Of a stretch of 55,118 bases of DNA, positions 1 through 55,118 are shown piece after piece (the stretch's first letter is position 1; each line of letters begins with the position of its first letter). Under the pieces are notes generated by a model. That model saw only the letters and a list, made by a program, of their open reading frames with translations. It ran no database searches and had not been told where the DNA came from. Location: the NCBI GenBank assembly GCA_003160215.1, contig PLQW01000234.1:1-55118 (forward strand), read 5' to 3'. Both the position numbers and the translations under genes were made by a program. The DNA comes from Acidobacteriaceae bacterium (lineage in GTDB: Bacteria > Acidobacteriota > Terriglobia > Terriglobales > Acidobacteriaceae).

Positions 1-31
1 GCTCACGCAAATCCTGCGAATAGGATTGCAT
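1..31 (-). CDS. IS630-like transposase, first 10 codons only (runs off the window)
   Basis: Reading leftwards from an ATG at 31, the frame gives MQSYSQDLRE and then leaves the window. The pattern Y-S-x-D-L-R-E at the extreme N-terminus is the usual opening of IS630-family (DDE) transposases and precedes their helix-turn-helix. A strong ribosome site (GGGGAGG) sits about 7 bases upstream of the ATG, which supports a real start. The AT-rich DNA behind it would then be the IS end or its flank. Only ten residues are visible, so family assignment is tentative; another HTH protein is possible. Confidence 0.55.
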   Translation of the reverse strand, partial: MQSYSQDLRE

Positions 32-234
32 CTCAGCCTCCCCTAAAACCGCAGGATAAGTATCGCACAAATTGTATACACTTAAATTAGAAATGCTCTA
101 GCCGCATAGATTATACTGCGGATAAATACGCATTAAAACGATAAATATATACGATTTAACTTATCTGTCCGTCGCGGGGATAGCCAAGCCCAATGCAAGA
201 GGCAGAGCTGACGGCAACCAGATCGAGCGTTTCT
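32..234. other. AT-rich non-coding stretch between the transposase start and the PPDK-like gene
   Basis: No gene seen. Positions 55-170 are conspicuously AT-rich, with runs such as ATAAATATATACGATT, against the high-GC background of the window. This suggests an insertion-sequence end or recently acquired DNA. No terminal inverted repeat can be defined because the other end is outside the window. Confidence 0.5.
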
Positions 235-3219
235 TTATGGGGTAGTGTCGGGTTTGAAGATCATGCCTTGGCCGGTCTTGCCGTTCATCACCACCACAAG
301 TGGCGCCGCAAACTGCAAGTGGCGGACGCAGCTATGCTCCTCGACCGCAGGTTGTTCAGCCAGCCACTGCCAATCGACGAAGCCCTCGCCTGCGTCGGGA
401 TTGACGGTGAAGTAGCCGATCTGAAAGGCGGTGAGATTCTGGAAAAAATGGCTGCCCTGCGACGGAATCACGCGCAGGTCGCGGAATCCTGACTCCACAA
501 TCACCCGGGCCCCGGAAATCTGGTCCCAAGCCACCGGAATTCCGAGCCACGAATCCGTCGATCCCCAGCGGCCCACTCCGATCAGCAGATACGGGGTATT
601 CTCCTCGGAAAGCTGGGCGTTGAAATAGGCGACGCTTTGGGCTACGTCGTGGCTGTGGGCGCGTTCGAAGCGGTGAAAGTCGACCACGATCACGTGGCGA
701 AGATCCTGCAAACGGCCGTGTCCCAGCACCTGCGAGCTTTGGCATACGAGGCGATCCGGTTCAACATTCTCCAGGCGAATCTCTTCGCCGCCGCGGGAGA
801 GCACCAGGGGACGCAACTGAAGAAACCCGAAGTCCGCCGCTTCGTTGGGTTCCCGCGGAAGCCGAACCGCGAACTCGATTTCCACTGGCCTTCCCATGGC
901 GTCCTCACCCATTCGCATAAGCTGATCGAGGATGGCGGGCAGGGGAAACATGCCGTGCTTGAGGACGGGCGCGAAACTGACAATGCGCGGACCCGGCCGG
1001 CTGAGCCCGTCATATACCGCGTGATTGTCCAGCGAGTAGGTGGATCCCAGCATCTGCAAGGTCCCGTCGGCCTCTGCCTTGTCGAGTCCAAACGCCACCT
1101 CTCGCAGGTCGTTAACCGGATTGGTTGGGTCGGCCCCATGGTCCAGATTGAGCGCCCAAAATTCCGTTTGCGAGTTCGCCAGGATGTCTTCCACGGACGA
1201 AAACTGTAGCAGGTGCCGAGGGTGACGCGGACTGAACGTCAGCGATTTTCCTCCACTCACGACGGCGCGTCCCAACCCCAAGGCGACCGCGGCAAAGCCA
1301 TCCTCAACCTTGACGGGTTCAACGGGATAAAAGTTGCGCGATCGCACCACCCCGGAGAAATCCGGATAGAAGCGGTTGCCATGGGTCGCGCCCGCCACCT
1401 GCTGAACCAGGACTGCCATTTTTTCTTCTTCCAGGCGATACGGTGTGGCGCGCACGTAGGACTTGGCATGCTGGCTGAAGGTCGAGGCGTACACCCGTTT
1501 GATCGCCTCCAGAAGCTGCTCCAGCCGCAGTTGGATGCCGGCCTGATGGTTCCCCAGCATAAAGGTTTCGTACACCCCGGAGAACGGCTGGTATTGCGAA
1601 TCCTCCAGCAGGCTGGAAGAGCGGACCGCCAGCGGATAGCGCACCTCATGCAAGAAGCCCAGGAGCTTATCGATGACGGCGATCGGCAGTGGCGCTGCCA
1701 GGAAGCGCCGCACGATCTCTTCGTCGTCGGTGCTGTGAATCGCGAAGTCCAGTAGGTGGTTTTCGTGCAGGAAGTTGTCGAACAAGTCCGTGGTCAACAC
1801 CAGCGTAGGCGGCACGGCAATGCGAATGCCGGGGAACCTGTGCGTCACGCGGCGCTGGTAGAGCAGGTGTCGTATGAAGGCCAGGCCGCGCGCTTTACCG
1901 CCCAACGAACCGCCGCCGATCTGAAGGAAGAAATTATCTGCCGGCTGAAATGTCGCCGGATTGAATTCGCCGATGAGCGTCTGGCTTTGCTCGCGGCGAT
2001 ACTCCGCAATGGACTCGATCAGGTCGCGCCGCAGGTCTTCATGTGTACCGAAGTCGGAAACTTTGCGCGGCCTGAGCTTCTGCGCCAGGGCGAATTCGGT
2101 CCGCGCCATCAACCAGTGCGAGAAGTGATTGTGTTCGCCGTGATAGGCAATGCTTTCTACCGGGACCGTGTGCAGTAGCATCTCCAGCGCGTTCAAATCG
2201 CTGGCGCGTGCAACTTCAGTTTTGCCATCGGGCAGACGAAAAACAAAGTCGCCGAACCCAACCTGCTCGATCAGAATGCGGCGCAGATCTCCCAGCAAAG
2301 TGGGAGACCGCTTTTGCAGGAATGAAAACTCTTCCGCGTAAGCGCGCTCCATGAATTCCGTTCGGCTGGACTGAAGCACGATGGGGACATCCCGTACCGT
2401 GCGGCGGACCATGCGGGCCAGCTCGAAGCCGGCCTCCGGAGTCAGCTTTCCGCCGCGTGGAAACTCCACATCCGACACCACCCCGAGAAGGTTGTCGCGG
2501 TACTGCATCACCTGCTCCTCGGCATCCTCGTAGTTCGAGCACAGCAGGATCTTTGGCCGGGCCCGCATTCGCACCAGCTTGTGCGCCACATTCAGTCCTT
2601 CGCTGAGCAGCCGCCGGGACTGGCTGATGAGCTCGGTGTAAATGACGGGCAAGAACAACGAGTAATAACGAATGTCATCTTCCACCACCAGCATCACGGG
2701 TACGCCCATGGCTTCGGTGTCGTGCTTGACGTTGCGCTTGTCCTCGATGTACTTGACGATCGAGATCAGGATGCGGGCGTTACCTTGCCACAGAAATATC
2801 CGCTCGATGCCGGTCTGCGGATTGCGCGCAATGAAGTCCTTAATCTCGCGATAATCGTAGGCCAGAGCGATGACCGGAACGTCGAGATCTGCGGCCTTGA
2901 TTTCACGCGCCAATTGAGCGGCATCCATGTCCCCGACTTGCAGGTTGGTCACGATCAGGTTGAAGCGCGGCTGGGAGCGCGCCAGTTCCAGCGCTTTCGC
3001 ACCGCTGGGGACATGCGTGATACCGGGGACCTGATGAATGTCCAATTCTAGCGACTCGCCCATCAGCAGTTCGTTCAGGCGTCCGTCCTCGCGCAGGATG
3101 AAGGAGTCGTAGAGGCTGGAGACGAGCAGAATGTCGTTCACGCGGAACGGCATCAGGTTCTCGAAGCCCTCGAATTGGAGCTCGGGCGGGGCGGGGTCGG
3201 GAGTTGGGCGAGTTGTCAT
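235..3219 (-). CDS. Receiver-like / PPDK N-terminal (PEP/pyruvate-binding) protein
   Basis: A 994-residue protein. Residues ~25-150 and ~170-320 look like two response-regulator-type alpha/beta domains; the second has the acidic cluster VVEDD. From ~430 onward it resembles the nucleotide-binding half of PEP synthase/pyruvate phosphate dikinase (GGGSLGGKARGL, then LAVRSSSLLEDSQYQPFSGVY). The phosphohistidine swivel and C-terminal PEP barrel of a full PEP synthase are absent, so it should not make PEP by itself. A regulatory or phosphotransfer role is inferred. ATG at 3219 is preferred (GGGAACG upstream); a GTG at 3246 in frame would add nine residues. Single gene on this strand. Confidence 0.8.
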   Translation of the reverse strand: MTTRPTPDPAPPELQFEGFENLMPFRVNDILLVSSLYDSFILREDGRLNELLMGESLELDIHQVPGITHVPSGAKALELARSQPRFNLIVTNLQVGDMDAAQLAREIKAADLDVPVIALAYDYREIKDFIARNPQTGIERIFLWQGNARILISIVKYIEDKRNVKHDTEAMGVPVMLVVEDDIRYYSLFLPVIYTELISQSRRLLSEGLNVAHKLVRMRARPKILLCSNYEDAEEQVMQYRDNLLGVVSDVEFPRGGKLTPEAGFELARMVRRTVRDVPIVLQSSRTEFMERAYAEEFSFLQKRSPTLLGDLRRILIEQVGFGDFVFRLPDGKTEVARASDLNALEMLLHTVPVESIAYHGEHNHFSHWLMARTEFALAQKLRPRKVSDFGTHEDLRRDLIESIAEYRREQSQTLIGEFNPATFQPADNFFLQIGGGSLGGKARGLAFIRHLLYQRRVTHRFPGIRIAVPPTLVLTTDLFDNFLHENHLLDFAIHSTDDEEIVRRFLAAPLPIAVIDKLLGFLHEVRYPLAVRSSSLLEDSQYQPFSGVYETFMLGNHQAGIQLRLEQLLEAIKRVYASTFSQHAKSYVRATPYRLEEEKMAVLVQQVAGATHGNRFYPDFSGVVRSRNFYPVEPVKVEDGFAAVALGLGRAVVSGGKSLTFSPRHPRHLLQFSSVEDILANSQTEFWALNLDHGADPTNPVNDLREVAFGLDKAEADGTLQMLGSTYSLDNHAVYDGLSRPGPRIVSFAPVLKHGMFPLPAILDQLMRMGEDAMGRPVEIEFAVRLPREPNEAADFGFLQLRPLVLSRGGEEIRLENVEPDRLVCQSSQVLGHGRLQDLRHVIVVDFHRFERAHSHDVAQSVAYFNAQLSEENTPYLLIGVGRWGSTDSWLGIPVAWDQISGARVIVESGFRDLRVIPSQGSHFFQNLTAFQIGYFTVNPDAGEGFVDWQWLAEQPAVEEHSCVRHLQFAAPLVVVMNGKTGQGMIFKPDTTP

Positions 3220-3395
3220 GAGACGTTCCCGGGTGTTTGAAAGCACCGGACTTCACCTAACGATCCTACTTGCAGTCGAGCGAACTTTCGAGCGGATTCG
3301 TCACCTTCGAATAGGTCGCTAGCGCAGCGGAGCTACGCTCATGATCTAACCCCACGAGAATCATGACAAACGGCGAACAGTAGTCGCCTCAACTC

Positions 3396-4970
3396 TCACA
3401 GCAAATAATGATCCAAAAGCTTGACCGAATCTGGCTGGAAGCGATGCTGATAGACAAGCAGGAAGAAGAGCAAGAATGCGGGCCTTTGCTCAAGTTCAGA
3501 AGGAATGGTAATACTCGATCGGTCTTCCGATTCTTCAAGAAGTGCTTTCCAGCTCTGCGGCTGGGGCGCGGATCGCGTGTCTAACACCGCGTTAGAACTT
3601 CTCCATCGCAACCACTCATGTGGCTCTTGTATGCGAAGACTTGCAAAGTTCACGAATGTAATGTCTTCCCACAATGATCGGAGCGCTTGCCTGCGCCAAC
3701 GTCGTACCAACAGATGAACTAGTGACTGCGTGTACGAGTGTCTTACAAAGTCTTCCGAGTGGTTCGGCTCCAATCCAACCTGTAGCCGCAAGCACTTTTC
3801 AGGATCCCAGTAGGGGTTTGGAAATCCACCCCCATTTGGCCCGCTGAGGGCGCATATCGCTCTGATCAGGTTCAGAATGATGCCTTCGGCTATCATCTGT
3901 TTACCGCTGGACTCTAAGGCGAGCGCCGTCAGGACGAAAAATGGTACTGCCGATTCGCCCCAGGCTTTTCCCTTCTTCCAGTGCATAAACAGGAACTCAT
4001 CTGCAAAATCCGCGTAGGTGTCGGGTGACTTATTGACGATGTGTGCGAGTCGGTGTGCAGCTATCAACCCGCACAGAATCAACATCCGCGCGCCGTACAC
4101 GTAGCCATCACTCAACGGCGAGCCCTGAGTAAAAAGTGTTGTGTTTCCGAGGCACTCCTCACAGAGATCGTGGAGAGCTGCATAAGCCTGCTCCTCGCAA
4201 AGCTTGAACGAGTATTCCCAGAATTTCGCTGGAGCCTTCGACTTTGCCGCCAGAGATAACACGGCTGTGCCAGCGATGACCCAAGCCTCAAACAATGCCC
4301 AATGATTGCGGTGCGCGACGTGATTTTGTGTTAGATAGTTCGTGAGGAGAACGGCGCTCGCCGTAGCTCTGCGGATATCCAAGCCAGCTACGTGTGCAGC
4401 TTCCAGCGGCAGGATAGTTTCAATAAAGTTTACGAAACTTTCTTTGGAGAGTGGCGCCTGCCCTTCGGCGGTGTAGAGCTCCAGGAACGCTTTCAAGTCT
4501 GTCGGGGACTCTGGAAGATATTTCCCGTGTGCCTTGCGGAAACGTGCCAGCAGTTCCTCATGTCCTACGGGCGTCAGGGGCCCGTAGCCCCTTCGCTTCC
4601 AAGCTTCATTTCGTTGGTTAATGGCGTTCAGTACGGGATCTTTAATGGTGCCATTCGTGACAAAGAAAGACTTGTGCGCAGGTGCGTCCGACGGGAGCGC
4701 GGGATTGCTGGGGTGCGATTCAACGAGCTGCACTACTTCGTCCTGGCACTTTCGCCATTCCGACATCGCAATGTCGCCTTGCTTGAGCTGGTAACCTCTC
4801 GGGGCCCCGACCGCGTCAATTGACAGAATGTCGATACCCAACTCAAGCTGCCCATGGGTTGACACGTATAGAATCTTCTCGCCTTCAGATGCGAGAAGTT
4901 GGCAGAAGGGCATTTGATACTGACGCTCATTCAGACTAGTCAACCAGTTTTCGATTACTCTCTCGATCAC
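3396..4970 (-). CDS. Unknown protein with PD-(D/E)XK nuclease-like N-terminus (possible defence effector)
   Basis: A 524-residue protein I cannot place in a named family. Residues ~40-75 carry the sequence GIDILSIDAV...GYQLKQGDI: an acidic residue, then a hydrophobic strand ending in Q-L-K. This fits the core of restriction-endonuclease-like (PD-(D/E)XK) folds. Residues ~150-524 appear mostly helical, with Trp/Leu/His-rich segments and no signal peptide or membrane span. The GTG start at 4970 has a good ribosome site (AAGGA, ~9 bases upstream). It overlaps the 3' end of the upstream gene by 35 bases, so the two are probably translationally coupled. Base composition looks less GC-rich than flanking genes, and an IS630-like start lies one gene away. 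Defence or mobile-element function is an inference. Confidence 0.6.
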   Translation of the reverse strand: MIERVIENWLTSLNERQYQMPFCQLLASEGEKILYVSTHGQLELGIDILSIDAVGAPRGYQLKQGDIAMSEWRKCQDEVVQLVESHPSNPALPSDAPAHKSFFVTNGTIKDPVLNAINQRNEAWKRRGYGPLTPVGHEELLARFRKAHGKYLPESPTDLKAFLELYTAEGQAPLSKESFVNFIETILPLEAAHVAGLDIRRATASAVLLTNYLTQNHVAHRNHWALFEAWVIAGTAVLSLAAKSKAPAKFWEYSFKLCEEQAYAALHDLCEECLGNTTLFTQGSPLSDGYVYGARMLILCGLIAAHRLAHIVNKSPDTYADFADEFLFMHWKKGKAWGESAVPFFVLTALALESSGKQMIAEGIILNLIRAICALSGPNGGGFPNPYWDPEKCLRLQVGLEPNHSEDFVRHSYTQSLVHLLVRRWRRQALRSLWEDITFVNFASLRIQEPHEWLRWRSSNAVLDTRSAPQPQSWKALLEESEDRSSITIPSELEQRPAFLLFFLLVYQHRFQPDSVKLLDHYLL

Positions 4971-5511
4971 GCCATTCTTCCTTCTTGCGGTATTCCACCT
5001 CTTTGACCTTCTTCATGAACGCTGCATCCTTCTCCCATTCTTTCCACAATTCTTGCATTGCCTCAGCCATCACCGGATGGGCAATGAACACTGAATCAGG
5101 GCTCCAGTCCACTCGCTCCATCATGTCCAGCACCATTTCCTGAGTCATGGGTCCACCGCCCGCATCAATGGAATTCCCAACCTTGGCTGTCTCACGGCCT
5201 ATGGTTTCGTAAAACAGGTGGCTTGTCTGACGAGCCATCTCATCAGCCATTGCGTCAATTCTTGCCTCAAGCTTTTCACCAATCAAGTGTGGCACTTCCG
5301 CCATTGAGATCTCAAAACGCGCAGACATAGCCTGATAGCCCTGCGTGATCGTCCCAGTTCCTTTCTGATGATATGAATGCTGTGCCCCTTCGTGCTGAGT
5401 GATGCTGTGCACCAGCGCTCCAATGACGCTCTTCGAGCGCGTCTTCATGTGAACGCGGTATCTTGCGGCATCGTCCAGTGCTCTACGTATCCCCGGAAAA
5501 TCGGGCAGCAT
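4936..5511 (-). CDS. Hypothetical protein, partner of the nuclease-like gene
   Basis: A 191-residue soluble protein of no recognised family. The C-terminal ~45 residues are strongly charged and probably coiled-coil or helical (ELWKEWEKDAAFMKKVKEV). The central part has several helices containing Met/Ala/Glu. The ATG at 5511 has a GAGGGG ribosome site about 10 bases upstream and is preferred over the in-frame GTG at 5523, whose Shine-Dalgarno would touch the start. Its last 35 bases overlap the start of the 524-residue gene, so the pair forms a two-gene operon. Its function may be as regulator, immunity partner or adaptor of the nuclease-like protein; nothing in the sequence decides this. Confidence 0.6.
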   Translation of the reverse strand: MLPDFPGIRRALDDAARYRVHMKTRSKSVIGALVHSITQHEGAQHSYHQKGTGTITQGYQAMSARFEISMAEVPHLIGEKLEARIDAMADEMARQTSHLFYETIGRETAKVGNSIDAGGGPMTQEMVLDMMERVDWSPDSVFIAHPVMAEAMQELWKEWEKDAAFMKKVKEVEYRKKEEWRDRESNRKLVD

Positions 5512-5600
5512 ATAGAAACCCACCCCTCTGGGAGAGGCACCTTACCGCTCAGGTGAGGTACACAACAATCGGGAGGCAGGTGTCCCGCCGCCCTAATAGC

Positions 5601-5624
5601 GCGGGGTGGATTGCTCCACCCCGC
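5601..5624 (-). terminator. Strong hairpin downstream of gdhA
   Basis: Perfect 9-bp stem (GCGGGGTGG / CCACCCCGC) with a 6-base loop, 27 bases past the gdhA stop. There is no clear U-tract on either side, so it may act as a 3' end stabiliser or an imperfect terminator. Confidence 0.5.
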
Positions 5625-5650
5625 ATCATACTCAACGCTAGAACTGAGGA

Positions 5651-7069
<1,419 letters not shown>

Positions 7070-7329
7070 TTATAGCTTATTTCTAGGGCCGGTACTAAAA
7101 TCTGGAATCGTTCGTTATTCGAGCCGATCGAACGATTATTTTGAGGCCGGTTCTATTTCAATCCAATCTGGGCAGCCCCGCCGTGACCGCTATCACCCGG
7201 AAGCGTGACGAGCCCTCGATATGGTACCCCTTCCAGCACCCCCACGGGCTGGGAATATCTGCGCCCGGTGTACTCCCCAACAACAGGAAACATCTTCTCG
7301 CAGCCCGTTGCAGATAACATACGAAGGAT

Positions 7330-8352
7330 ATGGCGAATGGCCCCACATACGTCGTGTCCGAAGCGGCATTGGAACGTCTGCTCGACGAGGTGCGGAATTC
7401 GGCGGCAGGCTCGGCACATGGGATTTTCGGCCCCGCCTCGGTCAGTTGGAAGGTCAATCGCGAGTCGGCGCTATTTCTGGCGGCGGGACGGGCGGCGTTG
7501 TTGCAGTTGGCGCATCCCTGGGTCGCCGCCGCCATTGCCGAACACTCGACCACGCTCGGTGATCCTATCGGCCGCTTTCATCGGACCTTTCGCGTGATGT
7601 TCACCATGGCCTTCGGCTCGCTCGAACAAGTTCTGGGGGCTTCGCGACGGCTGGAGCGGCGCCACTCCAGCATTCGGGGCAAGCTACCGGAGGCGGTAGG
7701 CCGCTTCGCCGAGGGCTCCCCTTATGAAGCGAACGAGATTGCCGCTCTTCGCTGGGTTTACGCGACCTTGGTGGACAGTGCGTTGGTGGCGTACGAGCTT
7801 GTGCTGCCCCCGTTGAGCGAGGCGGAGCGGGAGCAGTATTACGCTGAGAGCAAGATCATGGCTGCGCTCTTCGGCATTTCCGGCAACTGCCTGCCGTTAC
7901 ATTGGCTGGAGTTCAAGACCTACGTCGAATCCACCTGCGAGTCGAGTTTGCTGGCGGTGGGTCCTGGCACGCGCGACATGGCCCACCAGCTTCAGCGAGG
8001 TGCGGGATCTTGGCTGCGGCCGCCGTTCTGGTATCGCGCGCTCACCACCCGTCTGCTCCCACCGCGTCTGCGCGAAGAGTTTCAGCTCGCCTACGGAAAC
8101 AGGGAAGAGCTTTCCGCCGCGCGTGCGCTGCGCTGGCTCCCAAAGATCTATCGGCGGCTGCCGGACAGCGTTCGCTTCGTTGGCCCCTACCGAGAGGTGC
8201 AGGCCAAGCTGCGAGGAAAATCCCATCCAGGTCTGACGGTGCGATTGAGCAACCGGTTGTGGGTCGGCGAAGCGACACTTCTGAGTTTCGATGAATCTCC
8301 GGAGAATTTGCGCGAACCCGGAAAATGTTTTGGAGATAAAATAGCGCCATGA
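7330..8352 (+). CDS. DUF2236 / MpaB-like oxygenase-family protein
   Basis: A 340-residue protein matching the DUF2236 (oxygenase MpaB) family. That family contains a heme-binding all-helical domain related to latex-clearing protein and to the fungal MpaB enzyme. Recognisable landmarks are the N-terminal ESALFLAAGRAALLQLAHPWVA stretch (the helix containing the conserved HPWVA), the GRFHRTFRVMFTMAFGS segment, and later VDSALVAYELVLPPL. Its substrate cannot be deduced. The stop codon overlaps the start of the next gene as ATGA, indicating translational coupling. The ATG at 7330 has an AAGG only a few bases upstream, so the start is moderately supported. Confidence 0.8.
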   Translation: MANGPTYVVSEAALERLLDEVRNSAAGSAHGIFGPASVSWKVNRESALFLAAGRAALLQLAHPWVAAAIAEHSTTLGDPIGRFHRTFRVMFTMAFGSLEQVLGASRRLERRHSSIRGKLPEAVGRFAEGSPYEANEIAALRWVYATLVDSALVAYELVLPPLSEAEREQYYAESKIMAALFGISGNCLPLHWLEFKTYVESTCESSLLAVGPGTRDMAHQLQRGAGSWLRPPFWYRALTTRLLPPRLREEFQLAYGNREELSAARALRWLPKIYRRLPDSVRFVGPYREVQAKLRGKSHPGLTVRLSNRLWVGEATLLSFDESPENLREPGKCFGDKIAP

Positions 8353-8645
8353 ACCCAGACGTTTCCGACCTTCTGAAAAAGGCGCTCGCGCTCCCGCCCG
8401 CGGCACGCGCCGCATTGGCCGGCTCCCTTCTCGAAAGCCTTGATGACACTGTGGACGAGCGGGCAGAGGAAGAATGGAGGAAGGAGATCACGCGCCGGAT
8501 CGCGGAATTGGATTCTGGCAAAGTGAAACCTATTCCTTGGCCGAAGCTCGCCGCCAGATCTCAGCCATTCTCAAGTAACGATCATAGCTATCCTGCTCTG
8601 CCCTCGTCCCATTCTTCCCGTCAATTGACGCCAATTTCGGTGTAG
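8349..8645 (+). CDS. Orphan addiction-module antitoxin-like protein (TIGR02574-like), tail possibly frameshifted
   Basis: A 98-residue protein opening DVSDLLKKALALPPAARAAL, then LLESLDD, with E-E-W-R-K-E-I plus RRIAELDSGKV. This is the standard layout of the small putative addiction-module component that normally precedes a RelE/ParE toxin. No toxin gene follows before the radical-SAM gene, so it is an orphan. The last ~30 residues look unlike the family. In another frame, from about 8534, the DNA reads LAEARRQISAILK and then stops at 8576-8578, a typical antitoxin end, so a one-base frameshift near 8530-8540 is possible. It overlaps the DUF2236 stop by four bases. Confidence 0.65.
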   Translation: MNPDVSDLLKKALALPPAARAALAGSLLESLDDTVDERAEEEWRKEITRRIAELDSGKVKPIPWPKLAARSQPFSSNDHSYPALPSSHSSRQLTPISV

Positions 8646-8705
8646 CATGTATGCCAACCAGATGTTCCGGGTCGTGGGGACCACCGTATTAGCAGGAGCC
8701 GTGCC

Positions 8706-10199
8706 ATGAATGTTCTCCTCCTTTCCATGCCCGACTCGTTCGAGCACATGCCGACGGTCGCGGTGCGGATGCCCAATGGAGCGCTGTGTTCCTTGGCGGG
8801 GAACATCGACCCGCACCACAAGGCAGTTGCCGCCGACCTGATCCTGGTTCAGCACCAGGTGCGCGAAACGGTTGAGCGGCTGGTGCGCGACGTCCAGCCG
8901 GATGTAGTTGGCCTTTCCATCATGACTTTTCAGCGCAAGACTGCGCTCCGCATCATCAAACTGGTGCGCTTGTTGCAACCCGATGTTCGCATCGTCGTGG
9001 GCGGTTATGATCCCAGCCTCGCTCCCGAAGCCTACATGGAAAACGGCTGCGGCATCGATTACATTGTCCGCGGCGAAGGTGAGATTACCTTCCGCGAGCT
9101 GCTGCGCGCGATCGAGAGCGGCGAGGGTTTGGCTGCGATTCAAGGACTGTCGTATCGCGCGGACGATAGTTGGCATCAGAATCTTCCGCGTCCGGTGCAC
9201 ACTCTCGAGGGAAATGAAATCCGCTTACCCAAGCGCGACGCCCGTGTGCTCGGCGGCTACACCATGCTTGGCCGCGGGGTGGATGTCGTGGAAACCTCTC
9301 GCGGATGCACCTTCGACTGCGGCTTCTGCTCGATCATCGAGATGCGGGGCCGCAACTTTCATACCTACTCGTTCGAGCGGGTGCTCGCCGACATTCGCGA
9401 CGCCAGGGACCACGGCGCACGCTCCATCTTTATTGTGGATGACAACATCAGCCTTAACATCCGCCGCTTTGAAGCGCTCTGCCGCGCCATCATCGATGCG
9501 GGCTTGAACGACATCGATTACACCGTTCAGGCGATGACGTCGCCCATTGCCATGCATGGAGAAACCCTGGCACCGCTGATGCGCCAGGCTGGATTTCGCT
9601 ATGTTTTTCTCGGTATCGAGAACATCCTTGAAGATGATCTCCACTTCCTGAAAGCGGCGGCCAAGAATGAGTTCCGCGAAGATGGCCGTGCGACGGGCAA
9701 CGCTTCGCTCCGCGCCATTGAGTTTCTGCACAAGAACAAAATGTTTGTGGTCGGCGGCCTCATCGTCGGCAATCCCGATGACACGCGGGAATCCATTCGG
9801 GCCAACCTGGAGTTTGCCAGCAAATATGTGGATTGGCCCTACATTCAGCATCCGACTCCCTATCCGGGTACGCCGATGACGAAGGATTTTCGCGCACGCA
9901 AGTTGATCGTCATCGACAAAATGGAAGAGTACGACGGCACCACCGCTGTGGTAGCCACGCAGCACCTGCAACCCGAGGAAATCGAGTACGAGCGGTGGCG
10001 CGCCGAGCGTTGGATGAAGACCAGGCACATCCCGGCGGTGATGGCGCATGACCCGCTATTCGTTCTGCGCAACTGGTGGAAGATGCTGACGCACACTTTC
10101 CGCGGGACCTCGATCAAATCGCTGCTCGGTTTCGAAAGCGACATGGTAGTCTTCCAGCGCTATAGAAACCTGCGCAGTGCCGAACGAGTGTACCTCTAG
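8706..10199 (+). CDS. B12-binding radical SAM protein
   Basis: A 497-residue protein with an N-terminal cobalamin-binding-like domain (~1-150; DVVGLSIMTFQRKTALRIIK, VVGGYDPSLAP). The radical-SAM domain begins with ETSRGCTFDCGFCSI, giving the Cys-x3-Cys-x2-Cys motif for the 4Fe-4S cluster. Such enzymes cleave S-adenosylmethionine to start radical chemistry such as methylation or ring closure. The actual substrate is unknown, and no biosynthetic partners flank it. The ATG at 8706 has an AGGAG ribosome site. It stands alone between the antitoxin-like gene and the CHAD protein. Confidence 0.88.
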   Translation: MNVLLLSMPDSFEHMPTVAVRMPNGALCSLAGNIDPHHKAVAADLILVQHQVRETVERLVRDVQPDVVGLSIMTFQRKTALRIIKLVRLLQPDVRIVVGGYDPSLAPEAYMENGCGIDYIVRGEGEITFRELLRAIESGEGLAAIQGLSYRADDSWHQNLPRPVHTLEGNEIRLPKRDARVLGGYTMLGRGVDVVETSRGCTFDCGFCSIIEMRGRNFHTYSFERVLADIRDARDHGARSIFIVDDNISLNIRRFEALCRAIIDAGLNDIDYTVQAMTSPIAMHGETLAPLMRQAGFRYVFLGIENILEDDLHFLKAAAKNEFREDGRATGNASLRAIEFLHKNKMFVVGGLIVGNPDDTRESIRANLEFASKYVDWPYIQHPTPYPGTPMTKDFRARKLIVIDKMEEYDGTTAVVATQHLQPEEIEYERWRAERWMKTRHIPAVMAHDPLFVLRNWWKMLTHTFRGTSIKSLLGFESDMVVFQRYRNLRSAERVYL

Positions 10200-10304
10200 T
10201 GCTCCAACCTGTCAGAGCAAATGTGCTTCCCTTACACGCCAACCATTTCTGCTGCCCCGGAATGAGGAATCGCTGTAGAGTAAAAGCAAGCAGGATTTGA
10301 TCTC

Positions 10305-11798
10305 ATGCCGCCGGCTCCCCCCACACACGACAATAAGGCCGGGCTCGCCTATTGGGCGCAGCGCGCGCTGGAGGAGTGTGACAAAGCCAGCCAGGAATTT
10401 GCTCCCGATCCCGTGCACGATCTCCGGGTCGCGATTCGCCGTTGCCGCTCGATGGCGGACGGCTTCCTGTCCGTCGATCCGGAATCCGCATGGAAGGAGA
10501 TGAAGAGGTTGGGCAAGACCCTCTTCAGCAGCCTGGGCGATCTTCGCGATGTGCAGGTCATGTCGGAATGGGTCACTCGCCTTTCGGAACCTGACGATTC
10601 TGTTCGCCGAGTTTTGCTCGAAACCTTGGGCCAGAAAGAGGGCCAACTCAAGGCTGCCGCGCAAGAGACGCTTCGCAACTTCGACCGCAAACGATGGACT
10701 GCGCTGAATGCAAGGCTAGCCAGACGGGCGAGTCGGGTTCCGCTGGAAGGACTGGTGTTTCAGCATCTCGCGCTGGAGCGCTGGATGGAAGCGCATGAAC
10801 TTCACCGGCAGGCGCTGCGAAACCGGACGCAAGTCGGCTATCACCAGTTGCGAATCGGCATCAAGCGGTTTCGCTACATGTGCGAGAATTTCCTTCCGCA
10901 GCGCCACCAAAAGTGGGCCAAGGACTTGCGCGAGTTGCAGGACGCTCTCGGCGAGGTCCACGATTTCGATGTACTGAAGGCTACGATCAAAGCGCAGCCT
11001 GGGATCGAGGCCGAAGACCGCGAACGCTGGAACAAGAGAATTGCGGGGGAACGACAGCAGCGGCTCGATCTTTATCGTCAGAAGATGTTGGGCAAGAGTT
11101 CGCTCTGGCCGGTGTGGCGTGCTGAACTGCCGAGCGGTTCCTCATTGGAACAAGCCGCCATGGAGAAACTGCGGACCTGGGCCTCCTTCCTGGATCCTGA
11201 CGTGAACCACTCGGCGCATGTGACGCGACTCGCGCTGCAACTTTACGATGGCTTGTCGAAGAATGGGACCGTGACCGCTGGAGCGGAGTACCGCCGCATC
11301 CTGGAGGCCGCAGCCATCCTGCATGAGGTGGGACGAAGCCGGGGCCCTGAGGGCCATCGTAAACGCGCCTATTCCATGATTCGCCGGCTCAAGCCTCCCC
11401 TGGGATGGAGCGCGGAGGAACTCCAGTGTGCCGCCGTGATTGCCCGCTATCATGGCGGCATGCTTCCGCAAACCAGTAACTCCGCGTTTGTGGGACTCAC
11501 CCCAAAACGGCGAAGGGCCCTCCTGCCCATCGCGGGCATTCTGAGACTGGCGGACGCTTTCGATTTTTTTCACGACCGAAAGATCGATCAGGTGTCGGTA
11601 GAACAACGGGATGGAATGGTGATTGTCTACGGACGCGGCCTACAAGGAATCAGTCCTGTGGCGGAACGGCTAGCCCGCGCTCGATATCTGCTGGAAACGA
11701 CCTGTGGCTGCCCGATTATGATTCGTCCTCAGGCTCTCAAGCCGGCAACCGCCTCTCACGCTGCGGGACACGCGCGTGAAGTAGCGGCCGGTTCATGA
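10305..11798 (+). CDS. CHAD domain fused to a degenerate HD-type (Ppx/GppA C-terminal-like) domain
   Basis: Residues ~10-270 form a CHAD domain, a helical, histidine-rich, polyphosphate-binding module. It has the paired signatures PVHDLRVAIRRCRS and VGYHQLRIGIKRFRY, as expected for its two four-helix repeats. Residues ~285-450 resemble the HD phosphohydrolase-like C-terminus of exopolyphosphatase Ppx/GppA (HSAHVTRLALQLYDGL, AAAILHEVGR, AAVIARYHGG). The metal-binding HD pair reads His-Glu (LHEVG) instead of His-Asp, so catalysis may be altered or lost. The fusion suggests polyphosphate sensing or turnover. The family fit is strong; the activity is inferred. Confidence 0.85.
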   Translation: MPPAPPTHDNKAGLAYWAQRALEECDKASQEFAPDPVHDLRVAIRRCRSMADGFLSVDPESAWKEMKRLGKTLFSSLGDLRDVQVMSEWVTRLSEPDDSVRRVLLETLGQKEGQLKAAAQETLRNFDRKRWTALNARLARRASRVPLEGLVFQHLALERWMEAHELHRQALRNRTQVGYHQLRIGIKRFRYMCENFLPQRHQKWAKDLRELQDALGEVHDFDVLKATIKAQPGIEAEDRERWNKRIAGERQQRLDLYRQKMLGKSSLWPVWRAELPSGSSLEQAAMEKLRTWASFLDPDVNHSAHVTRLALQLYDGLSKNGTVTAGAEYRRILEAAAILHEVGRSRGPEGHRKRAYSMIRRLKPPLGWSAEELQCAAVIARYHGGMLPQTSNSAFVGLTPKRRRALLPIAGILRLADAFDFFHDRKIDQVSVEQRDGMVIVYGRGLQGISPVAERLARARYLLETTCGCPIMIRPQALKPATASHAAGHAREVAAGS

Positions 11799-11817
11799 TG
11801 CAAGACTTAATCCTGAA

Positions 11818-12042
11818 TCAGGCAACCGATTTTTTCTTCTTGTAAGGGTCTCCAACAACCACAAAAGGATATTTGCGGAGCGCCTGCACATCGCGCGCGG
11901 CGGCGTAGCCCTCAACTTCCGCCATCAGATTCGCAACTTGGTCGGGAGGCATGTCCTTGGTGGCCCGCCAAAACTTGTCCGGGAAAAACCAAATACGTTC
12001 GCGATGGTCAGCCTCGGTAGCACTGTCGGAATTCAATATCAT
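11818..12042 (-). CDS. Small hypothetical protein
   Basis: A 74-residue soluble protein with an aromatic-rich N-terminal half (RIWFFPDKFW) and a lysine-rich C-terminus (DPYKKKKSVA). No family recognised. The ATG at 12042 has a very good ribosome site (GGGAGGAG), and a perfect 15-base palindrome abuts that site, which argues for a regulated real gene rather than a chance frame. It converges tail-to-tail with the CHAD gene (19 bases between stops). Confidence 0.55.
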   Translation of the reverse strand: MILNSDSATEADHRERIWFFPDKFWRATKDMPPDQVANLMAEVEGYAAARDVQALRKYPFVVVGDPYKKKKSVA

Positions 12043-12050
12043 AAATCTCC

Positions 12051-12065
12051 TCCCACAATGTGGGA
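12051..12065. promoter_or_regulatory. Perfect palindrome TCCCACAATGTGGGA (operator-like), copy 1
   Basis: Seven-base arms around a central A, placed just upstream of and touching the ribosome site of the 74-residue gene at 12042. Near-identical sites occur at 12396-12410 and 31923-31937. The ACA-W-TGT core resembles operators of BlaI/CopY-type repressors (TACAnnTGTA), but that link is an inference. Confidence 0.5.
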
Positions 12066-12395
12066 TATGCAGAAATCACGGTGAGTTTGAAGAATGAGTG
12101 CCTGGATCGACTGATTGCTCAAACATGATTATGGACCGCGGCTGTCCGCTTGTAAACCGCCAATAGAGCGCGCATGCGCTTTGCATTCCCGTTTCTGCGC
12201 CAACGCCCACCTCCCCACTAGCCTAACTTCAACAAACTAAAAGGAGGCGTCTTCTTGCGAGAGCGAGGAATGGCGCGCCCGCAAACTTGGCAGGCTACGG
12301 CCCCGCGGGCTGCGGGCGCTTTATCCCGCACCGGTCGCTCATGGGGCTACAATCCTGCAAGCGTTGAGATGCGCTTCGCTGCGGTCCTTCGCGTA

Positions 12396-12410
12396 TCTCA
12401 CATTGTGGGA
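12396..12410. promoter_or_regulatory. Palindromic site TCTCACATTGTGGGA, copy 2
   Basis: Same motif as 12051-12065 with one mismatch between arms, followed by TATTA. It lies ~350 bases upstream of the 74-residue minus-strand gene. No gene starts immediately beside it. Confidence 0.4.
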
Positions 12411-12822
12411 TATTACGATTCTTAATGCGAAAGTGCAACGGACCGTGCGGGATCGGCCAGTTTCGCAGGTTGTCTGCACTTGACAGGCGAAATGGAGATG
12501 TCTTCTGAGACTGCGTCGCAGCTCCGTTAGCGTCTTCGGCAAGTGGCAGGAAGTCGCGAAAACCAGCCGCGCGGCGACGGCATCGAAATTAACCCCAAGG
12601 CGTGAAGCTCGGCGGGAAACTGCGTGCGCTCGGTGATGAACGATATGTACCAGTCATTATGACGATTCATTTGGGCCGAGGGGCACGCGTGGGTCAAGCG
12701 GCAAATTGACCAGAGCCGCGTAGCGGTGGCACGGAACGACACCGTCTCTTCACGTCTGCATTGGGCTAGCCCGGCGAACCGGCTTTCGCCGGTGAGGAGC
12801 GCTTCCCAATGTTCACTCTGAA

Positions 12823-12856
12823 ATAGGTCCAACTAACTGAGATAGGTCCAACTAAC
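12823..12856. repeat. Short tandem duplication
   Basis: ATAGGTCCAACTAAC occurs at 12823-12837 and again at 12842-12856, a 19-base period. Its role is unknown. Confidence 0.6.
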
Positions 12857-12955
12857 CCCCCTTCTCACAGAGTGCCATGAAAGGACCTGCCCGACCGGAG
12901 CCCCATACGCCGGTCGAGTTTTTCAGTGGATCGTCGCTAGCGTTCGAGCCGCATC

Positions 12956-12980
12956 AAAAAAAACGCCACGGGAAGTGGCG
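12956..12980 (-). terminator. Rho-independent terminator of the PEP-CTERM gene
   Basis: On the minus strand a stem GCGGTG-type pair (CGCCAC/GTGGCG, 5-base loop) is followed directly by eight T residues (the A-run 12956-12963 on the plus strand). It is a textbook intrinsic terminator. The upstream minus-strand gene ends at 13136, ~155 bases earlier. Confidence 0.75.
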
Positions 12981-13022
12981 TAAACTCGCGGTCAACAAGA
13001 ATCGTCCGTGACTGTGATGCAG

Positions 13023-13055
13023 AACGGCATCCACCGGTTTCGGGCAGATGCCGTT
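13023..13055 (+). terminator. Hairpin with short T-tail
   Basis: A 9-bp perfect stem (AACGGCATC / GATGCCGTT) with a 15-base loop ends in TTTT at 13054-13057. It points rightwards, but no plus-strand gene lies upstream. It may instead fold in the 3' untranslated part of the PEP-CTERM transcript. Confidence 0.35.
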
Positions 13056-13135
13056 TTAGCGCACTTCCAGTTTTGCTTCTACGCCTGACCCTCAACAGCG
13101 GTCCTGTTCGCCACTAATAGACGAACCCAGTCTAC

Positions 13136-13756
13136 TTAGGCGCGGAACTTACGGCGAACTACGCCAGCGATCCCGAGAAGCCCACTGCCGAACAGAACTA
13201 ACGTGCCCGGTTCGGGAGTGGTTCCACCTCCCGTGGTCACGCCCACGTTATCCAAGAACCAGTATCCAGGATCGTTTCGGAACGTGAACTCTAAAAGGGT
13301 CGACGTGCTGGTCGCGACATTGGTCAACTGAAACTCGGTCCAGCCAAACGCCACTGGGAAGTTGCTGAGGCTGAAGTCGGCGTTGCCAAATTGCGCTTCG
13401 AAGAAATTTGGGACTCCGCCGCTCGGTTGGTTGGCCAAGTAGAACGTAAGCGTGTACAGCTGTCCCACCACGGTGGGTACGTCCTGGAAAATGCCGCCAG
13501 TGTCACCGACTGGGCCAAAATATGCCGCGTAGTTACCCGCATACGGCGGGAAGTTGCCTGGGCAGGTTGAAGTCTGACACACCCCGGAGAACGAGGTGTC
13601 GCCAAACTGCGTCCAACCGGTGAAGTCTCCGGTCTCGAAGCCCCCATTAGTAATTGGAACAGCGGCGCTTGGAACTGGAACAGTACCAGCGAATACGGCA
13701 GTTCCAAACGAAAGAAGTGCAACGGCCAGTGTTACGCGAACCAATTTGTTGATCAA
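13136..13756 (-). CDS. PEP-CTERM sorting-domain secreted protein
   Basis: A 206-residue exported protein. It has an N-terminal signal peptide (basic VRVT, hydrophobic core, AVFAG cleavage region) and a beta-rich middle (~35-170) resembling a carbohydrate-binding/jelly-roll type domain. The C-terminal sorting tag is PEPGTLVLFGSGLLGIAG followed by VRRKFRA. PEP-CTERM tails are recognised by exosortase (XrtA/EpsH type) and are linked to exopolysaccharide or biofilm matrix. The start is TTG at 13756, chosen because no other start exists before the signal peptide and because AGGAGGG lies ~9 bases upstream. A sigma-54 promoter match lies 47 bases upstream. No exosortase gene is in the window. Confidence 0.9.
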   Translation of the reverse strand: MINKLVRVTLAVALLSFGTAVFAGTVPVPSAAVPITNGGFETGDFTGWTQFGDTSFSGVCQTSTCPGNFPPYAGNYAAYFGPVGDTGGIFQDVPTVVGQLYTLTFYLANQPSGGVPNFFEAQFGNADFSLSNFPVAFGWTEFQLTNVATSTSTLLEFTFRNDPGYWFLDNVGVTTGGGTTPEPGTLVLFGSGLLGIAGVVRRKFRA

Positions 13757-13802
13757 GCGAAAGCCCTCCTTTGGGATTCGTCAAAGCGGCTGCCCATAAT
13801 GG

Positions 13803-13818
13803 TGCAATTTTGACACCA
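13803..13818 (-). promoter_or_regulatory. Sigma-54 (-24/-12) promoter of the PEP-CTERM gene
   Basis: The minus-strand sequence TGGTGTCAAAATTGCA matches TGG-x3-N5-TTGCA: GG and GC are ten bases apart, exactly the RpoN spacing. A start of transcription ~12 bases downstream would give a leader of ~35-40 bases before the TTG. PEP-CTERM genes in other bacteria are known to be controlled by PrsK/PrsR with RpoN. Confidence 0.7.
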
Positions 13819-14009
13819 AATAAGGAAAGTGGAAACGAAAGCAACTAAACAGGTTACGGCTGGGGCAGCGGCTGGGTGTGCAGAAACTTGCAATGTACAG
13901 GAATTTGGTTTCTCTTTCTTGTGTCCAAAAGGTAGGGGATTTGCCATCATCAGCATGGCACAAAGGAGCCAGTCGAAAGTATGGTGCTTCATGGATTCAG
14001 CAAGCTCGA

Positions 14010-14878
14010 TCAATTGTCCAGCTCGGCCGGCCGGCCAGTAAGCCGCTCGATGCGCTTGGCGATCGGCGGATGGGTCGAGAACAGATTCGCGAAGCTGACC
14101 CCGCTGAGCAGCGGCGCAACGATGAAGAGATGTGCGTTCGATGGCGAAGCCTGCATGGGGATGCGCTTCGAACAGGCATCGAGCTTTTTCAGCGCGCTAG
14201 CCAGAGCATAGGGATTACCGGTGAGCTGTGCGCTGGTGGCGTCGGCCTGGTATTCGCGCGACCTGGATACGGCGAGCTGGATCAGGGTAGCCGCGATGGG
14301 AGCGAGGATCAACATCAGCAACGCAACGAAGCCACCGCCGCCTCCACGGTCGCGGTCGTCGCGGCCTCCCATGCCCCCGAAAAGTGAAGCCCAATAGCCC
14401 ATACGTGCCAGCATCGTGATGGCGCCAGCCAGAGTTGCGGCGATCGAGCTGATGAGAATGTCGCGGTTCTTCACGTGCCCTAGCTCATGCGCCAGCACGC
14501 CTTCAGTTCCTCGTCGGTAAGCAGGTTCAAAATCCCTTCGGTTACCGCAACCGAGGCGTGTTGTGGGTTGCGTCCGGTCGCAAATGCGTTGGGCGAATCG
14601 GTAGGGATAACGTATATCTTGGGCATTGGGATGCCGATCTTCTGCGTAAGGCGCTCGACGACTTGGTAAGCGCGCGGCAGTTGTTCGCGCGTGACCGGCT
14701 GCGCGCGGTACATGGCCAGCGCGATCTTGTCGCTAAAGAAATACGAAACGAAGTTCATGACGACGGCCAGCGCGAGAGCGATCTCCATGCCACGCTGGCC
14801 GCCGAAGACCTGTCCCATAAACAGCAGGAAAAGCGTCAACGCGGTCAGCAGTAACGCTGTCTTAAAGGTGTTTCCCAT
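14010..14878 (-). pseudogene. htpX: HtpX zinc metalloprotease, interrupted by a one-base frameshift
   Basis: HtpX is an inner-membrane protease for quality control of membrane proteins. The N-terminal part (14480-14878) has the TM segments and ends ...LTDEELK. The C-terminal part (14010-14498) resumes [15 protein letters not shown] with the zinc motif HELGH, further TM helices and the downstream glutamate region (SREYQAD). Between them the DNA reads AAG-GC-GTG where AAG-GGC-GTG would keep the frame, so one G is missing at 14499-14501. Joined, the protein would have the usual ~285 residues. Either a recent pseudogene or a consensus error in a G-run; everything else looks intact. Confidence 0.85.
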
Positions 14879-15045
14879 ATCTACAGAGTAGATGATAACG
14901 GCTGTGTCCGGTTGCGGGAAATTCAGTTGGCAGTACGGCAGTTGCAGTTGTGAGTTGGCCAGAAAAAGCCGAAGCAGGCCCGGTCAAGACTGCACCCTGC
15001 AACTGGCCGCTGACAACTGACAACCGGCAACTGTACTATTTCCCC

Positions 15046-15576
15046 ATGCCCGAGTTACCCGTTCTCCACCCCCGAGCGCACGAAGAACTGATCCTCATCG
15101 GCTTCCGTGTGGACGCCGGCCATGATGGTCCGCAGTTTTACACCTTATTGGCAGTCGGCAGCGATAATGAACGGCCAGTTGCCTCCGACGGACGGGTCGT
15201 ATTCTTCGTTCACCCCGGGTTGGCTGCGAGGGCGCTGGCGCTCGATCCCAGCATGGCGCGGCTTGGTCCTCCCCCGGAGGGCATCGAAACGTTTTGCGAT
15301 GTCGCCGAGGCACTGTATCGGGTTAACTCCCAACAAGCTGACCCGGACGGCGTGATCCTGGATTGCCTACTGGTCCTCGACGATCTGGTGCGTGCCACCA
15401 AGCTCCACATGCCGGACCGCTATCAGGGCATCTTGACCGAGTTGGTGGCGCGCCTGACGGAGGGCGCACCGTTGCGAACTATCTTTACCAACCAATCGCT
15501 GCGAGAGCACGTGGAAGATGCGCTGCTGTGGTGCGTGGGTGCGGTGGCTGTGAAGGCGCGGATGCTCACTCAGTGA
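15046..15576 (+). CDS. Hypothetical protein
   Basis: A 176-residue soluble protein with no recognised family. The sequence is well behaved (RAHEELILIGFRVDAGHDG, VVFFVHPGLAARALALDPSM, LLVLDDLVRAT), with no repeats, signal peptide or membrane segment. The ATG at 15046 is chosen because residues encoded further upstream derive from a repeat-like spacer (imperfect copies of GCAACTG/CAGTTGC between 14929 and 15032). There is no strong ribosome site. It converges on glgC. Confidence 0.6.
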   Translation: MPELPVLHPRAHEELILIGFRVDAGHDGPQFYTLLAVGSDNERPVASDGRVVFFVHPGLAARALALDPSMARLGPPPEGIETFCDVAEALYRVNSQQADPDGVILDCLLVLDDLVRATKLHMPDRYQGILTELVARLTEGAPLRTIFTNQSLREHVEDALLWCVGAVAVKARMLTQ

Positions 15577-15694
15577 ACCCTGGGTGTACCACAGACAACC
15601 TCAGCCTGATGAGCGGCGGAAAATCCTCAACGCCGTGATCGTTGTCCCAGCGCATTCGCAAACCGCGCAAAGGCAAATCGCTGGCGATTCGAAT

Positions 15695-16948
15695 TCACTC
15701 CGACGTGAAGTAGTCCACCGAAACGGGGTTCTCAAACAGAGAATAATCGCGCGTCACAACCGTGATGCCGCTGTCGGTCACGTGATACTTCTGGCGGTCA
15801 GCCTCGGTGTCGTAGCCGATAACGGTCCCCTCGGGGATATCCACGTCGCGATCGATGATGGCCTTGCGGATGCGGCAGTGCCGGCCGACTTTTACATGGG
15901 AAAAAATAATGCTGGTATCGATCTCCGAATAGGAGTTCACCCGCACGTCGGGGGAGAGCACGCTGTTGCGCACAGCCCCGCCGGAGATAATGCAGCCCAT
16001 CGAGACGATCGAGTCATGCGCTTCTCCGGTGCGGCCGGGATCGTTGAACACGAACTTGGCCGGGGGATACTGCCGCATATGGGTGCGAATCGGCCAGGCA
16101 GCGTCATACACGTTGAAAACCGGGGCCACCGAGACCAGGTCCATGTTGACCTCGTAATAGGATTCCAGGGTCCCCACATCGCGCCAGTAAAGCGCCTCCT
16201 TCCTGTTCTCGTCGATGAAGTTGAAGGAGTAAACCTTGTAGTCGTCCACCATCCTGGGCAGAACGTTGTGCCCGAAGTCGTGGCGCGAAGTCTGGTCTTC
16301 CGCGTCTTTCAGCAGCGCCGGAATGAGCACATCGGTGTTGAACAGGTAAACGCCCATCGAGGCCGAAACCATTCGCGGGTTGTAGGGCGAGCGCAGGTCG
16401 GTTTGCTCGGGCTTCTCCTGGAAGCCGACAACTCGGCCCGTACGATCGATCTCGACTACGCCAAAATGCTTCGTCTCAGCCGGATCGACAAGGATAGAAG
16501 CCAGCGTGACGTCCGCGCCCGAATCCTTATGCTGACGCAGCATCAGGTCGTAATTCATCTTGTAGATGTGATCGCCCGACAGGATAAGCACGTGGCGCGG
16601 CTGCTCCGAGCCAATGGAGTAGATATTCTGGTACACCGCATCGGCCGTGCCCATATACCAGTTCTCGCTGACCCGTTTCATTGGCGGCAGGATCTCGATG
16701 AACTCTCCCAGTTCACGTCCCACAATGTTGCCCCAGCCTTCACGAATGTGCCGGTTCAGCGACAGCGCTTTGTATTGCGTCAGGATATAGACTTTTCGCA
16801 GATCGGAGTTGATACAGTTGGACAGCGTAATGTCAATGATGCGGTAAATGCCGCCGAAGGTGACGGCCGGCTTGGCACGATCGCGTGTCAGCGGATATAA
16901 ACGCTCGCCCGCTCCTCCCGCCAGTAAGACTCCGAGGGTGTCTCTCAT
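15695..16948 (-). CDS. glgC: Glucose-1-phosphate adenylyltransferase (ADP-glucose pyrophosphorylase)
   Basis: Makes ADP-glucose from ATP and glucose-1-phosphate, the committed step of bacterial glycogen synthesis. The 417-residue protein from the ATG at 16948 begins MRDTLGVLLAGGAGERLYPL, with the nucleotide-binding G-G-x-G-x-R-L and RAKPAV lysine. It also carries the GTADAVYQN and SGDHIYKM motifs, plus C-terminal left-handed beta-helix hexapeptides (~290-417). An in-frame ATG at 17071 would add 41 residues unlike the family and is rejected. No other glycogen gene is adjacent; the GH57 protein lies 3 kb away on the same strand. Confidence 0.95.
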   Translation of the reverse strand: MRDTLGVLLAGGAGERLYPLTRDRAKPAVTFGGIYRIIDITLSNCINSDLRKVYILTQYKALSLNRHIREGWGNIVGRELGEFIEILPPMKRVSENWYMGTADAVYQNIYSIGSEQPRHVLILSGDHIYKMNYDLMLRQHKDSGADVTLASILVDPAETKHFGVVEIDRTGRVVGFQEKPEQTDLRSPYNPRMVSASMGVYLFNTDVLIPALLKDAEDQTSRHDFGHNVLPRMVDDYKVYSFNFIDENRKEALYWRDVGTLESYYEVNMDLVSVAPVFNVYDAAWPIRTHMRQYPPAKFVFNDPGRTGEAHDSIVSMGCIISGGAVRNSVLSPDVRVNSYSEIDTSIIFSHVKVGRHCRIRKAIIDRDVDIPEGTVIGYDTEADRQKYHVTDSGITVVTRDYSLFENPVSVDYFTSE

Positions 16949-17112
16949 CCTGATGATTTCCGAGTACGAATTTCCCCGCTGGGATCCAAGAGCGCTTGTT
17001 TGCTGGAGGGCTGACTGCACCTTAGTGGCGCGGGCCGGCCCACAGGCGAAGTCGAATGTTAGCACACCCATGCGGTTCAGGACGTTTCAGCCCGCATGCC
17101 TGGGCTGCGACG

Positions 17113-17391
17113 CTACTTCTCGTAATCTACCTTGATGCGAAGGGATTTCAGAAACCTCATATCCTGTGACGTCACCTGAAAATCGGCGGCTGAGCGCTGG
17201 TCGTTGACCGGTGACGGCTCCGCGGCTTCGTCGCGCCCATGGAACCCTATAGTCGCCTCGAGTACGAGAAATACATCGTATCCCCCGGCTTTAATGCGAG
17301 TGATGACCTCCGCGATCTGTTCGGAATCGGAAAGCGAGTTATTGATCGCTTCCCCCAATTCTCTCATCAGGCTCTTGAGTCGTTGATCCAC
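17113..17391 (-). CDS. Small hypothetical protein
   Basis: A 92-residue soluble, acidic, probably helical protein starting MDQRLKSLMRELGEAIN from GTG 17391 (or ATG 17367). It lies between glgC and an IS1595 remnant on the same strand as glgC. No family recognised. The evenly distributed charged residues and the lack of an alternative longer frame support coding; the ribosome site is weak. Confidence 0.5.
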   Translation of the reverse strand: MDQRLKSLMRELGEAINNSLSDSEQIAEVITRIKAGGYDVFLVLEATIGFHGRDEAAEPSPVNDQRSAADFQVTSQDMRFLKSLRIKVDYEK

Positions 17392-17419
17392 GCTTGCATC
17401 TTAGCAGTAGTGTAGAGGG

Positions 17420-17592
17420 ATGCCACGTCCGCCCTTTCCTCGAACTCTCCGCTGGTTTCAGCTTCAGTTTGCCAGCGAAGAGGCCTGCCAACAGTATCTG
17501 GCCGCCTGCCGTTGGCCCGAGGGTACAGGTGCTCCCAATGTGCGCAGAGTCGCGGCTATGCGCGGGTAGGACGAAGACGCTGGCAGTGCGGG
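17420..17592 (+). pseudogene. IS1595-family transposase remnant (N-terminal zinc ribbon)
   Basis: From ATG 17420 the frame reads FPRTLRWFQLQFASEEAC, QQYLAACRWPEG. Then, after a one-base loss in the G-run at 17521-17523, the other frame continues YRCSQCAQSRGYARVGRRRWQC. This is the characteristic N-terminus of IS1595-type transposases (F-...EEAC...RWPxGxxCPxC...WQC). Similarity ends near 17592; the catalytic ISXO2-like domain is missing. A dead fragment between glgC and dusB. Confidence 0.8.
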
Positions 17593-17784
17593 GCTAGGCT
17601 GGGCGCGGATTTGCGCGGTTTACGCCGATCCGATTTTGACAGCAAACAGAAATCGATCGGATGTTCGCGCAGTCTCAGGCTGAATGACGGAAGTCGCGGG
17701 CCCTTCAGATCGGATATTCGATTTCGGAACTGTCCGCGACGATCCGCGGTTGCTTTTGCTCTGCCACTGACCACGACCCAGTTC

Positions 17785-18882
17785 TTACGCCGGAAGCGCC
17801 GCGGAGCTTACTTCGTCCTCAACGCTCTGCGCTGGGCTCGGAACTTTCCCGTTGAGCAGCGTTTCGAAGAACCTGTCCACCGCGTCGAGGATTTCGATCC
17901 CGCACTTCGACTCGTAAACCGACTTGCGCAACTGAGCGCCATGGGGCACGCCGTGGGTGAACCACGCCGCGAACTGCTTCATTTTGCCTTCCGCGCCGCC
18001 AACTTTCTCTTCCACCAGCATGCTGAAGTAGGTGCGGATCATGTGGCAGCGGTCGGCATCGCTGGGCAGTTCGTACGATCCGGTGTGGGTGAATTGCTCG
18101 ATCTGCCGGAAGATCCACGGATTCGACGCCGCGCTGCGCCCGATCATTACCGCGTCGCATCCGGTCTGCGCCACCATGGCGGCGGCGTCCTCCGGAGAGC
18201 GCACGTCGCCATTGCCGATCACCGGAATCTTGACTGCGTCCTTCACCGCTGCAATCCACTCCCACTGCGCCTGCCCGCTGTAGCCCTGCTCACGAGTGCG
18301 AGCATGCAGCGCGACCGCGGCCAGTCCGCAGTCCTCGGCCATCTTCGCCAGGTTGATATGTACGATCTCCTTATCGCTCCAACCCGCCCGGAACTTCACT
18401 GTGAACGGCACTTTTACCGCTGTCCGAACGGACTCGAAGATGTTCTTGATGAGCGGCAGATCGCGCAGCAGCCCCGAGCCGCCATTGCACTTCACGACTT
18501 TCTTCGCTGGGCATCCGAGATTGAGGTCGACGAGATCGAAGCCCAGTCCCTCGACGACGCGCGCCGCCTCGGCCAACGTAGCCGGATCGCTGCCGAACAG
18601 TTGCGCGGAGATCGGATGTTCGTTCCCGTAGAAGGTGAGGTACTGCTTGGCCTTCTTGTCTTTGTGGCGGATGATGCCATCGGCTGAGGTGAACTCCGTC
18701 ATCATCAGGCCGCAGCCGCCCAGGTTGCGGATGAAGCGCCGAAACACCGTGTCGGTGATGCCGGCCATCGGCGCCAGGACGGTGGCGGGCCGGATTTCGA
18801 CTCCGCCCAGCAACACCGACGCGGGCACGCGGGCATCAGCCGGCGCGCTGCGCTCAGCCGGATTGTCGAAATACTTGTGCAC
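17785..18882 (-). CDS. dusB: tRNA-dihydrouridine synthase B
   Basis: FMN enzyme that reduces uridine to dihydrouridine in tRNA D-loops. Landmarks are ATVLAPMAGITDTVFRR (flavin-binding start), DLVDLNLGCPAKKVVKCNGG with the catalytic cysteine in GCP, FTVKFRAGW, and VIGNGDVRSPEDA followed by GCDAVMIGRSA for the FMN phosphate. The GTG at 18882 gives 365 residues. The open frame runs further upstream to 19038, but those residues are basic and unlike the family, and the start lacks a clear ribosome site, so it is uncertain. It lies downstream of rpmE on the same strand but is separated from it by a terminator. Confidence 0.93.
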   Translation of the reverse strand: MHKYFDNPAERSAPADARVPASVLLGGVEIRPATVLAPMAGITDTVFRRFIRNLGGCGLMMTEFTSADGIIRHKDKKAKQYLTFYGNEHPISAQLFGSDPATLAEAARVVEGLGFDLVDLNLGCPAKKVVKCNGGSGLLRDLPLIKNIFESVRTAVKVPFTVKFRAGWSDKEIVHINLAKMAEDCGLAAVALHARTREQGYSGQAQWEWIAAVKDAVKIPVIGNGDVRSPEDAAAMVAQTGCDAVMIGRSAASNPWIFRQIEQFTHTGSYELPSDADRCHMIRTYFSMLVEEKVGGAEGKMKQFAAWFTHGVPHGAQLRKSVYESKCGIEILDAVDRFFETLLNGKVPSPAQSVEDEVSSAALPA

Positions 18883-18922
18883 GGTTCGATTGTAATCGAA
18901 TCGCTGAACTATAAAAGGATGG

Positions 18923-18953
18923 AACAAAGTAAAGCCCCCGCCGCAGCGGAGGC
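18923..18953 (-). terminator. Rho-independent terminator of rpmE
   Basis: On the minus strand an 8-bp stem GCCTCCGC / GCGGGGGC (one G-T pair), 4-base loop, is followed by TTTACTTTGTT. It lies 24 bases past the rpmE stop. Confidence 0.8.
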
Positions 18954-18976
18954 TCTGTCTTAAACACTTGCAGACG

Positions 18977-19240
18977 TTAGTTCTTCGTGCCTTCGACTTT
19001 CGCCGCCTCGACCTTCGCTGCTTCGGCCTTGCCTGCATCGCTCTTGGCGTACTTACGGCGGAAGCGCTCGACCCGGCCCGCGGTGTCCATCAACTTCTGT
19101 TTGCCGGTGAAGAACGGGTGGCACGCGGAACAGATTTCCACATTGATGTCGCCCTTGTGGGTCGAACGGGTCATAAAGGCGTTGCCGCATGCACAGTGCA
19201 CGCGTACTTGGTCATAAGCCGGATGGATGGCTGCTTTCAT
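18977..19240 (-). CDS. rpmE: 50S ribosomal protein L31
   Basis: Zinc-containing (C+) form of L31. The ATG at 19240 follows GGGAG and gives an 87-residue protein: [20 protein letters not shown], then the second pair [21 protein letters not shown] and ERFRRKY. The cysteines C-A-C and C-S-A-C are the expected zinc ligands. The C-terminus is extended by an Ala/Lys/Glu-rich tail with the near-repeat [16 protein letters not shown], longer than usual. An in-frame start at 19267 is rejected because it lacks a ribosome site. Confidence 0.96.
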
Positions 19241-19442
19241 AAGAACTCCCTGACTCGCTGGTCGCAAACTTTAATTCTACCGGAAATTGGCCAATGGCGG
19301 CAATCGCCGCCCAGCGGCGGCCAATGTTCAAACGATTGGATTCGGATCAGGAGAAAACGATTCGTCGAGGCACGCCTTACGCGTGACTTCATCTTTACCC
19401 AAGTCCTTTGCTTCCATCTTCGACCTCGCGACTAGAAATAAC

Positions 19443-19466
19443 GCGGCAGAGCTTTCGCCCTGCCGC
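19443..19466 (-). terminator. Terminator-like hairpin downstream of the HU gene
   Basis: Minus-strand GCGGCAGGGC-GAAA-GCTCTGCCGC stem-loop followed by GTTATTTCT, 44 bases after the HU stop. Confidence 0.55.
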
Positions 19467-19509
19467 AAGTCGCCCGCCGCGGCGGGCTGCTCGAATGAAA
19501 TTGATTCAG

Positions 19510-19788
19510 CTATTTCTTATTGACGGCCTTCTTCAGCACGACGCCCGGAGTAAACTTGGCAACCTTCCGGGCCGCAATCTTAATGACGCCTCCCGTCTGC
19601 GGATTGCGTCCGTTGCGCGCCTTACGCTGGGAGACGGAGAAGGTGCCGAATCCCACCAGAGTCACCCGATCGCCTTTTTTCAGCGCAGCCGTGACCGCAT
19701 CAATTATTGTGTCGATCGCGCCGCCGGCGCTCGTTTTGCTGATTCCGTGGGCGGCTGCGATTTTCTCAACCAGATCCCCTTTGTTCAT
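19510..19788 (-). CDS. HU-family DNA-binding protein
   Basis: A 92-residue histone-like dimer that bends DNA in the nucleoid. It opens [19 protein letters not shown] and has the family signature [20 protein letters not shown], with the proline-containing DNA-clamping arm, followed by basic [13 protein letters not shown]. The ATG at 19788 has GAGGAG upstream. Upstream in-frame codons (to 19902) look non-coding and are dropped. HU versus IHF subunit cannot be fully separated, but the context favours HU. Confidence 0.93.
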
Positions 19789-19940
19789 GCTCGCTCCTCG
19801 CCAGGTCAGAACCTGTGGGCCAGTATTTACTTGCGAAACCGGGCCCATGTCAAGAAAAACCTTGAAAATTCGCGGTTTTCCACCGGCCACGCCGCAAACC
19901 AAGGGAGGAATACGCTCAGTTGAAGGAGTCCTGCAATGGA

Positions 19941-19985
19941 TTTGAAGGGGCGCACCTTCAGGCGCGCCGCTAAGCCTTGTTGTTT
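19941..19985. repeat. Dispersed repeat, GAAGGGGCGCACCTT family (copy 1)
   Basis: TTTGAAGGGGCGCACCTT plus a GC-rich foldback, then TTGTT. Related copies at 29940, 30010 and 41369. Non-coding. Confidence 0.6.
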
Positions 19986-20177
19986 CTTGTCATCCTTAAA
20001 GCCCGTTTTATAAGCTGCTGAAAGAGTCCGAGAAGCAAGCCTGCCGTCGGCTGAAGCCGACCCCATCTGATGAAAACAAAAGGCTTGGATGCGAACCTGA
20101 AGGTCCGCACTACCCGAACCTCGCTCCTTCAGCAGCCTCCTCAGTTCGGGCAAACGACAACTGACACCTGCCAGTTC

Positions 20178-22613
20178 CTACGTCGTCTCGACTGCCACCG
20201 GTTCCACGCACACTCCCAGCTTCTCGCCCAACCCTGCAAACTCGCTGACCCAGCGTTGCGAGGACTCGTCGCCGTCCAGCGCGACGGTTGGGTACACGTT
20301 CTGCAGGAGCTGGTAAAACACGTTTTGCACCGGTCCCAGGTTTACCTCAAAGGGCAGAGAGCGCACCAGGCTGACGGCAGCATTGAAGCGCTGCAGCCGT
20401 TCTTCGCGAGGATTCACCGCCAGTTCGTCGGCCATGCGGACCAGACGGCGATTGAGCGCATAGCCCAGCCACGCTTCATCCCATTGGATTTTCTCCCGCG
20501 CGGCCGTATCCAGCAGGGTCTGGATACGTTCCAGATCGATTTCATCGGCGAGGAACTCCTTGCGCAGCGCGGTGTTCAGCACGAATTCCGCAGTCAGGTG
20601 CAGCATCTTCGGCAGAGGCGCTCCCATGTCGCTGAGGAATCCCATCAGGGGAGCATGGTGCTCGTAGATCTGGCGGTACGCGGCCTCGGCTTCATCCATG
20701 GTCGAGCCCAGGATCTTGCTGACAACCTTTTGCCGCTCGTCGCGGAACAGCGATCGCAGACTGTAGGTCGCGCCCTCGAAATGCTTATCGAGCAGGCGCA
20801 AAACAGCGGGTAGGTCGGCCGACTGGAAGCAGTCACGCAGCTCCCGCGCCGCAGTCTTGAATTCCTGTTCTCCTCGAAACCCTCGCACCCCCGCGGTGAC
20901 ATTGTGATCGCCGAAGTGGAGCACGCCGAAGCTGACCTCCTGCTGCTCGTGCGTAATGCGCGAGCGGATCTGCGCGGTACCCATGGCCAGCCGCGCCCGT
21001 CCTGACTCCAGGCGAACATCGTCACGCTGCCGCACCTCGTAACAGTTGATGGAGCTGCTCTCTCCCATTCGCTCGAACATGGAAGCGATCGCGAAGTGGG
21101 CGGCCACGGACAGCAGGTTCACCTCGGCCGGTTCCACCCACTTCTCGAAGATGCGCGCGCCGTCGCCGGCCTCGGCAAGATTGCTCTTCGCCAGCGCCAG
21201 CAGCTGCTTGAACCTTTCTTCCCGGTGGTCGGGAAACAGCGTCTGGGCAAGCTGCAAGGCGCGTCCCGCGTACATGATCGTTTGCACGGTTTCGATACCC
21301 GACAACTCGTCGAAGAACCAGCCGCAACTGGTGTACATCAGCATGGCGTGGCGCTGCATTTCCAGCAGGGCGAGGGCGGTCACCGTGTCTGCATCGGTCA
21401 ATTCGGCTTTGCCGTGTTTGGCGAAGAAGGCTTGCAGGCTGCTCTCGCTGCGGTCGAGCACCACGTTGATGTACTCATCGCGTGCCCGCCACGGATCGCG
21501 CAGTAACTCGGAGGCTTTGCGTTCATACTCCGGACCCAGCTCGTCACGAAGGTGATCGAACGCGTCGCGCAGCGGAGCGCGCCAGGCCTGGTTCCATCCC
21601 GGCTTGCCGCCACTGTTACAGCCGCAGTCCCGGCTCCAGCGGCCCACCCCGTGGATGCAGCTCCACGCCGTGTTCTCCACGATCTCCACTTCGTGGGTCG
21701 GCGGATTGATCTCCAGATACTCGCCGTAGTTGGTGAGCTTCGCCAGCTTATTGCTGTCGATGTGATGCAGCGCGTAGGCCAGCGCCATGTCGCCCTTGGG
21801 ATGATGATGGCCATAGGTCTCGCCATCCGTGGCGATGTGCATGAGTTGAGGCCAACGCCGGTTGTCCGAAAATCCGCTGAGCAGCCGGTTGGCAAAAGTC
21901 TCGCCGTCGCTCAGCAGCCCTTCGAAAGCCACCGCGCGCGAGATGGGTCCGTCATAAAAAAACAGGTTAATGCTGCGCCCCGACGGCAGCTGGCAAACAT
22001 AGGGGCGCGTCGGGTCGATCTTGCCGCCTTCCACATTCTTGAACTTCGTGGTTCCGGCGCGCCGCTCGTGCAGGGCTTGCGATGGAGCCAGTACTGTGAA
22101 CTTGATGTCATGCTCAGCTAGAACTTCCAGCGTCTCCACATCGACCGCGGTTTCCGCCAGCCACATGCCTTCGGGCTTGCGGCCGAAGCGATGCTCGAAA
22201 TCGCCCAGGCCCCAGACCACCTGCGTCTGCTTGTCCCGCCGGTTCGCCAGCGGCATGATCATGTGGTTGTATACCTGCGCGATGGCGTTGCCGTGCCCGG
22301 AAAAACGCTGCAGGCTTTCCTGGTCGGCGGCCAGGATCGCCTGGTAGGTGTCGGGCGCGTGCTCCTCCAGCCACGACAACAACGTGGGTCCAAAGTTGAA
22401 GCTGATCCGCGAATAGTTGTTGACGATGTGGGTGATGCGATTGTCGCCCGTCAGTATGCGCGAAGTGGCGTTAGCCGCGTAGCACTCCGCCGTAATGCGC
22501 TCGTTCCAGTCGTGGTAGGGATACGCCGAGTCTTGTAGCTCGATCGCCTCGAGCCAGGGGTTCTCGCGCGGCGGCTGATAAAAATGGCAATGAATGCAAA
22601 GATATCGGTCCAT
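20178..22613 (-). CDS. Glycoside hydrolase family 57 / DUF3536 protein
   Basis: An 811-residue cytoplasmic protein. Residues ~1-310 match the GH57 barrel: CIHCHFYQPPRENPWLE start, NFGPTLLSWLE, GHGNAIAQVYNHMIMPLANR, and GMWLAETAVDVETLE with the likely nucleophile glutamate. The rest fits DUF3536 (MYTSCGWFFDELSGIETVQ). GH57 enzymes act on alpha-glucans (amylase, branching or 4-alpha-glucanotransferase). With glgC nearby on the same strand, glycogen handling is plausible but inferred. The ATG at 22613 lacks a strong ribosome site. Confidence 0.88.
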   Translation of the reverse strand: MDRYLCIHCHFYQPPRENPWLEAIELQDSAYPYHDWNERITAECYAANATSRILTGDNRITHIVNNYSRISFNFGPTLLSWLEEHAPDTYQAILAADQESLQRFSGHGNAIAQVYNHMIMPLANRRDKQTQVVWGLGDFEHRFGRKPEGMWLAETAVDVETLEVLAEHDIKFTVLAPSQALHERRAGTTKFKNVEGGKIDPTRPYVCQLPSGRSINLFFYDGPISRAVAFEGLLSDGETFANRLLSGFSDNRRWPQLMHIATDGETYGHHHPKGDMALAYALHHIDSNKLAKLTNYGEYLEINPPTHEVEIVENTAWSCIHGVGRWSRDCGCNSGGKPGWNQAWRAPLRDAFDHLRDELGPEYERKASELLRDPWRARDEYINVVLDRSESSLQAFFAKHGKAELTDADTVTALALLEMQRHAMLMYTSCGWFFDELSGIETVQTIMYAGRALQLAQTLFPDHREERFKQLLALAKSNLAEAGDGARIFEKWVEPAEVNLLSVAAHFAIASMFERMGESSSINCYEVRQRDDVRLESGRARLAMGTAQIRSRITHEQQEVSFGVLHFGDHNVTAGVRGFRGEQEFKTAARELRDCFQSADLPAVLRLLDKHFEGATYSLRSLFRDERQKVVSKILGSTMDEAEAAYRQIYEHHAPLMGFLSDMGAPLPKMLHLTAEFVLNTALRKEFLADEIDLERIQTLLDTAAREKIQWDEAWLGYALNRRLVRMADELAVNPREERLQRFNAAVSLVRSLPFEVNLGPVQNVFYQLLQNVYPTVALDGDESSQRWVSEFAGLGEKLGVCVEPVAVETT

Positions 22614-22712
22614 GTATGAGGGGCGCCCTTGTCAAATGTTGCGCCCTAAATTATATGCGGACATGCGCGGTAGAGTCGCGCGGTTGCTGCAGGCCAACTT
22701 TAGGGGCCCTTT

Positions 22713-22808
22713 AACCACGGGTTTACACGGATGAGCACGGATCTAACAATAGTCTTTGAGGGCTTATCCTCAAAGACCTATCCGTGTCTATCCGTGAAAT
22801 CCGTGGTT
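22713..22808. repeat. CRCGGAT inverted-repeat element (copy A1)
   Basis: The left arm AACCACGGGTTTACACGGAT continues with a third CACGGAT; the right arm is its inverse and ends ATCCGTGGTT. Between the arms is a smaller perfect hairpin, GTCTTTGAGG / CCTCAAAGAC (22752-22777). Each arm has three CRCGGAT units spaced about ten bases apart. Sisters at 25298, 27843 and 31766. Confidence 0.85.
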
Positions 22809-22940
22809 GCTTTCCGTTAACGGGTCGAACTCCCCGTTCTTTACCGTCGCCTCCGCAATGTTGCGCGCGACCTTCCAATCCTTTGACCGGACTGAAGGCG
22901 CGCACTACACTGGCTGTAAAACCACGCGGGAGGCGGGCCG

Positions 22941-25247
22941 ATGATCCGTGAAGATATTCTGCAGCAATTTCCAGAGTTGTTCGGAAGCAAGAACATCAAT
23001 GGTCGACAGGTCAACGTCGAAGAAACGCTTGCGACGCTCACCCGCGAACTGCGTCCTGCCATTGCCGAGGCCCTAAGTGCCCGGCGAGCGCTGCTCGAGA
23101 GTGCCGAGCCGGTGCGAAGTAAATACGGCTGGCCGGCGTGGGAGGAGAGGTTCGACGACCCGGTCACCGGACGTTCCTGGACATTTCGCCAGATTGTACA
23201 AGGCATGATCGACAACTTTCTGGGCCGCGAGAGCGAATGGCGCTGGCGGCTCAACGACGAAGTATCCATCCCCGCCGACGTGCATCCGCTGAAAAACCCC
23301 GGATTGGAGCTTACCGGTCCCTGGCACCCGCTGGATATGGCGTTCAACGCTTTGAATAGCGCCGCGCCCATGAACATGCCCGATTTTGAAGACGCCTCAC
23401 CGTCGCACTTTCAGCCTCAGGGCGCACCCAAGGGCCAGCCGGTGGGAATGTTTGCGGCCCTGCAGAACGCCAAAGACATTTTCCAAGGCCGCTGGGCCAG
23501 CAAGGCCTACGAAGTGCTGAAGAAGGACAACAAGCGCTCTTACAGAATCAACACGCCGCCCCAGCAGTGGCCCACGCGCCTGGTCCGTCCGCCCAGCATT
23601 CACGTGCTCTATGATCATGTCACCGTCGATGGCCAGCCCGCCCCCGGCCTGATTGCGGTGGTCGTTCTCTGGGCGTTGAACAACTACGAAGCTCTGAAGA
23701 GCGCCGGCACAGGCGTGTATTTTTACATCCCGAAGATGCAGACGCCCGGGGAAGCGCTCATCGTAGAGAAGTTGCTAGCGCGGGTGGAAGGAATCATCGG
23801 GGTCCCGGCTGGCACCTTCAAGATCAAGATTCTCTACGAGGAAGGCAATGGCGGCCGTTATCTGCCGGCCATCGCCTGGGTTTTCCGGCGGCGGCTGCTG
23901 GGCACCAATGTCGGCCGCTGGGACTATCTCGGCAGCCTCATCGAGATGTGGAAAGACGACCCCACTGGCGTGTTTCCCGATCCGCAAACCATCGGCATGG
24001 CTTCGCCGAACATGATCGCCTACCAGCGCTACAACGCGCTCACGATGCTCATGGCAGGCATGAAACATGGCGAGCTCACGCAGGGTGCGCCCATCGGCGG
24101 AATGGCGGCGGTGATGATCTATCACCCGAGCGATGTCTATGGCCGCTCGCGGTATAACCCGCTGGCGCTGCGTGCGGTCGCCGTCGACAAGCTGCGCGAG
24201 CGGCTGCTGGGACTGATGTTCGTGGCTGACGGGCCCATCCCCACCGGCCAGCAGGTTACGCTCGACGACATCCTTGCCGGACGCGTCAAGGGACGGCTTT
24301 ACGACGCGTATCGCCAAAGCTGGGTTGCCAGTCCAGAGCCCGCATACGTGGCTGCGGGAAATGGGCCGCTGCGCGTGCCGCTAGCGGAATTGCAGGCGGT
24401 GCTGGATGCGCCGCGCGAGACGGTGGATGCCAACGGCAAAGCGGTGCCCACCGTTGCCAGTGGTCTGGTGGACTCGGAGCGGGCGCTGCTCGAATCCCGC
24501 GGCTTGCTGAACCCGCAGGGCAAGATCACGCCGAGCATCCTTAGCAAGGACGCGTTGGACACGCCGGAGAAGCTCTTGTCGCGTGAGCTGTGGAACGCCA
24601 TCTACAGCGTGCCGAAAGGCGACATCACAATCGAGCACATCCAGCACGCGTTTTACATGGCCGCCAACTATGGTTTCCAGATCCTGAACGGCAACTTCGC
24701 CGCTGCCATCGATGACTACGAACTCAAGCAGCGCTTCATGAACGATTTGGCCACCTACCGCATCGACGTTTCCTGGCTGTGGACGCTGGTGGCTCATCAG
24801 GCGGTCATCACCAAGGATGGATATTTTCAGCGGTCGGCGCTCACCGAAGACGGCGTGGTGCTGGCGCCCAGCACTGAGCAGGTCACGGCGGGGACCCGCT
24901 TCACCAAGGAGCTGTTCCAGAAGGTGTTGGATTATCACAACGAATGGACCGCGGAGTTCTTCGCCGAACAGGACCGGCGCGGCGATCCGGGACGCTTTGA
25001 CCGGGCGAAAGCACCCCTCATCATGGTCCTGCTGAAGCGGCAACTGCTTTCGCCGAAATACATACAGCACAGCGCGCGCGTGCTGTTCTTGTTGGCGCAG
25101 GCCACCGCTGAGGAGAGAGAGCAAATCCTGGCAGCCATCTTCGATGTTTCGCGCCAGGAAATCGTGAAGCGGCTGCAGGCCGGCGCCATGAAACCAGCCG
25201 CTTTGGCCGTTCATGATTATGTTTACGACATTTTCCCAGTGTCGTAG
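22941..25247 (+). CDS. Malate synthase (long form)
   Basis: Condenses glyoxylate with acetyl-CoA to malate in the glyoxylate shunt. The 768-residue protein exceeds the ~530 of isoform A. Core landmarks are PMNMPDFEDASPSHF (acidic metal-binding region), YIPKMQTPGEALIVEKL, GTNVGRWDYLGSLIEMW (the conserved N-x-G-R-W-D-Y), MASPNMIAYQRY and GAPIGGMAAVM. The C-terminal part has YRIDVSWLWTLVAHQAVI. No isocitrate lyase gene is adjacent. It sits between two copies of the CRCGGAT element. Confidence 0.85.
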   Translation: MIREDILQQFPELFGSKNINGRQVNVEETLATLTRELRPAIAEALSARRALLESAEPVRSKYGWPAWEERFDDPVTGRSWTFRQIVQGMIDNFLGRESEWRWRLNDEVSIPADVHPLKNPGLELTGPWHPLDMAFNALNSAAPMNMPDFEDASPSHFQPQGAPKGQPVGMFAALQNAKDIFQGRWASKAYEVLKKDNKRSYRINTPPQQWPTRLVRPPSIHVLYDHVTVDGQPAPGLIAVVVLWALNNYEALKSAGTGVYFYIPKMQTPGEALIVEKLLARVEGIIGVPAGTFKIKILYEEGNGGRYLPAIAWVFRRRLLGTNVGRWDYLGSLIEMWKDDPTGVFPDPQTIGMASPNMIAYQRYNALTMLMAGMKHGELTQGAPIGGMAAVMIYHPSDVYGRSRYNPLALRAVAVDKLRERLLGLMFVADGPIPTGQQVTLDDILAGRVKGRLYDAYRQSWVASPEPAYVAAGNGPLRVPLAELQAVLDAPRETVDANGKAVPTVASGLVDSERALLESRGLLNPQGKITPSILSKDALDTPEKLLSRELWNAIYSVPKGDITIEHIQHAFYMAANYGFQILNGNFAAAIDDYELKQRFMNDLATYRIDVSWLWTLVAHQAVITKDGYFQRSALTEDGVVLAPSTEQVTAGTRFTKELFQKVLDYHNEWTAEFFAEQDRRGDPGRFDRAKAPLIMVLLKRQLLSPKYIQHSARVLFLLAQATAEEREQILAAIFDVSRQEIVKRLQAGAMKPAALAVHDYVYDIFPVS

Positions 25248-25297
25248 GAGCATCTCGTCGCGACGCCATGACATATCGAGTCAGCGGAACAAAAGAC

Positions 25298-25382
25298 AAC
25301 CGCAGATTGCGCGGAGGACGCGGATTGTCTCAGGGTTTCTTTCTTGCAGACTTATCCGCGAAATCCGTGTGAATCCGCGGTT
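25298..25382. repeat. CRCGGAT inverted-repeat element (copy A2)
   Basis: Left arm AACCGCAGATTGCGCGGAGG and right arm ending AATCCGCGGTT form an 85-base foldback between malate synthase and the DnaC-like gene. Same arm architecture as A1, A3 and A4, in the GC form (CGCGGAT). Confidence 0.8.
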
Positions 25383-25497
25383 AAGACTTTGCTCTCCCCC
25401 AATTTACACAGGCGTGCACAGCTTTTACGGTCACTGTGCGCAATCTCCTTCGCCATCGCCATTGCGCGCCGCCCCGCCCGGCAGTAGATTCAAATTT

Positions 25498-26334
25498 GTG
25501 ACCACCCCGACCGAAACATGCCCCATCTGCCGCGGCACTGGATGGCAGACCATCGAGCGCGGCAAAGAGCGCGAAGCGGTGCGCTGTGAATGCCGCGTGC
25601 GCGACCGCGGGGAGCGCCTGCTGGACGCCGCGCACATCCCGCCGCGCTACGCTGGTTGCGATCTGACAAATTTCAATACCGAAGGCGAGCGCGAAACGTT
25701 GCTGGATGCCAAGCGAACGGCCGAGCAATTCGCCGAGAACTACCCGCTGGAAAAAAGAGGCCTCCTTTTTGTCGGCTCTCCTGGGGTTGGCAAGACCCAT
25801 CTAGCCGTGTCAATTCTGAGGCGACTGATGGGCGACAAAGGTATCCAATGCCGCTTTGTAGATTATCGCGAGCTTCTCAAGCAGATTCAATATACGTACA
25901 ACCCGACGGTACAGATGACGGAACTGGAACTGCTACAGCCGGTCTTTGAGACCGAGGTGGTGCTGCTCGATGAGCTCGGGGCAATCAGAACTTCACAATG
26001 GGTTTGGGACACCGTCGCTCATATCTTGAACAATCGCTACGCCGAGAATAGAACAACGCTCATCACGACGAATTTCGAAGACAGGGCTGAGAGAGCTTTG
26101 GAGGAGAAAGAACGGGGAGAGCATTTCACAGATCCCGAACGCGCGGTGCGCGGCGAGACTCTGGGAGATCGAATTGGCGGGGCGATGTGGTCGCGATTGC
26201 ATGAAATGTGCCAGAAGGTAGATATGGTGGGAGGCGACTATCGGAGGCGCTTCTACTCAACCCGCCTCGTGAGAAAACGCATGAGCGTAAAGTCACACAA
26301 AGACGAACCCCCCCCGGCGGTCGAAGAGAACTAG
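25498..26334 (+). CDS. DnaC/IstB-like AAA+ ATP-binding protein
   Basis: A 278-residue protein. The N-terminal zinc ribbon is CPICRGTGW...CEC. The AAA+ ATPase has Walker A GSPGVGKTH and Walker B VVLLDELGA, the sensor TTNF, and an arginine-rich end (GDRIGGAMWSRLHEMC). Related to helicase loader DnaC and to IstB of IS21, but no IS21 transposase (IstA) is next to it, so a chromosomal loader/DnaC-like role is preferred. The start is set at GTG 25498 because the upstream open frame consists of repeat sequence; there is no clear ribosome site. Confidence 0.8.
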   Translation: MTTPTETCPICRGTGWQTIERGKEREAVRCECRVRDRGERLLDAAHIPPRYAGCDLTNFNTEGERETLLDAKRTAEQFAENYPLEKRGLLFVGSPGVGKTHLAVSILRRLMGDKGIQCRFVDYRELLKQIQYTYNPTVQMTELELLQPVFETEVVLLDELGAIRTSQWVWDTVAHILNNRYAENRTTLITTNFEDRAERALEEKERGEHFTDPERAVRGETLGDRIGGAMWSRLHEMCQKVDMVGGDYRRRFYSTRLVRKRMSVKSHKDEPPPAVEEN

Positions 26335-26411
26335 CGGTTCCTCTGTGCCTGCGTTGCTAACCTTATGGGTCTGCGCAGCGGACTACGTCTTTCTTAGCCA
26401 ATAAAAACGAG

Positions 26412-26544
26412 TGTCATGCTGAGCGGAGCCTGCCCCGCCGTTTGGGCAGGCGGAGTCGAAGCACCCCTATTCGACCCCGGACATACGGGTGGGAATAGGG
26501 GCCCTTCGACTCGCGGCTAAACCCGCCGCTCGCTCAGGGTGACA
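26412..26544. repeat. TGTCATnCTGAGCG...CTCAGGGTGACA inverted-repeat element
   Basis: A 133-base foldback with outer arms TGTCATGCTGAGCGGAG and CGCTCAGGGTGACA, and inner CCCCTATTC / GGAATAGGGG. Fragments of the same family occur at 30028-30052 and 43836-43861. Non-coding. Confidence 0.7.
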
Positions 26545-26614
26545 GGCATCAGACTTAGCTTCTAGTTTTAGTTTCTCTGTGCCTCTGTGTCTCTGTGGTG
26601 GATAGAATGTCTTT

Positions 26615-27826
26615 GTGCTTCCGCACCGTATCGAGTTCGTCCCTGACCGCGACGCTGACCTGTTCGCCGCCGTGCCGGGGAGTGCTGCGGTGTTTCTGCT
26701 GCGTGGAAAGGACGAGGCCGGCGAGCCGTACGTCAGCAAAACCTCGAACTTGCGCCGCCGCTTGCGCCGCCTGCTCGGCCTCCTCGATGGACACACCCGC
26801 AAGCTGAACCTGCGCGAGCGCGTGCGCTGGGTCGAGTGGACCGCCATCGGCTCCGACTTCGAAGCGTCGTTCCTGCTCTACCAGACGCTGCGCCACGAAT
26901 TTCCCAAGGCCTACGACAGACGCCTGCGCCTGCGTTTCGCGCCGCTGGTCAAGCTGATCCTCGATAATCCTTACCCGCGTGCGATGGTCACTACGCGCAT
27001 CAGTGCGGTGAAGGGCAATGCGCAATACTTCGGTCCGTTCGCCACCCGCGCCGCCGCCGAGAAGTTCGCCAACGATGCGCTCGACCTGTTCAAGATGCGC
27101 CGCTGCATCGACGATCTCCATCCCGACCCGCAATTCCCCGGCTGTATTTATTCCGAGATGAAGATGTGCCTGGCGCCTTGCTTCAAGGGATGCAGCGACG
27201 AGGAATACGCGAACGAAGTGGGGCGCGTGCAACAGTTTTTCGAAACCGGCGGGCAGTCGCTGGTGCGCGAGATCGAGCGGCAGCGCAACGATGCTTCGAC
27301 CAATCTCGATTTCGAGGCTGCCGCCGCCCTGCACACCCGCCTGGAGAAGGTGAAGGCCGCCGCCGCGCAGTTGCCGGACATCGTGCGCCGTCTAGACGAA
27401 CTCAACGGCGTGATGGTGCAGCCCTCGGCGGAGCGCGAATCGGTAGCGCTGTTCAAGATCGTTGCCGGGCGAATCTGTCCCGCGGTCGCGCTCAACGTCG
27501 GCCAACCGGTCAGCGCCGGGCATCTCACCTCGAGGCCGCAATCGATGGAGTCGCGCATCACCGAAGCGCTCGCTGTGGTCGAAGCCCCCAAGCTGCGCTC
27601 CGCGCTGGAGTGGATGGAGCACCTCGCGCTACTGAAGCGCTGGTACTACCGCACCATCAAAGTCGGAGAATTGTTTCTTGCCGAAAACGGCGAGCTGCCA
27701 ATGCGGCGCGTGGTGCGTGGCGTGTCGCGGGTCTTTCGCGGCGAGAAGCCCGCCGGCGACCTGAGCGAAACCGCGGGAGACTACTGGAAATTCCGGGCGC
27801 GTGAGGCTGGACTGACGGAAGGCTAA
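26615..27826 (+). CDS. UvrC-like protein without endonuclease C-terminus; degenerate GIY-YIG
   Basis: A 403-residue protein resembling the N-terminal two-thirds of excinuclease UvrC. It has a GIY-YIG-like domain (~15-105), the region FGPFATRAAAEKFANDALDLF, the cysteine cluster C-I-Y-S-E-M-K-M-CLAPC and C, and a UVR-type helical hairpin (DFEAAAALHTRLEKV). The RNase H-like 5'-nuclease and helix-hairpin-helix ends of UvrC are missing. The GIY-YIG core is eroded: GxY is AVFLL, and YVGK is YVSK. Nuclease activity may be lost. Start GTG 26615. It may be a Cho-like or repurposed UvrC relative. Confidence 0.75.
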   Translation: MLPHRIEFVPDRDADLFAAVPGSAAVFLLRGKDEAGEPYVSKTSNLRRRLRRLLGLLDGHTRKLNLRERVRWVEWTAIGSDFEASFLLYQTLRHEFPKAYDRRLRLRFAPLVKLILDNPYPRAMVTTRISAVKGNAQYFGPFATRAAAEKFANDALDLFKMRRCIDDLHPDPQFPGCIYSEMKMCLAPCFKGCSDEEYANEVGRVQQFFETGGQSLVREIERQRNDASTNLDFEAAAALHTRLEKVKAAAAQLPDIVRRLDELNGVMVQPSAERESVALFKIVAGRICPAVALNVGQPVSAGHLTSRPQSMESRITEALAVVEAPKLRSALEWMEHLALLKRWYYRTIKVGELFLAENGELPMRRVVRGVSRVFRGEKPAGDLSETAGDYWKFRAREAGLTEG

Positions 27827-27837
27827 GCAACCAGATC

Positions 27838-28266
27838 TAATCAACCACGGATTGACACGGATTCCCACGGATTTTCTTTTGATCATTGTCCAGAAGCATC
27901 CGGCGAAACTGAGGACGGACGCCGAAGTTGAGCAATAGGCCGACTTCGAAGTCAGTGGTTTTGAGGTAATTTAACAATTGTGCTTCATGCATGCGGTCCA
28001 GAGTGCGCGCATTTGAGTTCTACAATGACTGTGTTCTGCACAAGGAGGTCGGTGCGGAACACTCCCACAACTTGCCCCCGAAATGTGACCTGACAAGCTT
28101 TCTCGCGATCAACGGATAGACCTTTCGACTGTAGAACAACACGCAGGGCATCCCGATACACCGACTCTAGAAACCCGTGCCCAAGCTCGTTGTAGACATC
28201 GTAGAAGCTGCCAATAATTGCCTCCGTAATGTCGGCGTATTTCAGCTTAGTGCCATCGTTCATCAT
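27838..28266 (-). pseudogene. GxxExxY-family protein with a one-base frameshift
   Basis: GxxExxY proteins are ~125 residues with a nuclease-like core. The N-terminal part reads ADITEAIIGSFYDVYNELGH, GFLESVYRDAL (the G-x2-E-x2-Y signature) and DLLVQNTVIVELK. After LK an extra T at 28011 shifts the frame to a premature stop at 27985. In the next frame the family's usual end follows: ARTLDRMHEAQLLNYLKTTD, then FEVGLLLNFG and RPQFRRMLLDN, finishing at 27838. The ATG at 28266 has a GAGGT ribosome site. The gene is bracketed by inverted CRCGGAT arms (27843-27873 and 28278-28310). Confidence 0.85.
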
Positions 28267-28310
28267 GAATACCTCAATCAATCCGTGTTCATCCGTGGAG
28301 ATCCGTGGTT
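27843..28310. mobile_element. Putative mobile unit: GxxExxY gene between CRCGGAT inverted arms (copy A3)
   Basis: Left arm AACCACGGATTGACACGGAT plus CCCACGGAT; right arm ATCCGTGTTCATCCGTGGAG and ATCCGTGGTT, its inverse. The same arms in A1, A2 and A4 enclose only 25-80 bases with no gene. A3 therefore looks like the gene-bearing version. No target-site duplication or transposase was identified, so mobility is inferred. Confidence 0.5.
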
Positions 28311-28330
28311 AATAGATGTTAATCCGCGGT

Positions 28331-29866
28331 TCAAGCTTTCTGTGGGTGCTTCTTGTTCACCACCCGCAAGCCATTGCGCCAGCGCTCATCCACCTGCACC
28401 AGCGTCCACTCGATGCGCGGCGAGAGGTAGCGCAGCAGAACGTCGCTGGCAGGATGTACTCGCAACGCCGGAGCGACCAGAAACAAAAGCGGCGGGGCGC
28501 TGGAGAGTTCGCGGCCGGCGAAGTATCCGTTGCGCGCGAATTCGCCGTGCTGCTGATGCCAGCGGACTCGCGCCCAGTAGTCGAGCCCTTGCAGCGGCAA
28601 GTGAATGTCCTCGTTGGCCTTCAGCTCCAGAATGGCCAGCCGGCCGTCGAGCGTGCACGTGAGCACGTCGAGCATGGCACGATCGGAGGCCGCGAATGCC
28701 GGCACCTGCGAGTACACGAAGCGGCCATCGAGCCGCTCGTCGATCACGCGAACGTCGCGCGTGACCAGGGTTTCCAGCCAGCGCTCGGGAGCCAGCCGGA
28801 AGAACAAGTTGGTAGGCGAGCCGTCGGGTTGGCGCTGCTCGAGGATGCCCTGCACCAGCTCACCAAACAGCGCTTCGGTGCTTTCGTCCAACACATACTC
28901 CGCCGAGCCGATGCCGAAGACAATCGACTCGGCGTTGCGGAACGATCCTGAAACTGGAGTCAGGCAGGCGCGAGCAAATTCCAGTCCGAAGAGCCGGAAC
29001 ACGATCTCGGAGGCGGACTCGACCGTGATCTCCGCCGCAGGCGCCAGGGCGTGAATGCGCGCAATAGACGCAGCGAAGCGCTGGCGCGCACCCTCCGCGT
29101 CTACCGCATGTGTCAGGCGCGTGACGATGTTGCCGGTATCGGCAAGGTCGAGCGGTTCGCACAGCTCGGAGCGTTCGTCAAGTTCATAGAGCTGCCACTT
29201 GGCGGCTTCAGGATGAAGATGCGCCGCGCGCTGGCGCACGATCTCCGCCCGTCCGGGCGGCAGGAACAGCTTCAGCCCTTCCACGTGAGCTCGCCCGGCG
29301 AGCTGCTGCCGCTGGTAGTCCATCCAGAGAATGCCGAAGGTGAGCACCGCATCCACTGACGACTGCGTCTCCTCGGCGTTGACCCCGAGCACGGCAAACG
29401 CCGACTGCCCAGCCCGCAGCACGGCGCGCGTGTACACCTGGCTGAATGAATGTTCCAGATCCGGGCTGGCGCTTAAGTGCTCGATCTTGAACCCGGGATA
29501 CTCGTGCAGCAAGACCCGCTCCAGCAGGTGCTGATACCGTGCGCGAGCCGCGTGCTTGGCGGCGCCCTTGCGGCGGTCACGGTCGGCGCAGATCTCCAGC
29601 ACCCTGGGCTGCGACTGCCCAAAGCGCATCACGCTAAGGCGCAGGGTTCGGCCCTTCACTTCCGCATCGAGCACCCGGCGCACGGCATTGCGCTCCTCCG
29701 ACCACAGATGCAGAATGCACTTGCCTTCGCCGGATACGGAGTACTTCGCGGTAGCGAATTCAAACAGCAACTCGCCGTCTTCGATGGCCACAGCCTGGGG
29801 CGCGTCAGCCAGGAATTGCTCCAGGACTTTAGCCAGAAAGTTGGGCGAAATGGCGCTGTTTTGCAC
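28331..29866 (-). CDS. Hypothetical protein with C-terminal nuclease-like ELK motif
   Basis: A 511-residue soluble protein of unknown family. The first 380 residues give no clear domain. Residues ~415-450 read AMLDVLTCTLDGRLAILELK, then ANEDIHLPLQGLDYW. An Asp followed ~14 residues later by E-x-K in a beta strand, then a glutamine-containing helix, is the layout of PD-(D/E)XK folds such as NucS/DUF91-type proteins. It lies just upstream of the GxxExxY gene on the same strand. Probably a conserved housekeeping-type hypothetical rather than a mobile gene, given its host-like composition. Confidence 0.6.
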   Translation of the reverse strand: MQNSAISPNFLAKVLEQFLADAPQAVAIEDGELLFEFATAKYSVSGEGKCILHLWSEERNAVRRVLDAEVKGRTLRLSVMRFGQSQPRVLEICADRDRRKGAAKHAARARYQHLLERVLLHEYPGFKIEHLSASPDLEHSFSQVYTRAVLRAGQSAFAVLGVNAEETQSSVDAVLTFGILWMDYQRQQLAGRAHVEGLKLFLPPGRAEIVRQRAAHLHPEAAKWQLYELDERSELCEPLDLADTGNIVTRLTHAVDAEGARQRFAASIARIHALAPAAEITVESASEIVFRLFGLEFARACLTPVSGSFRNAESIVFGIGSAEYVLDESTEALFGELVQGILEQRQPDGSPTNLFFRLAPERWLETLVTRDVRVIDERLDGRFVYSQVPAFAASDRAMLDVLTCTLDGRLAILELKANEDIHLPLQGLDYWARVRWHQQHGEFARNGYFAGRELSSAPPLLFLVAPALRVHPASDVLLRYLSPRIEWTLVQVDERWRNGLRVVNKKHPQKA

Positions 29867-29939
29867 GATGAAAGCGGTCCGAGTTTATTTTGAAGGATAA
29901 TCGCCTGGTTTTAAAAAGTAATGTATTGCGACACTCAGC

Positions 29940-30060
29940 TTTGAAGGGGCGCAGCTTTAGCAGGTTGCCGAAAAAGTGAACGATGGATGTTGTCTCCGTA
30001 GCGCGGACTTGAAGGGGCGCACCTTAAGGGCCTGCCCTGAGCCCGTCGAAGGGCGCGCCG
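29940..30060. repeat. Two copies of the GAAGGGGCGCACCTT repeat family
   Basis: TTGAAGGGGCGCAGCTTTAG at 29940 and CTTGAAGGGGCGCACCTTAA at 30009, the latter merging into a CCTGAGCCCGTCGAAGGG unit. The 449-base gap 29867-30315 otherwise shows no gene. Confidence 0.6.
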
Positions 30061-30315
30061 GCAAGTCCTTTTATTCTTGTCGTCCCGAGCCGGCGGATTG
30101 GGGTAAAGTTCAGCCGGCGAGGGAATCTACTTTTCGCACCTTCTCCCCAGCTGTGAAGCCGTGCCCTTTCAAAACACGACTTATCTCATTCCCTTCACGG
30201 GAAAGGGTAATTCAACCATGAGCATACCGCATCTTCCAACGGCACAGCCCTGTGTGATAATCAAAGGTTCGGATCTGGGCCGTCAGCCGCGTCTTCTCCG
30301 GCGGTCGAACATCCA

Positions 30316-31755
30316 ATGAGTGTGACTATGGACAAGAAGTTCTTTTTCGAGCGCTACGGAATGACGCAAGCCGATGTCGAACGCTACCTCTCCGCGGCAC
30401 TCTCCGCTGGCGGCGACTTCGCCGACCTTTATTTTGAATACCAGACCTCCACCTCGGTTTCGCTTGATGAGAGCATGGTGAAGTCGGCCACGCAGGGCAT
30501 CTCGGTGGGCTGCGGAGTGCGGGTGTTGTCGGGGGAACGCACCGGTTACGCCTACACCGACGATCTTTCGCCGCAACGCCTTCTGCACGCCGCCAGGACC
30601 GCGGCGCTAATCGCCAGCGGTCCGGCGAAGCAACCGGTTGTGGGCCTGACTAACAAGCCGGCGCACAATCTTTATCCTGTGCCGCTGCCATCGGTGGAAG
30701 CCGAAGTTCTGGCCAAGGTTGACCTGGTGCAGCGTGCCGACAAAGCGGCGCGCGCCTACGATCCGCGCATTCATGAAGTACGCGTGAGCTACGCCGATGA
30801 GTTGCGGCGCATCCTGGTGATTGGTTCCGACGGCAGCTTTGCCGAGGATGCTCAGCCCCTGGCGCGCATGAGCGTCTTCTGCATCGCCAAGGACGAGGTT
30901 GCCGGCTCGGCACGGGGCACCGCAGGTGGCGGCGGCCGTGTAGCCCTGGATTATTTCCAGGGCGAGGCGTCGCCTGAGCACTTCGCCAAGGAAGCGGGAC
31001 GGCAGGCCATCATTCAGCTCGACGCGCGTGAGGCGCCGGCCGGTGAAATGGAAGTGGTGCTCGGTCCGGGGTGGCCCGGGATCCTGCTGCACGAAGCCAT
31101 CGGACATGGCCTGGAAGCCGACTTCAATCGTAAGAAGACTTCTGCGTTCTCGGGAATGCTGGGCCGGCGCGTCGCCAGCGACAAATGCACCGTGGTGGAC
31201 AACGGCACCATGCCGGGCCGTCGCGGCTCGCTCAACGTGGACGACGAAGGCAACCAGACCGAGAACACGGTGCTCATCGAGAACGGCATCCTCAAGGCCT
31301 ATCTCTCCGACAAGTTGTCGTCGCGCCTGATGGGCATTCCCAACACCGGCAACGGCCGTCGCGAGAGCTATCAGCACATCCCCATTCCGCGCATGACCAA
31401 CACTTACATGCTCGCCGGGCAGGACTCGCCGGAAGACATTATTAAGTCGGTGAAGTACGGCGTTTACGCGGCGAACTTCGGCGGGGGGCAGGTGGACATC
31501 ACCAACGGCAAGTTCGTCTTCTCCGCCTCGGAAGCGTATCTGATCGAGAACGGCATCATTACTTCGCCGCTGAAGAACGCGACGCTCATTGGGAATGGGC
31601 CAGATGTGCTGACCCGAGTCTCAATGGTCGGCAGCGATCTGCAACTCGACGAGGGTGTCGGGACCTGTGGCAAGGATGGACAGTCGGTGCCAGTCGGCGT
31701 GGGTATTCCCACGCTCAAGGTAGACCGGCTCACCGTCGGGGGGACTGGCGGGTAA
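30316..31755 (+). CDS. tldD: TldD metalloprotease subunit
   Basis: Catalytic half of the TldD/TldE protease, which trims unfolded or extended peptides (CcdA degradation, microcin maturation and similar modified peptides). The 479-residue protein carries the zinc-site motif HEAIGHGLEADFNRKKTS (HExxxGHGLE), plus GDFADLYFE near the N-terminus and a GGGQVDI C-terminal segment. It starts MSVTMDKKFFFERYG from 30316; an in-frame ATG at 30328 is an alternative. It precedes tldE by ~200 bases, with a CRCGGAT element between them. Confidence 0.95.
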   Translation: MSVTMDKKFFFERYGMTQADVERYLSAALSAGGDFADLYFEYQTSTSVSLDESMVKSATQGISVGCGVRVLSGERTGYAYTDDLSPQRLLHAARTAALIASGPAKQPVVGLTNKPAHNLYPVPLPSVEAEVLAKVDLVQRADKAARAYDPRIHEVRVSYADELRRILVIGSDGSFAEDAQPLARMSVFCIAKDEVAGSARGTAGGGGRVALDYFQGEASPEHFAKEAGRQAIIQLDAREAPAGEMEVVLGPGWPGILLHEAIGHGLEADFNRKKTSAFSGMLGRRVASDKCTVVDNGTMPGRRGSLNVDDEGNQTENTVLIENGILKAYLSDKLSSRLMGIPNTGNGRRESYQHIPIPRMTNTYMLAGQDSPEDIIKSVKYGVYAANFGGGQVDITNGKFVFSASEAYLIENGIITSPLKNATLIGNGPDVLTRVSMVGSDLQLDEGVGTCGKDGQSVPVGVGIPTLKVDRLTVGGTGG

Positions 31756-31765
31756 ACCGAAAGGC

Positions 31766-31907
31766 AACCGCGGATTGCACGGATAACGCGGATACGACTT
31801 AGAACGAAAAAGCCTTTTCGGTTTTTGCTAAGACCGTTGGTCTACTGAGAAAACGTTTCTTTGTTTACTTCATCCAGGTCCGCGTTCATCCGCGAAAATC
31901 CGCGGTT
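31766..31907. repeat. CRCGGAT inverted-repeat element between tldD and tldE (copy A4)
   Basis: Left arm AACCGCGGATTGCACGGATA plus CGCGGAT; right arm CCGCGTTCATCCGCGAAAAT then CCGCGGTT. The ~80-base interior contains a smaller foldback (AAAAAGCCTTTTCGGTTTTT). It interrupts what would otherwise be a compact operon. Confidence 0.8.
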
Positions 31908-31922
31908 AATTCGCTTTTGATA

Positions 31923-31937
31923 TCTCACAATGTGGGA
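31923..31937. promoter_or_regulatory. Palindromic site TCTCACAATGTGGGA, copy 3, upstream of tldE
   Basis: Ends 24 bases before the tldE ATG. Same motif as 12051-12065 and 12396-12410. Its position suggests a separate control point for tldE inside the tldD-tldE pair. Confidence 0.45.
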
Positions 31938-31961
31938 CTGCTAAGGGACGAACTTGATCTT

Positions 31962-33356
31962 ATGAATTTTTCTACCCAGGAACGCGAAATCGGAACCCAG
32001 TCGGGCTCTACAGATCTGAAGGAAATTGCGGCCGACGTTGTCCGCCGCGCCATGCAGGGCGGAGCTACCGCCGCTGAAGCCGTCGCCATGGACGGCAGCG
32101 AATTCTCCACCGTGGTCCGTCTCGGCGAAGTGGAGACGCTGAAGGAATCCGGCTCCAAGGCCATCGGCGTCCGTGTTTTTTTCGGACAGCGCGCCGCCAG
32201 CACCTACTCCAGCGATTTGACGCCGGAAGGCGTGAAGCAGTTGGTGGACTCGGCGCTGGCGCTGGCTAAGATCACCAGCGAGGATCCGTTCGCCGGAATT
32301 CCAGAAGTTTCGCAGCTCGGCAAACTTGAGGGCGACCTCGACCTTTATTACGACGATGTCTACTCGCTTTCCACCGCCGATCGCATCGACTACGCGCGCC
32401 GTGCCGAGAAAGCGGCCCTCGACGCCGACCCGCGCATCGTCAACTCCGAGGGCGGCACCTTCGACGCCGCCATCGGCTACAAGGTGCTGGCCAATTCGCA
32501 CGGGTTCGTCGGCGACTACCAGCGCTCCTATTGCTCGGTTTCGGCCGTACCCATCGCGCAGGTCGAAGGCTCGTCGATGCAGCGCGACTACTGGTATTCG
32601 GTCGCGATGACGCTGAAGAAGCTGGAGTCGCCGGAAGAAGTCGGCAAGATCGCCGCGCAGCGGACCTTGCGGCGCATCGGAGCGCGCAAGGTGAAGACTG
32701 CAAAAGTTCCCATCGTGTTCGAGCGCACCGTCGCCGGAGCGCTGGTCGGCCACATCTTCGAAGCGGTCAACGGCGACTCGATCTATCGCGGCGCCTCGTT
32801 CCTTACCGGCAAGCTGAACGAGAAGATTGCAGGCGACAACATCAACGTGGTGGACGACGGCACCATGCGCGGCGGCTTTGGCACCAGCCCGTTCGATTCC
32901 GAAGGCGTTCCCAGCCGCAAGACTGTTGTGGTCGAAAACGGCGTGCTTAAGTCGTACCTGCTGAATACCTACACCGCGAAAAAGCTGAACATGCAGACCA
33001 CCGGCAACGCTTCGCGCGGCCTGGCGGGAACGCCGGGCATCGGTCCGGGCAACTTCTTTCTCCAGCCGGGCGCGAAGAGCCTGGAGCAGATCATTGGCGA
33101 CATCAAGGAAGGTCTGTTCGTCACCGAGTTTCTCGGCTTCGGCGTGAACCTGGTGACCGGCGACTTCTCGCGCGGCGCCAGCGGCCTTTGGATCGAGAAC
33201 GGCGAACTCACCTATCCGGTGGAGGAGATCACCGTCGCCGGAAACTTGAAAGACATGTTCTTCAACATTGCGGAGATCGGCAACGACCTCGAATTCCGCG
33301 GCGCCATCGCCTCACCCACGCTGCGGATCGATGGCATGACAGTGGCGGGAGAATAA
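31962..33356 (+). CDS. tldE: TldE (PmbA) protease partner subunit
   Basis: Non-catalytic half of TldD/TldE. The 464-residue protein from ATG 31962 shares the family fold (DLKEIAADVVRRAMQGGATA, SKAIGVRVFFGQRAASTYSS, VVDDGTMRGGFGTSPFDSEG, TGNASRGLAGTPGIGPGN). At the place of the TldD HExxxH helix it has VAGALVGHIFEAVNG, lacking the zinc glutamate/histidine pair, as expected for TldE. An upstream in-frame TTG at 31917 overlaps the palindromic operator-like site and is disfavoured. It converges with the GloVer-repeat gene. Confidence 0.93.
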   Translation: MNFSTQEREIGTQSGSTDLKEIAADVVRRAMQGGATAAEAVAMDGSEFSTVVRLGEVETLKESGSKAIGVRVFFGQRAASTYSSDLTPEGVKQLVDSALALAKITSEDPFAGIPEVSQLGKLEGDLDLYYDDVYSLSTADRIDYARRAEKAALDADPRIVNSEGGTFDAAIGYKVLANSHGFVGDYQRSYCSVSAVPIAQVEGSSMQRDYWYSVAMTLKKLESPEEVGKIAAQRTLRRIGARKVKTAKVPIVFERTVAGALVGHIFEAVNGDSIYRGASFLTGKLNEKIAGDNINVVDDGTMRGGFGTSPFDSEGVPSRKTVVVENGVLKSYLLNTYTAKKLNMQTTGNASRGLAGTPGIGPGNFFLQPGAKSLEQIIGDIKEGLFVTEFLGFGVNLVTGDFSRGASGLWIENGELTYPVEEITVAGNLKDMFFNIAEIGNDLEFRGAIASPTLRIDGMTVAGE

Positions 33357-33376
33357 ATCGGCTTTTCAAAAGCGAC

Positions 33377-33404
33377 GGCCGGCACGTAATTTGCGATGCC
33401 GGCC
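33377..33404. terminator. Hairpin between convergent tldE and GloVer gene
   Basis: 8-bp perfect stem GGCCGGCA / TGCCGGCC with a 12-base loop, sitting between the two stop codons. There is a weak T-rich tail on the minus side (CTTTTG). Confidence 0.4.
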
Positions 33405-33427
33405 GGGGTGACCTTGCGGAACTTCAG

Positions 33428-34756
33428 TTACGGCGTGATCTCCCAGACGACACCATAGCCACTATAACCTTGACCGGCTCCGCCCCATGGCGTAACGCCG
33501 AAAAGGTCGCCGTGCCCGTCCAGCACCACACTGCCCTGCGGCTGTCCTCCGTCAATCCCGCCAGCGAAGTCGTACAGGTCGGTGTATGTCCAGCCGCCGC
33601 TTCCAGGGGTTAGCTTGAAAATAGAACCCCATCCGTACGCTCCGTCCTCCCGCGCAGTGCCGTAAAGGTTGCCAGCGGTGTCGATGGTCAGCCTGCCTAC
33701 AGGTCCGGCAGCCCCAGAAAGACTGTGAAGCAAAGTAAACGTCCAGCCGTTGGATGAACGCACTAGCTCGTAAACCGTTCCACCGCCTCCACTACCACCA
33801 GAGTAGGTCGCCCCGTAGAGATTGCCCGACTGATCAAAGACCAGGTCGCTCGGTCCCGAACCGTCGCTTCCGCACTGGAAACTGTACAGAGTATTCTCAG
33901 TCCAACCGAATCCGGATGGTGAGAGCCGGAAAACTGTACCGCACCCGGCGGCTCCTCCTCCAGCCGTACCGTAAAGATTGCCGACCGTGTCGAAGATCAC
34001 GCCGCCTGGCCCTCCACCATCATTCCCGCCGGTGAAGCTGTAAAGAACGGTTTCTGTCCAGTTGCTACCCGAGGGAGACAGTTTGTACACGGTACCGTAA
34101 CCGTAACCTCCGTTACCGCTGCCTCCGCCGAGCCACGTCGTGCCGTAGATATTGCCGTCACGGTCGAAGACGACAGGACTAACTGGATAGAGTCCATCGC
34201 TGCCTCCCAGGAACCGATGGAGCACAATCTCCGTCCAAAGGCACGAGCCTGCGCGACAGCGCGAGGCGGACGCTATGGGGCGCAGACTGTAGACTGTACC
34301 CCCGTCCACGTAGCCACCACCACCGTACTCTGTCGCGCCGTAGAATATCCCGTTCGCGCCTATGCTCACTCCCGATAGCGGATGAGCACCATCGGTGCCT
34401 CCAAGAAAGCTGTAGAGCGGACGCAGGACCCAGCCGGAGCCTCTGTTCCATAACTTGAAATCCGTGCCGCAGCCAATAGGGGCGCAATCATCTCTAGTGA
34501 AGCCGCCCTCGGCCGTCGTTCCGTAGAGATCGCCTGCGGCATCCATCCTTAAGTCAATCGGCAATATCCCGTCCGGTTCGTTCGTGAAGGTGTAGATCAC
34601 ATTGAATCTCTGGCCCTCTGCCGGCTGCGCCGTGACGGTTAGGAACAAGAATACGAATATGAGGAACAGCAGCAGAACCATGATGGCGAGCGCCGCACTG
34701 TCCGGTCGCAGCCTCGCACCGAACATCACGTTTGGAAATCGTCCCTTGTTGTGCAT
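33428..34756 (-). CDS. Secreted GloVer tandem-repeat protein (TIGR03803-like)
   Basis: A 442-residue exported protein. It has an N-terminal membrane/signal segment (AALAIMVLLLFLIFVFLFLT), then about seven tandem beta-propeller-like repeats of the pattern LYSF-GG-DG...P...D..GNLYGTT..GG-G-G-TVY-L-P. This Gly-aspartate-rich repeat is known from acidobacterial and planctomycete extracellular proteins (choice-of-anchor/GloVer type). The ATG at 34756 has a GAGGAGG ribosome site. Function is unknown; cell-surface or extracellular location is inferred. Confidence 0.85.
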   Translation of the reverse strand: MHNKGRFPNVMFGARLRPDSAALAIMVLLLFLIFVFLFLTVTAQPAEGQRFNVIYTFTNEPDGILPIDLRMDAAGDLYGTTAEGGFTRDDCAPIGCGTDFKLWNRGSGWVLRPLYSFLGGTDGAHPLSGVSIGANGIFYGATEYGGGGYVDGGTVYSLRPIASASRCRAGSCLWTEIVLHRFLGGSDGLYPVSPVVFDRDGNIYGTTWLGGGSGNGGYGYGTVYKLSPSGSNWTETVLYSFTGGNDGGGPGGVIFDTVGNLYGTAGGGAAGCGTVFRLSPSGFGWTENTLYSFQCGSDGSGPSDLVFDQSGNLYGATYSGGSGGGGTVYELVRSSNGWTFTLLHSLSGAAGPVGRLTIDTAGNLYGTAREDGAYGWGSIFKLTPGSGGWTYTDLYDFAGGIDGGQPQGSVVLDGHGDLFGVTPWGGAGQGYSGYGVVWEITP

Positions 34757-35499
34757 TGGATTACCTCCTCGCTATGTGTCGCAAAAGAAAACGGACCAAA
34801 GGAATGGGCGCACGCGGAGGTCTTGGGAGAAGGAAGAGGGTCTTGTTCGCGCGGACTCGACAGGAGTGGGTGGGAAAAAGGCCGGGCAAACTCCCCCGAG
34901 ACACCCATCAAAATTCCACGCTTGCGGCAAGCGTTTGTCAGTGACGTATGGGGCAGCGGCAAGTGATAACGGCAAAACTAGAAACGGCCGACACCCAATC
35001 CAGGATGCCAACCGGTGTGGACGCGAGTGAAGCACGATCAGCGAGATCAAGACCACCGAACCGAAGATCCCTTCACTCAGGCTGAAAGAGGGTGTGTGAG
35101 AGGTGTGCTGTTCCTAAAGGGACTCGGATCTATTCCCGCGTGACCCTGCACTTCGCCTGCGCCTCCGTGGTGGGCTAGTCTACAGTGTCGATGAACATAA
35201 TTCCCCACTGTACCGAGGTGCAAGAGTGAATCTCAATTTCTACTCCTGCATGTTCCCCCAAAGGCGCCGTGTTTGTTGAGAGTTTTCTTTTGGGATTCCG
35301 GCAGCGTCGGAGACTCGCGCATTGCCCTTGAAGTTTTCCATTGGCATACCTAAGATTTCTCCAGTAGGCAAGGCTAACTTGGTCGGATAAAACAAGAGTG
35401 GCTCGGGCGAGTGCAAGAGCAACGCGCTACAATGACCGGGCAGGCCGTCGGCCGTACTGGCCGCGCTCCGGCCCCGATGCGTCTCCAAGGAGGAAATCA
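34757..35499. other. Intergenic region between divergent secreted-protein genes
   Basis: 743 bases with no convincing gene. Short frames here have no ribosome sites or family features. It should contain the promoters for both the GloVer gene and the DUF3300 gene; a TACAAT hexamer at 35428-35433 is a weak -10 candidate for the latter. Confidence 0.45.
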
Positions 35500-36717
35500 A
35501 TGACAGATAGGACGTTGAAGAGGCAGACATTGTCCGTCGCCCTGTGTTTGGTTCTGATTGTGGCCACGATGGGGTCCGGGGCCGACGCTGCAATGATGTA
35601 CCAAAGCCAGGGAGCGGCGCCCGCGTCAGCACCCTCGTCTGGGTATCCGGGCCAAGGCACTCCCGAGACCGCTGAAGAGCTGCAGGCATTGGTGGCTCCC
35701 ATCGCACTGTACCCGGACGCGTTGGTGGCCCAGATTCTCAGCGGAGCGACCTTCCCGGACCAGATCGCGGTCGCCAATTACTGGCTGCAGCAAAACAAAA
35801 GCCTCACCGGCTCAGCCTTGGGTCAGGCGGTGGACAAACAAACCTGGGACCCCAGCGTCAAGGCGCTTACTCAGTTTCCTTCGGTGCTGAACAATATGGC
35901 GCAGAACCTGTCGTGGACGTCGCAATTGGGAGAGGCCTATCACAACCAGTCGTCCGACGTAATGGCCGCCGTACAGACCTTGCGCGCCCAGGCCAAGGCC
36001 GACGGTAATCTCAAGTCCGGTTCTCAGATCACGGTGGTGCAACAGACGCCGCAGACGATTGTCATCCAGCCTACAAATCCCCAAATTGTGTATGTTCCGG
36101 AATACAACCCAACGGTGGTTTACGGAACGGCTTACGTCACTCCCGGATACAGCATCGGTGACCTGGTGGCGACGGGCCTTCTTTCCTTTGGGGCCGGAAT
36201 GGCGGTTGGCGCAATGATGGGCGGAGGTTGCTGCGGTTGGGGATACAGCAGTTGGAACTGCAACTGGTATCACGGCGGCGGGGTGTACTACGGTAACCAC
36301 CCTTACTACGGAAACAACGCGTGGCACGGTGGGTACTACGGCAACGGCTACAACAATGCCAACCACTACAACAATGGGTACAACAGCAGTGGCTATCATG
36401 CCAACAGCTACAGCCACAATACGAATGTGAGCGGCAACACGGTCAACGTGAATAATGCCAACCGGCAGAACGCAAACGCCGATCATAGCGGCGATTCCGC
36501 TTCCTCCCGCGGTTGGGGAGGCAGTGGAAGTGGAAGCGGCCGCGGATCGACGGCCTTCAGCGGCTTCGGAGATCGCTCCGGTTCCTCGAGCGGCGCCGGC
36601 GGCGGAGGCTGGGGAGATCGCTCGGCCAGCTCTCGCGGCTGGGCAAGCCGCGGCGGAGGCGGAGGCTGGGGCGGTGGCGGCCGCAGCTTCGGCGGCGGCG
36701 GCGGTGGCCGGAGGTGA
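35500..36717 (+). CDS. DUF3300 secreted protein
   Basis: A 405-residue exported protein. It has a signal peptide (LSVALCLVLIVATMGSGADA), then the DUF3300 domain: TAEELQALVAPIALYPDALV, ATFPDQIAVANYWL, VKALTQFPSVLNNMAQNLSW, and the PQIVYVPEYNPTVVYG strand. A Gly-rich hydrophobic segment (~225-245) follows. Residues ~260-405 are low complexity (Asn/Tyr/His, then Gly/Ser/Arg). The ATG at 35500 has AAGGAGG upstream. The DUF2950 gene follows 87 bases later, a pairing commonly seen, so they likely act together at the envelope; the biochemical role is unknown. Confidence 0.9.
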   Translation: MTDRTLKRQTLSVALCLVLIVATMGSGADAAMMYQSQGAAPASAPSSGYPGQGTPETAEELQALVAPIALYPDALVAQILSGATFPDQIAVANYWLQQNKSLTGSALGQAVDKQTWDPSVKALTQFPSVLNNMAQNLSWTSQLGEAYHNQSSDVMAAVQTLRAQAKADGNLKSGSQITVVQQTPQTIVIQPTNPQIVYVPEYNPTVVYGTAYVTPGYSIGDLVATGLLSFGAGMAVGAMMGGGCCGWGYSSWNCNWYHGGGVYYGNHPYYGNNAWHGGYYGNGYNNANHYNNGYNSSGYHANSYSHNTNVSGNTVNVNNANRQNANADHSGDSASSRGWGGSGSGSGRGSTAFSGFGDRSGSSSGAGGGGWGDRSASSRGWASRGGGGGWGGGGRSFGGGGGGRR

Positions 36718-36804
36718 CACCGGAGACATGGCTTGGATTAGCTGCCGATGTACCGCAGAAAAGCTCAGCCGTCAACCATGAAATACAACGTTTGGAGGAT
36801 GGGA

Positions 36805-37758
36805 ATGTCGCACATCAAGGTCATGATTTTGCGGTGTTGCGTGGTCTTTGCACTCCTCGCCCTGGTGATTTCCTTCGCCTCGTGCAACAAATCGGAGAAG
36901 CACGCCGCTACGGAAGCCGCGCAGAAGACATTCGCGTCGGCCGAGGATGCCGGCAAAGAGTTGGTGGAAGCGGCGAAAGCGGGTAGTCACGACGCATTGG
37001 TCGCGATCTTCGGTCCGGGATCGCGGGACATTATCTTCTCCGGCGATACTGCGCAGGACAAGATGTCGTTCGAACATTTCGTATCAGCCTATGGAACGAT
37101 GAATCGCTGGCGCAAACAGACCGATGGAAGCCAAGTGCTCTACCTCGGGGCCGACAATAATCCTTTTCCAATCCCGCTTAAGAAGAACGGTTCCGGACAA
37201 TGGTACTTCGACACCGCGGCGGGAAAAGACGAGATTCTTTCGCGGCGTATCGGCGATAACGAATTGGCCGCGATGGACGTAGTTGCCGCCATGGCGGATA
37301 CCCAAGCCGAATATTTTTCGCAACGTCACGACGGCGTAAAGCAGTACGCGCAGAAGCTTATCAGCGACGAAGGCAAACAGAACGGGCTGTATTGGAAGTC
37401 GCCAGAGGGGCAGCCTAAGAGCCCGCTTGGGCCGCTGGCAGCGTATGCTGCTGCCACGGAAGGATTGACGCTGCAGGCGAACAAGCAGCAGCCATTTCAC
37501 GGCTACTTCTATCACACTCTCACCAAACAGGGCGCGGACGCCAAAGGCGGCGCTAAAGATTACGTCGTAAACGGAAAGATGACCGGAGGCTTCGCCTTCG
37601 TCGCCTATCCTGAGAAGTACGGCGATACGGGCATCACGACCTTCATTATCAACCAGAACGGAGTCGTGTACGAGAAGGACCTTGGGAAGGATACCGCCAC
37701 GGTGGCAAAAGCGATAACCGAGTTCAATCCCGACAAGAGTTGGGCTCCGGTGCAGTAA
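36805..37758 (+). CDS. DUF2950 lipoprotein
   Basis: A 317-residue predicted lipoprotein: VMILRCCVVFALLALVISFA, then S-C lipobox (SFASC), followed by a DUF2950 domain with AAKAGSHDALVAIFGPGSRD and ending GGFAFVAYPEKYGDTGITTF. ATG 36805 is chosen because GGAGG lies the right distance upstream and the signal peptide starts there; earlier in-frame ATGs (36748, 36778, 36799) fit less well. It probably forms an operon with the DUF3300 gene. Function is not known. Confidence 0.88.
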   Translation: MSHIKVMILRCCVVFALLALVISFASCNKSEKHAATEAAQKTFASAEDAGKELVEAAKAGSHDALVAIFGPGSRDIIFSGDTAQDKMSFEHFVSAYGTMNRWRKQTDGSQVLYLGADNNPFPIPLKKNGSGQWYFDTAAGKDEILSRRIGDNELAAMDVVAAMADTQAEYFSQRHDGVKQYAQKLISDEGKQNGLYWKSPEGQPKSPLGPLAAYAAATEGLTLQANKQQPFHGYFYHTLTKQGADAKGGAKDYVVNGKMTGGFAFVAYPEKYGDTGITTFIINQNGVVYEKDLGKDTATVAKAITEFNPDKSWAPVQ

Positions 37759-38123
37759 AGGCGGTCGTGCCCGAGCTTTGCTGACCTGATGCAAGGTTCA
37801 ACCGGGACAGAGGGAGCAGTTACTCCGAGGGTGCTCACACAAGCTTCTTTTGCTTGGGTGGGGTAGTTCTGGCGCGTGGCCCGAGTGATAAACATGGGGT
37901 ACCCCGTTCTAGCCTGGTTTCGGCTGGGGCGGGACAATTAAAGGGTTGATAATGCGAACCCGCAGCGGCATCCCCATACACGCGCGCTTTCGCCCTTCCG
38001 CTCCATGCAATCGTCAGCGCACACAAAAACTCTGGCAGCGATGGCTGGTGTTTCGACTTGAAGCAACTGCGGGACTGTGGCAAGATGCGCGGGCTTGTGC
38101 CAACTAGAGGAAGGTGAAGGAAG
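37759..38123. other. Intergenic region upstream of the M23 peptidase
   Basis: 365 bases, no gene seen. It contains a GGGGTACCCC palindrome near 37897 and other GC-rich foldbacks typical of this genome's spacers. Confidence 0.4.
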
Positions 38124-39416
38124 ATGAAATCGAACGTCCGCGTCAGGTCAACGATTGCATTATTCGTACTCGCGATACTCGGGCTGTGCCACTCGTTGAG
38201 CTTCGCTCAAGGCAAGACAGAAGCGCCGGCGAAGACCGATTACTTCAAACCCATCACGGATGGCGACGGCATGAGGTATCCGCTCGAGATCGGGCCTCTG
38301 GTGTGGCATGTGTTGGGGAGTGGTATCTATCCCGTGAAGGGATCGGATGGCCTTACTCATCTCGCGTACGAACTGATGTTCACCAACGTGTGGCGTTTCC
38401 CGGCAACCATCAATTCGGTGGAAGTGGTGGATCTTGCGCAGGACAACAAAGTCACGGGTAGCAACCGCGTGCTCAGCATCAAGAACGAAGACGTGACTGG
38501 CCAGGTCAAGCTTTTTTCCCTCCCCAATACCCAAGACAAGGCGAACTACTCGACCGAGGTTCCCGGAGGCCAGTCCGGCGTGATGTTCTTCGATGTCACC
38601 TACGCCGATCCCAGCCAGGTACCGCGCGCCATCGCGCACCGGGTGACCGTTTCCATCCCGCAGGTCGAGCGCATGCCCAAGTCCGTGGTGGTGAGCCGGC
38701 CGGTGAAGGTAAGCAGCATGGACGCGATTGTGTTGAGTCCTCCGATGAAGGGAGACGGCTGGGTGGACTCGAACGGTTGTTGCCTGGAGATCGGGCCGCA
38801 TCGTTTCGTGACCAACCCGATGAACGGGACGCTGGATCCCAGTGAAGGATTTGCCATCGACTGGATCAAAGTGGATGCACAGGGGCACGCCTACACGGGA
38901 GACGGCAAGAAGCCGGAACAATGGCTGGACTATGGCGTCGACGTTCTCGCGGTAGCCCCGGGCACAGTTGTCGAGGTGATGCGCAATCTCCCCAACGAAC
39001 CGCCTGGCAAAACTCCGGACGACTTGACCATTGCGCAGATCGCGGGCAATCGCGTGATTCTCGATCTGGGCTACGGCAGATATGTGATGTACGCCCATCT
39101 GGTTCCCAACAGCATTCCGGTCCAGGTCGGCGACTACGTACGACAGGGCGAAAAGATTGGCTTGCTGGGAAACTCGGGAAACACCGACGCGCCGCACTTG
39201 CATTTCCAGGTGATGGACCGTCCATCTTCGCTGGATGCGACCTCGTTGCCGTTTGTTTTCGATAGCATGCAGTTGCAGGGACGCATCAAGATGAACCTCG
39301 ACGAGTTGGATAACACGATAATCCACAAAGCATCGGACCTTCCCATCCAATCCATGGGAGACAAGGCGCTAACGCGTAGCATGCCGCTGTCGCTCGACAT
39401 CGTCAGCTTCAAGTAG
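38124..39416 (+). CDS. M23-family metallopeptidase (secreted)
   Basis: A 430-residue exported protein with a signal peptide (TIALFVLAILGLCHSLSFA). The C-terminal LytM/M23 region (~255-385) has FAIDWIKVD (aspartate ligand), RYVMYAHLVPN (active-site His), GDYVRQGEKIGLLGNSGNT and HLHFQ (zinc/catalytic His). The first M23 ligand histidine of the usual HxxxD is not seen in its normal place, so activity is uncertain. M23 enzymes cut peptidoglycan cross-bridges. The ATG at 38124 follows GAAGG. Its stop lies three bases from the convergent etfA stop. Confidence 0.85.
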   Translation: MKSNVRVRSTIALFVLAILGLCHSLSFAQGKTEAPAKTDYFKPITDGDGMRYPLEIGPLVWHVLGSGIYPVKGSDGLTHLAYELMFTNVWRFPATINSVEVVDLAQDNKVTGSNRVLSIKNEDVTGQVKLFSLPNTQDKANYSTEVPGGQSGVMFFDVTYADPSQVPRAIAHRVTVSIPQVERMPKSVVVSRPVKVSSMDAIVLSPPMKGDGWVDSNGCCLEIGPHRFVTNPMNGTLDPSEGFAIDWIKVDAQGHAYTGDGKKPEQWLDYGVDVLAVAPGTVVEVMRNLPNEPPGKTPDDLTIAQIAGNRVILDLGYGRYVMYAHLVPNSIPVQVGDYVRQGEKIGLLGNSGNTDAPHLHFQVMDRPSSLDATSLPFVFDSMQLQGRIKMNLDELDNTIIHKASDLPIQSMGDKALTRSMPLSLDIVSFK

Positions 39417-39419
39417 TGA

Positions 39420-40448
39420 TCACGAACCCAGCAGTGCGTTGACCTTCGACATCACCTCGAAGGCGTCGGCCACGTACAAGACGTCAGCTTTGCCCCGGGC
39501 CCATCCGCAGTTGGGATCGAGGTTGATGGCGCGCCGCTCGCCAATGAATCGCCAACCCACCGTGTGAGGCTCCTCGCCGTGGCAGCATGCGGAGAGCCCC
39601 TTGGGATGACGAGGCGTGGCCCCGGTCTGTCCCACCTGGTTGAGGTGGCTCATGAAGCGCAAGGCCGATTGGTTCTCTCCGCTCATCTCGACCAGGGACT
39701 TGCTGCTGCCGAGCGATGCTTTGGATTTCTTCAGGAAATCCACAATGATGGTTTCGGCTTCGGGCACATGGGTCTGGCCGTCTTTCTGTTTCTTGGTCCA
39801 GCCCGCGCCCGCGACGAACAGCAGCTTGGCGTCCGGACGAATGGTTTGCTGGTCCGCGGGCGGCGTAATCGTGCCGCGAACGGTGGTGCGCCTCATACTC
39901 TCGCTCACCGGCACGGCAATCGGTTCCGGCGTGACCGAGCCACTCTCGCCTTGCCAAGCTGCGTGCGCGCTCGGATCGAGCAGCAGTACCCACGGACGCT
40001 GCGTGCGAGTGAGTGAAGCTTCGATGCGCTGGCGATAAAACCAGCGCGTCAAGGTTACAGAGCCTGAATCGGCAGCGATACCGGTAACATGCGTGTCCAC
40101 GCATCCGCCTACGCGAAGGGTAACTCCTGCCGTGATGCGCGAGGAGCGCGAGGTGGCAGCAGTGATGACAATCGTCGCCTGCGCCGCGCGTATCAGGGCC
40201 TCGCAAGCGGCGGCATTGGTGGCGTAGCGCGCGGACGCGAAGTCTTCTCCGGCAACAGCGAGGAACCGCGACGCGCCACAGTTTGCGATAGCATCGGCCG
40301 CCGGCTGTACCGTGGCCCCGTAAACCGCGGCGACCAATGTTCCGCGCAACGCCTGACTTAACTCCACTGCGGCGCCAAGCGCTTCCCGCGCGGGTTGGCC
40401 GAGTGCGCCGTCTTCTTCGCTGTGCGCCAGGAAAAGAATGATGTCCAT
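39420..40448 (-). CDS. etfA: Electron transfer flavoprotein alpha subunit, divergent
   Basis: A 342-residue EtfA-like (FixB-like) protein. EtfA carries FAD and shuttles electrons from acyl-CoA-type dehydrogenases to ETF-QO. The N-terminal domain is clear (MDIILFLAHSEEDGALGQPA). In the FAD-binding C-terminal domain NQVGQTGATPRHPKGL is present, but the canonical GISGAxQHxxG stretch is replaced by SACCHGEEPHTVGWRFIGER, followed by AINLDPNCGW and KADVLYVADAFEVM. It has two adjacent cysteines and an altered flavin loop. It starts nine bases after etfB, with AGGAG upstream. Confidence 0.85.
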   Translation of the reverse strand: MDIILFLAHSEEDGALGQPAREALGAAVELSQALRGTLVAAVYGATVQPAADAIANCGASRFLAVAGEDFASARYATNAAACEALIRAAQATIVITAATSRSSRITAGVTLRVGGCVDTHVTGIAADSGSVTLTRWFYRQRIEASLTRTQRPWVLLLDPSAHAAWQGESGSVTPEPIAVPVSESMRRTTVRGTITPPADQQTIRPDAKLLFVAGAGWTKKQKDGQTHVPEAETIIVDFLKKSKASLGSSKSLVEMSGENQSALRFMSHLNQVGQTGATPRHPKGLSACCHGEEPHTVGWRFIGERRAINLDPNCGWARGKADVLYVADAFEVMSKVNALLGS

Positions 40449-40457
40449 GGTTCTTCG

Positions 40458-41270
40458 TTACTCCTGTTTGATCCACTGCACGATTTCGCGCGCGATGTCT
40501 TCCGGCGGCAGGTCCTTTACGATCCGGGTCTGCCGCTGCTGCTTCGGCGTGGCGACGTTGGTATACTGCAATCCCTCGGCAGAAATTGCTGCGACTGTCG
40601 CCCGCTGCAACGCGGGCATGATGCTGCGCATGTTGGCCATGCCGACTTGCGGATCGTTGCGCGGTTCGCCCAGATTGCCCGTCGCCCATCCCAGTACCGC
40701 CGGCGGTCCGGCACACAACGAGACTTGGTGGCGCGCGCCTTCAATACGTTCCAGCACTTCGAAGGAGCCGTCGTCCTGCGGAGTGATTGCGTCAACTCCC
40801 TGGAACTGGTCCACAATTCCGAGTTCTTCGCCGATGAGCTGCAAGGTCACGCCCGCGCTGCGGCTGGCCGATTCCCATCCGCCGAACAAGAGCAGCCGCG
40901 ACAGCTCGATGCCCACGATGCCGCGAATGGCCGCTGCCAGCGCCGCCGCGGTCTGATGAGCATCGGCGAAGCCGCTGGAGGGGCCGTCCACGGCCACCAG
41001 TTGCAGCGGAACTTTCTGCGCCACCGTCATCATCACCTGCTGCAACTTGGCCTTGGGCGCCATGCTCACCAGCCACAGCTTGCTGCCGGCGATGTGCTTC
41101 ACCAGGTTGGCGCCTTCGTACAGCGCGTGCGACGCCCAGGGATCGAGAATCGCGGGCAACATCATCTCGTTCTTCAGCGCCGGTCCGGACGGTCCGGTGA
41201 CAGGTTCCAGCGTCTGCAAGGGATCGGGAACGACGCTGGCGCAAACTACAACGTGATAGGGAGTGGTCAT
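40458..41270 (-). CDS. etfB: Electron transfer flavoprotein beta subunit, divergent
   Basis: A 270-residue EtfB-like (FixA-like) protein starting MTTPYHVVVCASVVPDPLQT at ATG 41270 (an in-frame ATG at 41303 is less likely). The alpha/beta domain is recognisable (WASHALYEGANLVKHIAGSK, LGWATGNLGEPRNDPQVGMA). The nucleotide-binding loop, usually GKQxxDxDxxQ, reads LLFGGWESASRSAGV, so AMP/FAD binding may differ from the textbook ETF. The last residues precede etfA by nine bases, an obvious two-gene unit. Confidence 0.85.
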   Translation of the reverse strand: MTTPYHVVVCASVVPDPLQTLEPVTGPSGPALKNEMMLPAILDPWASHALYEGANLVKHIAGSKLWLVSMAPKAKLQQVMMTVAQKVPLQLVAVDGPSSGFADAHQTAAALAAAIRGIVGIELSRLLLFGGWESASRSAGVTLQLIGEELGIVDQFQGVDAITPQDDGSFEVLERIEGARHQVSLCAGPPAVLGWATGNLGEPRNDPQVGMANMRSIMPALQRATVAAISAEGLQYTNVATPKQQRQTRIVKDLPPEDIAREIVQWIKQE

Positions 41271-41368
41271 CTTTAAGTTTTCCAATGAATCCGGATTATT
41301 CATCTGTTTCGGTAGCTTTGAAAGGGTACGGCTTCACACGCTGCGAAGAAAGTCGACTGCATCTCGCT

Positions 41369-41402
41369 TCGAAGGGGCGCACCTTTAGGTGCGCCGCTGG
41401 AA
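41369..41402. repeat. GAAGGGGCGCACCTT repeat (copy 4)
   Basis: CGAAGGGGCGCACCTTTAGG followed by TGCGCCGC: the hairpin GGCGCACC/GGTGCGCC is complete here, then a T-rich run after CCC. Best-preserved member of this family in the window. Confidence 0.65.
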
Positions 41403-41460
41403 GCCCTTATTTTTTGTTATCCCGAGCGGGCTCTGGCCCGCGAGCGACCTGCGACGCCAC

Positions 41461-41724
41461 TTACCGGGTGGCACGAGCTGTCATAACACCCCAGAAAATC
41501 AGAATGAGCGAACCAACAAGGAACGTGGGTGCCAAATATCCCAGCGCAGGCGACCAGTGGTTCTGCCCTGCAACCTGAATATAGGTTCGGTACATGCGGA
41601 CAGAGGACGCAATCGTTGTCCATCTGCTCTTTACCAATCCCTTATTCCAAAGGCGAGCTTGGATTAGCAAATACATCACTCCATGTATGATGAATAGAGA
41701 AATGCCTAAACGGATCAGTAGCAT
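41461..41724 (-). CDS. Small hypothetical membrane protein
   Basis: An 87-residue protein with two predicted membrane helices (LIRLGISLFIIHGVMYLLI and LGYLAPTFLVGSLILIFWGV) joined by a basic loop. ATG 41724 has GGTGAG upstream. It lies between the ETF-QO gene and etfB on the same strand, so it may be co-expressed with the electron-transfer genes. No family recognised. Confidence 0.55.
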   Translation of the reverse strand: MLLIRLGISLFIIHGVMYLLIQARLWNKGLVKSRWTTIASSVRMYRTYIQVAGQNHWSPALGYLAPTFLVGSLILIFWGVMTARATR

Positions 41725-41832
41725 ATGAAGAATCTCACCTCAGCAGTAAGCACCAAGCCGCTGCTCCAAAAATATTAAACGAAGGGCGAGTTCTCTCCGG
41801 GGCTGAAGCCCAACTCTCCACGCCCACGTAAC

Positions 41833-41852
41833 GGCACGGCTGAAGCCGTGCC
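41833..41852. repeat. GGCACGGC-tgaa-GCCGTGCC hairpin repeat
   Basis: Perfect 8-bp stem with a TGAA loop, followed by CCTTCAAAG (inverse of the CTTTGAAGGGG unit). A similar GAAGCCGTGCCC-TTTCAAAA sequence lies at ~30155-30175. Confidence 0.6.
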
Positions 41853-41920
41853 CCTTCAAAGCGTTGAGAACCTCCTGAATTATGCGGGCCATGCTCCCAC
41901 CCTATACACGTGTGATTACA

Positions 41921-43777
41921 CTAGTTTTCCGCCGAGTGCAGCCCGCCCGCGCCCGCTCGGAATTGCAAATTTGGACTCCCCTCGACACTCTCCGGACAGT
42001 TCCACATGCACGCGCCGCAGAACACGCATTTCTCGCGATCGAAATTCGGCGGCCCTTCCAGGCTTCGGGTGATGGCTTGTCCGGAACACATCTCCACGCA
42101 CAGCTTGGTTCCGCAGCGGCCGCACACCTCGAGGTCGCGGAAGCGAACGTGGTCGGCGTATCCCGCGGGAGCCTGGACCTTACCGCCCATCAGCAGTACG
42201 TCCTGATGCGATACCAGCAGCGAACCATCGTGAGCGATCGCGGGCCAGCCGCTCGCGTCCATCAAGGAATCATGGAGCGAAGAGCCGCCGACGTTGCACT
42301 GATGCTGGATACTTTCGATCTCCCGCGGCTTGAGCTTTCCTCGATAAAACTCCTCCGGCGACACGATTCGTTCGCACGGATTGGAAGGATGGCTGCCTAA
42401 CGAGAGCCGGCCTTTTGTAAATGCTGTCGCGGCCATCCCGATCAATCCCGTGACGACTCCGCGCTGGAAGCCGTCACGCGACTTCTCCGCAATGCGGGCC
42501 TCCCGTTCCAGCCAACTTGCTCTCCGCCGGGCTTCGTAAGCCTGGGCCAGGTTTTCGCGGGTGAACGGCTTGCCGGCTTGCAACAGCTCCAGCACGCCTT
42601 CAGCGAGTTGCACACCGGATGTCCATGCCTCGTCCACCCCTGAACCCGTGAGCACATTTGTACTGCCTGAGGACTCACCAATCCGAGCGTAACCGTCGCC
42701 CACCAGATAGGGCTCGCCGCGCTTGCCCGATTCCTGCAGAGACTTGGCTCCCCACGAGCGTAGCTTGCCGTCTTCGAGATAGCGCCAGAGATACGGGTGC
42801 TGAATGTAATGCTGTAAGTAGCGGTACACGGTGCGCGTCGGACAATCGAACCACGACGGAACAAAGATGCCGACGGACGCCACACCGCCGGGATGAACAT
42901 AGAAGAAGCCAAAGATCTCCGGCTCGGGAAAGCCGAAGGTGTGGAAGACCGTGCCAGGTTCGAGATCAACCTCGGGCCGAAGTTCGATGACGAACTTCAT
43001 GCCCAGCGCCCACTCGCGGACTTCATTGCCCGGGGGAGTTCCCAGCCGAGTGTCGAGGTCGTGACCGACCGCCCCGACAGGCCCATCTCCGATGACCGTG
43101 AGCGCCGCGCGTATATCCATTCCGGCAGTGAAGCCGGGCTCCGGTTTTCCCTGGCGGTCCACACCCTGATCGAGCAGGCGCACACCCAGGACCTTGCCGT
43201 CCTCGATCAGTGCCTTGTCCACCGGCATCCCCGGCCAGATTTGCACCGCGCCGCTCGACATCAATTGCGAGCCTACCCACTGGTTGAACTGGCCGATGGA
43301 AAGTACAAGCCCATCTTTTTTGTGAAGGAAACTCGGCGTGTAGGGCAGTTCGAGTGCATTGTGAGTAACGCCTAGAATCTTGCCAAGCGCGCGGATGCAG
43401 CGATCCCCGGTTCGCAGAACGCGCGAGCGCCGGCTGGCGCCCACGGGATCGAGCAGGTACACCACCTTCTCGTTTGCGACCGGCGCTGCCATGGGAATTT
43501 GTGCAGTATCCAGATCTGGGAAGCTGGCTCGAATGCCGCGCGCGCGTGTGACAACTCCGGAAACGCCGAAGCCAATGTCGTCAGCGCGCTCATAGCAGAT
43601 GACCTGCAATGGCAGGCCCGGCGCGGCCTTGCTCTCGATCGCCGGGCTGCCATCCTCGTTGAGCAGTTGGCGCGAGAGCGTCGTCAGAAAACCGCCCGTG
43701 GCAGGCCCAAAGCCGACGCAGGCAATGTCAACGTCGATGGTCGCACGCTCGATGGCAGGTTGGTCTTCAGTGCTCAA
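41921..43777 (-). CDS. ETF:quinone oxidoreductase-like flavoprotein with C-terminal ferredoxin domain (FixC-FixX-like)
   Basis: A 618-residue protein. The N-terminal FAD-binding fold is DVDIACVGFGPATGGFLTTL; mid regions GFGVSGVVTRARGIRASFPD, LVGDGYARIGESSGSTNVLT and SGVDEAWTSGVQLAEGVLEL match the ETF-QO/FixC family. The C-terminal ~90 residues carry CGRCGTKLCVEMC and CVFCGACMWNCP, ligands for 4Fe-4S cluster(s), as in FixX or ETF-QO. It passes electrons from reduced ETF to quinone. The start is TTG 43777 with GAGGA ~8 bases upstream; no nearer ATG exists. It is downstream of the acyl-CoA dehydrogenase gene and upstream of etfB/etfA. Confidence 0.9.
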   Translation of the reverse strand: MSTEDQPAIERATIDVDIACVGFGPATGGFLTTLSRQLLNEDGSPAIESKAAPGLPLQVICYERADDIGFGVSGVVTRARGIRASFPDLDTAQIPMAAPVANEKVVYLLDPVGASRRSRVLRTGDRCIRALGKILGVTHNALELPYTPSFLHKKDGLVLSIGQFNQWVGSQLMSSGAVQIWPGMPVDKALIEDGKVLGVRLLDQGVDRQGKPEPGFTAGMDIRAALTVIGDGPVGAVGHDLDTRLGTPPGNEVREWALGMKFVIELRPEVDLEPGTVFHTFGFPEPEIFGFFYVHPGGVASVGIFVPSWFDCPTRTVYRYLQHYIQHPYLWRYLEDGKLRSWGAKSLQESGKRGEPYLVGDGYARIGESSGSTNVLTGSGVDEAWTSGVQLAEGVLELLQAGKPFTRENLAQAYEARRRASWLEREARIAEKSRDGFQRGVVTGLIGMAATAFTKGRLSLGSHPSNPCERIVSPEEFYRGKLKPREIESIQHQCNVGGSSLHDSLMDASGWPAIAHDGSLLVSHQDVLLMGGKVQAPAGYADHVRFRDLEVCGRCGTKLCVEMCSGQAITRSLEGPPNFDREKCVFCGACMWNCPESVEGSPNLQFRAGAGGLHSAEN

Positions 43778-43860
43778 GTAATGTCCTCAATGTTTTCCGA
43801 CCCGCTTCATTCCGTCGAAAATCATTTACCACCCTTCGGCTTCGCTCAGGGCAGGCTTCG

Positions 43861-43925
43861 ACACAGAGACACGGAGTTTTTTGTTTCTATTGAGTTTTCT
43901 CCGTGATCTCCGTGCCTCCGTGGTT
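43861..43925. repeat. ACACAGAGACACGGAG...CTCCGTGCCTCCGTGGTT inverted repeat
   Basis: 65-base foldback in the spacer between ACAD and ETF-QO genes. The right arm shares the CCGTGGTTAA end with the CRCGGAT family but uses CACGGAG units. A related right arm, CTCTGTGCCTCTGTGTCTCT, is at 26575-26598. Confidence 0.6.
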
Positions 43926-43971
43926 AATCTCCCTATGGGATGACAGCGGGATACAGCGATCGTCGAACAGC

Positions 43972-46206
43972 CTAGCGCGGATAATCCAGCGCTTCCGGAA
44001 TCATCACTTTCGAGATAGCCTCGGCAAGCCGATCCTTGGCGAGCTGCGCACCGGTAAGGCAGCCATCCAACTTGGAGCGAAGACGCTGAAATCCTTCCAG
44101 GCCCTGGCATGAGGCGCACGGGCCTGCTTTCACGGGATGGCTTCCGTCCGCGCCGACAACATCTGTCGCACATGATGCAATGCCCGGAATCAGGCCTTCC
44201 AGCGAGTCCAATTCGTCGCTCCGATAGCAACCCTTGTAACCTTCTTCATCCCATGCCGGATGCCGGTTGTATCCAAAGACCAGCTCGGCGCAGATGCGGC
44301 CCGCTTCCCCTGCGGCACGCGCCGCCTGTATGTGGCAAAGGTCAGTCAAGAAACTGAGAGTACTGGCCAGTCCTTCCGCCAGCACTGGGTTCTCGGGACC
44401 CTTGGTTTCCAACTCGATCAAGTCCAGCGTCTGCTGACGCGTGGCCAGCAACCATCCAAGCGCGTCGGCCAGCGGAAAGGTCACGCCTTGGCGAGCGCTC
44501 TGATACAGCGCTCCACCGTCGGCATCGGTGGCGACCCGCAGGTGGCGATAAGTCCACAGCCACAACTGCATCGCGGTTGCTAGAGTGCATGCCCCCGTTC
44601 CCGGACGGTGCTCCGCAACCCGGCGCATTTCGCCGATCCATTGCCGGTACTGGGCGAGGAACAATTCATTGGTCATGGTGACGCTGAGGTTGCGACGCTG
44701 CACCGCCTCGGGACCCTCATAGGTAGCTTCGAGTTGCGAATCCATCCATTTGTAAGCCAGGAAGCCGGGACAGTCTTCGGTGATTCCATAGCCGCCCATC
44801 AGGCTTAGCGCTTCGCGCATCGAGTTTGCGCCGGTGCCGGTGTTCCACAGCTTGGCCGCCGGACAAAGCACGTTCGCCACCGCATCCTTCAAGGCAAACT
44901 CGACGAGCCGGTCATTTTTCAGCGTGTCATACACATCACGGTTGCGCTTCTCCTCCGCAGTCGCCTCAAGGCGCAGCAACTCCAGCGCCGATTGATTCAC
45001 CTCGCGGAAGAACTTTAACTCGGCCTTGCCGCCGCGAATTCCTTTAGTCGCCAGGATCGCGTCCTTCTCGCGCTCCAGGGGATCGAGTTCGTCGTACAAC
45101 CGCGCCGCGGCAAATCCAAGCGCAGCGCCCGCTTCGCCAATCGCCCACAGGTTGGCCAGCCGATGCAGAGCATCCTGGCGCTGCTGCAAGCCCAGTTCGT
45201 AGCGAAGCATGCCCGGCTTGGCCTGCTCGGAGCCACGAAAACGCCCGCGCTGATAACGAATGATCGGCTCGATGGCAGACAGTAGTTTGGCCGAGGTCAT
45301 CAACGCGACGGTGACACGGGTGCGTTTGAAGACGGCCTCGATGACCTCGCTGTGGTTGTAGTTGGGGATGATGGCGCCGTCTTTGATGGTGTATCCGCCG
45401 ACGATGCGGCTGGCAGGCACGTGCACATTGAAGATGGGATCGCAGGTGGAGGAGAGCTGATGCACCAGTTTGCGCGTCGGGGTGCCGCGGTCGAACACGC
45501 CCGGATCGCTTTCCTCGATAATCACCATGCAGGAGCCCTTGATGCGATCGTCCCCGGAATCGACTGCGGCGGTAACGAAGTTGGCGAAGCCCATGTTAGT
45601 GATGAAGCGGCCGCGCTTCTCCACGTGCAGGAGCGGCTCCTGGCCGTCACTCCATTCCGTGACGCGAACTTTGCCGCTCAACATGCCGGTATCCACGCCA
45701 ACATAGGGAATCGGTTCGGTGAGACAGAAGGCCCCGCGATAGGTATGGCGATCCTCCCCGGGTGCGGGAGGAGCGGCCAGCGCCATGTAATGCGCGCGCT
45801 GTTCCGGCGTGCCCCGCTCGTGAATTGGCGCCAGGGCCAGGCATCCCGCCAGGCTGCAAGTGGCGGCGCCGGCGTCCACCCAGGCCAGTTCAAAGGCGAT
45901 CAGGGCCAGCGCAAGATTCTTGGGTCCAACCAGGTAGCCGCCGTGCTCGGGATCCATGAAGACGGCGGTGATTCCGGACTGATCGAAAGCTTCGAGTAAC
46001 TTGGCTTTCTTGCTGGTCCACTCGTGAGTGCCGCGGGACCCCTCGGAAACCAGACGCGCCACCGGCCCGCGCGCCACCTCGCGCGCCGACTGCACCAGCA
46101 TCTGCAGTTCATAACGGTCGGCGAAATGCCACAGAATCTGGCGAACGCTGTCGTCGGGCAGCGTACGCAGGGTCTCGGACCGCACTTTCGGCACAGTGGT
46201 TGCCAT
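43972..46206 (-). CDS. Acyl-CoA dehydrogenase, double-length form
   Basis: A 744-residue protein, about twice the ~380 of typical acyl-CoA dehydrogenases. The ACAD body (~60-560) has the flavin/substrate loop AFCLTEPIPYVGVDTG (flavin-Thr region), the GGYGITEDCPGFLAYKWMD motif and ATYEGPEAVQRRN with the expected catalytic glutamate. A ~180-residue C-terminal extension is helical with a Cys-rich tail (GIASCATDV, GPCASCQGLEG). It should oxidise an acyl-CoA (or related thioester) and reduce the adjacent ETF. ATG 46206 is set by GGAGGTGA upstream. Substrate unknown. Confidence 0.88.
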   Translation of the reverse strand: MATTVPKVRSETLRTLPDDSVRQILWHFADRYELQMLVQSAREVARGPVARLVSEGSRGTHEWTSKKAKLLEAFDQSGITAVFMDPEHGGYLVGPKNLALALIAFELAWVDAGAATCSLAGCLALAPIHERGTPEQRAHYMALAAPPAPGEDRHTYRGAFCLTEPIPYVGVDTGMLSGKVRVTEWSDGQEPLLHVEKRGRFITNMGFANFVTAAVDSGDDRIKGSCMVIIEESDPGVFDRGTPTRKLVHQLSSTCDPIFNVHVPASRIVGGYTIKDGAIIPNYNHSEVIEAVFKRTRVTVALMTSAKLLSAIEPIIRYQRGRFRGSEQAKPGMLRYELGLQQRQDALHRLANLWAIGEAGAALGFAAARLYDELDPLEREKDAILATKGIRGGKAELKFFREVNQSALELLRLEATAEEKRNRDVYDTLKNDRLVEFALKDAVANVLCPAAKLWNTGTGANSMREALSLMGGYGITEDCPGFLAYKWMDSQLEATYEGPEAVQRRNLSVTMTNELFLAQYRQWIGEMRRVAEHRPGTGACTLATAMQLWLWTYRHLRVATDADGGALYQSARQGVTFPLADALGWLLATRQQTLDLIELETKGPENPVLAEGLASTLSFLTDLCHIQAARAAGEAGRICAELVFGYNRHPAWDEEGYKGCYRSDELDSLEGLIPGIASCATDVVGADGSHPVKAGPCASCQGLEGFQRLRSKLDGCLTGAQLAKDRLAEAISKVMIPEALDYPR

Positions 46207-46403
46207 GCGCTCACCTCCGGGTGCTATAAGTCTCATTGTGATTTGCCGTTAACCATTGGTGCTGTGACGCATGTCATAGGGGTCAGTGACGGATGGGCAG
46301 GCATGGCCGGACTTCAAAAGGTCAGGAAGGAATCGATTCTTGCAAATCAGCCAGCACCCGCAGCACCTCGCCAGGATCGCGGCTGTGGTTTTGTTCGCGG
46401 CGG

Positions 46404-46430
46404 ACGCGGCGCTAAAGCGCCGCTCTACCC
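46404..46430. repeat. GCGGCGC-ttta-GCGCCGC hairpin repeat
   Basis: 27 bases identical, in inverted orientation, to 51172-51198 inside the element downstream of the TonB receptor. Stem GCGGCGC/GCGCCGC. It lies in the ACAD/ferredoxin spacer. Confidence 0.7.
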
Positions 46431-46487
46431 TTGCTCGCAGGATATAGTACTTTAGGAATCGCATTAGAGTTCCCCCTTTCCCGCGCC

Positions 46488-46859
46488 TTACGGTTTCAGC
46501 CCTTGCGAATACGGCGAAGGAAGACCGTCCTTCAGCCGGTGCTTTCGCATTTCAACTGCCTGATGGGTGCGGATGGTTAGGTCCGAGCACGGTCTTCCGG
46601 TACACAACAGCCCAAATCCCGCCTCGCGGTCCTGAGGAAAGAAGGCCAGCGAGTCGGCTTGGTCAACTTCGCCCTGTCCCTCGATTCGGCCCGCGCAGGT
46701 CAGGCACCAACCCTGATGACAAAGCGCGGGTAGTTCGACACCTTGTTCAAATGCCGCATCCCAGATGTGCTGGTCACTTGCCACTCGAATGGAACGCTCT
46801 TCCCGCGGTGTCAGCAGGGTAACGTCGAAAAACTTCGACGGATTGGTGTCGTGTTTCAC
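46488..46859 (-). CDS. 2Fe-2S ferredoxin (plant-type)
   Basis: A ~123-residue ferredoxin. Core: FDVTLLTPREERSIRVASDQ, HIWDAAFEQGVELPALCHQG, then Cys-x4-Cys-x2-Cys (CHQGWCLTC) and the fourth ligand in FGLLCTGRPCSDL: the plant/cyanobacterial 2Fe-2S arrangement. It ends with a basic tail. The start is uncertain: GTG 46859 gives the expected family length, while GTG 46895 is an alternative; neither has a good ribosome site. It follows the ferritin-like gene by 70 bases, so the two are probably co-transcribed; it could reduce the diiron centre. Confidence 0.85.
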   Translation of the reverse strand: MKHDTNPSKFFDVTLLTPREERSIRVASDQHIWDAAFEQGVELPALCHQGWCLTCAGRIEGQGEVDQADSLAFFPQDREAGFGLLCTGRPCSDLTIRTHQAVEMRKHRLKDGLPSPYSQGLKP

Positions 46860-46929
46860 GAAAACGGCTTCATGCAGTGCTGCCCGGCTCTTCACCGGGC
46901 AGCATCTGCGGGTTGCGAGGCTGGTGTGC

Positions 46930-47544
46930 CTAACTTCCGATATAGAACGAAGCATTCTTGCTGTAGGGAGCGTGGCCCGGCTCGCCGCGGCGGAAGTGGC
47001 CGCTGGGGACCGACTTTCCATCGCGCTCGAAGGCCAGCAACTCGATGAACCACGCCTCATGTTCGATCTCTTCGTTCAGGATGCGTGCCGCCATATCGTA
47101 GGTACGCGGGTCCTTACCGAAGGTCATGTCGCAAATCGCGATCCAGCTCCGAATCGCGCACCGTTCCGACTCGAGCAGAAGAATCAAAATATTTACTGCC
47201 GTTGGCGGGTCCGGCAACTTAGCGGCGCGGCAGCCGGCCTGGTCGTGAAACGCCGGCAAATCGTTGGGCAAGTCGCCACCGAGTTCGTAGATACGCGGTA
47301 CGATCAGCTCGAAATGCGCCCGGTCCTCCAACCGCGCGTCCTCGCAGATCTCCTTGTAATCCTCGTGCCCTGCCAGGTGCATGCGCAGGATGGTGTAGTA
47401 GTAGTAGGTGCTTGCGAACTCTGCCGCCGCATTGGCGATCAGCATTCGAATCAGTTTCTCCACATCGACGCCACGCGCGCGAATCACTTCGACTCCTACG
47501 CGCTGGGTGACATCGCCCGGTTTCACGACGCGCTCTTTAGGCAT
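46930..47544 (-). CDS. Ferritin-like diiron protein (Dps/DPSL-like)
   Basis: A 204-residue four-helix-bundle protein. Helix signatures include [20 protein letters not shown], the [20 protein letters not shown] segment (acidic residue three/four before His), [17 protein letters not shown] and [19 protein letters not shown] (E-x2-H). Together they could supply a diiron ferroxidase or oxygenase site. The long N-terminal arm is basic. ATG 47544 is fixed by GGAGGAG. The next gene is a 2Fe-2S ferredoxin. Iron storage/protection or an oxygenase-like role are both possible; context with ferredoxin favours a redox partner pair. Confidence 0.85.
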
Positions 47545-48056
47545 TTGTCTCCTCCAAAGTTGATCGCTAAAGGTTGGTGACGGATAAAGGCCGCTAGTCA
47601 CGAGCTACGGAGAGCGGGTACTAAGACGTTTCCCGGTTGGCCCTGGTTGCGGACCGTAACGACTCGGACTCAGCGGCCAAACACCGTCCTGTGAACCAAC
47701 AGCCGGTAAATCGATGCCAGGGCCATGGCTGACAAAATTTACTACCCGATAAAAGTTACTAATCAAGACTACGCCTGTCAAGCCCTCCCTGCCAACAGTT
47801 CGCGCTGCGGAAAACTCGACGCAGGTCTCCGGTCAATCTCTGGAACCCGAGCGTGGTCGCGGCGCGAATTCGAGGGACCTGCTCCGCGCCTTTCCGCCAT
47901 GTATGAAAGCGCCTCTAGGCTGGTATGCAGGATTGGCCGGAGCCGCCGCTAATTACTAGCAATGGTAGTAGATATCGCGTCAGAGTAGCCTTGGAAATTT
48001 GAATCACCACCACTAAACCTCGCCGGACAAATGCTCCGTGCAGTACAGGAAAGCTA
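47545..48056. other. Intergenic region between divergent ferritin-like and TonB-receptor genes
   Basis: 512 bases without a convincing gene. It should carry divergent promoters; I could not identify a Fur-type or other known operator by eye. Confidence 0.4.
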
Positions 48057-51000
48057 ATGATGCTGCCGAAATTGAATGGACGGTCACTCCGAAGCGCTCT
48101 ACTGACAATCTGCATTCTCACTCTGCTTCCGTTCGCGCTGCGCGCGCAGAATGCGACGGGCTCGCTGCTGGGCGAAGTGCAGGATGCCAGCGGAGCTCGA
48201 ATCAAGTCCGCCAATGTCATGGTGACGGATAATGCTTCCAGCGTTGCCCGCAAGGCAACCACCGACAGCCGCGGACAATTCCGATTTCCCGACCTGATGC
48301 CGGGAAACTACCGCGTAGCCGTCAATGCCAAAGGGTTTGCCGAGGCCAGTTCCGATGTGACGGTGCAGGTGAGTAACGTGCGCGACGTCCTGGTCACGTT
48401 GCGTCCGGAAGCCGTTCAGCAGACCGTTAATGTGAAGGCGGAACCTTCCTCCATCACTACCCAGATGCTCGATACCACGGATGCCGTTAATGGAGGAGTC
48501 GTTACGGGCAAGGACCTGGAGACCATTCCTCTGGCGGCCCGCAGCTTCGCTAACATTGCCTACATGGTGGCGGGCACGGAGCCGGTCGAGCCTTCCGACC
48601 CTACCAAGGCGCGCATTACCGCGGTGTCCACTGGTGGAAGCTCCGGGCTGAACAACCAGCTCTCGGTGGACGGCGCCGACAATTCGGACGACTACATCGG
48701 CGGCTTCCTGCAGAACTTTTCTCCCGATGTAATTCGGGAATTCGCCGTGCAGACCTCGCAGGCGAATGCGGACGTTGGCCGCACTACCGCTGCCGCCGTG
48801 ATCATCAGCACGAAGAGCGGCACTAACGACTGGCACGGCGACCTCGCGGTGTATGAGCGGGCCGCCGCATTGAACGCCCGGTTCCCCATCGATAATCCGT
48901 CACCCGAGCCCAAGCAGCCCTTCTCACGGCAGAATTACGTGGGCACGATTGGCGGGCCGATTGTGAAGGACAAGCTCTGGATTTTCACCGGGTTCGAGAT
49001 GGTGAACGAGCACGCCAGCGTCAACTACAGTCCGGCCAGCCTGACGCAATTCAACGCGCTGAATCAACTGGCGCAAGAGGGGTTGATTCCGAAAACGAGT
49101 TCGATTCCAGTTCCGCCGTACGTTCGCGTCCCGTACCAGTCTTATCTGGGTATGATGCGACTCGACTGGGCGCAATCGCAGCGTTCGCAGTGGTTCCTGC
49201 GCTACGCCCTCGACAACTCCACCACCAACAATGCCCTGGTGCAGCAAGGCACGCTGCCCTCTACCGGCGCGACGACGCATCCCAATTATCAGAACGGCGT
49301 CATCGGTAACACGTACACCTTCAGTCCATCGTGGGTGGGAAACCTGACCCTTGATACCAGTTATCTGCACTTGACCGCAGACCGTAATGGATATCTCGGC
49401 TTTGCGCTGGCGTTTCCATTTAGCTCCACTTCCAAAACCATCTCCGGCTTCGAAACCTATGGCGACAACCAGTTTGTTACCCCCATCACCGCGTTCCCGG
49501 TGATTCGCAACCAGGAGAAGTATCAGTTTCGCTATGATGTGAGCGGCTCTGTTGGCAGGCACGCTCCCAAGTTCGGCATCGACTTCATTCACGAGCCGGT
49601 AATGAGCGGCGCCTTTCCGGGTCAGGCGGAAACACTCTACACCCTTACTCAGAACCCGACCTACTATCTGACCAACCCGAGTCAACTCACGGCTGAGCTG
49701 AACTGCCAGCCGCCCTTCGACGGCGCCAATTGTCAGACCACATCCACTCCGGCCGGCAACGGCAATTTTTCCCAGAACGTGCAAAGGCTGGGCTTGTACG
49801 CCATGGATTCCTGGCGAGTGACGCCGCAGGTGACCGTCAACTACGGGCTGCGCTACGACACGACCTTTGGATTGTTCCAGGCTTCGGGGGTGAGCCAGTT
49901 GCTCAATCCTGGAGTGCAGACCATTGCAGGACTGCAACTGCCGCTGCCCACGGGCGCGCCTCATGATTACCGCAAGGCTTTTGCGCCGCGTTTGGGAATT
50001 TCCTACAATCCCGACCGGATTGAAGACCTGGTCATTCGCGCCGGCATCGGCATGTACTACGACGATCTGGCGCAGAACGGATGGGCGACGGCTTTCCAGG
50101 CGGTGAACACGCCGTCGGCGTTTCAGCCTTGCACCAAGCCGGGCGATCCCGGCTGCCTGCCAGGTGCGGCGAACGGCGGACAGGGCGCGGTAATCGATCC
50201 CAACTACCACACGCCTTACGCGCTGCATGTCAGCGGCGGAGTGCAGTATCTATGGCACAAGAACTGGACCCTCAGCGCCGACTATGTGCACGAGCAGGGC
50301 GTCCATGGCTACCGGCGTTATGAGTACACCGCAGGCTACACACTCTTCTCTCCGCTATTCGCGCAAGATCAGGCAACCCAGATGGCTAACGTGCCCAACC
50401 TGTCCGTCTTCAAGTCGGACAACACGTCCAGCTACAACGCCATGATGCTGCATCTGCAGGGCAACGTCTCCCGGCGCTTCAACATCACTGCCAACTACGT
50501 GCTGTCGAGAGCGAAGACTTGGGGCTGCGTTTTGGGAGAGCTTTTTGACTACGTCAACGGAGTCTGCAATGCGCTGAACCCCTTCGCTCCAGGCGACTAC
50601 GGCCCGTCGGGCGAAGATGTCACCAGCCGCTTCACTCTCGCGGGTGTCGTGTATGTTCCGGGTGGCTTTCAAATATCGACGTTGATTCAGGCGGAAACTG
50701 GCCGTCCGATTACTCTAACGACTCCGGTGGACGTGAACGGGCTGGGCGATCCGGCAGATGATCGCGCCGTCATCAACGGGGTCCAAACGACGCTCGACCA
50801 GTTCCGCGGAACGCCTTATATCCAGGTTGATCTCCGCGTCACCCGGCCGTTTAAGGTCGGAGAACGCTGGCAGATCCTGCCCTTCGTCGAGTTCTTCAAT
50901 CTGTTCAATCGCAACAATCCGGGCGCCAACTATGTCACTAACATCGCGGCCCTGCCGACGCCGGTGAACAATCTATACAATGCCACGGCATTTTGCCCGA

Positions 51001-51137
51001 CGCCAGCGTGCAACGTACCAATTACGAACCCGAATCAGTTGCTGGTGCCCGCCGGCGCGCTCGGCGATTTCTTTGGTCCCGGAACCACGGTGGGTATTCC
51101 GTTCGCGGCTCAGATTGGGGTGCGAGCGACTTTCTAA
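48057..51137 (+). CDS. TonB-dependent (Oar-like) outer-membrane receptor with carboxypeptidase-regulatory N-domain
   Basis: A 1026-residue outer-membrane protein. Signal peptide (LTICILTLLPFALRAQ), then a CarboxypepD_reg-like beta sandwich (~30-115: GSLLGEVQDASGARIKSANV, GQFRFPDLMPGNYRVAV), a plug domain (~130-260: GGVVTGKDLETIPL, NNQLSVDGADNSDDYIG) and a ~750-residue beta barrel ending in GVRATF with a terminal Phe. This is the hugely expanded Acidobacteria/Myxococcus Oar type. The ligand is unknown. ATG 48057 follows AGGAAAG. It is followed immediately by a hairpin-rich element. Confidence 0.93.
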   Translation: MMLPKLNGRSLRSALLTICILTLLPFALRAQNATGSLLGEVQDASGARIKSANVMVTDNASSVARKATTDSRGQFRFPDLMPGNYRVAVNAKGFAEASSDVTVQVSNVRDVLVTLRPEAVQQTVNVKAEPSSITTQMLDTTDAVNGGVVTGKDLETIPLAARSFANIAYMVAGTEPVEPSDPTKARITAVSTGGSSGLNNQLSVDGADNSDDYIGGFLQNFSPDVIREFAVQTSQANADVGRTTAAAVIISTKSGTNDWHGDLAVYERAAALNARFPIDNPSPEPKQPFSRQNYVGTIGGPIVKDKLWIFTGFEMVNEHASVNYSPASLTQFNALNQLAQEGLIPKTSSIPVPPYVRVPYQSYLGMMRLDWAQSQRSQWFLRYALDNSTTNNALVQQGTLPSTGATTHPNYQNGVIGNTYTFSPSWVGNLTLDTSYLHLTADRNGYLGFALAFPFSSTSKTISGFETYGDNQFVTPITAFPVIRNQEKYQFRYDVSGSVGRHAPKFGIDFIHEPVMSGAFPGQAETLYTLTQNPTYYLTNPSQLTAELNCQPPFDGANCQTTSTPAGNGNFSQNVQRLGLYAMDSWRVTPQVTVNYGLRYDTTFGLFQASGVSQLLNPGVQTIAGLQLPLPTGAPHDYRKAFAPRLGISYNPDRIEDLVIRAGIGMYYDDLAQNGWATAFQAVNTPSAFQPCTKPGDPGCLPGAANGGQGAVIDPNYHTPYALHVSGGVQYLWHKNWTLSADYVHEQGVHGYRRYEYTAGYTLFSPLFAQDQATQMANVPNLSVFKSDNTSSYNAMMLHLQGNVSRRFNITANYVLSRAKTWGCVLGELFDYVNGVCNALNPFAPGDYGPSGEDVTSRFTLAGVVYVPGGFQISTLIQAETGRPITLTTPVDVNGLGDPADDRAVINGVQTTLDQFRGTPYIQVDLRVTRPFKVGERWQILPFVEFFNLFNRNNPGANYVTNIAALPTPVNNLYNATAFCPTPACNVPITNPNQLLVPAGALGDFFGPGTTVGIPFAAQIGVRATF

Positions 51138-51139
51138 AG

Positions 51140-51335
51140 CAGTTTCAGAATTGGTGTAGTCTGGCGAGTACGGGTAGAGCGGCGCTTTAGCGCCGCGTTC
51201 GCTGCGGATAAACGAATCGTTTGAGCCACTGCGGTCATTGAAAATGACCGCAGTGGCTCAAACCTTATGGTGTGGGTGATCTTGGACGCCAGCCTGAAGG
51301 CTGGCTCTATCCGGTCTACACCAACTCTGAAACTG
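51140..51335. mobile_element. MITE-like element: 20-bp terminal inverted repeats with three internal hairpins
   Basis: Terminal arms CAGTTTCAGAATTGGTGTAG (51140-51159) and CTACACCAACTCTGAAACTG (51316-51335) pair at 19 of 20 positions. Inside are hairpins GCGGCGC/GCGCCGC (51179-51196), a 21-bp perfect stem with a GAA loop (51219-51239 / 51243-51263), and GCCAGCC-tgaa-GGCTGGC (51288-51305). No open frame. It starts two bases after the TonB receptor stop, so it also forms that gene's 3' end. Confidence 0.6.
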
Positions 51336-51370
51336 GCCTAACGTGCGCGTTGGGAAATTGCGGCTAACGA

Positions 51371-51396
51371 AGAAGCCGACCGGAAAGGCCGGCTTC
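51371..51396 (-). terminator. Terminator of the cytochrome c gene
   Basis: Minus-strand stem GAAGCCGGCC / GGTCGGCTTC, loop TTTCC, followed by TTCGTT. 24 bases past the stop. Confidence 0.65.
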
Positions 51397-51419
51397 TATA
51401 CGTGTTCTGAGCGGCAGAC

Positions 51420-51710
51420 TTACTTCTTGAGGGTCATCACGTAGTTGGAAATTTCCCCCGCCTGAGCGGCGGTCAAGCCTGCAACCGCTTTGCTGTGCGG
51501 CGCCTTCTTTCCGGCTGCGCCGTTGGTGAGTAAATCAGCGACTTGCTGCTGATTCAATGCTGTCTTCTGCAAGGACGGCCCGACTTTTCCTTCACCCATA
51601 GGACCGTGGCACATGGCACATTTTGCCTTATAGAGGGCGGCGCCATCCTGGGCCCATGCCATGCTCGAAACCAGTGTGACTGCCGCCAACATTATCAAGT
51701 AACGTTTCAT
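51420..51710 (-). CDS. Small periplasmic c-type cytochrome
   Basis: A 96-residue protein with a signal peptide (LIMLAAVTLVSSMAWA). The single heme motif CAMCH sits in YKAKCAMCHGPMGEGKVGPS. The C-terminus AGEISNYVMTLKK is the usual class I helix. The region that normally supplies the methionine sixth ligand reads GAAGKKAPHSKAVAGL, with His but no Met, so the axial ligand may be His or the distal Met near the end. An electron carrier in the periplasm. ATG 51710 has AAGGAG ~13 bases upstream. Confidence 0.9.
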   Translation of the reverse strand: MKRYLIMLAAVTLVSSMAWAQDGAALYKAKCAMCHGPMGEGKVGPSLQKTALNQQQVADLLTNGAAGKKAPHSKAVAGLTAAQAGEISNYVMTLKK

Positions 51711-52016
51711 AGAAACATGATCTCCTTAAGTTTTGGGAATGAACAAAATTCCGAAGCCGAACCAGCCTTCGGTTACCTGCACGAACTGCTCGCGCTGCAA
51801 CTGTGATGTGAGGATGGCCCCATTTCTCACATTGGCTGGTATTGTAGAGCGGATTGGGCAACTTGCGATCACTTAATTGCGGTGACCAGCGCAGAGTGAC
51901 GCAGGTCATATGCAAATCCTCCGAACTTAAGATTGATTTCGGCTTGGTGAGTTATGGAAGAACTTCGCCGAATCCTGGCTTCGTGCTACCCTGCTTAACT
52001 TCAGGAACTTTTCCCG
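51711..52016. other. Intergenic region between divergent cytochrome and protease-like genes
   Basis: 306 bases; no gene seen. It contains a TTCTCACATTGG half-site at 51824-51835 resembling one arm of the palindromic motif found elsewhere in the window. Confidence 0.35.
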
Positions 52017-53714
52017 ATGACCCAACGTTTTCTCGCCGCTGTGGTTGTTTCTTCGATGCTGTGGCTCCCGATTCGTGCCTTCACCGAAGCCCTTGAACCG
52101 GCCCCGCAGAATGCCGATATGAGCAGCGCCGACATGCTCTACCGATCGGGCAGGTTCGCGGAGGCGGCGGCAAAGTTTCAAGCCATCGTGAAGGCAGATC
52201 CGAAGATTGTGCCGGCGCAGGTTGGGTTGATTCATTCCTTGCTGCGCGAACAAAAAATCGATGATGCCCAAGCCGCCGCCATCAGGGCGCTCACCTTGCA
52301 GCCGAACTCTGCCCCGCTGGTGACGGCCATGGGGGATGTTCAATTCCGGCTTGGAGAAATGCCGGAGGCGGAAAGGTCGTATCTTAAGGCGGAGAGTCTG
52401 AATCCCAATGACCCTGCTCCTTATATCGGCGTGGCCCGCGTGTACCGCGCGTACTCCCTCTACCGTCGCGCCTTCGATCAACTGAGCCGTGCGCACCAAC
52501 TCGCGCCCGACAGCCCAGACATGCAGCGCATGTGGCTTGGCATGTTGCCCCCACGCGAGCGGATCTCGGCGATTGAAGCCTATCTCGCCAGTGGACGTTC
52601 CGGGGACCCGGAAGAAACGGCTTTACTGCGTCGTTATCTCGACTTCCTCAAGGCCACGGTGGATAAACCCGCTCACGCCTGCCGGCTGGTTAGCAAAGTC
52701 CAGCAAACCAATACCAAGCTGCTGGTGTTGCCCTCCAGCAAATTTCGCCTCGGAGCTTCAGGTCTCGAAGTGAAACTCAACGGCCACGGCAATCGCCTGG
52801 CTCTAGATACCGGCACTAGCGGAATCCTGGTCCGCAGCGATGCGGCGGAGAAAGCCGGGCTCACCCGTATCGCCGAGCAGCGCATTGGCGGCCTCGGTGA
52901 CAAAGGCCAACAGAGTGGCTATGTCGCCGTGGCTGGCCATATTCGTATCGGCGAACTCGAGTTTGAAGACTGCGTGGTGCGCGTCGTTGATGCGGCGGGG
53001 CCCGGTGAGAACGACGGTCTGATTGGTACCGATGTCTTTGGCGCGTATTTGATCGATATCGACATTCCCGGGCAGAAGCTCAGACTGTCGCCACTTCCGA
53101 AGCGTCCGGACGAGGTTGCTGCCCCAACAGCCCTGAACAGTGCCGGCGAGACCCGTGCCACCCCTGAGGACAATGTGGAGAACGGAGGCGAACAGAGGAC
53201 AGCGCCACCGCCCAACCAGACGAAGCAGGCAAACGTGGCGGCAAACCCGCACCTGCCGAAAGACGCCTATGTTGCTCCCGAGATGGCCCGCTGGACCAAG
53301 GTCTTTCGCTTTGGCCATGTGCTGCTGATTCCCACGCTGGTGGATGGCTCCGGGCCGATGCTGTTCATGATCGACACCGGCTCGTTCACTAACATTCTTT
53401 CTACCAGGGCTGCTCGCGAGGTCACGAAGGTCAGGGCGGATTCCCGCATGCAAGTGAAAGGACTGAGCGGTACGGTGGCTAACGTCTACCGTGCCGACAA
53501 AGCTACGCTTCAGTTCGGCCACTATTCCCAGGAGAATCAGGATATTGTGACGTTGGATCTATCCGCGGTCAGCAAATCTGCCGGCACCGAGGTGGCGGGC
53601 ATTCTCGGCTTCGAGATGCTGCGAATCCTGCAGGTCAAGATCGATTACCGCGACGGACTGGTCGACTTTCTCTACGACCCGAAGCATCTCCCCAAAGGAA
53701 TCAGTATTCGTTAG
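52017..53714 (+). CDS. Exported TPR protein with two retropepsin-like aspartic protease modules
   Basis: A 565-residue protein. Signal peptide-like start (FLAAVVVSSMLWLPIRAF), TPR repeats (~35-180: RSGRFAEAAAKFQAIVKADP, RLGEMPEAERSYLKAESLNP). Two aspartyl-protease-like domains follow: the first has LALDTGTSGILV (~260) and DGLIGTDVFGAYLIDID; the second has MLFMIDTGSFTNILS (~455) and GILGFEMLRILQVKIDY. A proline/asparagine-rich linker (~370-415) joins them. Retropepsins act as dimers of one D-T-G each, so the two modules may form an intramolecular pair, as in pepsin. Substrate unknown; periplasmic location inferred. Confidence 0.82.
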   Translation: MTQRFLAAVVVSSMLWLPIRAFTEALEPAPQNADMSSADMLYRSGRFAEAAAKFQAIVKADPKIVPAQVGLIHSLLREQKIDDAQAAAIRALTLQPNSAPLVTAMGDVQFRLGEMPEAERSYLKAESLNPNDPAPYIGVARVYRAYSLYRRAFDQLSRAHQLAPDSPDMQRMWLGMLPPRERISAIEAYLASGRSGDPEETALLRRYLDFLKATVDKPAHACRLVSKVQQTNTKLLVLPSSKFRLGASGLEVKLNGHGNRLALDTGTSGILVRSDAAEKAGLTRIAEQRIGGLGDKGQQSGYVAVAGHIRIGELEFEDCVVRVVDAAGPGENDGLIGTDVFGAYLIDIDIPGQKLRLSPLPKRPDEVAAPTALNSAGETRATPEDNVENGGEQRTAPPPNQTKQANVAANPHLPKDAYVAPEMARWTKVFRFGHVLLIPTLVDGSGPMLFMIDTGSFTNILSTRAAREVTKVRADSRMQVKGLSGTVANVYRADKATLQFGHYSQENQDIVTLDLSAVSKSAGTEVAGILGFEMLRILQVKIDYRDGLVDFLYDPKHLPKGISIR

Positions 53715-53722
53715 GCAAACGC

Positions 53723-54238
53723 CTACTTCTTCCGCCGAAAGTCGAAGCGCCCGGTGCTCAGCTTGCCGTGATTGTCCACATACGTCCACTCTTCGATGTG
53801 ATGATCCGGGCCATCGAAGATGAACGCCACCGCCTGCATGTGACCATCGTTCGGCCCGATGTTGGTTCCATCCTTGAAATCGAAGACCACGCGATTGGGA
53901 TCGCCGCCCGGGGTTGCCACCATGCGCGGCTGGTTATGCGCCGCACAATAGTGCGTCGCCATCAACTTGTTACCGTCCAGGTGGAAGATGGTGACCATTT
54001 CGTCGGACGTGCCCTCGCCGAGCCAGCCCATCAGCGCCGAACCGTCGGAGACCATCATGAACCGGGTAGTGGCCGGATACTCTTTACCGCCTTCGAGCAT
54101 GGTGCCCACCCAGGCGCCATCGAGCGTCTTCATCTTGTCGAACGACGCATTGGGCGCCATAGCGGACTTGTCTTCGCCAAGCAGGGGCGGCGTCAGCGCT
54201 AGCAACAGAAGCAGGACAGCAGCGATTTTGCAGTTCAT
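53723..54238 (-). CDS. Secreted hypothetical protein
   Basis: A 171-residue protein with a clear signal peptide (KIAAVLLLLLALTPPLLG). The mature part looks like a small beta-barrel (LDGAWVGTMLEGGKEYPATT, MVTIFHLDGNKLMATHYCAA, HHIEEWTYVDNHGKLS), similar in layout to DUF1579-type/lipocalin-like proteins, but I do not assign a family. ATG 54238 has CAGGAG upstream; upstream in-frame codons to 54349 are rejected. It converges with the aspartic-protease-like gene (8 bases between stops). Confidence 0.7.
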   Translation of the reverse strand: MNCKIAAVLLLLLALTPPLLGEDKSAMAPNASFDKMKTLDGAWVGTMLEGGKEYPATTRFMMVSDGSALMGWLGEGTSDEMVTIFHLDGNKLMATHYCAAHNQPRMVATPGGDPNRVVFDFKDGTNIGPNDGHMQAVAFIFDGPDHHIEEWTYVDNHGKLSTGRFDFRRKK

Positions 54239-54414
54239 AGTCAACTCCTGACGACGGGTGGATTGTAGCTGAGTTCTCGCCGCCGCACGAGGATTTTCAG
54301 ATGAAGGGCGGCCGGCAGCTGCTTGCATTCCTTCTCGCACCTCATACAATAGTTGCGGAATCCAATCGTCGGTTGTTCGACGCGATATCGGTTTAGAAAG
54401 TAAGGAGACTTCTC

Positions 54415-54813
54415 ATGTCCGCTTCGATTCCCGAGAATTATCTTGACCTCTTCAAGAAGAAGGCATTCGGCAGTTTTACCACCCTGATGCCCGACGGCAG
54501 TCCGCAGACCACACCGGTGTGGGTGGATTACGCTGACGGCAAAGTTCTGGTTAACTCCGCGCTCGGCCGCCAGAAAGACAAGAACCTTCGTCGCGACCCC
54601 CGCGTGGCAATCACCCTCATTGATCCCGACAATCCCTATCGCTACCTGGAAGTGCGCGGCCGGGTCAGCGAAATCACCCAGGAAGGTGCCGACAAACTGA
54701 TCGACAAGTTGGCCAAGAAGTATCTGGATAAGGACAAGTATCCGTTCGCGCAGCCCGGCGAGCAGCGCGTTATCTACAAGATCGAGCCCGAGCACGTCAG
54801 CCCGCACGGCTAG
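54415..54813 (+). CDS. PPOX-class F420/FMN-dependent oxidoreductase
   Basis: A 132-residue split-barrel flavin/deazaflavin protein. It has AFGSFTTLMPDGSPQTTPVW (substrate/cofactor strand), VLVNSALGRQKDKNLRRDPR, VAITLIDPDNPYRYLEVRGR and the C-terminal EHVSPHG typical of the PPOX class F420-dependent family. The specific substrate is unknown, and F420 dependence is inferred from the subfamily. ATG 54415 has AAGGAG upstream. Confidence 0.88.
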   Translation: MSASIPENYLDLFKKKAFGSFTTLMPDGSPQTTPVWVDYADGKVLVNSALGRQKDKNLRRDPRVAITLIDPDNPYRYLEVRGRVSEITQEGADKLIDKLAKKYLDKDKYPFAQPGEQRVIYKIEPEHVSPHG

Positions 54814-55118
54814 GCTCTGATCGCGAGAGAGCGGGCCACGTGCCTGCTTTTTGCTTGCCGCTCCGGAAGGCGTTGCCTCATGGCTTGTCGTCCCGTCTCG
54901 CGAAGCTATAGCAATTCCAGACTGGTTATACGTTGGGTAGTGCGGGCCTTCAGATCGTGTATGAGAACTCGCTTTGAATTGGCGGCTTCATACGCATCGA
55001 AAAAAGGAACGCACTGCTCGGGCAGTGCATTCGTTGAGAGGATGTGCGAGAACGAAGCTTGGGCATTCGCCAGGGGAATATGCTAGCGGAAAATCCAGCG
55101 CCGTAGGCGCGGCTCAGT
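54814..55118. other. Non-coding right end of window
   Basis: 305 bases, no convincing gene. It ends with a GCGCCGTAGGCGCGGC foldback at ~55098-55114, similar to the GCGCC-type dispersed hairpins elsewhere. Confidence 0.4.

Follow-up and report, generated by a model that had tools for sequence, protein, structure and literature searches.

Inverted heptamer-array arms around GxxExxY nuclease-like genes and their possible dispersal in bacterial and phage genomes

Foldback elements and GxxExxY genes of the source genome

The window, i.e. the whole stretch of 55,118 nt of an Acidobacteriaceae genome that was analysed, harbours four foldback elements at the coordinates of the original prediction, three of them empty and one enclosing a gene. 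The gene-bearing element 3 (27843..28310) consists of a GxxExxY gene between two inverted arms, each composed of three CACGGAT units with a spacing of 10,10, one on the plus strand at the 3' side of the gene (27846..27872) and one on the minus strand at its 5' side (28281..28307). The reading frame (TIGR04256/PF13366) is located on the minus strand (27915..28281) and is split near 28005 by a frameshift into the pieces 28003-28233 and 27915-28007, hence this copy is broken. The empty element 1 of the CACGGAT type (22713..22808) has its arms at about 22713-22742 (plus strand) and 22780-22808 (minus strand), the CRCGGAT-type element 2 (25298..25382; arms 25298-25325, plus, and 25354-25382, minus) is neighboured by a malate-synthase-like and an IstB-like gene, and element 4, also of the CRCGGAT type (31766..31907), lies between two PmbA/TldD-family genes. 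The predicted three units per arm are present in all four elements, though some are degenerate, namely CACGGGT (outer left unit of element 1), CGCAGAT and CGCGGAG (the first two units of element 2) and CGCGGAC (one unit in the right arm of element 4). Ten matches to CRCGGATTNNCRCGGAT with at most one mismatch were found in the window, compared to 0.09 expected, and nine of them fall within the four elements. As single-stranded DNA, the empty elements 1, 2 and 4 each fold better than 200 of 200 shuffles (z -10.0, -4.1 and -5.0, respectively), and the window has no Rfam match at gathering score.

Two additional features were absent from the initial list. A further empty element of the CACGGAG type (43862..43922) contains two exact matches to the unit regular expression (CACAGAG and CACGGAG) in its plus-strand arm and three CACGGAG units with spacing 8,9 in its minus-strand arm, and its unit is that of the two other resident GxxExxY genes (L001 and L002). 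A solitary minus-strand arm of three CACAGAG units with spacing 8,8 (26575..26597) is situated directly upstream of a uvrC-like gene. In total, three GxxExxY genes were detected in the source genome (94% complete), all of them inside inverted three-unit arms; the two outside the window have a matched frame without stop and CACGGAG arms with spacings of 8,9 and 9,9. Genome-wide, CRCGGATNNNCRCGGAT occurs 39 times while its reversed control does not occur at all.

In profile searches the window protein piece matches only TIGR04256 (84.3 bits) and PF13366 (86.3 bits), far above the curated cut-offs of 35 and 22, which establishes the enclosed gene as a member of the GxxExxY family, as had been predicted; these models (PF13366 is PDDEXK_3) bear a motif or superfamily name only. 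Among 74 proteins, Asp68, Glu78, Lys80, Asn109, Phe110, Gly118 and Arg121 are invariant and Gln92 and Tyr96 are conserved in at least 90%; the invariance of the LGPGLLExxY residues is in part built in, as the genome scan relied on this motif. The matched frame is free of stops in 78 of the 80 best matches. The structure was confidently predicted (pLDDT 96.4), and the best solved Foldseek match was 4ic1 (SSO0001, a Cas4 protein; probability 0.99, TM 0.57, E 0.033; none at E 0.001), with an alkaline exonuclease and the lambda exonuclease (6m9k) among the next ones. A sequence search for a solved relative gave none at E 1, and the PADLOC Cas4 profile matched two of three proteins weakly (best E 3.7e-4). 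The D..ExK..QxxxY signature is the motif of Cas4/RecB-type nucleases. Hence, the GxxExxY fold is predicted to resemble Cas4 and lambda exonuclease, with the D, ExK and QxxxY residues present. Cas4/RecB-type nucleases are thus among the nearest solved folds and share these residues; unlike them, GxxExxY proteins comprise only about 125 residues and are encoded inside their own repeat arms.

Association and covariation of arms and GxxExxY proteins

TIGR04256 proteins are encoded in 73 of 199 genomes from the window's phylum, frequently in multiple copies. The inverted-repeat score between the gene flanks exceeded all 620 shuffles at 27 of 31 loci and at none of 31 displaced positions, and three of the four failing loci are situated at contig ends. 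A scan of bacterial and archaeal genomes yielded at least 584 confirmed relatives, the best 80 of which come from many phyla by record title, including one Methanosarcinales locus with arms and one Methanothrix locus without visible arms. Among these best 80 loci, 57 beat all 800 shuffles (including a few inverted repeats of other kinds, e.g. at L239) compared to 1 of 61 displaced controls, and 70 have an inward run of at least two units on at least one side. With the fixed unit CRCNRAK, a regular expression derived from loci later counted with it, inward runs of at least three units on both sides were found at 69 of 145 loci, the wrong way round at 8 of 145, and at 0 of 124 displaced positions. 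An inward run of at least two units on at least one side is present at 115 of 145 loci compared to 8 of 124 displaced positions, and at 30 of 145 neither side has such a run; these counts exclude the duplicates L435-L437, L451 and L462 and set aside six loci with less than 200 nt of flank. Five of eight plasmid loci score at background, and L237 and L238 among these eight have no runs. The arm association first noticed in the window thus recurs around homologues elsewhere, with units that differ by locus.

Three units per arm are also the commonest number at the 106 clear-armed loci (72 left and 73 right arms), and the outer consensus adjoining the arms is TTMAC. The spacing of left and right arm agrees at 72 of 75 loci. 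Within an element, the two arms are 90% identical at variable unit positions and 52% identical in the spacers, compared to 62% and 40% between loci, which is as expected if a protein reads the units and indicates that full pairing of the arms is not what is kept. The approximately 10-base unit spacing, from which a helical phasing was suggested, holds for the window elements (9-10) and does not extend to the family, in which spacing is not strictly helical (8 in 120 cases, 9 in 169, 10 in 71 and 11 in 10, in a scan that permitted 8-11 only). At L291, L234 and L241, the GxxExxY gene has an apparently complete foldback pair on each side instead of one arm. On a Sphingomonas plasmid (L232, 1471-1899), a GxxExxY gene without recognisable arms lies between fabD and fabG and is perhaps a domesticated copy.

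The number of scattered arms also goes along with the gene. CACAGAG-type arms were found 988 times in the 73 gene-bearing genomes (reversed control 36) and 40 times in the 126 gene-less ones (control 5); at least three such arms occur in 40 of 73 compared to 3 of 126 genomes (Fisher p 2.4e-18). Thirty of the 40 arms in gene-less genomes belong to G030, G118 (16 arms) and G127, whose genera include gene carriers. In G172, 117 arms accompany a single gene. For six genomes with CACAGAG gene arms, the spacing of the resident gene recurs in 102 of the 109 other arms listed, compared to a permutation mean of 28.3, and the four of 720 permutations that reach the observed value all swap equal patterns. 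In this test, the CACAGAG-unit gene served as reference in genomes with several genes, the eight arms that lay at this gene or close to it were left aside, overlapping matches made two longer arms count twice, and three arms of G074 adjoin GxxExxY fragments; the list is complete for G038, G149 and G032 and comprises 20 of 41 arms in G051, 20 of 22 in G105 and 14 of 54 in G074. All 23 close arm pairs in the six genomes are convergent. The CACAGAG arm spacing mismatches the gene arms readable in G121 and G173. In G197 and G025, two listed close pairs each show reversed polarity with the units outward (e.g. L366 of G025, 1001-1451).

Unit similarity tracks protein similarity among 105 proteins (Mantel r 0.395, reached by 0 of 1000 permutations), a set from which the window protein was excluded because of its frameshift. 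At unit position 7, a T is associated with Phe in LGPGF (14 of 16) and a G with Leu (86 of 89), a correlation that is non-significant over independent changes (4 pairs). At position 5, A rather than G goes with the absence of a Thr near residue 8, a protein column that was selected after a scan; among nine independent pairs, a mean of 7.5 changed in the same way and 0 (1 in some pairings) in the opposite way, with a median p of 0.016 (range 0.004-0.125). For the whole unit, at least 55 changes were counted on the tree. Five genomes contain G- and T-type units together, where the T-type protein has Phe in five of five cases and the G-type protein Leu in four and Met in one, hence base composition is not the whole cause of the correlation. 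The window protein combines Phe with a T-type unit, as predicted from the covariation. Collectively, unit and spacing appear to be specific to each gene lineage, which, as judged from the sequences, favours GxxExxY as the cognate recognition protein.

Polymorphic sites, phage arms and insertion sequence passengers

Elements 2 and 4 of the window are missing at the orthologous places in readable congeneric genomes. Element 2 is not at its site in G203, G199, G205 and G204, and a degenerate arm-like stretch was found in G206; element 4 is not at its site in any of the nine genomes read. In seven congeneric genomes uvrC is followed by another right-hand neighbour, and element 3 was not found there. 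Only two genomes, from other genera, retain both neighbours of element 3, one with a half-element remnant (G209) and one with no arm (G211). Comparison with related genomes thus yielded the empty sites anticipated for an inserted element, though no consistent target duplication: one of constant length was found neither in the congeneric orthologues of the window, nor in genus g41, nor in phage contigs. A transposition intermediate was not seen.

A site in genus g41, bounded by genes that are presumably sufD and sufS, could be read in 35 of 41 congeneric genomes, with regions above 520 nt read at both ends only. Seven genomes carry a GxxExxY element there, among them G268, the gene of which ends early. 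The G283 allele is an internal-deletion derivative in which the left arm and the beginning of the gene are preserved. In G173 an empty pair is located between flanks that are 88-92% identical to the gene-bearing G149, arm pairs of other units occupy the site in G114 and G282, some genomes show remnants, and nothing was found in G181, G105 and G267 among others. The gene copies at this site differ by a dN of 0.13-0.26, while dS is saturated in 20 of 21 pairs and the single ratio is 0.094. Genome G149 also contains solitary arms at gene junctions, one of which, by reading, is the coded end of the upstream gene. The suggestion that empty elements are non-autonomous, MITE-like derivatives is supported by the deletion derivative of G283 and by the empty pairs at a gene-bearing site, though the interiors are unshared, since 0 of 55 pairs among 11 empty elements beat shuffles.

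Arms were also found in viral contigs, in at least 120 stretches and in another 68. The 187 viral-contig loci, which were chosen for having arms, contain 350 elements, 264 of them solitary, while the reversed sequence gave 2 runs. One of these contigs (L596) encodes portal, head protease, major head and tape-measure proteins. At four phage sites, arm-bearing and arm-less alleles share their flanks, with the best pairs 90-98% identical at three sites. The short direct repeats AAAAGA, GGGAGG and AAC beside three of these indels have no constant length. At the L597 site a gain of the arm is favoured because the out-group contigs are without it; the arm-less L579 is nested among the carriers, hence this contig may have recombined or lost its arm. 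The two arm-less contigs at the L596 site do not adjoin each other in the tree, so the change could run either way. A search with one query protein found GxxExxY in 8 of 72,556 plasmid records and 0 of 50,697 phage records, and a strict peptide pattern found it in 1 viral contig.

High copy numbers of the gene itself have another origin. In G097, 27 near-identical truncated GxxExxY elements (L161-L187) lie directly behind a transposase stop, and the identity goes beyond the arms, running into the end of the transposase-like frame and up to a shared right end. All 40 scored matches in the genome to the end of this insertion sequence (IS), which presumably resembles the IS5 family, reach the arm junction. 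In G236, seven near-identical IS copies (L212-L218) with a different transposase-like end contain a GxxExxY gene and an upstream foldback. High copy as proof of mobility was therefore ruled out, because the copies in both genomes are IS passengers and provide no evidence for self-mobility.

Possible mechanism, alternatives and related systems

The covariation of arms and proteins makes it very probable that GxxExxY reads the arms, as far as sequence comparisons can tell, and it is rather likely that it disperses them as well. Regarding the original view of GxxExxY as enzyme or passenger of an undescribed element, the association stands and the outcomes of the checks proposed for refuting it were mostly favourable, while a role as mobilising enzyme instead of a cognate passenger, with DNA binding, cleavage and arm moving, is what we infer. 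The protein would be a PD-(D/E)XK nuclease of about 125 residues with a RecB/Cas4/lambda-exonuclease fold, which would recognise an array, usually of three, of a 7-bp unit (approximately CRCNRAK) with gaps of 1-3 bp and with roughly TTMAC in front of the array on its outer side. Two such arrays, inverted relative to each other, would enclose the gene and give rise to a foldback. The nuclease would act at the arms, probably while these are extruded into hairpins or cruciforms. Subsequent repair or re-ligation could then spread single arms as well as DNA bounded by arms in trans, frequently to intergenic sites. Gene-less pairs might be products of internal deletion or separate copies, with the gene-bearing element as the autonomous form.

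Several observations could be explained otherwise. Small nucleases often home, and the gene might have homed into the loops of pre-existing target hairpins that are spread by other means. The gene-bearing and empty alleles at one site and the large excess of gene-less arms in genomes such as G172 would fit this possibility, yet the G283 allele with its left arm and gene start represents gene loss rather than a virgin target, and neither the spacing of the resident gene in scattered arms nor the single arms in phage DNA are explained, so that homing appears rather unlikely. Similarly, GxxExxY might be a resident, non-selfish repair or recombination nuclease whose arrays multiply by recombination and selection. 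Such domesticated sites are in line with the open frames and the conservation of catalytic residues across many phyla, with the dN of 0.13-0.26 and saturated dS at one site (though the G268 copy ends early) and with the rarity of the gene in plasmid and phage records. However, the patchy distribution within one phylum (73 of 199 genomes), families with different units within one genome and the presence or absence of arms among phages whose flanks are up to 98% identical make this explanation unlikely.

A further possibility is that another enzyme, for example a Y1_Tnp protein of the RAYT or IS200 type, moves the arms and GxxExxY only rides inside. Y1_Tnp genes are present in 125 of 199 genomes, and among the gene-bearing ones at least three arms are commoner with Y1_Tnp (34 of 54) than without (6 of 19, p 0.03). 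However, this effect is absent in genomes lacking GxxExxY (2 of 71 compared to 1 of 55, p 1.0), whereas the GxxExxY effect is seen with and without Y1_Tnp (p 2.6e-14 and 8.6e-4), and unit and spacing track the GxxExxY gene. Y1_Tnp, the sole transposase type compared, is therefore disfavoured as arm mover, and a mere passenger role of GxxExxY is very improbable. Finally, the paired arms could serve as transcript hairpins, i.e. as terminators or stabilisers, with an incidental gene. The good single-strand folding of the empty window elements and the position of many elements between neighbouring genes point in this direction, but solitary arms, which are common (264 of 350 viral-contig elements), are unable to form such hairpins, and the low agreement of the spacers between arms speaks against it; such an RNA function seems hardly credible.

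Dispersal of the arms by GxxExxY would resemble the REP/REPIN-RAYT systems. PMC3116915 describes short extragenic repeats of high copy number that occur as singlets or as inverted, hairpin-forming doublets, and groups of REPs that go with particular RAYT enzymes of the Y1 HUH type, and the title of PMC3733652 mentions a GTAG/CGTC-type tag at the REP ends. Scattered inverted doublets and singlets and an enzyme gene flanked by its own repeat type are common to both, and in the elements read the arms are extragenic as well. In contrast, the enzyme here belongs to the PD-(D/E)XK and not to the Y1 HUH type (PF01797), and an arm usually comprises three 7-bp units in tandem instead of a single palindrome. 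The GxxExxY system is not a REPIN/RAYT member, because its enzyme is not Y1 and the presence of Y1_Tnp fails to explain the arms; that it is REPIN/RAYT-like and driven by an unrelated PD-(D/E)XK nuclease is nevertheless reasonably probable. MITEs of IS elements are short non-autonomous inverted-repeat elements that represent internal-deletion derivatives. The arm family likewise includes short inverted-repeat elements and internal-deletion derivatives, but it has no classical transposase inside, its arms are unit arrays, no consistent target duplication was found and the interiors are unshared.

Taken in its full extent, the reading is about evenly balanced between right and wrong: the arms would form a widespread, previously undescribed class of dispersed repeats that a minimal Cas4-like nuclease mobilises in trans, reading arrays of heptamers (usually three) with an evolvable recognition code, exemplified by Thr or Ser/Ala near residue 8 against G or A at unit position 5, and its range would cover many bacterial phyla, at least one archaeon and tailed-phage genomes. 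It would provide a likely role for a large nuclease family that bears only a motif name and would account for the abundant CTCTGTGTCTCTGTGGT-kind repeats in the genomes searched. If true, single-gene enzymes dedicated to repeat dispersal evolved twice, the second time on a Cas4-related nuclease fold, and the natural variation of unit and protein offers a directly testable recognition code.

In the open-licence PMC literature no description of the arm-GxxExxY system was found. The passages mentioning GxxExxY have no bearing on repeats, the terms PDDEXK_3, foldback and REP/PDDEXK gave no papers, and the single passage on PF13366 concerns algae. The arm strings gave no relevant paper and one primer pair, for the invertible-promoter region of BF2782 in B. 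fragilis, which contains a CTCTGTG..CTCTGTG word (PMC3090145). This match is incidental as arm literature, though an arm may adjoin the BF2782 invertible promoter.
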